Positions 1 through 42,535 of a stretch of 42,535 bases of DNA are shown here, in pieces. Location of the stretch: positions 1 through 42,535 of the forward strand of contig CABYIR010000012.1 in NCBI GenBank assembly GCA_902518955.1, in the 5' to 3' direction. The notes below the pieces were generated by a model, which had not been told where the DNA came from, did no database searches, and saw only the letters and a program-made list of their open reading frames with translations. The first letter of the stretch is position 1. Each line of letters begins with the position of its first letter. Both the position numbers and the translations under genes were made by a program. The DNA is from an uncultured Pelagibacteraceae bacterium. Its GTDB lineage: Bacteria > Pseudomonadota > Alphaproteobacteria > Pelagibacterales > AG-422-B15.

Positions 1-36
1 GAAGAATCTTTAGAAATAAATAAGAAGTCAAATTAA
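1..36 (+). CDS. 3' end of an unidentified gene (partial)
   Basis: The first 33 bases read in frame 1 as eleven residues, EESLEINKKSN, followed by TAA at 34-36. The hydrophilic tail would suit the C-terminus of a protein whose gene starts outside the window. It would be convergent with the peroxidase gene that ends at 91. This is too short to identify, and the open frame could be chance. Confidence 0.25.
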   Translation, partial: EESLEINKKSN

Positions 37-90
37 TTTAAACTTTTAAATTAATAATTTACTCATTATCAATAAGAATGAACAAATACT

Positions 91-639
91 TTATTGTGAA
101 ATAATATTAGATAATTTTTTTTGAAACGAATTTGAGCTTGGTTTGGTCAATGCGGTATACCCTGCAATCGCATTACCGCTTCGATCTATTATAATTTTGT
201 GAAAATTCCATCTTGGTACTCCAGAAATGAAACCTAATTCTTTTTTTGTCCACTGAAAAAACGGATGAGCATTCTCGCCTTTTACAACATATTTCTGTGT
301 TAAAGGGAAAGTTATTCCAAAAGAAGAATCACAAAATTCTTTAATTTCTTCATTGTCACCACTTTCTTGATTCCCAAAGTCATTTGAAGGTACGCCTATT
401 ATAACAAGGCCATCGTCACTATATTTGTTATGCAATGCCTGTAAGCCATCATATTGATAAGTGAATCCACATAAGCTCGCTGTATTGACCACCATAATTA
501 TTTTTCCTTTAAAGTCTGACAAATTTATATCATCAACTTCATTGATTGATTTAAATGTATAGTCATAAGCATTCATAGAAGCAGCATAATTAATTGATAA
601 AAAAACAAATATAAAGAAGTAATTTATTAATTTTTTCAC
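91..639 (-). CDS. Secreted glutathione peroxidase family thiol peroxidase
   Basis: This 182-aa protein belongs to the glutathione peroxidase family, which reduces peroxides with a catalytic cysteine. An N-terminal hydrophobic signal peptide (about residues 1-20) suggests export to the periplasm. The family tetrad is visible: Cys57 in ASLCGFT, Gln91 in FGNQE, and Trp144-Asn145 in PRWNFHK. It has cysteine rather than selenocysteine. Many bacterial members use thioredoxin rather than glutathione, so the reductant is open. The gene lies 9 bp downstream of nhaD on the same strand and may share its transcript. The secreted location is slightly unusual, as many bacterial homologues are cytoplasmic. 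Confidence 0.88.
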   Translation of the reverse strand: MKKLINYFFIFVFLSINYAASMNAYDYTFKSINEVDDINLSDFKGKIIMVVNTASLCGFTYQYDGLQALHNKYSDDGLVIIGVPSNDFGNQESGDNEEIKEFCDSSFGITFPLTQKYVVKGENAHPFFQWTKKELGFISGVPRWNFHKIIIDRSGNAIAGYTALTKPSSNSFQKKLSNIISQ

Positions 640-648
640 TTTAGATAT

Positions 649-1938
649 TTAAAAATTCATAAGTATATGGACATAAATACTTGCAAAATAACCAATTGCA
701 ATTACTGGAGTCCATTTTAGGTGACCAAAGAATGTATACAATCCCTTAGCTTGACCCATTAGAGCAACACCTGCTGCTGATCCAATTGATAACATACTGC
801 CTCCAACACCTGCCGTAAGAGTGGCAAGCAACCATTGGCTAATTGGCATAGCGGGATCCATGCTCAAAACTGCAAACATAACTGGAATGTTGTCAACAAT
901 TGCAGAGAGTATTCCCACTAATATATTGGCATTAGTTGCTCCTAAGTCAGTATACATAAATTCTGAGGCCATTTCTAAGTAACCAATCATACCTAAGCCA
1001 CTAACTGCAATAATAACGCCAAAGAAGAATAGTAAAGTATCCCATTCAATATGTGCGATATTTTGCAATACATCATATTTCTCCGTTGATGTAGAGTCAT
1101 ATTGTTTAATGAAATATCCATAAATTAAAAGATAGGAAAGACCTGTCATCATTCCAAGTACAGGTGGCAAGTGAAAGAAATTATGAAAAGATACTGCTGT
1201 TATAATCGTAAGAATACCAAGTAGTATCATTATTTTGCCACCATATTTTATTTCTGTATTCTCAACATTAAGTGATGGCTGGTCATCTTCAACAAAGAAA
1301 CTCATGACTACTGCTGGTATAATATAATTTACTATTGATGGAACTACCAATTGAAAGAAAGTAAAGAACTCAACTTTTCCAGCTTGCCATACCATTAAAG
1401 TGGTAATATCACCAAAAGGGCTAAATGCACCACCTGCATTAGCTGCTACAACAATATTTATACATGCTATCGAAATAAATTTTGGACTTGAAGCTCCAAC
1501 AGCCATTACAACAGCACATAGGACTAACGCGGTCGTAAGATTATCGGCTAAAGGTGACATGAAAAATGCAATGACACCTGTTATCCAAAATAATTGACGA
1601 TAACTAAAATTCTTTTTTATAAGCCATACTTTAAGCACCTTAAAAACATTGCGTTCTTCTAAAGCAGCTATGTAAGTCATCGCAACAAGCAAAAAGAATG
1701 CAAGTTCAGCATATTCTAGAAGCCCATGTCTAAATGTTTCCTCAACAATTTCTGCATGAGGTGAGCCGCTGTAAGCAATAGCTATAATTGCCCAAATTAA
1801 TCCTGAAGCTAAAATTACCGGCTTACTCTTTCTTAAATGAGTAAACTCTTCTGCCATCACTAATAAGTAAGAAACAGTAAAAATTATTAGCGATAATATT
1901 CCTGCGAATGTGAATGTTAAATCAATTGAATGGTGCAT
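649..1938 (-). CDS. nhaD: NhaD-type Na+/H+ antiporter
   Basis: A 429-aa polytopic inner-membrane protein of the NhaD family, which expels sodium in exchange for protons. It has about a dozen hydrophobic segments. Family-typical motifs are present, including SPLADNLTTAL near residue 128, SPFGDITTLMVW near residue 172 and IVDNIPVMFA near residue 346. The length is usual. The start at 1938 lies inside the 3' end of thiP (17-bp overlap), with an AGGA ribosome site about 9 bases upstream, so it is probably co-transcribed with the thiamine transporter genes. Sodium-motive physiology is common in marine bacteria. The reason for its link to thiamine uptake is not apparent. Confidence 0.9.
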   Translation of the reverse strand: MHHSIDLTFTFAGILSLIIFTVSYLLVMAEEFTHLRKSKPVILASGLIWAIIAIAYSGSPHAEIVEETFRHGLLEYAELAFFLLVAMTYIAALEERNVFKVLKVWLIKKNFSYRQLFWITGVIAFFMSPLADNLTTALVLCAVVMAVGASSPKFISIACINIVVAANAGGAFSPFGDITTLMVWQAGKVEFFTFFQLVVPSIVNYIIPAVVMSFFVEDDQPSLNVENTEIKYGGKIMILLGILTIITAVSFHNFFHLPPVLGMMTGLSYLLIYGYFIKQYDSTSTEKYDVLQNIAHIEWDTLLFFFGVIIAVSGLGMIGYLEMASEFMYTDLGATNANILVGILSAIVDNIPVMFAVLSMDPAMPISQWLLATLTAGVGGSMLSIGSAAGVALMGQAKGLYTFFGHLKWTPVIAIGYFASIYVHILMNF

Positions 1939-3439
1939 CTTTATAAGTCCTACCTAATATATATCTTGGTATTATAAAATATAATAAGCAATAAGTTAAA
2001 AATAGTAAGCTAAGAGCTCTTGCTTCTTCGATCCTATAATTTCCCAATAACCTATATATTGTTTGAGTTAAAGTTGACAAGTCATTAGTGCCAAAAAAAG
2101 AGATAATCACTAAATCACTTGATGACAAGATCGAGGAAATGCAAAAAGTATTAATTAATGGGCGTTTTAATCGATCTAAGTCCACTATCATAAATTTCTT
2201 AAAACCATAAAGATTTATACTTTCTGATAAATTTAAATGCTCTTGAGATACTCTAAAATATGATGGTGATAGATAATTATAGCTAAATGGTAAAATGAAA
2301 ATTGTATTTATAACAATAACAATAATTATACTTGGAATATTTAAACTTAAAAATTCATTAATAAAAATATAATAGCCAACAGCAATAATAGCAGGAGAAA
2401 AGATTATTGATAAATAAAACCAAAGTTCTCTTTTATATTTGCTTCTTTGTACAAACTCCAAGTTTCCATAGGTAATAATTAATGCCAGTAAACCAGAGAA
2501 AAAAGAAATCTCAAGAGTTGTAATCAAAGATGAAAAAAAGAATTTACTTTGTATTACCAATATAAACTTATCATTTATTCCTTTTATAATTATATAAAAA
2601 ACAGGCGAAAATATAAAAATTGTAAATACAAATATTAATAAGTAGTCAAATACATATTTAAAGGAATATGAATTATTATTTATATTTCTGCGCCTATCAT
2701 CCAATAAAAAATTATTACTTTTAAAACTTTTAAAGAAAAAAATAAATATAGAGCAACAAATCAGAATTTGAATTATTAGAAGAATAACAGCTTGGTTATA
2801 ATTATTTAGAAATATAACTGATTGATAGATAGCAACTTCAATAGTTGAATATTTTGGTCCACCACCTAGAATCAGAATAGGTGTGAAGCTTACAAAACAG
2901 ATAAAGGAAACCAGGACAAATAAACTTGGAATATTTTTTTTTATTATCGGCCATTCACTAGCAAGAAAAAATCCAAGGTGACTTAACCCCATCTGCTTTG
3001 CTAAGCTTTTTTCATTTGGGCTTATATCATCTAAACTTTGTATCAAGACTCGAGTTACTAGAGGAGCATTTAGTATTACATGAGCTATTAAAATTCCCTG
3101 TAGGCCGTAAATATTAATAATATCGCCGTAAAATAAAACGATACCTAATACAGAGATGATTGTTGGCAATACAAACATTATTGACAGAGAGTCAATGATT
3201 ATACGCACGCCATAGATATAATTATGTTTAACTAGAAGGTAAGCAAATAAGGATCCCAAAATAACTGTTAAGATTGCTGATAGAATAGACTGGTACAGAG
3301 AAAAGAAACTTATGGATATAAGGTATTCTGAAAAGATAAATTCTTCAGTAAAATCAAAATAAAATATAATACTTATTAAAGGAATAATTATACTTAAAAT
3401 GATAATAAGAAAACATAGGTTTGAAAAAAGATTTCTCAA
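1922..3439 (-). CDS. thiP: Thiamine ABC transporter permease ThiP
   Basis: A 505-aa fused permease with two tandem transmembrane halves of about six helices each, as in ThiP, which carries thiamine or its phosphates across the inner membrane. Each half has an EAA-type loop that contacts the ATPase: around residues 140-170 (EKSLAKQMGL) and 400-430 (EHLNLSESINLYG). The length is close to the usual ~530. It starts directly after the stop of thiB, consistent with translational coupling, and its 3' end overlaps nhaD. No thiQ ATPase follows, although thiBPQ is the common order, so the ATPase must be encoded elsewhere or borrowed. The TPP riboswitch upstream of thiB supports the thiamine assignment over related iron permeases. 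Confidence 0.85.
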   Translation of the reverse strand: MRNLFSNLCFLIIILSIIIPLISIIFYFDFTEEFIFSEYLISISFFSLYQSILSAILTVILGSLFAYLLVKHNYIYGVRIIIDSLSIMFVLPTIISVLGIVLFYGDIINIYGLQGILIAHVILNAPLVTRVLIQSLDDISPNEKSLAKQMGLSHLGFFLASEWPIIKKNIPSLFVLVSFICFVSFTPILILGGGPKYSTIEVAIYQSVIFLNNYNQAVILLIIQILICCSIFIFFFKSFKSNNFLLDDRRRNINNNSYSFKYVFDYLLIFVFTIFIFSPVFYIIIKGINDKFILVIQSKFFFSSLITTLEISFFSGLLALIITYGNLEFVQRSKYKRELWFYLSIIFSPAIIAVGYYIFINEFLSLNIPSIIIVIVINTIFILPFSYNYLSPSYFRVSQEHLNLSESINLYGFKKFMIVDLDRLKRPLINTFCISSILSSSDLVIISFFGTNDLSTLTQTIYRLLGNYRIEEARALSLLFLTYCLLYFIIPRYILGRTYKDAPFN

Positions 3440-4330
3440 CTAGTCTATCGATGCTTTTAGCCATTCAGAAATCAATTTTTCTGTATCAAATTCTCTTGCT
3501 TCTAATTTATTTGGTACTTTTAGTTGACTCATTTTTTCTGGCATTGCATTTTTATCAACGGGATACATTATATTTTTAGAGGATATAATTTTTTGAATAT
3601 CCTCAGTCAGCATAAAGTCAACAAATGATTTTGCTAAATCAAAATTTTTAACATCTTTGTTTACTAAAATTAACTCCTCAGTTATTAAATGACCTTCTTC
3701 AAATATTAATGCTTCATACTTATATTCACCCTCATATTCTTGATGATAAAATGGTGATGTACTATAACTCAAAACAAGATCCGCCTTTTTATCAAGAAAC
3801 ATACCATATGCTTCTGACCAACCGGGTGTATATGTAATTACTTGGTCATTAAGTAACTTAAAATTTTCAATAAATGATTCTGGATAAATCTTCTTCATCC
3901 ATCTTAACAAACCAAGTCCTACAGGACTTGTTCTTGGATCTTGAACCACTATCTTTAAATTATTATTTGAAGCAAGTTCCTGAAAAGAATTCGGAGGATT
4001 TTCAATATTATCTCTATTAAAAATAAAGGCAAAATATCCATAGTCATATCTTGCCCAATAATCTGAGTCTCCTTCTTTAAAATCATTCACTTCCACTCCA
4101 AGAAGAATATCTTTTCCTTTTTTAAAAATATTACTATTTAATGAACCAGCCTGATTAGTAGCAACGTATTGAACATCACAGTTACAAATTTCTTCAAATT
4201 TTAATTCTATCTCTGGACCTGGTCCCCATTCAGATGAAAAAGAGTCATATGTTCCAATAATAAGAGTCTCCTTGGCGTTCAGATGACTCGATAAAGTAAA
4301 TAAAGTTATGATTATAATTTTTTTGATCAT
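3440..4330 (-). CDS. thiB: Thiamine ABC transporter substrate-binding protein ThiB
   Basis: A periplasmic binding protein of about 296 aa that captures thiamine or its phosphates for ThiP. A signal peptide (about residues 1-19, ending SHLNA) precedes the mature start KETLIIGTYDSF, typical of ThiB and related iron-binding proteins. I place the start at the ATG at 4330. The longer in-frame ATG at 4348 lies inside the conserved TPP aptamer and would add MLAEET before the signal peptide. GGAGGAG at 4334-4340 is a strong Shine-Dalgarno for the 4330 start and is part of the aptamer, so thiamine pyrophosphate should repress translation. Confidence 0.88.
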   Translation of the reverse strand: MIKKIIIITLFTLSSHLNAKETLIIGTYDSFSSEWGPGPEIELKFEEICNCDVQYVATNQAGSLNSNIFKKGKDILLGVEVNDFKEGDSDYWARYDYGYFAFIFNRDNIENPPNSFQELASNNNLKIVVQDPRTSPVGLGLLRWMKKIYPESFIENFKLLNDQVITYTPGWSEAYGMFLDKKADLVLSYSTSPFYHQEYEGEYKYEALIFEEGHLITEELILVNKDVKNFDLAKSFVDFMLTEDIQKIISSKNIMYPVDKNAMPEKMSQLKVPNKLEAREFDTEKLISEWLKASID

Positions 4331-4410
4331 AGTCTCCTCCGCTAGCATTATCTAGATCAGGTTACGGGTCGTTTATATATAAACCTCTCAGCATTTAAGC
4401 TCCCCAGTAG
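4331..4410 (-). promoter_or_regulatory. TPP riboswitch (THI element) controlling thiBP
   Basis: Read on the minus strand, the region has the conserved blocks of the thiamine pyrophosphate aptamer in order: GGGGAGC, GCTGAGA, GACCC, then ACCTGATCTAGATAATGC and TAGCGGAGGA. An extended AT stem (GTTTATATATAAAC) lies between the GCTGAGA and GACCC blocks. I could not convincingly pair the outermost P1 helix by eye. There is no room for a terminator platform: the final conserved block contains the thiB Shine-Dalgarno and the start codon follows within a few bases. This implies direct occlusion of the ribosome site on ligand binding. Confidence 0.93.
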
Positions 4411-4450
4411 TATTAATATATGCTAAAAATGTATTAATTAAATATAATAA

Positions 4451-4891
4451 ATGTTAATGGACCATAAATTTTTATCAAATATCGAAAATTATAAGATTGA
4501 TGAGGATCCAGGGCCTTTTTCTAAAAATAATGAATTCATCTATTATGCGGAAAAAGATGGCATCGTTTATAAAGGGTTTAAAGTTCTTGAAAAAAATTCA
4601 AACAAAGCCGGTATTGCTCATGGGGGAACTCATATAGCCTTTGCAGATGGGATAATGGGGTATACAGCATGGAAAACTCATAAGCTTCCGTGCTTAACTG
4701 CAAAATTGAGTGGCAATTATTTAGCACCAGCTCCATTAGGTTCGTGGGTTTATGGATTTGCCGAGATTACCAGAGCAACCAAGTCTATTATTTTTATGAA
4801 GTGTAATTTATACATAAATGACTCATTAATTTTTAATGCTGACGGAATTTTTAAAATTTTAAAAAATCAAGGAACTAAAGATCCTTCATAA
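4451..4891 (+). CDS. PaaI-like hotdog-fold thioesterase
   Basis: A 146-aa protein of the PaaI/YbgC-like hotdog thioesterase family, which hydrolyses acyl-CoA thioesters in the cytoplasm. The characteristic HGG is at residues 57-59, followed by the helix AFADGIMGYTAW with Asp66 as the likely catalytic acid, and later strands TAKLSGNYLAPAP. A second ATG at 4457 could be the true start. The gene is divergent from thiB, and its stop TAA shares one base with the ATG of the next hydrolase gene, so the two form an operon. The substrate is not predictable from sequence. Confidence 0.8.
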   Translation: MLMDHKFLSNIENYKIDEDPGPFSKNNEFIYYAEKDGIVYKGFKVLEKNSNKAGIAHGGTHIAFADGIMGYTAWKTHKLPCLTAKLSGNYLAPAPLGSWVYGFAEITRATKSIIFMKCNLYINDSLIFNADGIFKILKNQGTKDPS

Positions 4892-5850
4892 TGTTAAAAG
4901 ATTTTAATTTAGATAATTTTGAATTAATAAAAAATAACGAAATCAAACTCAATGTTTATTGTGATGGGATTGGACCATTAGTGATTATGGCACACGGTTG
5001 GCCTGAGTCATGGTATTCCTGGAGACATCAGATTAAGTTTCTAGTAGCAAATGGATTTTCAGTAGCCGTATTAGATATGAGAGGATACGGAGACTCATCA
5101 AAGCCTCATTCAATTACTGATTATGATATTAAGAAACTAACATCAGATATAATCGTGACCGCAGATTATTTAAACGCAGAAAATTTTTATTTGATGGGAC
5201 ATGATTGGGGGGCACCGGTAGTTTGGAACACATGTTTAGATTTTGAGTCGAGAGTTATAAAAGCTTGTGGCATGAGCGTTCCCTATATGGTTTCGCAAAG
5301 TTCTCCAATTGAAACAATGAAGTTTCTTTTTAAGGATTACTTTTTTTATATGTTATATTTTCAAAATGAGGGGATAATAGAAAAAGAATTGGAAAAAGAC
5401 ATGAAGTCATCATTGATGAATATATATGGATCATTACAATCTGATGGTTCTTCATCTGAAACATTTCAGCCTAAACCTCTTACAAAAGATATGACTTTTC
5501 TAAAGTCAATTGGCTCATTTGATAAGATTCCTAAATGGTTAACTGAAGAAGATTTTAATTATTATCTCAGTAGATTTCAAAATGGAGGTATGAGAGGACC
5601 AATAAATTGGTACAGAAATATAGACCGCAATTGGGAGATAACCAAAGATACTCATCAATTAAAAATTAATGTTCCAACATGTTTTCTATGTGGGGAAGAC
5701 GATCCTGTAAGTGTTTGGGCGCCAATCGATAAGAATAACTACTCTCTACTTGAATTAAGCAAAATTATTAAAGGTGCAGGTCATTGGCTTCAGCAAGAGA
5801 AGCCAGATGAGGTAAACAAGATTATTTTAGATTTTTTTAAACCTAATTAA
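4891..5850 (+). CDS. Epoxide hydrolase-like alpha/beta hydrolase
   Basis: A 319-aa cytoplasmic alpha/beta hydrolase with soluble epoxide hydrolase features. HGWP at 35-38 forms the oxyanion hole, Asp105 in GHDWGAP is the nucleophile, Asp270/271 the probable acid, and His298 in GAGHW the general base. Cap tyrosines that polarise the epoxide are likely Tyr156 (YFQ) and Tyr241 (WYRN). An aspartate nucleophile distinguishes it from serine esterases, although haloalkane dehalogenases share this feature; the two tyrosines favour epoxide hydrolase. It is translationally coupled to the thioesterase through a TAATG junction. The natural substrate is unknown. Confidence 0.82.
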   Translation: MLKDFNLDNFELIKNNEIKLNVYCDGIGPLVIMAHGWPESWYSWRHQIKFLVANGFSVAVLDMRGYGDSSKPHSITDYDIKKLTSDIIVTADYLNAENFYLMGHDWGAPVVWNTCLDFESRVIKACGMSVPYMVSQSSPIETMKFLFKDYFFYMLYFQNEGIIEKELEKDMKSSLMNIYGSLQSDGSSSETFQPKPLTKDMTFLKSIGSFDKIPKWLTEEDFNYYLSRFQNGGMRGPINWYRNIDRNWEITKDTHQLKINVPTCFLCGEDDPVSVWAPIDKNNYSLLELSKIIKGAGHWLQQEKPDEVNKIILDFFKPN

Positions 5851-5895
5851 ATTGATTGCAGTATCATTTGATTTTATATACATTCATTCAGTTTT

Positions 5896-5972
<77 letters not shown>

Positions 5973-5992
5973 TCATTAGTTAAGTTGACCAC

Positions 5993-7033
5993 ATGAATAA
6001 GCCTACTGATAAAAATTTTAAAATGCCAGCTGAATGGCACAGTCACGACTGCTGCTGGATGCAATGGCCAACTGATGTGACTGGAGATTACTCTGAGATT
6101 GAGTCTTGGGCTCATTTCGACTTAGAGAAAGCAAGAGTAGCATGGGCAAATGTCGCAAATACCATTTCTAAATTTGAAGAGTTAAAAATGATAGTCCACC
6201 CAGATAATATTTCTAGTGCTCAAAGTTTATTGAATTCTTCCATAAAAGTTCTACCTCTTGAATTAAATGATGCGTGGGCTAGAGACTCCGGAGCAATATT
6301 TTTATTGGATAAGGATGGTAAGTTGGGTGGAGTTGATTCTGATTTTAATTGTTGGGGATATAAAATTAATTTTGAATTGGATGATAAAGTTGCAAAGTTT
6401 ATGATCAATGAGTCTAAAGCAGAGTATTTTAAAAATAATATGGTCTTAGAAGGTGGATCCATTCATGTCGATGGAGAAGGAACTTTATTGACCACAGAGC
6501 AGTGCTTATTAAATAAAAATAGAAATCCATCATTATCTAAATTAGAAATAGAAAAAAATCTAAAGGAGTATTTTGGTATTAGTAAAGTAATTTGGTTAAA
6601 GCATGGAACAGATGAAGGAACTGATGGCCATATAGATAATGTAGCATGTTTTACAGAACCAGGTGTCGTTTCTGCAATGGTATGTAGTGATAAAAATGAT
6701 TCTTATTATGATATATTAAATGAAAATTTAGAGATACTTAAAACATCAACAGACTCTAAGGGCAAAAGGCTTAAAGTTATTGAAATTGAAATGTCATACC
6801 GAAGGCTTTTACCCGGTAGTGATGAGCCTTGCTCTTATATTAACTACTATATAGCAAATGCTGGAATCATTATGCCTATTTATAATGATACAAAGGCAGA
6901 TGAGGCTGCTGTAAATCAAATTAAGTCTGCTTTTCCAGATAGGAAAGTTGTTTGCATTGATGGTCATGATATACATATGGGTGGAGGTAATGTACATTGT
7001 ATTACCCAACAACAACCGAAAGGTCACTTATGA
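5993..7033 (+). CDS. aguA: Agmatine deiminase
   Basis: A 346-aa guanidino-group-modifying enzyme that converts agmatine to N-carbamoylputrescine and ammonia. Family motifs are seen in order: PAEWHSHDCCWMQWP at the N-terminus, NDAWARDSGAIF, LEGGSIHVDGEGT, GTDGHIDNVACF, and GGGNVHCITQQQP at the C-terminus with nucleophile Cys336. The length is close to the usual 350-370. Its stop overlaps the start of the amidase gene by 4 bp (ATGA), and together they make putrescine by the plant/pseudomonad-type route. No arginine decarboxylase is in the window, so agmatine may be imported or made from a distant locus. Confidence 0.95.
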   Translation: MNKPTDKNFKMPAEWHSHDCCWMQWPTDVTGDYSEIESWAHFDLEKARVAWANVANTISKFEELKMIVHPDNISSAQSLLNSSIKVLPLELNDAWARDSGAIFLLDKDGKLGGVDSDFNCWGYKINFELDDKVAKFMINESKAEYFKNNMVLEGGSIHVDGEGTLLTTEQCLLNKNRNPSLSKLEIEKNLKEYFGISKVIWLKHGTDEGTDGHIDNVACFTEPGVVSAMVCSDKNDSYYDILNENLEILKTSTDSKGKRLKVIEIEMSYRRLLPGSDEPCSYINYYIANAGIIMPIYNDTKADEAAVNQIKSAFPDRKVVCIDGHDIHMGGGNVHCITQQQPKGHL

Positions 7034-7896
7034 GAGAAATAAAAGTTGCTGCTACTCAAATGGCTTGTTCAACAAATACAGACGAAAATGTCGATAAAGC
7101 AATTGAATTAATTGTCAAAGCTTCAAAAGAAGGAGCGAATATTATTCTTATCCAAGAATTATTCGGGAATGTCTATTTTTGTAAAGATCAAAAAGATCAG
7201 TATTTTGATTTAGCAATGCCATTTGATGGCCATCCAATTCTAAATACAATGTCAAAAGTAGCAAAAGAACACAATGTAGTTTTACCAATAAGCTATTTTG
7301 AAAAATCTAATAAGGCTTATTTTAATTCGGTGGCAATTATTGATGCAGATGGATCTATTTTAGGTAACTATCGTAAATCTCACATTCCTGATGGTCCTGG
7401 ATACCAAGAAAAATTTTATTTTAATCCAGGAGATACTGGATTCAAAGTTTGGGATACAAGTTTTGCAAAAATTGGAGTTGGAATTTGTTGGGATCAATGG
7501 TCTTCAGAGGCGGCAAGAATTATGTCACTTCAAGGTGCCGAGGTTATTTTTTATCCAACTGCAATAGGCGGTGAACCAGATAATGAAGATGATTATGACA
7601 GTTCTGATATGTGGCAAAGAGCCATGATCGGACACTCAGCTTGTAATCAAGTTCCTATAGTTGCTTCAAATCGTATTGGAACAGAATCGGGCGATACATG
7701 TAATAATTTCTTTTATGGTCGTTCATTTATCGCTGACTATAAAAGTGATATGCTTGCAGAAGGAAGTAGAGATAAAGAAGAAGTGCTTGTTGCAAGTATA
7801 AATTTAGATGAAGCTGAATCATTTAGAAGAACTTGGGGTATCTTTAGAGATAGAAGGCCTGATCTATACGCACCCCTAATGAGCCTAGATGGATAG
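7030..7896 (+). CDS. aguB: N-carbamoylputrescine amidase
   Basis: A 288-aa nitrilase-superfamily enzyme that hydrolyses N-carbamoylputrescine to putrescine, CO2 and ammonia. The catalytic triad is visible: Glu43 (IQELFG), Lys116 (YRKSHIPDGPGY) and Cys153 (GICWDQW). I use the ATG at 7030, which overlaps the aguA stop as ATGA and gives the family-typical MREIKVAATQ. An upstream in-frame ATG at 6997 would add eleven residues and a longer overlap, and is unlikely. Substrate assignment rests on the motifs plus coupling to aguA. Confidence 0.95.
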   Translation: MREIKVAATQMACSTNTDENVDKAIELIVKASKEGANIILIQELFGNVYFCKDQKDQYFDLAMPFDGHPILNTMSKVAKEHNVVLPISYFEKSNKAYFNSVAIIDADGSILGNYRKSHIPDGPGYQEKFYFNPGDTGFKVWDTSFAKIGVGICWDQWSSEAARIMSLQGAEVIFYPTAIGGEPDNEDDYDSSDMWQRAMIGHSACNQVPIVASNRIGTESGDTCNNFFYGRSFIADYKSDMLAEGSRDKEEVLVASINLDEAESFRRTWGIFRDRRPDLYAPLMSLDG

Positions 7897-7905
7897 ATTA
7901 AAGGT

Positions 7906-8184
7906 ATGAAAGCTAAAATATTTAGACCTTCTAAAACTGCGATGCAATCAGGAAGAGCAAAAGAAAAATCATGGAAGCTGATAATGGATGATGGGTCTCA
8001 TCAAACTAAAGATCCCCTAATTGGCTGGAATGGTGGAGCCACTACCAAGTCACAGATTAATTTATTTTTTTCGTCTAAGGAAAAGGCAATAAATTATGCT
8101 GAAAGGCATAAATTGGATTATGATGTTCTTGAATCTTCGAGTAGAAGAATTATAAGTAAGTCATACGCGGATAATTTTAAATAA
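7906..8184 (+). CDS. NDUFA4-type complex I accessory protein
   Basis: A 92-aa protein matching the 'ETC complex I subunit conserved region' family (PF04800), the alphaproteobacterial relative of mitochondrial NDUFS4 (18 kDa subunit). Recognisable parts are the N-terminal KIFRPSKTAMQSG, the central WKLIMDDG, and DPLIGWNGGATTKSQI followed by a helix with AINYAER. It is expected to bind the peripheral arm of NADH dehydrogenase. It sits 9 bp after aguB with an AAAGG ribosome site, so it may be carried on the agu transcript although the functions are unrelated. The nuo genes are not nearby. Confidence 0.85.
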   Translation: MKAKIFRPSKTAMQSGRAKEKSWKLIMDDGSHQTKDPLIGWNGGATTKSQINLFFSSKEKAINYAERHKLDYDVLESSSRRIISKSYADNFK

Positions 8185-8186
8185 AT

Positions 8187-8262
<76 letters not shown>

Positions 8263-8267
8263 ATATA

Positions 8268-8897
8268 ATGAAAAAAATTTTATTTCTATTTTCAATTTTA
8301 GTTTCATCAAGTGCTCTAGCTGATACAGCTTATGATTTATATATGAGTGGAAATAAGGCTGAGGGCATAGCCAAATGGCAAGACGAAGCAAATAAAGGAA
8401 ATTCTTCAGCTAAATATGTAATTGGAATGCTGTATAATGACTCTGCTCAATTAGGACTTTGTGAGATTCAAGATTTTTGTGTTTTTAAAAAATTCTCTAA
8501 TTATAGAAAAGCCAAAAAAATATTTGAAGAACTATATAATGAAGAGAGTGATCCTAGGGCAGCGTATGCACTTGCGGAATACTATGATGATCATCCTTTG
8601 ATAATCACAAATTATAAAAAAGCCGCTCAATTATATTTATTTGCAGCTGAACGAGGTGTTCCAGAAGCACAATATAATATCGCCAATATGTATGAAAGAG
8701 GTGAGGGAGTTAAGAAAGATCTTGTTCAATCGGTTAGATGGTATTTGCAATGTAATGTTTCCTCATTGTGTGCAGCTGGCCAAGAAGGTATTGATGATTT
8801 AATAGTTCAATTAACTGATGAAGAATTTGATTATGCAAAATCGTCGGTAGATCATGAGATAAAAGACGTTGATATAAGAATAACTGTTGGGCGATAG
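8268..8897 (+). CDS. Exported Sel1-repeat protein
   Basis: A 209-aa protein with a clear signal peptide (about residues 1-18, ending SSALA) and Sel1-like TPR repeats. The best repeats are around residues 75-105 (RAAYALAEYYDDHP) and 112-150 (AAQLYLFAAERG, then EAQYNIANMYERGEGV). A degenerate first repeat lies near residues 25-60. Sel1 proteins usually act as scaffolds for protein-protein contacts in the periplasm or envelope. The start is only 5 bp after tRNA-Arg, which leaves no room for a normal ribosome site outside the tRNA. The function is unknown, and no neighbour suggests a partner. Confidence 0.75.
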   Translation: MKKILFLFSILVSSSALADTAYDLYMSGNKAEGIAKWQDEANKGNSSAKYVIGMLYNDSAQLGLCEIQDFCVFKKFSNYRKAKKIFEELYNEESDPRAAYALAEYYDDHPLIITNYKKAAQLYLFAAERGVPEAQYNIANMYERGEGVKKDLVQSVRWYLQCNVSSLCAAGQEGIDDLIVQLTDEEFDYAKSSVDHEIKDVDIRITVGR

Positions 8898-8982
8898 GTA
8901 GTATAAAACTTATCCACACTAACAACATATAGTATCAATTATTGTAAAAATTTTTAGTTTCATTTCAGTCAATTTTCATGTT

Positions 8983-8988
8983 TATACT
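8983..8988 (+). promoter_or_regulatory. Candidate -10 element for aapJ
   Basis: TATACT at 8983-8988, about 40 bp before the aapJ start, is the best -10 hexamer in the 130-bp gap after the Sel1 gene. No good -35 is seen at the right spacing (TCATTT at 17 bases). An AAGGA ribosome site at 9014-9018 lies nine bases before the ATG at 9028. Confidence 0.3.
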
Positions 8989-9027
8989 GCCTTCTATTTA
9001 ATTAAATTAAAAAAAGGATTAATTAAT

Positions 9028-10053
9028 ATGATCATAAGAAAACTTACGATCCTAAGTGCTATTATTTCTTTGTTTACAGTTTCGGCAGCAACTGCTGGTA
9101 CTTTAGATACAGTAAAAGGCCAAGGATTTTTTAATTGTGGAGTAAGTCAGGGTGTACCTGGTTTCTCTAATCCGGACTCTGATGGTAACTGGAGTGGTAT
9201 TGATGTAGACGTATGTCGTGCTGTTTCAGCTGCAATTTTTGGAACTCCAGATAACGTAAAATACGTTCCATTAACAGCTAAAGAAAGATTTACAGCTCTT
9301 CAGTCTGGTGAAATTGATGTGTTATCAAGAAACACAACTTGGACACTATCAAGGGATGCACAAATCGGTCTTGAGTTTGCTGGTGTAAATTTCTACGATG
9401 GACAAGGCTTCATGGTTAGAAGTGATTCAGGAATTACAAGTGCAATGGAATTAGATGGTGCAAGTGTTTGTACAAACCTTGGAACTACTACAGAGTTAAA
9501 CATGGCTGATTTCTTTAGAGCAAATGGTATGTCTTACGAGCCAGTTGTTTTTGAGAAAGCTGATGAAGTTGTAAACGCTTATGACGAAGGTCGTTGCGAC
9601 ACATATACAACTGATAAATCTGGTTTAGCAGCTCAAAGAACTAAGCTTGCTGATCCAGACGCTCATGTTGTTTTACCTGAAACAATTTCTAAAGAGCCTT
9701 TAGGACCCGTTGTTAGAGAAGGTGACGGCGATTGGGCTGACATCGTTAGATGGTCTCTTAATGCTATGATTGAAGCTGAAGAGTTCGGTCTTGATAAAGG
9801 AAGTGCTTCATCTACATGTGCAACAACTGGAAATCCAGTTGTAGCTAGACTATGTGGAAAAGAAGGTGGAAACGGCGCAGCGTTAAATCTTGGTGATAGC
9901 TGGTCATTCGATATTATCTCTCAAGTAGGAAACTACGGTGATATCTATGAAGCTAACGTTGGTGCTAGCACACCTGTTGGACTAGCAAGAGCTGGTTCGC
10001 CAAATGCTTCTTATAAGAATGGTGGAGTTTTATACGCACCTCCTGCTAGATAA
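9028..10053 (+). CDS. aapJ: General L-amino-acid ABC transporter binding protein AapJ
   Basis: A 341-aa periplasmic binding protein of the AapJ/BztA family that captures a wide range of L-amino acids. The signal peptide is about residues 1-23 (ending AATAG). Family features include KGQGFFNCGVSQGVPGFS, WSGIDVDVCRAV and the TAKERFTALQSGEIDVLSRN region. The length is standard for AapJ. Codon use looks more optimised than in the neighbours (many AAC, TAC and GGT), as expected for an abundant protein. It is followed by a strong terminator before aapQ, which would let the binding protein be made in excess over the permease. Confidence 0.95.
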   Translation: MIIRKLTILSAIISLFTVSAATAGTLDTVKGQGFFNCGVSQGVPGFSNPDSDGNWSGIDVDVCRAVSAAIFGTPDNVKYVPLTAKERFTALQSGEIDVLSRNTTWTLSRDAQIGLEFAGVNFYDGQGFMVRSDSGITSAMELDGASVCTNLGTTTELNMADFFRANGMSYEPVVFEKADEVVNAYDEGRCDTYTTDKSGLAAQRTKLADPDAHVVLPETISKEPLGPVVREGDGDWADIVRWSLNAMIEAEEFGLDKGSASSTCATTGNPVVARLCGKEGGNGAALNLGDSWSFDIISQVGNYGDIYEANVGASTPVGLARAGSPNASYKNGGVLYAPPAR

Positions 10054-10078
10054 TCTGCAGATCTTATAAAAAAAAATT

Positions 10079-10112
10079 AAAGGGAGTCATTGTAATTTGA
10101 CTCCCTTTTTTT
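10079..10112 (+). terminator. Rho-independent terminator between aapJ and aapQ
   Basis: A perfect 11-bp inverted repeat, AAAGGGAGTCA (10079-10089) and TGACTCCCTTT (10098-10108), surrounds an 8-base loop and runs into a T tract to 10112. It lies 26 bp past the aapJ stop. It probably ends most transcripts after aapJ, with read-through feeding aapQMP. Confidence 0.93.
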
Positions 10113-10149
10113 ATACAAAATTTAAACTTTCTATTGTATAGGTTAGGGT

Positions 10150-11325
10150 ATGCAGGATAGAAATTTAAGCCTTAGTAACATTCTTTTTAATAGAAGCATT
10201 CAAGGAATTTTCTACCAAATTGTTACTCTAGGTCTAGTCATTTTAGCAATCATTTATATTGTTGATAATACTGCAAGGAATATGGTCGCCAGGGGCCTTG
10301 CAAGCGGTTTTCATTTTTTAGGTGTTGAAGCTCAATTTGATATTCAGATGACTCTTATTGAGTACTCTCCTACATCAACATATTTTGATTCATTTATAGT
10401 TGGCTTGTTAAATACACTATTGGTTGCAGGATTAGGAATATTTGTTGCAACGATTGTAGGATTTGCAGTAGGAATTGCTCGTTTATCACCAAATTGGTTG
10501 ATTGCTAAATTAGCTGAAGCTTATATTGAAATTCTTAGAAATATTCCTTTGCTCCTTCAAATTTTTTTTTGGTATTTTGCAGTACTTAGAGCGTTACCAA
10601 AACCAAAACAAAGTTTGGAATTTGCAGATTCATTTTTTCTAAACAATAGAGGATTATTTATACCAGATCCTGTTTTTGGTGAAGGTGGAGTACTAATCTT
10701 ATATAGTTTTATAGCTGCTATATTGATTAGCATCGGTATTGCTGTATGGTCAAAACAAAGACAAAATAAGACAGGACAAACGTTTCCAGTGTTCTATTCT
10801 TCGATTGGACTACTTATATCATTTGTTTTTTTAAGTATGCTGGCAACAGGATTTCCTGTTACATTTGATTATCCAGAACTTAAAGGTTTTAATTTTAAAG
10901 GTGGTATTAAGTTGATACCTGAATTAGTTGCATTAACGTTTGCTTTATCAATGTATACAGCATCGTTTATAGCCGAAGTTGTTAGAGCTGGGATTCAAGC
11001 AGTATCATTGGGGCAGACAGAAGCCGCTCGTTCACTTGGATTAAATCCCAATCAGATATTGAGGTTAGTAATTATACCGCAAGCCCTTCGTGTTATTGTT
11101 CCTCCTCTAACAAATCAATACTTAAATTTAACTAAAAACTCATCTCTGGCTGCTGCTATTGCATACCCTGATTTGGTTTTAGTTTTTGCAGGAACAGCAT
11201 TAATGCAGACTGGTCAGGCTATTGAAATAATTGGCATGGTAATGGGCGTATATTTATTTTTAAGCTTGATGACTTCAATCATCATGAATCTCTTTAATCG
11301 ATTTATGAGAGTGGCGGAAAGATAG
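10150..11325 (+). CDS. aapQ: General L-amino-acid ABC transporter permease AapQ
   Basis: A 391-aa inner-membrane permease of the HisM/GlnP type, elongated as is typical of AapQ/BztB. The large loop between the early helices is present, and the C-terminal half has the ATPase-contacting EAA loop VVRAGIQAVSLGQTEAARSL near residues 276-295. It pairs with AapM to form the heterodimeric channel for AapJ-bound amino acids. The gene starts 37 bp after the aapJ terminator and ends 2 bp before aapM, so aapQMP form one tight unit. Confidence 0.94.
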   Translation: MQDRNLSLSNILFNRSIQGIFYQIVTLGLVILAIIYIVDNTARNMVARGLASGFHFLGVEAQFDIQMTLIEYSPTSTYFDSFIVGLLNTLLVAGLGIFVATIVGFAVGIARLSPNWLIAKLAEAYIEILRNIPLLLQIFFWYFAVLRALPKPKQSLEFADSFFLNNRGLFIPDPVFGEGGVLILYSFIAAILISIGIAVWSKQRQNKTGQTFPVFYSSIGLLISFVFLSMLATGFPVTFDYPELKGFNFKGGIKLIPELVALTFALSMYTASFIAEVVRAGIQAVSLGQTEAARSLGLNPNQILRLVIIPQALRVIVPPLTNQYLNLTKNSSLAAAIAYPDLVLVFAGTALMQTGQAIEIIGMVMGVYLFLSLMTSIIMNLFNRFMRVAER

Positions 11326-11327
11326 AT

Positions 11328-12422
11328 ATGAATACTGAAATAAAAGATAATATTGAAGTTACAAAACCTCCAATCGCAAGCATTGGAATAATTGGATGGT
11401 TACGTAAAAATTTATTCTCTTCATTGTCAAATACAATATTAACCTTGCTAGGTATTTATCTTCTCTATTCTATTATACCTTCATTCATCTCATGGGCTTT
11501 TATTGATGCAAGCTTTGTAGGCTCAACAAAACAAGAGTGTTCTAAAGAAGGTGCCTGTTGGATATTCATAAAAGAAAACTTAAAACTTATTTTTTATGGA
11601 TTATACCCGTCAGAGGAATTATGGAGAATTAATTCAATGTATTTTGTTCTCTTAGTTTGTGGTATTTATATTTTAATACCAAATTTAAAATATAAGGGTT
11701 TGGTTGGTTCTTTTTTACTTATTTTATTTCCTATTTTGTCTGTTGTAATGTTTTCAGGAGGCTTTGGACTAGAGACGGTTGAGACTAGATTATGGGGAGG
11801 ATTATTTCTAACACTCGTAATTGCAGGAGTGGGGATTGTCTTATCTCTACCAATTGGTGTCATGCTTGCTCTTGGAAGAAGATCCAAACTACCAGTCGTT
11901 TCATTGCTCTCAACAATCTTTATTGAAATTTGGAGAGGGGTTCCTCTAATAACTGTTTTGTTTATGGCATCAAATATGTTTCCATTATTTATGCCAGAAG
12001 GGGTAAACTTTGATAAATTAATAAGAGCCTTAATAGGTGTTATGTTCTTTTCAGCAGCTTACCTTGCTGAAGTTGTAAGAGGTGGTTTACAGGCTATGCC
12101 AAAAGGGCAGTATGAAGCTGCTCAATCAATGGGATTAAGTTATTGGAGAATGATGGCATTAGTAATACTTCCACAATCATTAAAAATGGTTATACCTGCA
12201 ATTATTGGAAGTTTTATAGCTATATTTAAAGATACAACTCTGGTTTTAGTGATAGGATTATTTGATTTTCTTGGTATCATCCAATTTGTTGGTACTAATC
12301 CAGACTGGCTTGGGTTTTCACATGAGGGATATGTATTTGCCGCGGTCATATTCTGGATATTTTGTTTTGGAATGAGTAGATATAGTCAAAATTTAGAAAA
12401 AAAATTAGATACAGGAAGGTAG
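11328..12422 (+). CDS. aapM: General L-amino-acid ABC transporter permease AapM
   Basis: A 364-aa membrane protein, the partner permease of AapQ. It has an N-terminal extension with two to four extra helices before the HisM-like core, as usual for AapM/BztC. The EAA loop is VVRGGLQAMPKGQYEAAQSM near residues 248-267, followed by LPQSLKMVIPAIIG. The spacing is 2 bp after aapQ and 3 bp before aapP, consistent with coupled translation. Membrane location and pairing are inferred from the family. Confidence 0.94.
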   Translation: MNTEIKDNIEVTKPPIASIGIIGWLRKNLFSSLSNTILTLLGIYLLYSIIPSFISWAFIDASFVGSTKQECSKEGACWIFIKENLKLIFYGLYPSEELWRINSMYFVLLVCGIYILIPNLKYKGLVGSFLLILFPILSVVMFSGGFGLETVETRLWGGLFLTLVIAGVGIVLSLPIGVMLALGRRSKLPVVSLLSTIFIEIWRGVPLITVLFMASNMFPLFMPEGVNFDKLIRALIGVMFFSAAYLAEVVRGGLQAMPKGQYEAAQSMGLSYWRMMALVILPQSLKMVIPAIIGSFIAIFKDTTLVLVIGLFDFLGIIQFVGTNPDWLGFSHEGYVFAAVIFWIFCFGMSRYSQNLEKKLDTGR

Positions 12423-12425
12423 ATA

Positions 12426-13163
12426 ATGACAACTGAATTAATGATAGAAATGAATAATGTTCATAAGTGGTTTGGTGATTTACATGTGCTGAATGATGTA
12501 AACCTCAAAGTGAATAAAAGTGAAAAAATTGTTATTTGTGGTCCATCAGGTTCAGGTAAGTCTACACTTATTAGATGCATTAATCGTCTTGAAGAGCATC
12601 AAAGAGGTGAAATTATTGTTGAAGGAACTGAACTTACTAATGATAGTAGAAGTATAGAACGTATAAGAGGTGAGGTTGGAATGGTATTCCAACAATTTAA
12701 CTTATTTCCTCACTTATCTATACTAGATAATGTAACTCTTGCCCCCATTTGGGTAAGAAAAACTCCAAAAGCTCAAGCGATTGACAAAGCCATGGAATAT
12801 TTAAAAAGAGTTCAAATAGATGACCAGGCTTATAAGTATCCAAGTCAATTATCTGGTGGTCAGCAACAAAGAGCAGCTATTGCCAGAGCTTTATGTATGG
12901 AACCTAGAATAATGTTATTTGATGAACCTACCTCTGCTTTGGACCCTGAAATGATTAAAGAGGTGCTAGATGTAATGGTTGGCTTGGCTGAAGGTGGAAT
13001 GACAATGATTGTTGTAACCCATGAAATGGGATTTGCAAAAGAAGTTGCAGACAAAATTATTTTTATGGATGAGGGTCAAATAGTTGAAGCAAAAAGTCCT
13101 GATGATTTCTTTAATAATCCTGAGAGCGAGAGAACAAAAACGTTCTTAAGTCAGATACTATAA
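12426..13163 (+). CDS. aapP: General L-amino-acid ABC transporter ATPase AapP
   Basis: A 245-aa cytoplasmic ATPase that powers AapQM. Walker A is GPSGSGKS at residues 39-46, the Q-loop is FQQFNLFPH near 88-96, the signature LSGGQQQ is at 142-148, Walker B with DEP is at 166-168 and the switch histidine is His199. It is the last gene of the aap cluster. Its stop codon is one base from the CCA end of the oppositely oriented tRNA-Asn, so there is no intergenic terminator and transcripts must run into the tRNA antisense strand or end by another means. Confidence 0.96.
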
Positions 13164-13164
13164 T

Positions 13165-13240
13165 TGGCTCCCCAGGCTGGACTCGAACCAGCGACAAAGC
13201 GATTAACAGTCGCTTGCTCTACCAACTGAGCTACTGGGGA
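13165..13240 (-). tRNA. tRNA-Asn (anticodon GTT)
   Basis: Read on the minus strand this is a 76-base cloverleaf with acceptor arms TCCCCAG/CTGGGGA, anticodon loop CTGTTAA (anticodon GTT), T-loop TTCGAGT, discriminator G and an encoded CCA. It is convergent with aapP at a distance of one base. Confidence 0.97.
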
Positions 13241-13308
13241 AGAGTACCGATTTATATCAAAAACTATTCAATTTATCCAGATTTACTTTAATAATATACT
13301 TTAGAAAA

Positions 13309-14328
13309 ATGGTAGTACAGAAAGACAATATTTACGAGTTTGGATTTGGTAGAAGTGATAACCAATCTAGTAATACAAACCTTTTAGATGAAGCTGTTTT
13401 TAGTTTTTTATATGGGGGTTTATTTAAAGTCTTAAAATCACTTTCATTAAATAGTATCTTAGACTTAGAAATAGTTTTCCGTTTATATATTAATTTTTTA
13501 AAAGGACTCTCATTTTATGACATTCATTATTTTACTCAATCTCCTGAGAGAACATTATGGAGAAGGCTAAAATACTTAGAAGAGCAAAATGTTATTAAAC
13601 GATCTAAAAATCAAAAAGATAAGAGAACAATAACTTTCCTTCTTACTAAATCAGCTTTTGATACTCTAAGTAATTCTATACCAAAAGAAGATTTAGCAAT
13701 AACGATTTCAAAAATTGCAATGAACTATGCTGACAAATTATGGATGTTTAATGTTAGAGATCCTAATCAAGTTCGAAAAACATTATATAATATTGCAAGA
13801 AGCGCTGTATCTATGAATGATAAAAATTATTTATGTCAATTTGCATTTGGTCTATCTTATTACTATACTGCAAACTATGATTTATCTTTAAATCATTCAT
13901 ACAATTCTTTTCAAGCTGAAAAGAAATTTGCTCATGCACGGAGACTTTTTGCTTCTAGCCTCTATCAAATAGATGAAAAGAAAAGAGCTTATATAGAGAT
14001 TAATAAAGCCCTTGATTTAAATACAGATGAATATGGAAAATGGAGAACCCTTTATGAAATGTGGAGATTTAATTTTAATGACGACAATATTGAAGAGGCA
14101 AAAAAAATTTCTAAAGAGATTGTAAGAATCCAGCCTGACTATCCACAATCTTACATAGCGGCACTTGCCTCATTAGATATAAAAAACAAAATAAGTGACA
14201 CATATAAAAGGAAAATATTCGAGAAGATGCCAAACTTTTCACCAGCTATGATCAAAAACTTTCATTCGTGGATAAGGCCTGATCAAGCAGAGAAGCTTCG
14301 CTCAGCTTTAGAAAGATTTAATATTTAA
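13309..14328 (+). CDS. Winged-helix plus TPR-like protein of unknown function
   Basis: A 339-aa protein with no signal peptide that I do not recognise as a named gene. Residues of about 50-125 look like a MarR-type winged helix: a recognition-helix-like segment SPERTLWRRLKYLEEQNVIKR, then a basic wing with KDKRTITFLLT. Residues of about 150-339 are mostly helical and TPR-like: paired helices with AFGLSYYYTANYD, then AYIEINKALDLN, then EEAKKISKEIVRIQPDYPQSY. This would fit a DNA-binding regulator that senses a partner through its repeats. It is alone between two tRNA genes on the other strand, with no operon partner. The winged-helix call is moderately supported and the target is unknown. Confidence 0.6.
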   Translation: MVVQKDNIYEFGFGRSDNQSSNTNLLDEAVFSFLYGGLFKVLKSLSLNSILDLEIVFRLYINFLKGLSFYDIHYFTQSPERTLWRRLKYLEEQNVIKRSKNQKDKRTITFLLTKSAFDTLSNSIPKEDLAITISKIAMNYADKLWMFNVRDPNQVRKTLYNIARSAVSMNDKNYLCQFAFGLSYYYTANYDLSLNHSYNSFQAEKKFAHARRLFASSLYQIDEKKRAYIEINKALDLNTDEYGKWRTLYEMWRFNFNDDNIEEAKKISKEIVRIQPDYPQSYIAALASLDIKNKISDTYKRKIFEKMPNFSPAMIKNFHSWIRPDQAEKLRSALERFNI

Positions 14329-14402
14329 TGGAGGCCACGCCCAGAATCGAACTGGGATACAAGGATTTGCAGTCCTCTGCGTAACCATTCCGCCACGTGG
14401 CC
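14329..14402 (-). tRNA. tRNA-Cys (anticodon GCA)
   Basis: On the minus strand this is a 74-base cloverleaf with acceptor arms GGCCACG/CGTGGCC, anticodon loop CTGCAAA (anticodon GCA), T-loop TTCGATT, discriminator T as expected for cysteine tRNA, and an encoded CCA. Its 3' end directly abuts the stop codon of the convergent winged-helix gene with no spacer. Confidence 0.97.
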
Positions 14403-14482
14403 ATTTGAGCGACAATATATATAAGTTATTGTTTATTAGAAAGATAATTGATTAAGAAATAATCATTAATTGATCTTAACGT

Positions 14483-15145
14483 ATGAATGATTATAAGAAT
14501 TGTATGGATTTAAATAAAAATATGGTTGAAGGACAAATAAAGCCCTTGGGTAATATAAGTAATCAGATAATGAATGCATTTTTATCAATCCCAAGAGATC
14601 AATTTGTTCCATTAGAATTTAAGAATTTTGCATATTTAGAAAAGAATATTGAACTTGGTAATGATCGTTTTTTATTAAAACCTAGTCTTATTGCAAAAAT
14701 AATTTCCTTGGCTGATTTTAATTCAAGTGACACAGTTCTTATAATAGGCTCTTCTACAGGCTACTCTTCTGCAATCTTATCAAATATTGCTGAGACCGTA
14801 ATATCAATTGAAGAAGATGATCAATTAGTGAAGTTTTCTGAGACTATGGTATTACATAAAAAGATAGATAATGTTGTTTTTTTAAAAAAAGATCTAAATG
14901 AAGGATGTCCTGAGCATGGTCCTTTTAACAAGATTTTAATTGAAGGAGCTGTTGAAGACATCCCAAACTATCTATTTGAACAATTAGATGAAAATGGGAA
15001 AATGATTGCCATTATAGCTAATGGTGAATTATCTGAAGTTAGGGAATATAACAAAGTAGAAGAAAATATCGGTTCAAAATTTCTATTTAATTGTGAAGCA
15101 CCAAAATTAAAAGCATTTAATAAAACAGATAGTTTTAATTTTTAA
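14483..15145 (+). CDS. Pcm-like protein-L-isoaspartate methyltransferase homologue
   Basis: A 220-aa cytoplasmic SAM-dependent methyltransferase of the Pcm family, which repairs isoaspartyl damage in classical members. The start MVEGQIKPLG (residues 14-23) followed by IPRDQFVP is typical of the alphaproteobacterial form found near popZ/valS. The SAM-binding motif is VLIIGSSTGYSSA near residue 86, with the acidic motif SIEED after it. The usual catalytic loop is weakly conserved (FLLKPSLIAKI). The C-terminal third is divergent, so repair activity is uncertain. It lies 19 bp before popZ on the same strand. Confidence 0.75.
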   Translation: MNDYKNCMDLNKNMVEGQIKPLGNISNQIMNAFLSIPRDQFVPLEFKNFAYLEKNIELGNDRFLLKPSLIAKIISLADFNSSDTVLIIGSSTGYSSAILSNIAETVISIEEDDQLVKFSETMVLHKKIDNVVFLKKDLNEGCPEHGPFNKILIEGAVEDIPNYLFEQLDENGKMIAIIANGELSEVREYNKVEENIGSKFLFNCEAPKLKAFNKTDSFNF

Positions 15146-15164
15146 AAAAAGTAAGATAATAAAT

Positions 15165-15569
15165 ATGACATCTAATACTGCAGAAACTGAAGATATTTTA
15201 AAAGCTATCAGAGAGATGATGGGAGAAGAGTCAGCGCAAGAATCTCTTCCAAAAGATGTACTAGATCTTACACAAAAAGTAGAAACAGATGATCAAGGTC
15301 AAAGAAATCAAACTGATAGTGTTGACAATGGTATTCTAGAGTTGACTAACATAATTGATGATAGCCAAAATAATGAGATTAATGATTATATTGATGATAA
15401 AGAAGAAGTGAGTATTGATGATAAAGAACTTGAATCAATAATTAAAGAAAGAATTAGATCAAAATACTCGTCAAAAATAGATGAGATTATAAAAGATGAA
15501 ATTGAAAATATAATTTCTGAAAAACTGTCAGCTATACGAGTTGATTTTAAAAACAATCAATCTAACTAG
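15165..15569 (+). CDS. popZ: PopZ-like polar organising protein (DUF2497)
   Basis: A 134-aa protein matching the DUF2497/PopZ family. PopZ forms polar condensates that anchor the chromosome origin in Caulobacter. The short N-terminal helix EDILKAIREMMGEE (residues 9-22) and a DVLDLT box (31-36) match the family. A C-terminal helical block (about 88-127: IIKERIRSKY, then IDEIIKDEIENII) corresponds to the oligomerisation helices. The central linker (about 37-85) is rich in Asp, Glu, Asn and Gln and has essentially no proline, unlike the proline-rich acidic linker of Caulobacter PopZ. Position directly before valS, as in Caulobacter, supports the call. Confidence 0.75.
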   Translation: MTSNTAETEDILKAIREMMGEESAQESLPKDVLDLTQKVETDDQGQRNQTDSVDNGILELTNIIDDSQNNEINDYIDDKEEVSIDDKELESIIKERIRSKYSSKIDEIIKDEIENIISEKLSAIRVDFKNNQSN

Positions 15570-15575
15570 TAGATA

Positions 15576-18224
15576 ATGTTGGAAAAGTATTACAAGCATG
15601 AACTTGTAGAAAAAGAGATATATGAAAGCTGGGAGAAAGATAAGGATTTCATAGCAAAGGCTACTGATGAGAACTTTAAACCCTTTTGTATTGTAATCCC
15701 ACCACCCAATGTAACAGGTACATTACATATGGGACATGCTTTAAATAATACATTGCAAGACATATTAACTCGTTATCAGCGTATGCAAGGTAAAGACGTT
15801 TTATGGCAGCCTGGTATGGATCATGCTGGTATTGCAACAGAAATGGTTGTTGAAAGAGAGCTTAAAAAAAAAGGTATAAAAAAATCTGAGTTATCAAGAG
15901 AAGAATTTGTCAAAAAGGTATGGGAATGGAAAGATGTTTCAGGGGGCTTAATACTTAATCAATTGAAAAGACTAGGCGCTTCCTGTGATTGGGATCGAGA
16001 GAGATTTACTTTTGATGAAGGATTATCAGAGGCTGTCAGACATGTATTTATTGAGTTGTTCAACCAGGGTTTAATTTATCGAGATAAAAGACTTTCTAAT
16101 TGGGATCCAAAATTAAAAACGACAATCTCTGATCTAGAAGTTTTACAAAAAGAAATAAAGGGAAATCTTTGGTATATCGAATATGATATTGAAGAATCTG
16201 AAGAAACGATTGTTGTAGCAACTACTCGTCCAGAAACAATGTTAGGTGATACAGGAATTGCAGTTCATCCTGACGATGATCGATATAAGGAACTAGTGGG
16301 TAAGAACGCTATTCTTCCTCTCGTAAATAAACCAATAAAAATAATTGCAGATGAATATGCCAAATCTGACCAAGGTTCTGGTGCTGTAAAAATTACTCCT
16401 GCGCATGACTTTAATGATTTCGAAGTAGGCAAAAGAAATCATTTAGAAGTAATAAATATTTTTGATGAAAATGCTTGTTTAAACAAAAATGTTCCAGAAA
16501 AATATATTGGGCTTGATCGGTATGATGCAAGAAATATGGTTATTGAAGACCTAAAAGCATTAGACAAGTTAGTGAAGATCGAAGAAAATTTACATGCAGT
16601 TCCTTATGGAGATCGTTCAGATGTTGTTATAGAACCCTTATTAACAGATCAATGGTTCGTTGATGCAGAAAAATTAGCTTATCAAGCAATAAGAAAAGTA
16701 AAAGATAAAGAAACCAGATTTATTCCTCAAAATTGGGAAAAAACTTATTACGAATGGATGGAAAATATACAACCTTGGTGTATATCCAGACAATTACTTT
16801 GGGGACATCAAATTCCAGTATGGTATGGACCTGATAATAAAGCTTTTGCAGCAAATTCTCATGAAGAAGCAATTAATTTAGCCAAAAAACATTATGGAAA
16901 AGAAGTATCAATGGAACAAGATACTGACGTACTTGATACTTGGTTCTCATCAGCATTATGGCCATTTTCAACCTTAGGCTGGCCAGAAAAAACAGCTGAA
17001 CTTGAAAAGTATTATCCCACTTCAGTTCTTGTCACAGGCTTTGATATTATTTTCTTTTGGGTTGCAAGGATGATGATGATGGCTCTGCATTTTACTGAAA
17101 CAGTTCCTTTTAAAGATGTTTATGTTCATGCATTAGTACGAGATGAAAAAGGTCAGAAAATGTCAAAATCAAAAGGTAATGTTATAGATCCTATAGTATT
17201 AATGGATCAATATGGAGCAGATTCTCTAAGAATGACATTATGTTCAATGGCTGCTCAAGGAAGAGATATTAAATTATCCTCCCAAAGAGTTGAGGGATAT
17301 AGAAATTTCATAACAAAAATATGGAATGCAATAAAATTTTTTGAGTTAAATGAATGTTACTGTTCTAATTTTAACTTAGAAAATTGTAAAAATGATTTCA
17401 ATATTTGGATCTTAAAACAACTCGATCAATGTGAAAATGAAACAAAAAATGCACTAGAGTCTTATAGGTTTAATGAAGCAGCAAATTCTTTATATAGATT
17501 TATTTGGAATATATTTTGTGATTGGTACATTGAACTTACAAAAATAATCTTAAGTGATGTAAGTCACGAAGATAGATTAGAAACACAAAATGTTGCGTCC
17601 TATGTTTTAAAAAATATAACTATAATGCTACACCCCATCATGCCATTTGTGACCGAACATTTGTGGAAAGAGATAGATTTTATTAATCAAGGTAGCTCAA
17701 AAAAAGTAATTCATGCGAATTGGCCTAAAATAATTAAACCAAAAAAACACGAGGGTGGAAATATAAATAAGCTAATTGAGATCATTAGTTCAATTCGATC
17801 TACTCGATCTGAACTGAATGTCCCTCCTAAGACTATGATTGAAGGGTTTTTTAATGGTGAACAAGTCAGCCTAAATACAATTTTTAATAAATATAGTGAT
17901 GTTCTTAAATCAATTGCAAGAGTCAATATTATTCAAGATTTTAAAGGTGAACGATCTGTTGGTGACATTCAAATTATTCATGAAAATGAAACGTTTTATT
18001 TAAAGCTCTTAAATACTATAGATTTCAAAACCGAAAGTACAAGATTGAATAAAAATCTCTCTAAAATATCTTCGGAAATAAATAAAATCAGAATCAAATT
18101 AGATAGTAAGAATTTTATCGAAAACGCTCCAGATGATGTTATAAAGGAACAAAAAGATAGATTAGAGGAATATTTATCTTCAAAATTAAAAATTGAAGAT
18201 GCTATTAAAAGTTTTTCAAGTTAA
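15576..18224 (+). CDS. valS: Valyl-tRNA synthetase
   Basis: An 882-aa class I aminoacyl-tRNA synthetase that charges tRNA-Val. The HIGH-type signature is HMGH at residues 51-54 within [15 protein letters not shown]. The KMSKS loop is at 528-532. The editing (CP1) domain between them contains [11 protein letters not shown] and [14 protein letters not shown]. The C-terminal coiled-coil arm (about 815-880, rich in Lys, Glu and Leu) is present. The length is standard. It begins 6 bp after popZ and ends 8 bp before ilvD, so the four genes from the Pcm-like gene to ilvD form one directional cluster. Confidence 0.98.
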
Positions 18225-18232
18225 AGTTAGTT

Positions 18233-19945
18233 ATGGTGGATAAAGCAAAATTACCCAGTAGGCATGTAAGTGTAGGGCCAGAAAAAGCTCCTCATAGATC
18301 TTTTTATTATGCTATGGGAATGACAGAAGAAGATATAAATAAACCTTTTGTGGGCGTAGTTTCAACATGGAATGAAGCAGCACCTTGTAATATTGCACTT
18401 ATGAGACAGGCTCAATCTGTAAAAAAAGGGGTTAAAGAAATGAACGGAACCCCTAGAGAATTTTGTACTATCACTGTTACTGATGGTATTGCTATGGGTC
18501 ACCAGGGAATGAAATCATCTCTAATTTCAAGAGAAGTTATTGCTGACTCGACTGAGTTATCTGTCCGAGGTCATTGCTACGACGCATTAGTTGGATTAGC
18601 TGGATGTGACAAATCTTTACCCGGTCTAATGATGGCAATGTGCAGATTAAATATCCCTAGCGTTTTTATGTATGGAGGGTCCATATTACCGGGTAGGTAT
18701 AAAGGGAATGATGTTACGGTGGTTGATGTGTTTGAAGCAGTTGGAAAACATGCAGCTGGAGGTACTTCAGAAAAAGACTTAACTGATTTAGAGAAAGTTG
18801 CCTGTCCTAGTGCTGGGGCTTGTGGAGGTCAATTTACCGCTAATACTATGGCATGTGTATCAGAGGTTATTGGCCTCGCTTTGCCATATTCATCAGGAGC
18901 ACCAGCTCCCTATGAAGATAGAGACAAGTATGCTTACGAATCTGGCAAGCAAATAATGAACCTAATTGAAAAAAATATTAGACCTCGAGATATTGTTACA
19001 AGAAAAGCACTTGAAAATGCTGCGACTATTGTAGCGGCTACTGGAGGTTCTACAAACGCAGGATTGCATCTACCTGCAATAGCTCATGAATGTGGAATTG
19101 ACTTTTCGTTAAATGATGTTGTCGATATTTTTAAAAAGACGCCATATATAGCTGACCTAAAACCAGGTGGTCGATTCGTCGCAAAAGATCTTTATGAAGC
19201 TGGAGGAATACCAATCGTAATAAAAACATTATTTGAGGGCGGCTTTATTCATGGAGACTGTATGACTGTTACCGGAAAAACAATTGCTGAAAATTTAAAA
19301 AGTGTTGATTTTAATATTAAACAAGAAGTCATACGACCTTACAACAACCCATTCAGTTCTACAGGAGGAGTAGTTGGATTGAAGGGAAATCTTGCACCTG
19401 AAGGAGCTATTGTGAAAGTGGCAGGAATGGAAACAACAAAGTTCTCCGGTTCCGCTAGATGTTTTGATTGTGAGGAGGATGCCTTTAAATGTGTAATCAA
19501 TGAAGAATATAAAGAAGGTGATGTTATTGTAATTCGATATGAGGGACCAAAAGGTGGACCAGGCATGAGAGAAATGCTATCGACAACAGCAGCTATCTCT
19601 GGACAAGGCATGGGTAACAAAGTTGCTTTAATAACCGATGGAAGATTTAGTGGTGGAACAAGAGGCTTTTGTGTAGGCCATGTAGGACCGGAAGCGGCTG
19701 TAGGTGGTCCAATAGCATTAATAAATGACGGTGATAAAATAATTTTAGATGCTGATAACGGTATTCTAGAAGTCGATCTATCTGAAGAAGAACTTACCAA
19801 AAGAAAAGAAAAATGGAAACCAAGAAAAACTGATTATAACAGTGGAACATTATGGAAATATGCTCAAACAGTAGGAAGTTCATTTAAAGGTGCAATCACT
19901 CACCCAGGAGCTGAGGAAGAAACTCATACTTACGCCGATATTTAA
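18233..19945 (+). CDS. ilvD: Dihydroxy-acid dehydratase
   Basis: A 570-aa iron-sulfur dehydratase that makes the 2-keto acid precursors of valine and isoleucine. The three cysteines expected to hold the [2Fe-2S] cluster are visible: Cys52 (APCN), Cys125 (GCDKSLPG) and Cys197 (GACGGQF). Other family blocks are [23 protein letters not shown] and [12 protein letters not shown]. The start at 18233 has a GTG immediately after the ATG, so the exact initiation codon could differ by one residue. The link with valS is a logical valine pairing but not necessarily regulatory. Confidence 0.97.
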
Positions 19946-20090
19946 CTTTTTGCTAAATATCTAATAAAATTAAATAGTTAAAATGTTTCTCACTCCTGAT
20001 TTCCGTTAATGCTACGCTATATTGACTCCAGATTCAATACGGCTCATTTTTGATAGTTAAATTTCTTTTTTTTTAGGTAAAGTAATTTTT

Positions 20091-22412
20091 ATGAGATTAT
20101 TAATTTTAATTATTTTATCAATTTGGTTTCTTTCTGCTTGCGGCGGCGGCGGCGGTGGATCTCCATCATTTGTTCATGACATAAATAATGTTCCAAAATG
20201 TTCTGATACTGGTACCGCCTTTCAAACTACAGAATATTATTTTATGGATTATAACGATTCAACAGATAAGGCATTAGCCCAAGTTTGTGCAAGTACAGCA
20301 TATGCTAATGGAGCAACTGGTGGATCTGGAGTAAAAATAGGAATTAATGATACGGGCTTACATTTGCAATCTGATGGTAAAATGGATCATCAAGAATTTG
20401 GGGATGTTGGTAGTGCAAATTCAAGGATTATTCTCGGTTATAATTCAGATGTTGTAAGAAATGATGAAGTACCAGAGGATGAGGATGGACACGGATCACA
20501 TGTTGCGGGCATTATTGGTGCCGATAAAGATAATGTTGGTATGCATGGAATTGCTTATAACGCAACATTATATCCAATAAAAACTCTTACTCCAAGAGGT
20601 AGCCCTCATTCAGTTGCTGGAAAATACACAGTTGCTTGGGGATTTTACTTAACTGATTATTATGATTTAGACATTATCAATAATAGTTGGGGATATCCTG
20701 AGTCAGAAATAGGGGTAACTTGTAATAGTAAAGAAACTTGTGAGAGCGCTTTAAATGATGCAACAAGTTATAGCTACACATATTACTATTTTCAAAGAAT
20801 GGCCTCAGAACAAAATGCTATGCTTGTTTGGTCAGCTGGCAATCAAAGTAAAGATAACCCAAGTGCCCTGAATGGAGCTTGTATATATGATAGCTTAGTA
20901 ACTGAAAATTGTGTAATTGTTGTTGCTTTAGGCACAGATGGCAAGATCGCTGATTATAGCAACAAATGTGGTATCGCTTCTGCTGTTTGTATATCTGCTC
21001 CAGGTAGCCTTGTTTCTGCTTATAATGATAGTACAGATAGTTATTACGAACTGTCAGGTACATCAATGGCAGCTCCATTGGTATCTGGAGGTTTAGCATT
21101 AATTAAACAAGTTCATACATCTTTAACACATGCGCAAGTAATAGATCGACTATTTGCTACCGCCGTAGATCACGACATTTATTCACAATCAAGTATTTAT
21201 GGGCATGGATTAATGGATATAGGGGCGGCTACGTCTGCAATTGGCTCACTTCAATTGATAAGTGCCAATTCAAATAACTTAGATTCGCAGAAATCGTCTT
21301 ATACTGAAATATACGAAAATTCGTTTAATTCTAATTCATCTTTTTACTCTGGCTTAAAAGAGTCTTTAAAAAATAAAACCATAGAAGTATATGATAGTTT
21401 TGATCGTGCAAATTTCTCAGTTTATATAGATAGTTTTCTTCAGAATATCAAGATTACAGAAGAATATTCAGCCACAAAACACTTAGATAATTTATTAAAA
21501 ATAGACGATGACTATTCAATGATGAACAATGATTATGGTGTATTAAAATCGTATAATACAAAATCTTTAACTAGATCATTATTTGAAACTAATAATAATA
21601 AACTTAGGATTGCAACTAATATGCAGTCAAATTTATTTTTTGATAAATCAAGAACGAGAATGGGTTTTAATTCACCAAAATTAATAACTAAATTTTTTGG
21701 AAACCCATATTTTTATAATGATAATGAGAATGTTTCACTTAATATAAATAATAAATACGTATCTTCAAATCTTTTTGTTGATGAAGAATTGGATAATATT
21801 GGTATATCTATAAATATTCAGCCTACCTCAGAAGATTTTTTTAATAATGACTCATTAGGAAACATTGAAATTTCTTTAGGACGATCCCTTGAAAAAAATA
21901 AAATACTTAATTCTTATGGAACTGGATCATTTAATATCAGCGATATCTCTAATACAAAATTTGCAGCAATTAAATATAAAAAAGAGTTTGAGAAAATTAA
22001 TGTTTTTGGGAATATGAATTATGGATCTACAGAACTAAAATCAAATTCTTATTTTTTAGGTAATGAGGCAATAACTACTAGTAGTTTTTCACTTGGTTTT
22101 ATAAAGAGTGATTTTATCAATAGAAAAAATAGAATATCAATTTTAATCAGCCAACCACAAAAAGTAATAGATGGATCTATTGGCTTGCGAGTTCCTACTT
22201 CATCAAATAATAAGCGTGAGGTAAATTATACCACTTACGACTTGAATTTAGCTCCTGATGCTACAGAGATTAATTATGATTTGTTATTTGCTAGAGATAT
22301 TAACAAAAATGACTCATTTTATTTAAACTACACTCACATTAAGAACCCGATTCATAGTAATTCAAACTCATCTGTAAATAATGTTTCCTTACTTTTTAAA
22401 AAATTGTTTTAA
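20091..22412 (+). CDS. NalP-like lipoprotein subtilisin-family protease, probable autotransporter
   Basis: A 773-aa S8 serine protease. A lipoprotein signal ends in LSAC with Cys17 as the lipidation site, followed by six glycines encoded by GGC/GGT/GGA codons at 20142-20159. The catalytic triad is Asp87 (INDTG), His134 (GHGSHVAG) and Ser325 (SGTSMAAP), with Asn251 (SAGN) in the oxyanion hole. After residue ~400 the sequence becomes Asn/Ser-rich with alternating hydrophobic strands and ends in ...SLLFKKLF, suggesting an outer-membrane beta barrel. A lipidated subtilase autotransporter with a glycine run recalls neisserial NalP. The barrel is inferred, not proven. The next gene overlaps by 32 bp. 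Confidence 0.82.
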   Translation: MRLLILIILSIWFLSACGGGGGGSPSFVHDINNVPKCSDTGTAFQTTEYYFMDYNDSTDKALAQVCASTAYANGATGGSGVKIGINDTGLHLQSDGKMDHQEFGDVGSANSRIILGYNSDVVRNDEVPEDEDGHGSHVAGIIGADKDNVGMHGIAYNATLYPIKTLTPRGSPHSVAGKYTVAWGFYLTDYYDLDIINNSWGYPESEIGVTCNSKETCESALNDATSYSYTYYYFQRMASEQNAMLVWSAGNQSKDNPSALNGACIYDSLVTENCVIVVALGTDGKIADYSNKCGIASAVCISAPGSLVSAYNDSTDSYYELSGTSMAAPLVSGGLALIKQVHTSLTHAQVIDRLFATAVDHDIYSQSSIYGHGLMDIGAATSAIGSLQLISANSNNLDSQKSSYTEIYENSFNSNSSFYSGLKESLKNKTIEVYDSFDRANFSVYIDSFLQNIKITEEYSATKHLDNLLKIDDDYSMMNNDYGVLKSYNTKSLTRSLFETNNNKLRIATNMQSNLFFDKSRTRMGFNSPKLITKFFGNPYFYNDNENVSLNINNKYVSSNLFVDEELDNIGISINIQPTSEDFFNNDSLGNIEISLGRSLEKNKILNSYGTGSFNISDISNTKFAAIKYKKEFEKINVFGNMNYGSTELKSNSYFLGNEAITTSSFSLGFIKSDFINRKNRISILISQPQKVIDGSIGLRVPTSSNNKREVNYTTYDLNLAPDATEINYDLLFARDINKNDSFYLNYTHIKNPIHSNSNSSVNNVSLLFKKLF

Positions 22413-22824
22413 CAATTATAAATTTTTTTATTTATTTATTCTGATTTCTTGTTCAGATTTTAAAGAAGAATACAGTCAAATTAATATTGATACATATGAA
22501 TGTAGCATTTCCCACCAAGAAATATTTGGCAGGGATTTTATTACTATTAATGATGAGTATTTTGATAAAAGTATTAATGTCGTAAATAAAATAGTTAGTA
22601 AAAGTAGTAAATATAATTTTATTTTTTCAACTGGTCCAAGAAGCTCATCTGGTTATAATTTAAACTTTCTAAATTCTTCATTAAAAAATAAAAATCTTTC
22701 TCTAGTTTTTAAGGAAAAAAAACCAAAAAAAAGTACAATTGTAGCTACGGTTATTACATATCCTTTTTGTGCTTTACTGATAGAAAATATTGAGTCATAT
22801 AATATTTCAGTTGAGATTATTTAA
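22381..22824 (+). CDS. Small lipoprotein with a PrcB_C-like domain
   Basis: A 147-aa protein starting inside the 3' end of the protease gene; no later in-frame ATG would keep the signal peptide. The hydrophobic segment ends in LISC with Cys24 as the lipidation site. Residues of about 78-147 resemble the PrcB C-terminal domain (PF14343): GPRSSSGYN with Gly91-Tyr92, an FKEKKP turn with Pro115, and VITYPF at 124-129 before a final hydrophobic strand. In Treponema denticola the lipoprotein PrcB binds and stabilises the subtilisin-like protease PrtP, so the overlap with a subtilase here fits a protease-accessory role. The domain match is by eye. Confidence 0.6.
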   Translation: MFPYFLKNCFNNYKFFYLFILISCSDFKEEYSQINIDTYECSISHQEIFGRDFITINDEYFDKSINVVNKIVSKSSKYNFIFSTGPRSSSGYNLNFLNSSLKNKNLSLVFKEKKPKKSTIVATVITYPFCALLIENIESYNISVEII

Positions 22825-22890
22825 AGCAATTTAACATTGTTTTAAATTATTGATCATGTAAACATATGAATCATAGAATAAATTTCATTT

Positions 22891-24036
22891 ATGACTAATA
22901 AAGATTTTGGTTTTGGTACTCAAATAAGGAAGTCACCTTATTTTGCTTCAACAGTTCGTTGGGGGGCTAAAGACTTTTCAGTATACAACCATATGTACAT
23001 TCCAAGAGATTTTGGAAGTTCTGAACAAAATTTTTGGAATTTAATCAATGATGCTATTCTGTGTGATGTAGCGGTTGAGCGTCAAGTTGAAATTACTGGT
23101 CCTGATGCCTATAAATTTATTCAATTATTAACACCCCGGGATTTATCAAAATTGTCTGTTGGTCAGTGCAAATATGTTTTAATTGTAAATAATGAAGGTG
23201 GAATAATTAATGATCCAGTTTTATTAAGGCTAAATGAAAATCATTTCTGGTTATCTCTAGCTGATAGTGATGTTCTGTTGTGGGCACAAGGTGTAGCTGT
23301 AAACTCAGGGCTTAATGTTCATATCAATGAACCAGATGTATCACCATTACAATTGCAAGGTCCTAAATCAGGAATGATCATGACAAAGTTATTTGGCGAG
23401 TCCATTCAAGATTTAAAATACTATTGGTTAAGAGAATTAGATTTAGATGGAATTCCGCTTGTTGTTTCAAGAACTGGTTGGTCAAGTGAATTAGGTTATG
23501 AAATTTACCTTAGGGATGGGTCAAAAGGTTCTGAACTTTGGGAAAAAATAATGAAAGCTGGTAAGGAATTTAATCTGAAACCAGGACACACTTCGTCAAT
23601 TCGGAGAATTGAAGGTGCTATGCTCTCGTACCACGCAGATGCAGACATTAAAACAAATCCATTTGAATTAGGACTTGGTCGATTAGTAAATCTAGATTCA
23701 GATATTAGTTTTATTGGTAAAGAGTCTTTGAAAGCAATTAAACAAAAAGGAATTAATCGTATTCAAATTGGTCTAGAACTTGATTGTAATCCACTTAAAG
23801 GGCCTAATACTTTGCATTGGCCCGTTAAAGTTGATGGTCAGTTAATTGGAAAAATTACGTCAGCTGTTTATTCTCCACGACTAGAAAAGAATATTGCTTT
23901 AGCAATGGTCGATGTCAATCACTCTCAATTAGCAAATGAACTCGATATTGAAATCGATGATATGCTTATAAAAGGCACAGTGGTTCAAAAACCTTTTTTT
24001 GATCCTAAAAAAGAAATTACTAAGAAGTCGCTTTAA
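22891..24036 (+). CDS. dmdA: DmdA-like DMSP demethylase / GcvT-family aminomethyltransferase
   Basis: A 381-aa protein of the GcvT fold that resembles DMSP demethylase, the tetrahydrofolate-dependent enzyme that turns dimethylsulfoniopropionate into methylmercaptopropionate. It keeps DmdA-like stretches rather than GcvT ones: YNHMYIPRDFGS near residue 32, DVAVERQVEITG near 59, LTPRDLSKLSVGQCKY near 75, IINDPVLLRL near 100 and SRTGWSSELGYEIYL near 195. Similar DmdA-like paralogues with unproven substrates exist, so a related demethylase is possible. The downstream dmdBCD genes are not in the window. It converges with a small gene 3 bp away. Confidence 0.62.
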   Translation: MTNKDFGFGTQIRKSPYFASTVRWGAKDFSVYNHMYIPRDFGSSEQNFWNLINDAILCDVAVERQVEITGPDAYKFIQLLTPRDLSKLSVGQCKYVLIVNNEGGIINDPVLLRLNENHFWLSLADSDVLLWAQGVAVNSGLNVHINEPDVSPLQLQGPKSGMIMTKLFGESIQDLKYYWLRELDLDGIPLVVSRTGWSSELGYEIYLRDGSKGSELWEKIMKAGKEFNLKPGHTSSIRRIEGAMLSYHADADIKTNPFELGLGRLVNLDSDISFIGKESLKAIKQKGINRIQIGLELDCNPLKGPNTLHWPVKVDGQLIGKITSAVYSPRLEKNIALAMVDVNHSQLANELDIEIDDMLIKGTVVQKPFFDPKKEITKKSL

Positions 24037-24039
24037 TTA

Positions 24040-24330
24040 TTATTTAGCTATTACAACTGGACCAGAGACTGGATCTGTTACACCTAAATCAGGTGAAATT
24101 TCTTCAAGTGTATGTCGCATTTTATCAAGCCCTTCAATCATTGCATCGCGCTGAGCCGCAATTGCATCTTCAGACTCCCAAATGCCGACATAGCAGAATG
24201 TATTATCACCTGTTTTAACAAGTCTGCTCATTTTTTGTCCTTCATATATAGGAAATTCTTCATTGAGCTGCATATACTCATCCATATGATCTTGTTTAAC
24301 TTTTACTCTTACAATATTCATAAATTCCAT
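24040..24330 (-). CDS. Small ABM-type dimeric alpha/beta barrel protein
   Basis: A 96-aa cytoplasmic protein whose pattern suggests the antibiotic biosynthesis monooxygenase (ABM)-like ferredoxin fold. An N-terminal strand, MNIVRVKVKQDHMDEY, is followed by a helix and then YVGIWESEDAIAAQRDAMIEGL. Members include monooxygenases, heme-degrading enzymes and many uncharacterised stress proteins, so no substrate can be given. A clear AAGGAG-type ribosome site lies just upstream of the start on the minus strand (around 24340). It is transcribed alone and convergently to the DmdA-like gene. Confidence 0.6.
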   Translation of the reverse strand: MEFMNIVRVKVKQDHMDEYMQLNEEFPIYEGQKMSRLVKTGDNTFCYVGIWESEDAIAAQRDAMIEGLDKMRHTLEEISPDLGVTDPVSGPVVIAK

Positions 24331-24407
24331 TGATATTCTCCTTAATAAGTTTAATTTTTATGATATATCAACATTATAATTTTAATATGCATAATTATTA
24401 ATTGTTT

Positions 24408-25487
24408 ATGAAATATATAAAGATTTTATTTTTCAACATTCTATTATTTTATGGTTCATATATTCATGCTGACTCTAATTTTGTTCATACGGAATTAGCT
24501 GATAAGCTCTATAAACCTTGGGGGATAGCAGTTCTTGATGATGATCATCTTTTGGTAACTCAAAAATCTGGAAAATTATTTAAAATTAACATTAGAAATA
24601 AAACAAAAACTGAAATTGATCATAACTTAATTGTAAGTGAGTATGGTCAAGGAGGACTATTAGATGTTTTATATTACAATGAAAAAGTTTACGTTTCTTA
24701 TGCAGAAGAAAGAGATGATGAAAAGTACAGCACTTCTGTTGCGAAAGGAGAGCTTAAGGGTAATTCAATTAGTTTCATTAATATCTTTCAATCAGAGCCT
24801 CCAATAAAATCAAAAATACATTTTGGATCTCGCCTTGAGATTAAGGATGATCACCTATTTATAACAGTCGGTGAGAGACAAACTGGAAAATTGACACAAA
24901 AAATAGATAACCATTTTGGAAAAATTATTAGACTTCATTTAGACGGATCCATTCCTTTAGACAATCCTTATGTTGATCAAGAAAATGGATTAAATGAAAT
25001 TTATATGATTGGTCTAAGAAATCCTCAAGGAATGGCTGTATCACCAATAGATAATGAGTTATATATTACCAATCACGGCCCTAAAGGAGGCGATTTCTTT
25101 GGCAAAGTCATTGAAAAAGGTAATTACGGATGGGACGATGTTGCATGGGGTGGAACAGATTATGACGGTACCATAATCGGTGATGGAAGTGCATGGTTAC
25201 CTGGATTGGTAAAGCCAATTTATCGATGGATTCCATCAATTGCTGTTAGTGATATATTTTTTTATGAAGGTGATGAATTTAGTGAATGGCAAGGAGATGT
25301 TTTGCTATCTAGTTTAAAAGTTCAAAGATTATTTAAACTTGATTATGAAGATGGAAAAGTTAGGGATGTATCGATCATATTTGAACGAAAAGGTCGCTTG
25401 AGAGACGTTGAAGTTAATAATTTAGGTGAAATATTTTATATTGTTGATGATAGCAAGGGTAGTCTATGGCAGCTTCAAAAATCATAA
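24408..25487 (+). CDS. PQQ-dependent soluble sugar dehydrogenase family protein
   Basis: A protein of about 359 aa of the glucose/sorbosone dehydrogenase (YliI/Asd) family, predicted periplasmic six-bladed beta-propeller enzymes that oxidise aldose sugars with PQQ. The signal peptide ends near SYIHA. Blade motifs include KPWGIAVLDDDHLLV, QGGLLDVL, HFGSRLEIKDDHLFI, GLRNPQGMA and NHGPKGGD, followed by GNYGWDDVAWG. I prefer the ATG at 24408 to the TTG two codons earlier. PQQ synthesis genes are not in the window. It is followed after 3 bp by a small membrane protein gene. Confidence 0.85.
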   Translation: MKYIKILFFNILLFYGSYIHADSNFVHTELADKLYKPWGIAVLDDDHLLVTQKSGKLFKINIRNKTKTEIDHNLIVSEYGQGGLLDVLYYNEKVYVSYAEERDDEKYSTSVAKGELKGNSISFINIFQSEPPIKSKIHFGSRLEIKDDHLFITVGERQTGKLTQKIDNHFGKIIRLHLDGSIPLDNPYVDQENGLNEIYMIGLRNPQGMAVSPIDNELYITNHGPKGGDFFGKVIEKGNYGWDDVAWGGTDYDGTIIGDGSAWLPGLVKPIYRWIPSIAVSDIFFYEGDEFSEWQGDVLLSSLKVQRLFKLDYEDGKVRDVSIIFERKGRLRDVEVNNLGEIFYIVDDSKGSLWQLQKS

Positions 25488-25490
25488 CTG

Positions 25491-26039
25491 ATGTTTTATT
25501 TAATTCTAATCACTAAACTTCTTATTTTACTATTTTTACCAATTTATCTTAATCGTATAGTACAGAATGATGGATCATTGTCTAAGTCATACATTAATAC
25601 TATTTTTTTATTATTTATAATTTACTCCGCTCTTTTAACTTATATTCCATTTACAATTTACTATTTTGAGAATGAAGTAAATATTCAAACCTTTCTTCCA
25701 TTTTATGGCCTGATTGGATTTATTATCTTTTATTCTGTTTTACCAATCAGTTTTTTCATAATTCAGATTAAGAAAATTTATATTCAAAGTTTTTTTGATA
25801 GAGTTTTTAAAATATTTGGATTGATAAGTTTAATTATAACCATCCTATTAATTGCAGGCATTGAAATATTTAATTTTATAAACTTACAAGCTTTGCATGA
25901 AATTTGTTATTCATCTCATGACTCGTCGAGTGAAAAACTTGGATGTTGTTTGGACGCTAATTATGTTTGGAAAGAGGGCTTTGCGTTTTCAAAAAATACT
26001 CCTATTGAATGTGAAAAATATATGAATTGGAACGATTAA
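25491..26039 (+). CDS. Hypothetical membrane protein with a cysteine-containing tail
   Basis: A 182-aa protein I do not recognise. It has about four transmembrane segments (roughly residues 3-20, 36-57, 68-93 and 104-130). A hydrophilic C-terminal tail carries four cysteines: one in EICYSS, two in LGCCLDANY and one in IECEKY. The cysteine pattern suggests disulfides if the tail is periplasmic. The start is 3 bp after the sugar dehydrogenase stop, so it is probably co-transcribed. A role as its membrane or electron-transfer partner is only a guess. Confidence 0.55.
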   Translation: MFYLILITKLLILLFLPIYLNRIVQNDGSLSKSYINTIFLLFIIYSALLTYIPFTIYYFENEVNIQTFLPFYGLIGFIIFYSVLPISFFIIQIKKIYIQSFFDRVFKIFGLISLIITILLIAGIEIFNFINLQALHEICYSSHDSSSEKLGCCLDANYVWKEGFAFSKNTPIECEKYMNWND

Positions 26040-26063
26040 CATATAAGATTATACTTATAAATT

Positions 26064-26561
26064 ATGAAAATATTAGTTTGTGGATTACCTGGTTCTGGAA
26101 AAACTTGGCTTTCTGAGAGGTTGGCTGATCATTTAGATAATTGTGCGTGGTACAATGCTGATACTGTTAGACGTTCGGCCAAAGATTGGGATTTCTCTAT
26201 GGAAGGAAGGACCAGACAAGCAAATCGAATGAAGACTTTTGCTGATTTTGAAATTTCATATGGACGATGGGTTATTTGTGATTTTGTGGCTCCAACAAAA
26301 AATTCAAGAAAGACATTTGATCCAGATTATGTGATTTGGCTTGATACTGTAAAAGAGGGAAGGGTGGTTGCTGAAAAGGAAGAAGAATTAAAAGGGGCCA
26401 AAGATTTACCTTTTGATGTCGCGACTTTAGAAAAAAGTCAAGAATTTGAAAATACAAATAAAGTATTTGACCCTCCTCAAAAGATTGATCAACATGTAAC
26501 GAGATTTTTAAGTGATGATGAGATTAGAGAGATTGCTGAGGAGTTGAAAAAAAATGTTTGA
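26064..26561 (+). CDS. APS kinase-like P-loop kinase
   Basis: A 165-aa P-loop protein resembling adenylylsulfate kinase (CysC). Walker A is GLPGSGKT at residues 7-14, followed by YNADTVRRSAKDWDFS in place of the CysC GDNVR/GF region, the Arg-rich RTRQANRMKTFADFE helix and DFVAPTKNSRKTF, like the CysC substrate loop. The family includes true CysC and relatives acting on other substrates. Its 3' end overlaps the HxGH nucleotidyltransferase gene by 8 bp, which implies a joint pathway. No cysD, cysN, cysH or cysI is near, so assimilation is not supported here. It converges with the apr operon. Confidence 0.65.
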   Translation: MKILVCGLPGSGKTWLSERLADHLDNCAWYNADTVRRSAKDWDFSMEGRTRQANRMKTFADFEISYGRWVICDFVAPTKNSRKTFDPDYVIWLDTVKEGRVVAEKEEELKGAKDLPFDVATLEKSQEFENTNKVFDPPQKIDQHVTRFLSDDEIREIAEELKKNV

Positions 26562-26946
26562 TTGGAAAAAGCCAACATCACAAATGTTAGGTAGATGGCA
26601 ACCATGGCATGATGGACATACAGCTCTGTTTCAAAAAGCTCTAAATTTATCTGGACAAGTTTGCATTATGTACAGAGATGTTGCAGGCGTTGATGCAGGA
26701 GTTGATGGACAAACCGATAATCCTTTTGAATTTGAAGATGTAAAGAAAAGAATAATAGCTGGATTAGGCGAACATGGTTATGAAGAGGGCAACGAATACA
26801 TTGTTATAAAAGTGCCAAATATTGTTGATATTTCTTATGGTCGTGGTGTCGGCTATACTTTTACAGAACACGATCTAGGGGAAGAAATACATAAAATTTC
26901 AGCAACAAAAATTAGAGAAGAAATGAGAAAAAAGAAAGAATTATAA
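26554..26946 (+). CDS. HxGH-family nucleotidyltransferase
   Basis: A 130-aa cytidylyl/adenylyltransferase-fold protein. GRWQPWHDGH carries the nucleotide-binding HxGH at residues 19-22, and ISATKIR at 115-121 is the matching C-terminal ISxTxxR motif. The GR(W/F)QP(W/F)HxGH form recalls NMN adenylyltransferase-like enzymes. ATP sulfurylase belongs to the same superfamily but is much larger. The gene overlaps the upstream kinase gene and ends 4 bp from the convergent gene at the tail of the apr operon. A role in activating a sulfur or surface-glycan metabolite is possible; the substrate cannot be read from the sequence. Confidence 0.68.
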   Translation: MFDWKKPTSQMLGRWQPWHDGHTALFQKALNLSGQVCIMYRDVAGVDAGVDGQTDNPFEFEDVKKRIIAGLGEHGYEEGNEYIVIKVPNIVDISYGRGVGYTFTEHDLGEEIHKISATKIREEMRKKKEL

Positions 26947-26950
26947 TAAT

Positions 26951-27301
26951 CTAAAAAATTGTAGCTCCAAAAATCTTTACTTCTTCATCTTCAATTCCAA
27001 GTACAAGTCGTCCTAAGAAATCCCCGTCAACTTCATCACTCTCTTGCTTATAAAGCACTGTGACATGTTCATTACGTCTTAAGCATCCTAAAAATTCTCT
27101 TTTAGATGACAGACTTGTTAACATTTTATTATTATTCCATTGCTTGCCAATTTCTATTTCATTAGCGCCCATGAGCATGTTTGCAGAAAAGTCTTTTATA
27201 AAATTCCAATAATCTTTTGCATTTGAATGTTTAACAAGATCATCCCAAAGTGGGTTCGCAATCTCTAGGATCTCTTGATCCGATTTCTCTATTAGATTCA
27301 T
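26951..27301 (-). CDS. Conserved-looking hypothetical protein at the end of the apr operon
   Basis: A 116-aa soluble protein without a signal peptide, starting 4 bp after the aprA stop on the same strand, so almost certainly part of the apr transcript. The N-terminal half is helical (EILEIANPLWDDLVKHSN, then YWNFIKDFSANM). The C-terminal half alternates strands (RREFLGCLRRNEH-like block near residue 69, then GRLVLGIEDEEVKIFG). This resembles the layout of a small cone-shaped NTF2-like fold, but I cannot assign a family. A role in AprBA maturation, or handling of sulfite or APS, is a reasonable guess from position only. Confidence 0.6.
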   Translation of the reverse strand: MNLIEKSDQEILEIANPLWDDLVKHSNAKDYWNFIKDFSANMLMGANEIEIGKQWNNNKMLTSLSSKREFLGCLRRNEHVTVLYKQESDEVDGDFLGRLVLGIEDEEVKIFGATIF

Positions 27302-27305
27302 TGAG

Positions 27306-29141
27306 TTAATCTACGATATGATAAAGAGGTGCTTTTTCGAGTGTGAATTCACCTGTTTCAGGATCTCTTCTTGAAACAGTCAGGCAATGCCAATCATCAT
27401 CATTTAGTTTCATATGATCACCTCTATAATAATATCCAGGCCATCTCGTTTCTTCTCTAAACAATGTATGTTCAGCAACACATTGTGATGTGAGCGTACG
27501 ATGCTTGAGTTCCCAAGCTCTCATCAGTTGATGAAGATCTTCAGCTCCAATATGCTCTAAGTCTTCTTGAAGTATTTTTAAATTTTCTATTCCTTTTTTT
27601 AATAAATTCTCATTAGTCATATAGTTTGCTCCAACGCCGCCAACATATTCATCCATTATTTTTTGAAGACGTTGCAAGCCTTGAATTGGAAGCAAATAAC
27701 TTGGTGATACTGTGCCAGCAGTAATTTCATTGCGCCCAACCTTATAATTTTCTAAAGGCTTATAAATTTCTTCTTTGAAATTATTACACTGCTCATCACT
27801 AACCTTGATTTCTTGATCTTCAAGATCACGTATATACTTTACAGCGGCTTTTGCCGCAAGTCGACCTTCAGTAAAAGATCCTGACGAAAATTTATGTGCA
27901 CTTCCACCTACAGTATCACCAGCCCCAAATAAACCATCAACAGTTAACATACGATTGTATCCCCAGAAGTATTCTGGCGGAGACAAATCTTCTGGTCCAC
28001 TTACCCATGCTCCAGAACAAGTAGCGTGCGATCCCATAACATATGGTTCAGAAGTTGTTAACTCTGGGTTTGTGTACTTCGGATCAATATCTTGAGAAGC
28101 CCAGACAACAGCCTGGCCAACAGTCATACCTAAAAAATTCTCCCATCCAACTGTTTCTAAGTGAGGGTCTTGGAAAGCTTCTGTAGTCACCATATGAATA
28201 GGTCCTCCACCAGCCTTAACTTCTTCAATAAACGCATGATTTCTTAAGCATGTTGGAACTGGAGTATGATCAATATATTCACCAACTAATTCTTTAGTTT
28301 GCTCGTACCATTTTTCTTCATAGTTTTCACCGTTTCCATTCTGCGTATAAGTTTTTAAATGAAGAAAGTATGCTCCTACAGGGCCATAACCATCTTTGAA
28401 ACGAGTTAATACAATTCTATTTTCCATTTGAGTCATTTTTGCTCCAACTGCAATTGGTAAAGCATAAGCAGACCCGTTACTCCATGGAGCATACCATGTA
28501 CGACCCATGCCTTCGCCCACAGCCCTTGGTTTGAAAATGTGTGAAGCGCCTCCCGCAGCAACAATTACTGCTTTTGCACGGAAGACATGAAAATCTCCAG
28601 TACGCATATTAAAGCCAACAGCTCCGCCAACTCTATTATCTTTACTCTCGTCCATCAGAAGATGGGTTATCATTATTCTGTTATATATTTTATCGGCAGA
28701 TTTTTTTGCTGCCTCAGCAACAATAGGCTTGTAACTTTCTCCATGTATCATTATCTGCCACTTGCCTTCACGCAAGTAACGACCAGTTTCTTCGTTACGC
28801 ATCATTGGTAAGCCCCAGTCATCAAACATATGTACAGTTGAATCTACATGACGAGCCATATCATATCCTAGGTCTTCTCTAACAAGTCCCATTAGATCAT
28901 TTCTTGCGTATCTTACATGGTCTTCAGGTTGATTCTCATCCCATTGCATGCCCATGTAGCAGTTTATCGCATAAAGCCCTTGAGCAACCGCACCACTTCG
29001 ATCAATATTAGCTTTCTCAACACAAACAATTTTTAAGTCGCGTCCCCAATATCTGGACTCGAACGTGGCACCAGTTCCAGCCATGCCACCACCAACAACT
29101 AATATGTCGCATTCTTCGTAAATTGTTTTGGTTTTGGCCAT
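27306..29141 (-). CDS. aprA: Adenylylsulfate reductase alpha subunit (sulfite-oxidising direction likely)
   Basis: A 611-aa flavoprotein that interconverts sulfite plus AMP with APS. The FAD-binding GGGMAGTG begins at residue 17, followed by CVEKANIDRSGAVAQGLYAINCYMG-type sequence, AAGGASHIFKPRA near residue 206 and VDGLFGAGDTVGG near 410. The AprA-specific C-terminus TLFREETRWPGYYYRGDH is present. The length is standard. The order aprM-aprB-aprA is typical of sulfur oxidisers, so the enzyme probably runs from sulfite to APS here. It overlaps the aprB stop by one base (TAATG). No dsr genes are seen. Confidence 0.96.
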   Translation of the reverse strand: MAKTKTIYEECDILVVGGGMAGTGATFESRYWGRDLKIVCVEKANIDRSGAVAQGLYAINCYMGMQWDENQPEDHVRYARNDLMGLVREDLGYDMARHVDSTVHMFDDWGLPMMRNEETGRYLREGKWQIMIHGESYKPIVAEAAKKSADKIYNRIMITHLLMDESKDNRVGGAVGFNMRTGDFHVFRAKAVIVAAGGASHIFKPRAVGEGMGRTWYAPWSNGSAYALPIAVGAKMTQMENRIVLTRFKDGYGPVGAYFLHLKTYTQNGNGENYEEKWYEQTKELVGEYIDHTPVPTCLRNHAFIEEVKAGGGPIHMVTTEAFQDPHLETVGWENFLGMTVGQAVVWASQDIDPKYTNPELTTSEPYVMGSHATCSGAWVSGPEDLSPPEYFWGYNRMLTVDGLFGAGDTVGGSAHKFSSGSFTEGRLAAKAAVKYIRDLEDQEIKVSDEQCNNFKEEIYKPLENYKVGRNEITAGTVSPSYLLPIQGLQRLQKIMDEYVGGVGANYMTNENLLKKGIENLKILQEDLEHIGAEDLHQLMRAWELKHRTLTSQCVAEHTLFREETRWPGYYYRGDHMKLNDDDWHCLTVSRRDPETGEFTLEKAPLYHIVD

Positions 29142-29611
29142 TAATAATAAACACCTTGTTTGAAACTATTTTTATCTATTTTTGGCAGACCTGTATCAAT
29201 ATTTAGACCGTTTGGCTCAGAATAAAGAAGCTCGGAGTCTAAATCATCATTAGAAGGAATTTCTTTTTCAGCGAGTTTTGGAATATACTCACCCCAAGGC
29301 TTTGTAGTGATAGGTGACTCAAAGTTTTTTTCAGTTCCATTTCTGAATTTTATTCTCCATGAAATTGTTCCTTTTTCTTCTTCTCTTAAAACTCTTACTT
29401 TGTGACCCATCGGAGCAAAATCTGCGTATCCTCGGGCATCAATTGCATTCTGAGGACAAGCCTTAACACAAGAATAACATTCCCAGCACATATTTGGCTC
29501 AATATTAACGGCCCTTCTTGTTTCTTTATCAATGTGCATGATGTCAGAAGGGCAAATATCTACGCAGTGACCACATCCATCACATCTAGTCATATATACA
29601 AAAGTTGACAT
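29141..29611 (-). CDS. aprB: Adenylylsulfate reductase beta subunit
   Basis: A 156-aa iron-sulfur partner of AprA that passes electrons from the flavin. Two [4Fe-4S] motifs are complete: Cys10, 13, 16 and 20 in CDGCGHCVDIC, and Cys42, 45, 48 and 52 in CWECYSCVKAC. The C-terminal tail (about 100-156) wraps AprA in known structures and includes TKPWGEYIP. A purine-rich AAAGGA ribosome site precedes the start. It is translationally coupled to aprA. Confidence 0.96.
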   Translation of the reverse strand: MSTFVYMTRCDGCGHCVDICPSDIMHIDKETRRAVNIEPNMCWECYSCVKACPQNAIDARGYADFAPMGHKVRVLREEEKGTISWRIKFRNGTEKNFESPITTKPWGEYIPKLAEKEIPSNDDLDSELLYSEPNGLNIDTGLPKIDKNSFKQGVYY

Positions 29612-29650
29612 TAATTTCTAATCCTTTCCTAATAATTAAAGACACATAAA

Positions 29651-30445
29651 TTAATAGTGTCTTGCTGATTCACGTTTAATACCAAGGCCAAATTTCTTTG
29701 GTTTACTTGAGGGCTCCGGCAACCAATCTCTAGAGCCATCTTCTTCGGATAAGTTTTTTTGCAGTGCGGCCCCAGGTTTATAGAACATGTGGGCAAATTT
29801 TGACCAATAAACTCCACCGAATAATACAATATTAGATAAAACAAATAGAATTAAAAACAAGCTGCTAATAATAGTCAATCCAGAGTATTGAAAATATGAC
29901 CAAATTAGTGCAAAAGTTGAAGCAGTTACTAGCGATAAAACAAATAAATCAGCTCTAATTATTCTACTCCATGAATGGCCTTCAGCTGAAACATCAACTC
30001 TTAAAAAAAACCAAAACCAATAGCCACCTAAACAAGTCATAAGTGCACCGAGGTGCCATAAGATTGTAAGAAAATTTGGAGTTATAATAGATGGACTTGA
30101 ATAAAAAAATATCATCATAAAGGAAGTTATCCAGAATATAATAGAGCCATACATTCCTAAAAGATGAGCTACCCTTCTTTGCCCAACTCCTAATTCAGAA
30201 GTTGTCATTATATCACTAGCAACTGTTTTTACGATAATAGAAGTTTTTTTTGAAGCGCTTACTTTTCGTTTAGATGCTTCTTTTGATTTTTTTAAATTTA
30301 TAAAAAAATATTTAGCATTTTTTTTATGAGCCATATCCAATAATGTACTGATGATAACAGACAAAATCATGATAATTACAAATGCCTGCATAAACACAGG
30401 TGGTATAGTAGTGGCTATCTCAGAAAATGGATTTGTTAGCAGCAT
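29651..30445 (-). CDS. aprM: AprM-like membrane anchor of APS reductase
   Basis: A 264-aa inner-membrane protein directly upstream of aprB. It has about five hydrophobic segments: one at the N-terminus (residues 15-37), then, after a basic cytoplasmic loop rich in Lys and Ser (45-70), four between about 95 and 215. Histidines such as the one in GQRRVAHLLGMYG are candidate heme or quinone-site ligands. In sulfur oxidisers AprM is proposed to connect AprBA to the quinone pool. The assignment rests on position plus this topology. It is the first gene of the operon, divergent from the LysE-type exporter. Confidence 0.85.
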   Translation of the reverse strand: MLLTNPFSEIATTIPPVFMQAFVIIMILSVIISTLLDMAHKKNAKYFFINLKKSKEASKRKVSASKKTSIIVKTVASDIMTTSELGVGQRRVAHLLGMYGSIIFWITSFMMIFFYSSPSIITPNFLTILWHLGALMTCLGGYWFWFFLRVDVSAEGHSWSRIIRADLFVLSLVTASTFALIWSYFQYSGLTIISSLFLILFVLSNIVLFGGVYWSKFAHMFYKPGAALQKNLSEEDGSRDWLPEPSSKPKKFGLGIKRESARHY

Positions 30446-30578
30446 AGGTTCTCAATATATCTAAAAAAAATCATAATTCCTATCATTTATAATCTATTTG
30501 TTAGATTGTAGAGCCCTTAAAAACAATATAAAAGCTATCATTTGTTAATAATTTTCTTATAAATAATATATTCCATAA

Positions 30579-31199
30579 ATGATCGAGTATTTTTTACCAT
30601 TATTGCTTTTGTGCGTGATTCAGTCAGGGACTCCAGGGCCTAATAACATTATGTTAACTGCCTCAGGTAAGAACTTTGGCTACTTAAAAACAATTCCGCA
30701 TATGGCAGGAGTGGTTATAGGATTTCTCTCTTTACTTGTTGTATTGAGTTTAGGTTTAATATCAATTTTTATCACTTATCCCCTTTTTCAAACAATATTA
30801 CAAATAATGGGCTCTATATATTTATTGTATTTGTCACATCGAATTTATAATTCTTATAGCTCTGAAAATAATTCACGCTCAAAGCCTATAACATTTTTAG
30901 AGTCATCTTTATTTCAATATGTAAATCCTAAGGGCGTTATGATGGCTATAACTACAATTTCGATTTATACTGATTTTAAAAGTTTTACTTTTATCAATTC
31001 TTTTATCGAGGGTATGATATTTATTCTAATTGCTTTTACAATTTCTAATGTATTTGCAGTATTAACATGGACATCGGTAGGAGTTTTTTTGAATAACTTT
31101 ATTAAATCAGAAAGATCAATAAAAACATTTAATGGTTTTATGGCAATCTTACTTGTATTAACTGTTATTTGGATTAATTATGAGTTTTATGGAACTTAA
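30579..31199 (+). CDS. LysE/RhtB family exporter
   Basis: A 206-aa inner-membrane protein of the LysE/RhtB family, which exports amino acids and related metabolites. The N-terminal SGTPGPNNIML motif (about residues 17-27) is diagnostic. Five to six transmembrane helices follow, and the conserved VNPKGVMMA is near residue 113. The substrate is unknown; in other bacteria some family members lie near taurine or sulfoacetate genes, but that is not shown here. It is divergent from aprM across 133 bp, so a shared regulatory region is possible. Its 3' end overlaps the next transporter gene by 20 bp. Confidence 0.85.
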   Translation: MIEYFLPLLLLCVIQSGTPGPNNIMLTASGKNFGYLKTIPHMAGVVIGFLSLLVVLSLGLISIFITYPLFQTILQIMGSIYLLYLSHRIYNSYSSENNSRSKPITFLESSLFQYVNPKGVMMAITTISIYTDFKSFTFINSFIEGMIFILIAFTISNVFAVLTWTSVGVFLNNFIKSERSIKTFNGFMAILLVLTVIWINYEFYGT

Positions 31200-31785
31200 T
31201 CGAACTTTTCTAATTTATTTAGTGCTACTTCATTGTTTTATTATTGCAGTTTCAAACTATCTTGTGCAATTTCCAATCGTTGTTTTTGGATTAGACTATA
31301 CTATTGGAACTTTTACATTTCCAATTATTGTTTTGGCAACTGACCTTACAGTGCGTCTATCTAGTTCAAGTAATGCAAGAAAAGTTATAGCTTTGGCGTT
31401 TATTCCAGCATTTGCAATATCTTATTATTTTGCAGATTTTAGAATTGCAATAGCATCTGTTGCTGCTTATGCAATCGGACAATTTTTGGATGTATATGTT
31501 TTCTCTAAAGTAAGAGAAAGAATAGGTGATAATGGTTTAAGCTTAAATTCAAAATGGTATTTAGCTCCAGTTGTCAGCACTTTTTTTGCGCAACTTATCG
31601 ATACTTATTTATTTTATGGAATAGCATTCAACAACTCAGCAGACGAATTTATGAGAGAAAATTGGTTAACTATTGCAAATAACGATTTAATTTTAAAACT
31701 TATAGTTTGTTATTTGGCATTTTTACCCATTTATGTTTTGATCTTAAATAGATCATTTTTATATCTAAAAAGTAAAACATTATAA
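31180..31785 (+). CDS. YhhQ-like queuosine precursor transporter
   Basis: A 201-aa membrane protein of the VUT/YhhQ family, which imports the 7-deazaguanine precursors preQ0 and preQ1 for tRNA queuosine. About six helices are seen. Family blocks include TFPIIVLATDLTVRL near residue 46, the GQFLDVYVFSKVRER segment near 93 and ISTFFAQLIDTYLF-like sequence near 125. The start may be the ATG at 31180 or the one at 31189; both overlap the exporter gene. Queuosine salvage fits a streamlined genome. Its stop overlaps the following hydrolase ATG by one base. Confidence 0.85.
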   Translation: MSFMELNRTFLIYLVLLHCFIIAVSNYLVQFPIVVFGLDYTIGTFTFPIIVLATDLTVRLSSSSNARKVIALAFIPAFAISYYFADFRIAIASVAAYAIGQFLDVYVFSKVRERIGDNGLSLNSKWYLAPVVSTFFAQLIDTYLFYGIAFNNSADEFMRENWLTIANNDLILKLIVCYLAFLPIYVLILNRSFLYLKSKTL

Positions 31786-32747
31786 TGATATTTACATCTA
31801 TTTCTCCAGATGCATTTGACATAAAAAATGTATCTAAAGACATACATGAGATGAATAACAATATTGCTTCATTGTTAAGTAATGTACCCCCATCGCATGA
31901 AATCCCTTTTGATGTTTTACAAGATATTAGAAGAAATGGCGGCGGCCTGCTTCCATCTCAGCCTATTTCTAAACATGCTGAAAATAGAGTTATTGAGCAT
32001 GCTTCAAAAAAAGTATCAGTAAGAATATTTAGCATTGAAGATCCTCAATTTATCTATCTTCATATACATGGAGGTGGGCATTGTATCGGTGCAGCAGATA
32101 TGCAAGATCAAAGTCTAGAGAAAGTTTCAAAAGATTTGAATTGTGTCGTCATAAGCGTTGAGTATCGATTAGCTCCAAAGAATCCTTATCCGGCTGCACC
32201 AGATGATTGCGAGACTGCGGCTCTTTGGTTGGTCGAGAATTCGAAGAAGGAATTTAATACTGAAAAAATTATAATTGGAGGAGAGTCAGCAGGAGCAAAT
32301 CTATCGGCCGTTACTCTTCAAAGGCTTAAAGATAAAGATATGTTAGGGCCATTTAAAGGAGCGAACTTAATTTACGGATCTTATGATGCAAGACTTACTC
32401 CGAGTACGGTTCGAAAAAGAGGTTCTAATGAAGTATTTTTATTATCTTTTGAAATGATAAAAAAATTTAGAGACTCGTATTTTCAAGGCAATATAGATTT
32501 AAGTTCACCTGATGTATCTCCAATACAAGGTGATCTCACAGGCATGCCCCCGGCTTTATTTACTGTTGGAACAAGAGATTTATTGCTTGATGACTCATTG
32601 TTTATGTACGGCAGATGGCTAAGTTATGGTTCAAAAGCTAACATTATTATTGTAACAGGAGCAGACCATGCTTTTAATGCATTTTCATCTGCAACAACAA
32701 AATCTGTAGAAGATAAAATAAGTAAATTTATTAAATCAGTTGTCTAA
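31785..32747 (+). CDS. HSL-family alpha/beta hydrolase (esterase)
   Basis: A 320-aa cytoplasmic esterase of the hormone-sensitive-lipase-like family. The oxyanion motif HGGG is at residues 95-98, the nucleophile is Ser168 in GGESAG, and Asp265 and His295 (GADHAFNAF) complete the triad. An N-terminal cap (about 1-60) precedes the core. The natural ester is unknown. It is coupled to the YhhQ-like gene by a TAATG junction. Its 3' end overlaps the convergent patatin gene by 12 bp. Confidence 0.88.
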   Translation: MIFTSISPDAFDIKNVSKDIHEMNNNIASLLSNVPPSHEIPFDVLQDIRRNGGGLLPSQPISKHAENRVIEHASKKVSVRIFSIEDPQFIYLHIHGGGHCIGAADMQDQSLEKVSKDLNCVVISVEYRLAPKNPYPAAPDDCETAALWLVENSKKEFNTEKIIIGGESAGANLSAVTLQRLKDKDMLGPFKGANLIYGSYDARLTPSTVRKRGSNEVFLLSFEMIKKFRDSYFQGNIDLSSPDVSPIQGDLTGMPPALFTVGTRDLLLDDSLFMYGRWLSYGSKANIIIVTGADHAFNAFSSATTKSVEDKISKFIKSVV

Positions 32748-33584
32748 ACTATTTAAATAGTTCTCAGCAACTTTTTTTCCTAATTCATAGTCAGCTTTTA
32801 ATAAAGGGATATTTTTCGAATCTCTTTTTGATTTTAATCTTTGAGGTGGACAGAGTTGGGTTATCTCACAATCTGATGGAGGATTGTCAATAAAATCAAG
32901 TGCACGATTATAAGTTTTGTCATGATTAAGTAAGGCCTTCTTGAGTTTTGGATACTGATATGAAAAAAATGCTCCTATATAATTTTCAATCTTTAAGCTT
33001 CTCCTGAAACTTTTTTCATACGTACGAATAATGGTAATTTGTTTTGCCCCCATTTCATATGCTTTTTGAACTGGAAGAGGGTCTACAACTCCACCATCAA
33101 ACTTTCTTCGGCCATTAAGCATACTTGGAGTCCTTACCAAAACAGGGAGAGTGCTAGACGCTATCATTTTTGACATCCATTCGTCACCTTCGCCAAAAGA
33201 AAAATATTCAGCATTTGCATTAATAGCATCGGTAACAACAGCAATATAATCTTTATTTTGAAGATTATTTTTGATTTTTTCCATACTTGGGTTGAACATT
33301 TTTTCACCATCTTCATACATCTTATGAAACTTAATTATATCTTTGCCTGTTAAAATATTTTTGTAATCAATATAATTCCCTCTTGAAGCATATAGTAATT
33401 TTTCAATATTATTATCTGTCTCTCTGATAAGATACCAGCACAATACAGCGACACCATTTGAAACTCCAATATAGAGATCAAATGGATCAAAATTTCTTTT
33501 GATAAAAGTATCTGTTATACCAAATGAAAAAACAGCTCTTTGGCCACCACCTTCGACAATTAATGCTTTTTTATTAGTTTTCAT
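32736..33584 (-). CDS. Patatin-like phospholipase (RssA/YjjU type)
   Basis: A 282-aa patatin-domain protein, probably a cytoplasmic or membrane-associated lipid acyl hydrolase. The oxyanion loop is GGGQR at residues 12-16, the nucleophile Ser42 lies in GVSNG, and the dyad aspartate is Asp163 in KFDGG. The GxSxG here has Asn next to the Ser, as in some YjjU-like members. No signal peptide is seen. The gene is divergent from the NRDE gene by 26 bp, so the two promoters must overlap. Confidence 0.88.
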   Translation of the reverse strand: MKTNKKALIVEGGGQRAVFSFGITDTFIKRNFDPFDLYIGVSNGVAVLCWYLIRETDNNIEKLLYASRGNYIDYKNILTGKDIIKFHKMYEDGEKMFNPSMEKIKNNLQNKDYIAVVTDAINANAEYFSFGEGDEWMSKMIASSTLPVLVRTPSMLNGRRKFDGGVVDPLPVQKAYEMGAKQITIIRTYEKSFRRSLKIENYIGAFFSYQYPKLKKALLNHDKTYNRALDFIDNPPSDCEITQLCPPQRLKSKRDSKNIPLLKADYELGKKVAENYLNSLDN

Positions 33585-33610
33585 TATACTTATTTTAAAA
33601 AAATGATTTC

Positions 33611-34366
33611 ATGTGTTCAATAATTTTATTAAGACAGAGTGACAATGAATGGCCGGTTATAATTGGTGCCAATAGAGATGAAATGTCTAATAGAAAGTCA
33701 TTACCCCCATCCAGACATTGGGATGATAGACCTTATATTTTTGCTGGAAAAGATTTAGAGGCAGGTGGAACTTGGTTAGGAATTAATGATTATGGAGTAG
33801 TTTGTGGGATTATGAATCGAATAAATACCCTAGGAACTGATCCTAATAAAAGATCAAGAGGAGAATTAGTTCTAGATGCACTTGATCATGCGGATGCAAA
33901 TGAATCTTTAAATGCAATAGTCGAAATTGAAAAAAATTCTTATAGAGGATTTAATATGTTGATTGCAGATAATACAAATGCATATTGGATAAAATCTTCA
34001 GAAGATTCAGAAGTCATTGAGTATTTTAATATACCGGACGGTCTTTCAATGATAACTGCATACGATAGAAATGATATTAACTCAAAAAGAATTAAAAATT
34101 ATTTATCAAAATTTTCAATAGCTGAAACTCCAGATCCTTCATCAGATAATTGGATGGACTGGGAAATGCTTTTAGGAAGTACATATAGTGATGATAATGA
34201 TCCTTTAAGTGCAATGTGTGTAAGGACTGAAATGGGTTTTAATACAGTGTCTTCCTGCCTCATTGCATTGCCTGGACTTCAGCCAAATCCAGTTATTAAA
34301 AAACCAAAGTTTAAATTTGCGAATGGTTCACCCGATAATATCAAATTTGAGGATGTTGATATTTAG
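33611..34366 (+). CDS. NRDE/TANGO2-family protein
   Basis: A 251-aa protein of the NRDE (TANGO2) family, an Ntn-hydrolase-like fold implicated in heme or metabolite handling in eukaryotes and poorly understood in bacteria. The N-terminal Met-Cys start typical of the family is present, so initiator removal would expose Cys2 as a potential nucleophile. The name-giving ANRDE is at residues 19-23. GTWLGINDYGVV (about 54-65), YRGFNMLIAD and a late MCVRTEMGFNTVSSC block also match. The start at 33611 is fixed by the conserved MC. Confidence 0.85.
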   Translation: MCSIILLRQSDNEWPVIIGANRDEMSNRKSLPPSRHWDDRPYIFAGKDLEAGGTWLGINDYGVVCGIMNRINTLGTDPNKRSRGELVLDALDHADANESLNAIVEIEKNSYRGFNMLIADNTNAYWIKSSEDSEVIEYFNIPDGLSMITAYDRNDINSKRIKNYLSKFSIAETPDPSSDNWMDWEMLLGSTYSDDNDPLSAMCVRTEMGFNTVSSCLIALPGLQPNPVIKKPKFKFANGSPDNIKFEDVDI

Positions 34367-34448
34367 ATAAAATTTATATATTCCTCCAAATCATTGAAAT
34401 TAATGAATAAATATGGATTTAGATAAATAGAATGTAATTAATTTAAGG

Positions 34449-34477
34449 TTGATTGAATACCCAGCCATACATATAAT
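34449..34477 (+). promoter_or_regulatory. Sigma-70-type promoter for the fadA-fadJ-tpa-xsc cluster
   Basis: TTGATT at 34449-34454 and a perfect TATAAT at 34472-34477 are separated by exactly 17 bases in the 140-bp gap before fadA. Transcription would start near 34484, leaving a leader of about 23 bases with GGAG at 34497-34500 six bases before the ATG. No other feature is evident in this gap. Confidence 0.7.
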
Positions 34478-34506
34478 CTCCTTTTTTATTATATTTGGAG
34501 CCATTA

Positions 34507-35715
34507 ATGACTGACTGTTTTATTTATGACGCAATTAGAACCCCAAGAGGAAAGGGTAAAAAGAACGGATCGCTTCACGAAGTGACATCTGTTGAGCTTG
34601 CTACACAAGTTCTAAATAACATTAAAGATAGAAATGATCTTGATACGAGTGACATAGACGATGTTGTTCTAGGATGTGTGACACCAGTTGGTGAGCAAGG
34701 AGCTGATATTGCTCGAACGGCAGTTTTAAAAGCGGATTATGATCAGTCCGTAGCAGGTGTGCAGATTAATCGTTTTTGTGCATCAGGCTTAGAAGCAACA
34801 AACATGGCGGCTGGTCAAATTATGTCAGGGCAGTCACAGATGACAATTGGTGGTGGAGTTGAATCTTTGTCAAGAGTACCAATGGGGTCTGATGGGGGAG
34901 CAATGGTTGCTGATCCATCTGTTGCAATTCAAAACTATTTTGTTCCACAAGGTGTAAGCGCAGACATGATTGCCTCAAAATATGGATACTCCAGGGATGA
35001 TGTTGATACTTACTCTGTTGAAAGTCAAAATAGAGCAAAGGCAGCTTGGGACGAAAATAGATTTGATAAATCAATTACTCCTGTAAAGGATATTAATGGC
35101 CTAACAATTTTAGATCACGATGAATTTATGAGACCTGAAACAACTATGCAAAGTTTAGGGTCATTAGACCCTTCTTTTGCAATGATGGGCGAAATGGCTG
35201 GTTTTGATGCAACAATAAACCAGAGATATCCCGAAGTAGAGTCAGTAAACCACGTTCATACAGCTGGAAATTCATCGGGTATTGTTGATGGAGCAGCAGG
35301 AATATTGCTTGGCAATAAAGAAATAGGTGAAAAATACGGTTTAAAGCCAAGAGCTAAAATAAAAGGTTTTGCATCTATTGGTTCAGAACCTAGCATTATG
35401 TTAACTGGTCCTGGATTTGTAACAGATAAACTTCTAAAAAATTTAGGCATGAGTAAAAGCGATATTGATATCTGGGAACTAAATGAAGCTTTCGCGGCTG
35501 TGGTTTTAAGATTTATGGAACACATGGGTGTGGATCATTCCGATATCAATGTTAATGGTGGAGCTATTGCTATGGGTCATCCACTAGGAGCTACTGGCGC
35601 AATGATTTTAGGTACAGTTATGGATGAGTTGGAGAGAACAAATAAATCTACAGCTCTTGCAACTTTATGTGTTGGGGGCGGCATGGGCACTGCAACTGTC
35701 ATCGAACGCGTTTAA
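34507..35715 (+). CDS. fadA: Acetyl-CoA acyltransferase (thiolase)
   Basis: A 402-aa thiolase for the final step of beta-oxidation or for acetoacetyl-CoA metabolism. The acyl-accepting nucleophile is Cys91 (NRFCASG), with His358 (GHPLGATGA) and Cys388 (LCVGGGMG) as the catalytic base and acid. I choose the ATG at 34507 with its GGAG site; a TTG 12 bases upstream overlaps that site and is unlikely. The gene is followed after 15 bp by the multifunctional fadJ-like gene, making a complete fatty-acid degradation pair. Confidence 0.93.
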
Positions 35716-35730
35716 TTCAAAAGGAAAATT

Positions 35731-37923
35731 ATGTCTGATATTAGTTATGAAGTCGATAATGATGGTGTAGCTGTCGTTACGTGGGATCTAAAAGATCGTA
35801 CAATGAATGTCTTGAATTTCAATTCTCTTGGTGAGTATGGGGAAGCAATAAAGAAATTAATTGCTGATGAAAAAGTTAAAGGGATTGTTTTAGCTAGTGC
35901 GAAAGATGCATTTATTGCTGGAGCTGACCTTACATCTTCAGATGTATTTGGCTTTGATCAGAAAGATACTGATAAAACAAAAGCTGCAGAGAAGATTTAC
36001 AATGGAAATATGGAAATGCAAAACTTGTTCAGAAGCATGGAAACATGTGGAAAGCCTTTTGTTGCAGCCATTAATGGCCACGCGCTTGGAGGTGGATTTG
36101 AGATTTGTCTTGCTTGTCACTATAGAGTTGCCATAGATAATGATAAAATTCAAATAGGACAGCCAGAAGCAAAAGTAGGACTTATACCTGGAGCGGGAGG
36201 CACTCAAAGAGTTCCAAGACTTGCGGGTATTACGCAAGAAATTATGGGATTCCTAATGGCAGGTACTCCTTTCACTCCTAAGAAAGCATTAAGTGCAGGA
36301 CTGATTCACGAAGTAACAGACAAAGATAACTTAATTGAAGCTGCAAAAAAATATATTCGTGATGGAGGCAAGGCAGTTCAACCATGGGACGAAAAGAGTT
36401 ATAAGTTCCCTGGTGGCCTTCCTTATACTCCAAAAGGAATGATGATATGGGGTGCTGCATCCTCAAGCTTAAGAAAAATGTCTTATAATAATTACCCTGC
36501 TCAATCAGCAATCCTATCAGCTCTTTATGAAGGCGTTCAGGTGCCAATCGATGCAGGACTAAGAATTGAAGCAAGATACTTTACAAAAGTTGTTATGGAT
36601 CCAGTTTCTCAGAATATGGTTCGAAGTCTTTTTGTAAATATGCAAGCTCTCAATAAAGGAGCAAGACGACCAAAAGATTTTGATAAATATGACGTTAAAA
36701 AGATTGGTATCTTAGGAGCTGGATTGATGGGTGCAGGCATAGCTTACGTAACGGCTAAAGTAGGAATTGAAGTCGTATTAATTGATCAAGATCAGGAGAA
36801 TGCTGAAAAAGGGAAAGACTATTCCGTAAAAATTCTTGATAAGGCTCTAAGTAGAAAAAAAACTACCGAAGAAAAAAAAGAGAAATTACTAAGTTTGATT
36901 ACTCCAACAACTGATTATGGGCTACTTAAAGGCGCAGATTTAATTGTAGAAGCAGTTTTCGAAAATAGAGATATTAAAGCTGAAGTAACTGCAAAAGCAG
37001 AAGCGCAAATTGCTGAAAATGCAGTTTTTGGATCAAATACTTCAACTTTGCCTATATCAGGACTTGCTCAAAATTCTTCAAGACCCGATAATTTTATAGG
37101 CATTCATTATTTTTCTCCTGTAGAAAAAATGCCATTAGTTGAGATTATTATGGGAGAAAAAACTTCTCAAGAAACATTAGCTAAGACTATGGACTATGTT
37201 CAAAAAATTAAAAAAACCCCAATCGTTGTAAATGATAGTAGAGGTTTTTATACAAGCCGTGTGTTCGGAACATATACAGGTGAAGGAGTAGCAATGTTAG
37301 CTGAAGGGATAAAGCCAGCTCTTATAGAAAATGCTGGTAAGATGACTGGAATGCCGATGGCGCCTCTCGCACTAGCTGATGCTGTGGCACTAGATTTAGC
37401 TTGGAAAGTCACAACTCAAACTAAAAAAGACTTTGAAGCTGAAGGCAAAGATTTTCCAATAACACCTATGTACTCAATCATGGAAGAGATGGTTGACAAG
37501 CAAGGGCGATTTGGAAAGAAAAATAGTAAAGGATTTTACGAATATCCTGAAAATGGAAAAAAGTATTTATGGCCTGAACTATCTAATCTTTGTAAGGAAA
37601 GTGCAGATCAGCCAGATGTTGAAGAATTAAAAAAGAGATTTTTATATATTCAAGCCATAGAAACTGCAAAATGCTATGAGGAAAATGTTCTCACCGATGT
37701 CAGAGATGCAGATATTGGAGCTATACTTGGATGGGGAATGGCACCATGGACTGGCGGCCCTTTATCCTTTATCGATATGATTGGAATTAAAGATTTTGTA
37801 GCCGAAGCAGATAGATTGGCTCAAAAATACGGCGAGAGGTTTGCTCCTTGTAAACTTCTTCGTGATATGGCCGCTAAAAATGAAAGTTTTCATAAGAGTG
37901 GTAATTCTAGTCAAGCTGCATAA
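35731..37923 (+). CDS. fadJ: Fatty-acid oxidation multifunctional protein (enoyl-CoA hydratase / 3-hydroxyacyl-CoA dehydrogenase)
   Basis: A 730-aa fusion. The N-terminal crotonase domain (about 1-200) shows GHALGGGFEICLA near residue 116 and PGAGGTQRVPRLAG near 152. The central NAD-binding domain has GAGLMGAG at 329-336 and IHYFSPVEKMPLVEI near 467. The C-terminal 3-hydroxyacyl-CoA dehydrogenase domain completes the FadB/FadJ architecture. It works with FadA to shorten acyl-CoAs. FadJ and FadB cannot be separated by eye, so the symbol is approximate. It is linked to fadA upstream and, after 47 bp, to the aminotransferase gene downstream. Confidence 0.92.
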   Translation: MSDISYEVDNDGVAVVTWDLKDRTMNVLNFNSLGEYGEAIKKLIADEKVKGIVLASAKDAFIAGADLTSSDVFGFDQKDTDKTKAAEKIYNGNMEMQNLFRSMETCGKPFVAAINGHALGGGFEICLACHYRVAIDNDKIQIGQPEAKVGLIPGAGGTQRVPRLAGITQEIMGFLMAGTPFTPKKALSAGLIHEVTDKDNLIEAAKKYIRDGGKAVQPWDEKSYKFPGGLPYTPKGMMIWGAASSSLRKMSYNNYPAQSAILSALYEGVQVPIDAGLRIEARYFTKVVMDPVSQNMVRSLFVNMQALNKGARRPKDFDKYDVKKIGILGAGLMGAGIAYVTAKVGIEVVLIDQDQENAEKGKDYSVKILDKALSRKKTTEEKKEKLLSLITPTTDYGLLKGADLIVEAVFENRDIKAEVTAKAEAQIAENAVFGSNTSTLPISGLAQNSSRPDNFIGIHYFSPVEKMPLVEIIMGEKTSQETLAKTMDYVQKIKKTPIVVNDSRGFYTSRVFGTYTGEGVAMLAEGIKPALIENAGKMTGMPMAPLALADAVALDLAWKVTTQTKKDFEAEGKDFPITPMYSIMEEMVDKQGRFGKKNSKGFYEYPENGKKYLWPELSNLCKESADQPDVEELKKRFLYIQAIETAKCYEENVLTDVRDADIGAILGWGMAPWTGGPLSFIDMIGIKDFVAEADRLAQKYGERFAPCKLLRDMAAKNESFHKSGNSSQAA

Positions 37924-37970
37924 ATAAGACTAAAATAAATATTATTTCTTTAAGATTTGAAAGGATCTAT

Positions 37971-39293
37971 ATGGCAAACACTACACCTACGACTAATTCA
38001 TTAGAGAATTATTTCCTACCCTTTACTGCTAATAAGGACTTTAAAAAGGATCCAAGATTATTGGATAGAGGAGAGGGTGTATACTATTGGAACCATAAAG
38101 GAGATACAGTCATTGATGCTTCGTCAGGTCTGTTTTGTGTTCCGTTAGGTCATGGAAGAAAAGAGATCGCTGAGGCAGTTCATAATCAATTATTAAAATT
38201 AGATTATTCACCAAGCTTCCAAGTTTCACATTTACCAGCTTTTGCTTGTGCAGAAAAAGTTGCAAATATGTTACCAGGAGATCTCAATAATGTATTTTTT
38301 ACGATTTGTGGCTCAACCGCAATAGACTCTGCAATCAAAATTGTACAAGCATATCAGCATGCAATTGGACAATCACATCGAATGAAATTTGTTTCTCGTG
38401 AAAGAGCTTATCATGGAGTGAATATAGGTGGAACTTCACTCAGTGGAATGATTAAAAATAGAGAAATTTTTACCGCAGCAATGCCTGGGGTAATTCATTT
38501 GCGGCACACTTGGATGGATGAAAATAAATTTACAAAAGGTCAGCCTGAACATGGTGCACATTTAGCAGATGATCTACAGAGATTTGTTGATATGTATGGA
38601 CCAGAGTCAATTGCAGCATGTTTTGTTGAGCCAATTGCTGGTTCCACTGGAACACTAGTTCCACCAAAAGGATATTTAGAAAAATTAAGAGCTACATGTG
38701 ATAAATATGGAATTGTACTAATATTTGATGAAGTAATTACTGGTTTTGGTAGAACGGGAAAATCATTTGGATCAGTAAAATATAATGTTCAACCTGATAT
38801 GGTTACAATGGCAAAAGCGATTACTAACGGCGCTCAGCCAATGGGGGCTGTTGGAGTTTCAGATAAAATATATAATGCAATTGTCGATAATGGCCCTGAG
38901 CATGGAGTTGAATTTTTTCATGGATATACATATTCTGGACACCCAGCATGTGTTGCCGCTTCATTAGCTACCTTGGACATCTATGAAAAAGAGGATATTT
39001 TTGCAAGAGCTGAGAAAATGTCACCCTATTTCCTTGATGCTGTTTTTGATGCATTTAAAGATGTACCAGCAGTAACAGATGTTCGCGGAGATGGTATGAT
39101 GGCCGCTATTGATCTTGCTACAGATAAAACGCCGGGTGTAAGAGGATACGATGCGCAGAAAAAAACTTTTGAGAACGGGGTTCACATAAAGTTTACTGGC
39201 GATAGTGGAATTATAGCTCCTGCTTTGGTTGCAGAAGAAAAGCATATTGATGAAATGATACAAAAAATAAAAGACGTAGTTATTAAATATTAA
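37971..39293 (+). CDS. tpa: Class III aminotransferase, probable taurine (omega-amino acid)-pyruvate aminotransferase
   Basis: A 440-aa PLP enzyme. Lys282 (MAKAITNG) should form the Schiff base and Asp253 (IFDEVITG) should bind the pyridine nitrogen. The N-terminal PFTANKDFKKDPRLL and the GQPEHGAHLADDLQ block match omega-amino acid (beta-alanine)-pyruvate transaminases. Being 17 bp upstream of xsc argues that it makes sulfoacetaldehyde from taurine with pyruvate as acceptor, but beta-alanine or hypotaurine could also be substrates. The gene symbol rests on this context. A ribosome site AAAGGA lies close upstream. Confidence 0.78.
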   Translation: MANTTPTTNSLENYFLPFTANKDFKKDPRLLDRGEGVYYWNHKGDTVIDASSGLFCVPLGHGRKEIAEAVHNQLLKLDYSPSFQVSHLPAFACAEKVANMLPGDLNNVFFTICGSTAIDSAIKIVQAYQHAIGQSHRMKFVSRERAYHGVNIGGTSLSGMIKNREIFTAAMPGVIHLRHTWMDENKFTKGQPEHGAHLADDLQRFVDMYGPESIAACFVEPIAGSTGTLVPPKGYLEKLRATCDKYGIVLIFDEVITGFGRTGKSFGSVKYNVQPDMVTMAKAITNGAQPMGAVGVSDKIYNAIVDNGPEHGVEFFHGYTYSGHPACVAASLATLDIYEKEDIFARAEKMSPYFLDAVFDAFKDVPAVTDVRGDGMMAAIDLATDKTPGVRGYDAQKKTFENGVHIKFTGDSGIIAPALVAEEKHIDEMIQKIKDVVIKY

Positions 39294-39310
39294 ACGTAAA
39301 GATTTCAAGT

Positions 39311-41089
39311 ATGACTAAAATGACAACAGAAGAAGCATTTATCAAAGTTCTTCAAAAACATGGAATTCAACATTCGTTTGGAATTATCGGATCAGCGTTC
39401 ATGCCAATATCTGACTTATTCCCTAAAGCCGGTATTACTTTTTGGGATGTTGCGCATGAAACAAATGGGGGAATTATTGCAGATGGATATACCCGAGCCA
39501 CAGGAAAAATGTCAATGTGTATTGCTCAAAACGGTCCAGGTATCACAAATTTTGTTACTCCTATTAAAACAGCTTATTGGAATCATACACCTTTGCTCTT
39601 AGTTACTCCTCAAGCAGCAAATAAAACTATAGGACAAGGTGGGTTTCAGGAAGTCGAACAAATGGCTTTATTCAAAGATATGGTCTGTTATCAAGAAGAG
39701 GTTCGAGACCCTTCCAGAATAGCTGAAGTATTAAATCGCGTAATTTCTAAAGCATTTAGAGGTTCAGCTCCAGCACAAATAAACATACCAAGAGATATGT
39801 GGACTCAGGTTATCGATATTGAAATACCACCAATTATAAACTTTGAAAGACCATCAGGCGGTTTAATCGCTATTAAAAAAGCATCTGAGTTATTATCTAA
39901 TGCTAGTTTTCCAGTTATTTTATCAGGGGCAGGTGTAGTATTAGCAAACGCAATCGAAGACTGTAAATATCTTGCTGAAAGATTAGAATCTCCTGTTGCA
40001 TCTGGTTATCAACATAATGATAGTTTTCCAGGAAGTCATCCTCTTGCCGTTGGACCGTTGGGTTATAATGGATCAAAGGCTGCAATGGAGCTCATTTCTA
40101 AAGCTGATGTAGTCCTTGCTTTGGGAACGCGATTAAATCCATTCTCAACCTTGCCAGGTTATGGAATTGATTATTGGCCAAAAGATGCGTCTATAATTCA
40201 AGTTGATATTAATTCCGATCGAATAGGACTGACGAAGAAAGTATCAGTTGGAATATGTGGAGATGCAAAACTGGTTGCAAAACAAATTCTTGATAATCTA
40301 TCGTCAGATGCAGGAAATAAAAATAGAGAAGAACGAAAAGCTCTTATTCATCAAACAAAATCTGCGTGGCTTCAAACATTAAGCAGCATGGATCATGAAG
40401 ATGATGATCCGGGAACATCATGGAATATCGATGCTAGAAAAAGGGACTCAGATCGAATGTCACCACGAATGGCATGGAGAGCGATTCAGGATGGACTTCC
40501 TAAAAATGCAATCATATCTTCAGATATTGGAAATAACTGCGCTATTGGAAATGCTTATCCAACATTTGAAGAAGGACGAAAATATCTTGCACCTGGTTTG
40601 TTCGGTCCTTGTGGTTACGGCTTTCCCTCAGTGCTTGGAGCAAAAATTGGATGTCCAGATATCCCTGTTGTTGGTTTTGCTGGCGACGGAGCTTTTGGAA
40701 TTAGCATGAATGAAATGACTTCATGTGCTAGAGATGAATGGCCAGCTATTACTATGGTAATTTTTAGAAACTACCAATGGGGTGCGGAAAAAAGAAATTC
40801 TATACTTTGGTATGATGACAATTTTGTTGGAACCGAATTAGATCCAGATTTAAGCTATGCAAAAGTTGCTGAAGGATGCGGTCTTAAAGGTGTAACAGTC
40901 AAATCTATGGATGAACTCACTCACTCTTTGAGAACTGCATGCGATGAACAAGTAAATGGCGTTACAACATTTATCGAGGTTATCTTGAATCAGGAATTAG
41001 GAGAACCTTTCAGAAGAGACGCGATGAAGAAACCTGTTGAAGTTGCTGGAATTGACCCTAAAGATATGAGCCAGGATCAATTAGGATAA
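39311..41089 (+). CDS. xsc: Sulfoacetaldehyde acetyltransferase
   Basis: A 592-aa thiamine-diphosphate enzyme that converts sulfoacetaldehyde and phosphate to acetyl phosphate and sulfite. Long Xsc-specific stretches are present: FGIIGSAFMPISDLFPKAG near residue 22, NKTIGQGGFQEVEQMALF near 103 and NNCAIGNAYPTFEEGRKY near 412. The ThDP/metal motif starts GDGAFG near 458 and continues to RNYQWGAEKRNS. The C-terminal LGEPFRRDAMKKPV is also typical. The length is standard. It is the key desulfonation step for taurine and isethionate. It overlaps the convergent amine oxidase gene by 13 bp. No pta is in the window to use the acetyl phosphate. Confidence 0.96.
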   Translation: MTKMTTEEAFIKVLQKHGIQHSFGIIGSAFMPISDLFPKAGITFWDVAHETNGGIIADGYTRATGKMSMCIAQNGPGITNFVTPIKTAYWNHTPLLLVTPQAANKTIGQGGFQEVEQMALFKDMVCYQEEVRDPSRIAEVLNRVISKAFRGSAPAQINIPRDMWTQVIDIEIPPIINFERPSGGLIAIKKASELLSNASFPVILSGAGVVLANAIEDCKYLAERLESPVASGYQHNDSFPGSHPLAVGPLGYNGSKAAMELISKADVVLALGTRLNPFSTLPGYGIDYWPKDASIIQVDINSDRIGLTKKVSVGICGDAKLVAKQILDNLSSDAGNKNREERKALIHQTKSAWLQTLSSMDHEDDDPGTSWNIDARKRDSDRMSPRMAWRAIQDGLPKNAIISSDIGNNCAIGNAYPTFEEGRKYLAPGLFGPCGYGFPSVLGAKIGCPDIPVVGFAGDGAFGISMNEMTSCARDEWPAITMVIFRNYQWGAEKRNSILWYDDNFVGTELDPDLSYAKVAEGCGLKGVTVKSMDELTHSLRTACDEQVNGVTTFIEVILNQELGEPFRRDAMKKPVEVAGIDPKDMSQDQLG

Positions 41090-42375
41090 AGTTTCTTAAT
41101 ATTTTCTGCTTCCCTTACTCCTGATTGAAGTGCCATCTGGAGATACCCAGCAACCTTTACACTCGTTGCTTCGCCGGCAAAAAACAATTTTGAATTAACG
41201 GGAGTTGAAAGTTGTTTTCTTAATAATTGACTATTCTCACCTGCTTTATTTGTACTGTATGATCCATAAATGTAAGGCTCCAAGCTCCATTTTGAAATAT
41301 AGTATGAATCTAGTTCTGAAACTTTACTCCCGTAAACAGCTTTTAATTCATTCAGTGCAGTTAGCACAACCTCTTCATCGGTTTTATTTTCTAATTTTTT
41401 TGCATTTTTGCCAGCAATTGTTGCAACAATCACAGGCTCTTTGCAAACAGGTTCTTCATTGATCCAAGCATGAAAATTACTTTCTTTATTTGCAATAACA
41501 ATAAAATCTGTATCACTCCAAAATTTATGCGCAAATTTTAACATGACTTTATTTAGCGTACCCCAGCCTAGTTTTTTAATTGATTGTTTTTTTTCGATGG
41601 GTAATTCAGGAGTAAATTTAATAACTTCTTTTTTTAATACTCCTAAAGAAGCTGTAACAATAACTGCGTTGGCTTCGTATATTTCATTGTCACAGAAAAC
41701 TTTTATTGTATCTTGCTCATAATTAATGTGCTCAATTGGAGAATTTAAAATGATTTTATTATGAAGTTCCTTTTCAAAATAATAAGCAATTTGGTCATAG
41801 CCTCCAATAATAGCTTCATCATTTTCAAATCCTTCATGTTCGAATAGAGCTTCTATTGATATTTTCTCTGGATCTTCCGCTTGTTCAAGTGCAATTTTTT
41901 GAATAAGAACAAATAAGGCTTCTTCTTTTACAAATGATAGTAAGCCCAGCTTTTTTACAAATGTGAATAGTTCGCTCAGATTTGTTGAAGGACGTAAATA
42001 TTTTGCTAAGTAAGCAAAAATACCAATTCGAAATTCAATTTTTTCCAAATCATTATTTGATATTTCAATTTTGTTGCCTTCTTTATCTAAAACCTCAAAA
42101 TACGCAACAGAACCTGCTAAAGAACATTGGTGCGATTTCAAACCTAATTCTTCTTTTATTTTCATAATTGGATTTGTTTTAGGGTTGTTGTCATGTATCC
42201 AATTTGCTCCAACTTCTAATGGTACTCCCAAAGACCTATCGGTGTATAGCCTTCCTCCAATTCTATCTTTAGCTTCAAGAATGGTAACATCATATCCTGA
42301 GTCATTTAAATTCTTTGCTGCTGCAAGACCAGATATTCCAGCACCAATCACAAGAACTTTCTTTATTTTGGTCAT
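41077..42375 (-). CDS. Flavin-containing amine oxidase (polyamine/monoamine oxidase-like)
   Basis: A 432-aa FAD amine oxidase. The dinucleotide motif GAGISG is at residues 11-16, with the following acidic end EAKDRIGGRLYTD. EVGANWIHDNNP near residue 54 is typical of polyamine oxidases and LSD1-like enzymes, and the C-terminal LFFAGEATSVKVAGYLQMAL seals the FAD site. Spermidine/putrescine-type substrates fit the aguAB pathway elsewhere in the window but are not proven. No signal peptide is seen. Its start overlaps the upstream gene's stop as ATGA (42372-42375), so the two are co-translated. Confidence 0.87.
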   Translation of the reverse strand: MTKIKKVLVIGAGISGLAAAKNLNDSGYDVTILEAKDRIGGRLYTDRSLGVPLEVGANWIHDNNPKTNPIMKIKEELGLKSHQCSLAGSVAYFEVLDKEGNKIEISNNDLEKIEFRIGIFAYLAKYLRPSTNLSELFTFVKKLGLLSFVKEEALFVLIQKIALEQAEDPEKISIEALFEHEGFENDEAIIGGYDQIAYYFEKELHNKIILNSPIEHINYEQDTIKVFCDNEIYEANAVIVTASLGVLKKEVIKFTPELPIEKKQSIKKLGWGTLNKVMLKFAHKFWSDTDFIVIANKESNFHAWINEEPVCKEPVIVATIAGKNAKKLENKTDEEVVLTALNELKAVYGSKVSELDSYYISKWSLEPYIYGSYSTNKAGENSQLLRKQLSTPVNSKLFFAGEATSVKVAGYLQMALQSGVREAENIKKLYPN

Positions 42376-42535
42376 GATTGAATTTTTTGTAAGATATATA
42401 TTTTATTTTTTGCACTAGAGTTGTGCCTTGGAAGTGCAAGAAAGGCTCTTGAAGTATAAAGACTCTTATATTCGCTTGATCTTTTATCAAGTTCGATATC
42501 AAAACCTAGTTTTTTAAAAATAGCTTCAGATATTG
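42372..42535 (-). CDS. 3' end of an unidentified gene upstream of the amine oxidase (partial)
   Basis: An open minus-strand frame enters at the window edge and ends with TGA at 42372-42374, giving the last ~53 residues. It starts ISEAIFKKLGFDIELD, is followed by a Ser/Lys/Tyr-rich stretch with LYTSRAFLALPRH, and ends KIYILQKIQS. The 4-bp ATGA overlap with the amine oxidase start supports this as a real gene. The fragment could be the C-terminus of an enzyme, but I cannot name the family. Confidence 0.6.
   Translation of the reverse strand, partial: ISEAIFKKLGFDIELDKRSSEYKSLYTSRAFLALPRHNSSAKNKIYILQKIQS

What the first reader, a model, noticed from the sequence alone, without database searches (positions are those of the whole stretch)
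20091..22824. NalP-like lipoprotein subtilase overlapping a PrcB-like lipoprotein: a candidate two-part surface protease system
Seen: an S8 protease with lipobox LSAC plus six glycines, an intact Asp87/His134/Ser325 triad and a strand-rich C-terminus ending in Phe, overlapping by 32 bp a second lipoprotein (LISC lipobox). Known: neisserial NalP is a lipidated subtilase autotransporter, and Treponema PrcB is a lipoprotein that stabilises the subtilisin-like PrtP. Inference: the small lipoprotein is a chaperone, inhibitor or stabiliser dedicated to the protease, a pairing I have not seen described for streamlined marine Alphaproteobacteria.
Basis: partly seen in the sequence, partly recalled or inferred. 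Interest (0 to 1): 0.7.

Follow-up and report, generated by a model that had tools for sequence, protein, structure and literature searches.

The report
Surface protease with dedicated partner lipoprotein
Some SAR11 ocean bacteria carry a lipid-anchored subtilisin-type protease whose gene overlaps that of a small secreted protein related to PrcB, the protein an oral spirochete needs to keep its own surface protease; the same pairing turns up in unrelated bacteria, so PrcB-like proteins look like recurring, testable protease partners.

Summary
The 773-aa protein is an S8 subtilase with a lipobox, poly-Gly and intact triad (PF00082 E 2.7e-42). The overlapping 147-aa protein matches PrcB_C above Pfam's cut-off (28.5 vs 24 bits). 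In 147 related genomes the two genes occur together in six and separately in none. Ten distinct SAR11 loci all show the overlap, at two chromosomal sites; at one, 11 of 11 checked genomes without the pair have the flanking genes side by side. A separate S8 lineage in Gammaproteobacteria (14 genomes, six families) also has a PrcB_C gene directly downstream; one origin of paired S8s is rejected (AU p 3.5e-6). In eight SAR11 loci the small protein varies with the S8 domain rather than the C-terminus or the species, though mostly through two close pairs. Best reading: a surface-anchored subtilase with a dedicated PrcB-like partner acting on its catalytic domain, most likely a stabiliser or maturation factor as in Treponema dentilisin; an inhibitor is the main rival. 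The NalP-type 12-strand barrel is not supported: no PF03797 similarity, and the structure model is too poor to judge. New variant of a known kind.

The parts
20091..22412 (+). S8 subtilase lipoprotein, 773 aa
   Evidence: ORF; PF00082 E 2.7e-42 at residues 78-373; homologues in 9 further SAR11 loci
20139..20159 (+). lipidation Cys17 of lipobox LSAC followed by Gly18-Gly23
   Evidence: read directly; Cys17 and the six Gly invariant in the six-sequence alignment; lipobox plus poly-Gly in all ten SAR11 proteases
20322..21209 (+). S8 catalytic domain with D87, H134, S325; Cys37, 66, 211, 217, 293, 300 invariant (probable disulfides; Cys37 and Cys66 lie just upstream of the Pfam match)
   Evidence: PF00082 place; invariant columns
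21387..22409 (+). C-terminal strand-rich region beginning YDSFDRANF and ending in Phe773; a domain family shared with unpaired SAR11 S8 proteins, barrel not shown
   Evidence: alignment; profile comparison with unpaired SAR11 S8 C-termini 99.8% probability, with PF03797-type barrels none; low-confidence model
22381..22824 (+). PrcB-like secreted lipoprotein, 147 aa
   Evidence: ORF; PF14343 28.5 bits > cut-off 24; structure model mean pLDDT 82.7
22381..22412 (+). 32-bp overlap of the two genes (+1 frame); 32-77 bp in the ten SAR11 loci
22450..22452 (+). lipobox Cys24 (LISC) of the small protein
   Evidence: read directly; lipobox in 8 of 10 homologues
22624..22782 (+). PrcB_C domain (residues 82-134)
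   Evidence: PF14343
22501..22503 (+). Cys41, invariant; possible disulfide with Cys130
   Evidence: invariant in ten SAR11 proteins; a corresponding Cys upstream of the PrcB_C domain in the gammaproteobacterial S8-linked proteins
22768..22770 (+). Cys130, invariant (YPFC; mostly TTPC/TSPC in gammaproteobacterial S8-linked relatives)

Best explanation
The two genes form a unit: a lipid-anchored subtilase carried to the cell surface, and a secreted PrcB-like partner (usually also lipidated) that binds its catalytic domain in the periplasm or at the surface. By analogy with Treponema PrcB-PrtP, the partner most likely stabilises the protease or helps it fold and mature. Shown here: domain identity, strict co-occurrence, overlap, insertion as a block, independent recurrence of the pairing. 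Suggested: co-variation with the S8 domain. Inferred: direct binding, the stabilising role, surface exposure.
For: PF00082 and PF14343 matches, 9/10 homologues with a PrcB_C match. Both genes in 6 of 147 related genomes and neither gene alone in any; all ten distinct SAR11 loci have both. Full-length protease matches in 297 genomes of the order only in the same six. The block is inserted between genes that are neighbours in 11/11 genomes lacking it. Second S8 lineage paired with PrcB_C in 14 gammaproteobacterial genomes of six families, which hold 1-6 S8 genes each where counted, often with a 4-bp overlap; paired S8s are not one clade (AU p 3.5e-6). Small-protein distances follow the S8 domain (r 0.67, p 0.008), also after control for C-terminus and flanking genes (r 0.65, p 0.011), not the C-terminus (r 0.21, p 0.11). 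No Pfam propeptide model matches at E<=1, and only about 60 residues lie between lipobox and S8 match. In T. denticola a non-polar prcB deletion leaves prtP transcribed but PrtP protein undetected, and PrcB is in the purified complex (PMC8167434).
Against: The S8/small-protein co-variation rests largely on two close pairs: without L036 and L037 r falls to 0.30, no better than the C-terminus at 0.28, and Spearman for all eight is only 0.38. Similarity to denti_PrcB is far below its equivalog cut-off (26 vs 125 bits), and no prcA gene adjoins the pair. No complex was modelled. Some PrcB_C proteins have no S8 gene nearby, so PrcB_C does not always mean protease partner. Two of ten small proteins lack a lipobox.
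Confidence: 0.6

Rival explanations
1. The small protein is a dedicated inhibitor: it blocks the protease in the periplasm until it reaches the surface, or protects the cell from its own and its neighbours' surface protease.
For: Short N-terminal region with no Pfam propeptide match leaves room for an inhibitor in trans; fast-evolving small protein whose divergence tends to follow the S8 domain.
Against: The only characterised relative, T. denticola PrcB, is required for the presence of PrtP and is part of the purified complex (PMC8167434). The gammaproteobacterial S8 partners have about 300 residues ahead of the S8 domain with weak, sub-threshold propeptide-like matches, so there a propeptide may already do that job.
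Confidence: 0.25
2. The small lipoprotein is an anchor or docking subunit that holds the processed protease at the outer membrane after its own lipidated N-terminus is removed.
For: This is one role proposed for PrcB in T. denticola, where mature PrtP has lost its acylated N-terminus (PMC8167434); 8 of 10 SAR11 partners have a lipobox.
Against: Two of ten partners have no lipobox, so anchoring cannot be the shared function; all ten proteases carry their own lipobox.
Confidence: 0.1
3. No functional link: the genes are neighbours only because they were inserted together.
For: They do occupy a variable site as a block.
Against: The same kind of pair was assembled in a separate S8 lineage; the unpaired S8 genes in this genome have no such partner.
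Confidence: 0.05

Closest known systems
Dentilisin (PrcB-PrcA-PrtP) of Treponema denticola
   Same: Lipidated S8 protease encoded in one operon with a small PrcB_C lipoprotein; weak matches to NF033596 and NF033595.
   Different: No prcA next to the pair; gene order reversed (protease first); genes overlap; both NCBIfam matches far below their equivalog cut-offs; relation of the two C-terminal domains not tested.
Lipidated subtilase autotransporters NalP and SphB1 (Group 15 of type Va; with EprS, fusolisin)
   Same: Lipobox (lipidation of NalP and SphB1: PMC9977779), S8 passenger with NCBIfam matches to EprS and fusolisin, C-terminus ending in an aromatic residue. Poly-Gly after the lipid Cys is recalled for NalP from memory, not tested.
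   Different: C-terminal region has no PF03797 similarity by sequence or profile; barrel not shown; a PrcB-like partner gene follows. I know of no such partner for NalP or SphB1.
Gammaproteobacterial S8 lipoprotein plus PrcB_C pairs (L099-L101, L133-L139, L191)
   Same: Same gene order, directly adjacent or overlapping genes, PrcB_C partner with two conserved Cys; most proteases have a lipobox.
   Different: S8 domain of another lineage; about 300 extra residues before the S8 domain in those scanned; C-terminus does not resemble the SAR11 one.
Unpaired S8 proteins of SAR86, Legionellales and Synechococcus-type cyanobacteria (L038-L048)
   Same: Closest S8 domains to the SAR11 pair (97/88 support); SAR86 ones share lipobox and poly-Gly.
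   Different: No PrcB-like gene found in the fetched stretches.

Membership tests
Peptidase S8 (subtilase) | PF00082 above its cut-off and Asp/His/Ser triad | tested here: met
   145.5 bits vs 21.8; D87, H134, S325 invariant
PrcB_C (PF14343) | score above Pfam's gathering cut-off | tested here: met
   28.5 vs 24 bits; match at E<=0.1 in 9 of 10 homologues
Dentilisin PrcB equivalog (NF033596) | score above the equivalog cut-off | tested here: not met
   26.2 vs 125 bits
Dentilisin complex | prcB-prcA-prtP operon | tested here: not met
   neighbours are ilvD upstream and a GcvT-like gene downstream; no further lipoprotein gene adjoins the pair
Dentilisin PrtP equivalog (NF033595) | score above the equivalog cut-off | tested here: not met
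   50.3 vs 300 bits
Type Va autotransporter (NalP group) | PF03797 translocator domain | tested here: not met
   no Pfam match at E<=1; no HMM or hhalign similarity to 23-28 C-termini taken from PF03797 loci
Type Va autotransporter (NalP group) | 12-strand barrel with N-terminal helix | tested here: inconclusive
   model mean pLDDT 38.7, strand-rich, no significant fold match
Lipidated surface protease | lipobox and signal peptide | tested here: met
   LSAC17 read by eye; lipobox in 10 of 10 proteases
Lipidated surface protease | lipid attached and protein exposed on the surface | not testable with these tools
   needs experiment

The most novel reading that the evidence does not exclude
A polymorphic matched pair: S8 catalytic domains are exchanged between SAR11 species onto a common C-terminal carrier, each kept with its matching PrcB-type partner, in the manner of an effector-immunity set (for example surface proteolysis between neighbours, or escape from phage or predators).
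Probability: 0.12. Interest if true: 0.85.

Novelty: new variant of a known kind. Interest (0 to 1): 0.55.

Why it matters
PrcB has been studied only in oral treponemes and was described as having no homologues elsewhere (PMC8167434). Showing that PrcB_C proteins sit next to S8 proteases in two other, phylogenetically separate lineages turns PrcB from a spirochete oddity into a candidate general partner of surface subtilases. The gammaproteobacterial pairs offer further hosts, probably easier to handle than treponemes, in which to test what it does. In SAR11, whose genomes are heavily streamlined, it marks a variable locus for surface proteolysis.

Tried and rejected
Barrel: structure model of residues 381-773 had mean pLDDT 38.7 and no significant fold match; HMM and hhalign against PF03797-type barrels gave nothing; strand-alternation scan only slightly above the shuffled null (7.8-9.6% of windows against 5%); sequence profile against PDB no match. 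Fold of the small protein: confident model, but no Foldseek match with E<=0.001 and best VIA-align Z 2.3, so no fold assignment. A2 profile against PDB: nothing credible. Viral contigs: no relative of the protease. A2 profile across 385 class genomes found only the window, although PF14343 finds another PrcB_C protein in G174 of the same class, so absence there is weak evidence. Weak small-gene hits at E 1e-4 to 1e-2 lie inside larger ORFs and were set aside. Idea that the two-Cys pattern marks S8-linked PrcB_C only: rejected, unlinked members have it too. Frameshift fusion of the two genes: considered and rejected on general grounds, since each has its own signal peptide and the required shift is +1. 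Matched-allele idea weakened by leave-out tests. One extraction script failed on a missing file and one on a regular expression and were rerun; a first S8-domain extraction lost sequences and was replaced (then 73).

Full report
Observation. Window 20091-22412 encodes a 773-aa S8 subtilase and 22381-22824 a 147-aa protein; they overlap by 32 bp. Pfam gives PF00082 E 2.7e-42 (145.5 bits) and PF14343 PrcB_C 28.5 bits (cut-off 24). NCBIfam gives only sub-threshold matches: EprS, mycosin and denti_PrtP for the protease, denti_PrcB (26.2 bits, cut-off 125) for the small protein.

Distribution in SAR11. The window's genome is a 1.17-Mb, 42-contig assembly, about 79% complete; named relatives are uncultured Pelagibacteraceae assemblies. 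Among 147 related genomes, six have the small gene at E<1e-7 and the same six have the full-length protease. A scan of GTDB contigs brought nine SAR11 loci, four of them additional, making ten distinct loci; all ten have both genes, in the same relative frame. Across 297 genomes of the order no other full-length protease was found; other S8 proteins sharing the C-terminal region exist, two of them in tandem in this genome, and no PrcB-like gene adjoins these two.

Genomic setting. The window and L029 have the pair beside ilvD. In the other eight loci the pair lies next to a DUF2794-type gene, and, where the contig reaches far enough (seven of eight), a BI-1/Bax1-like gene lies on the other side (both names are mine, not tested), with a 192-193-aa gene and sometimes a predicted outer-membrane protein gene. 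In 11 of 11 checked genomes of that family without the pair, these two flanking genes are direct neighbours. One genome, G1019, has a different S8 gene and a small probable lipoprotein without PrcB_C match at the same site.

Recurrence elsewhere. PF14343 is rare in Pseudomonadota (8 of 398 genomes). In the order of G584, 34 of 245 genomes have it, and in 14 of these (six families) an S8 gene lies directly upstream on the same strand. Thirteen of these genomes were counted and hold one to six S8 matches each, so adjacency by chance would be well under 1% per genome (my estimate). Overlaps of 4 bp are common and most of these proteases have a lipobox. The S8 tree puts the ten SAR11 proteases in one clade (98/99) among unpaired S8s of SAR86, cyanobacteria and Legionellales, and the gammaproteobacterial paired ones elsewhere. 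One clade for all paired S8s is rejected (p-AU 3.5e-6). So the pairing arose at least twice, or PrcB_C moved between S8 lineages.

The small protein. Nine of ten homologues match PF14343 and eight match denti_PrcB weakly. Eight have a lipobox. Two cysteines, 41 and 130, are invariant in SAR11, and corresponding cysteines occur in all 13 S8-linked gammaproteobacterial proteins; unlinked members can have them too. The model is confident (mean pLDDT 82.7) but no close solved fold was found.

Co-variation. Among the eight loci of one family the distance of the small protein correlates with that of the S8 domain (r 0.67, p 0.008) and not with the C-terminal region (r 0.21, p 0.11) or with flanking genes (r -0.12). 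With both as controls r is 0.65 (p 0.011). Sliding identity shows mosaics: L031 and L036 share 92-98% DNA identity over most of the S8 region but about 80% in the C-terminal part. The signal leans on the pairs L031-L036 and L035-L037: without L036 and L037 r is 0.30, against 0.28 for the C-terminus. I treat it as suggestive only. The flank set is also uneven, since one of three flanking genes was recovered in only four loci.

C-terminus. It is a domain family shared by paired and unpaired SAR11 S8 proteins (hhalign 99.8%) but has no detectable similarity to PF03797 translocators. The structure model is unusable. The name 'autotransporter' is therefore not earned yet.

Mechanism. In T. denticola, PrcB interacts with PrtP; a non-polar prcB deletion leaves prtP transcribed but no PrtP protein (PMC8167434). 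The same logic here: the protease is exported as a lipoprotein, and the partner, made from the overlapping gene, binds the catalytic domain and stabilises or matures it. Shown: identity, linkage, recurrence. Inferred: export, surface exposure, binding, stabilisation. An inhibitor role remains a serious alternative.

Literature limits. Searches covered a held open-access library only; no paper found describes PrcB-S8 pairs outside Treponema. Unpublished or subscription work may.

Noticed in passing
L141:1895-4975 and 5056-8367 (G000 contig C1): Two tandem S8 proteins of about 1030-1100 aa whose C-termini are related to that of the window protease; no PrcB-like gene adjoins them. A close relative of the second one occurs in G001.
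   Followed up: partly
L145:2073-4962 (G1019): Same chromosomal site as the pair, but occupied by a different 820-aa S8 protein and a 133-aa probable lipoprotein without PrcB_C match.
   Followed up: partly
L029:4230-4874, L030:3818-4540, L035:4278-4862, L036:4370-4966: A predicted outer-membrane protein (weak, sub-threshold OmpA_membrane match in L030 and L036) directly upstream of the protease in four of the SAR11 loci; absent in the window.
   Followed up: partly
L031/L036, L035/L037: S8 domains more alike than the C-terminal regions of the same proteins, suggesting domain exchange between SAR11 species.
   Followed up: partly
L143:179-9682 (G901): Very large (over 3100 aa) SAR11 protein with repeats, matched by the profile of the paired proteases over profile positions 203-757.
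   Followed up: no
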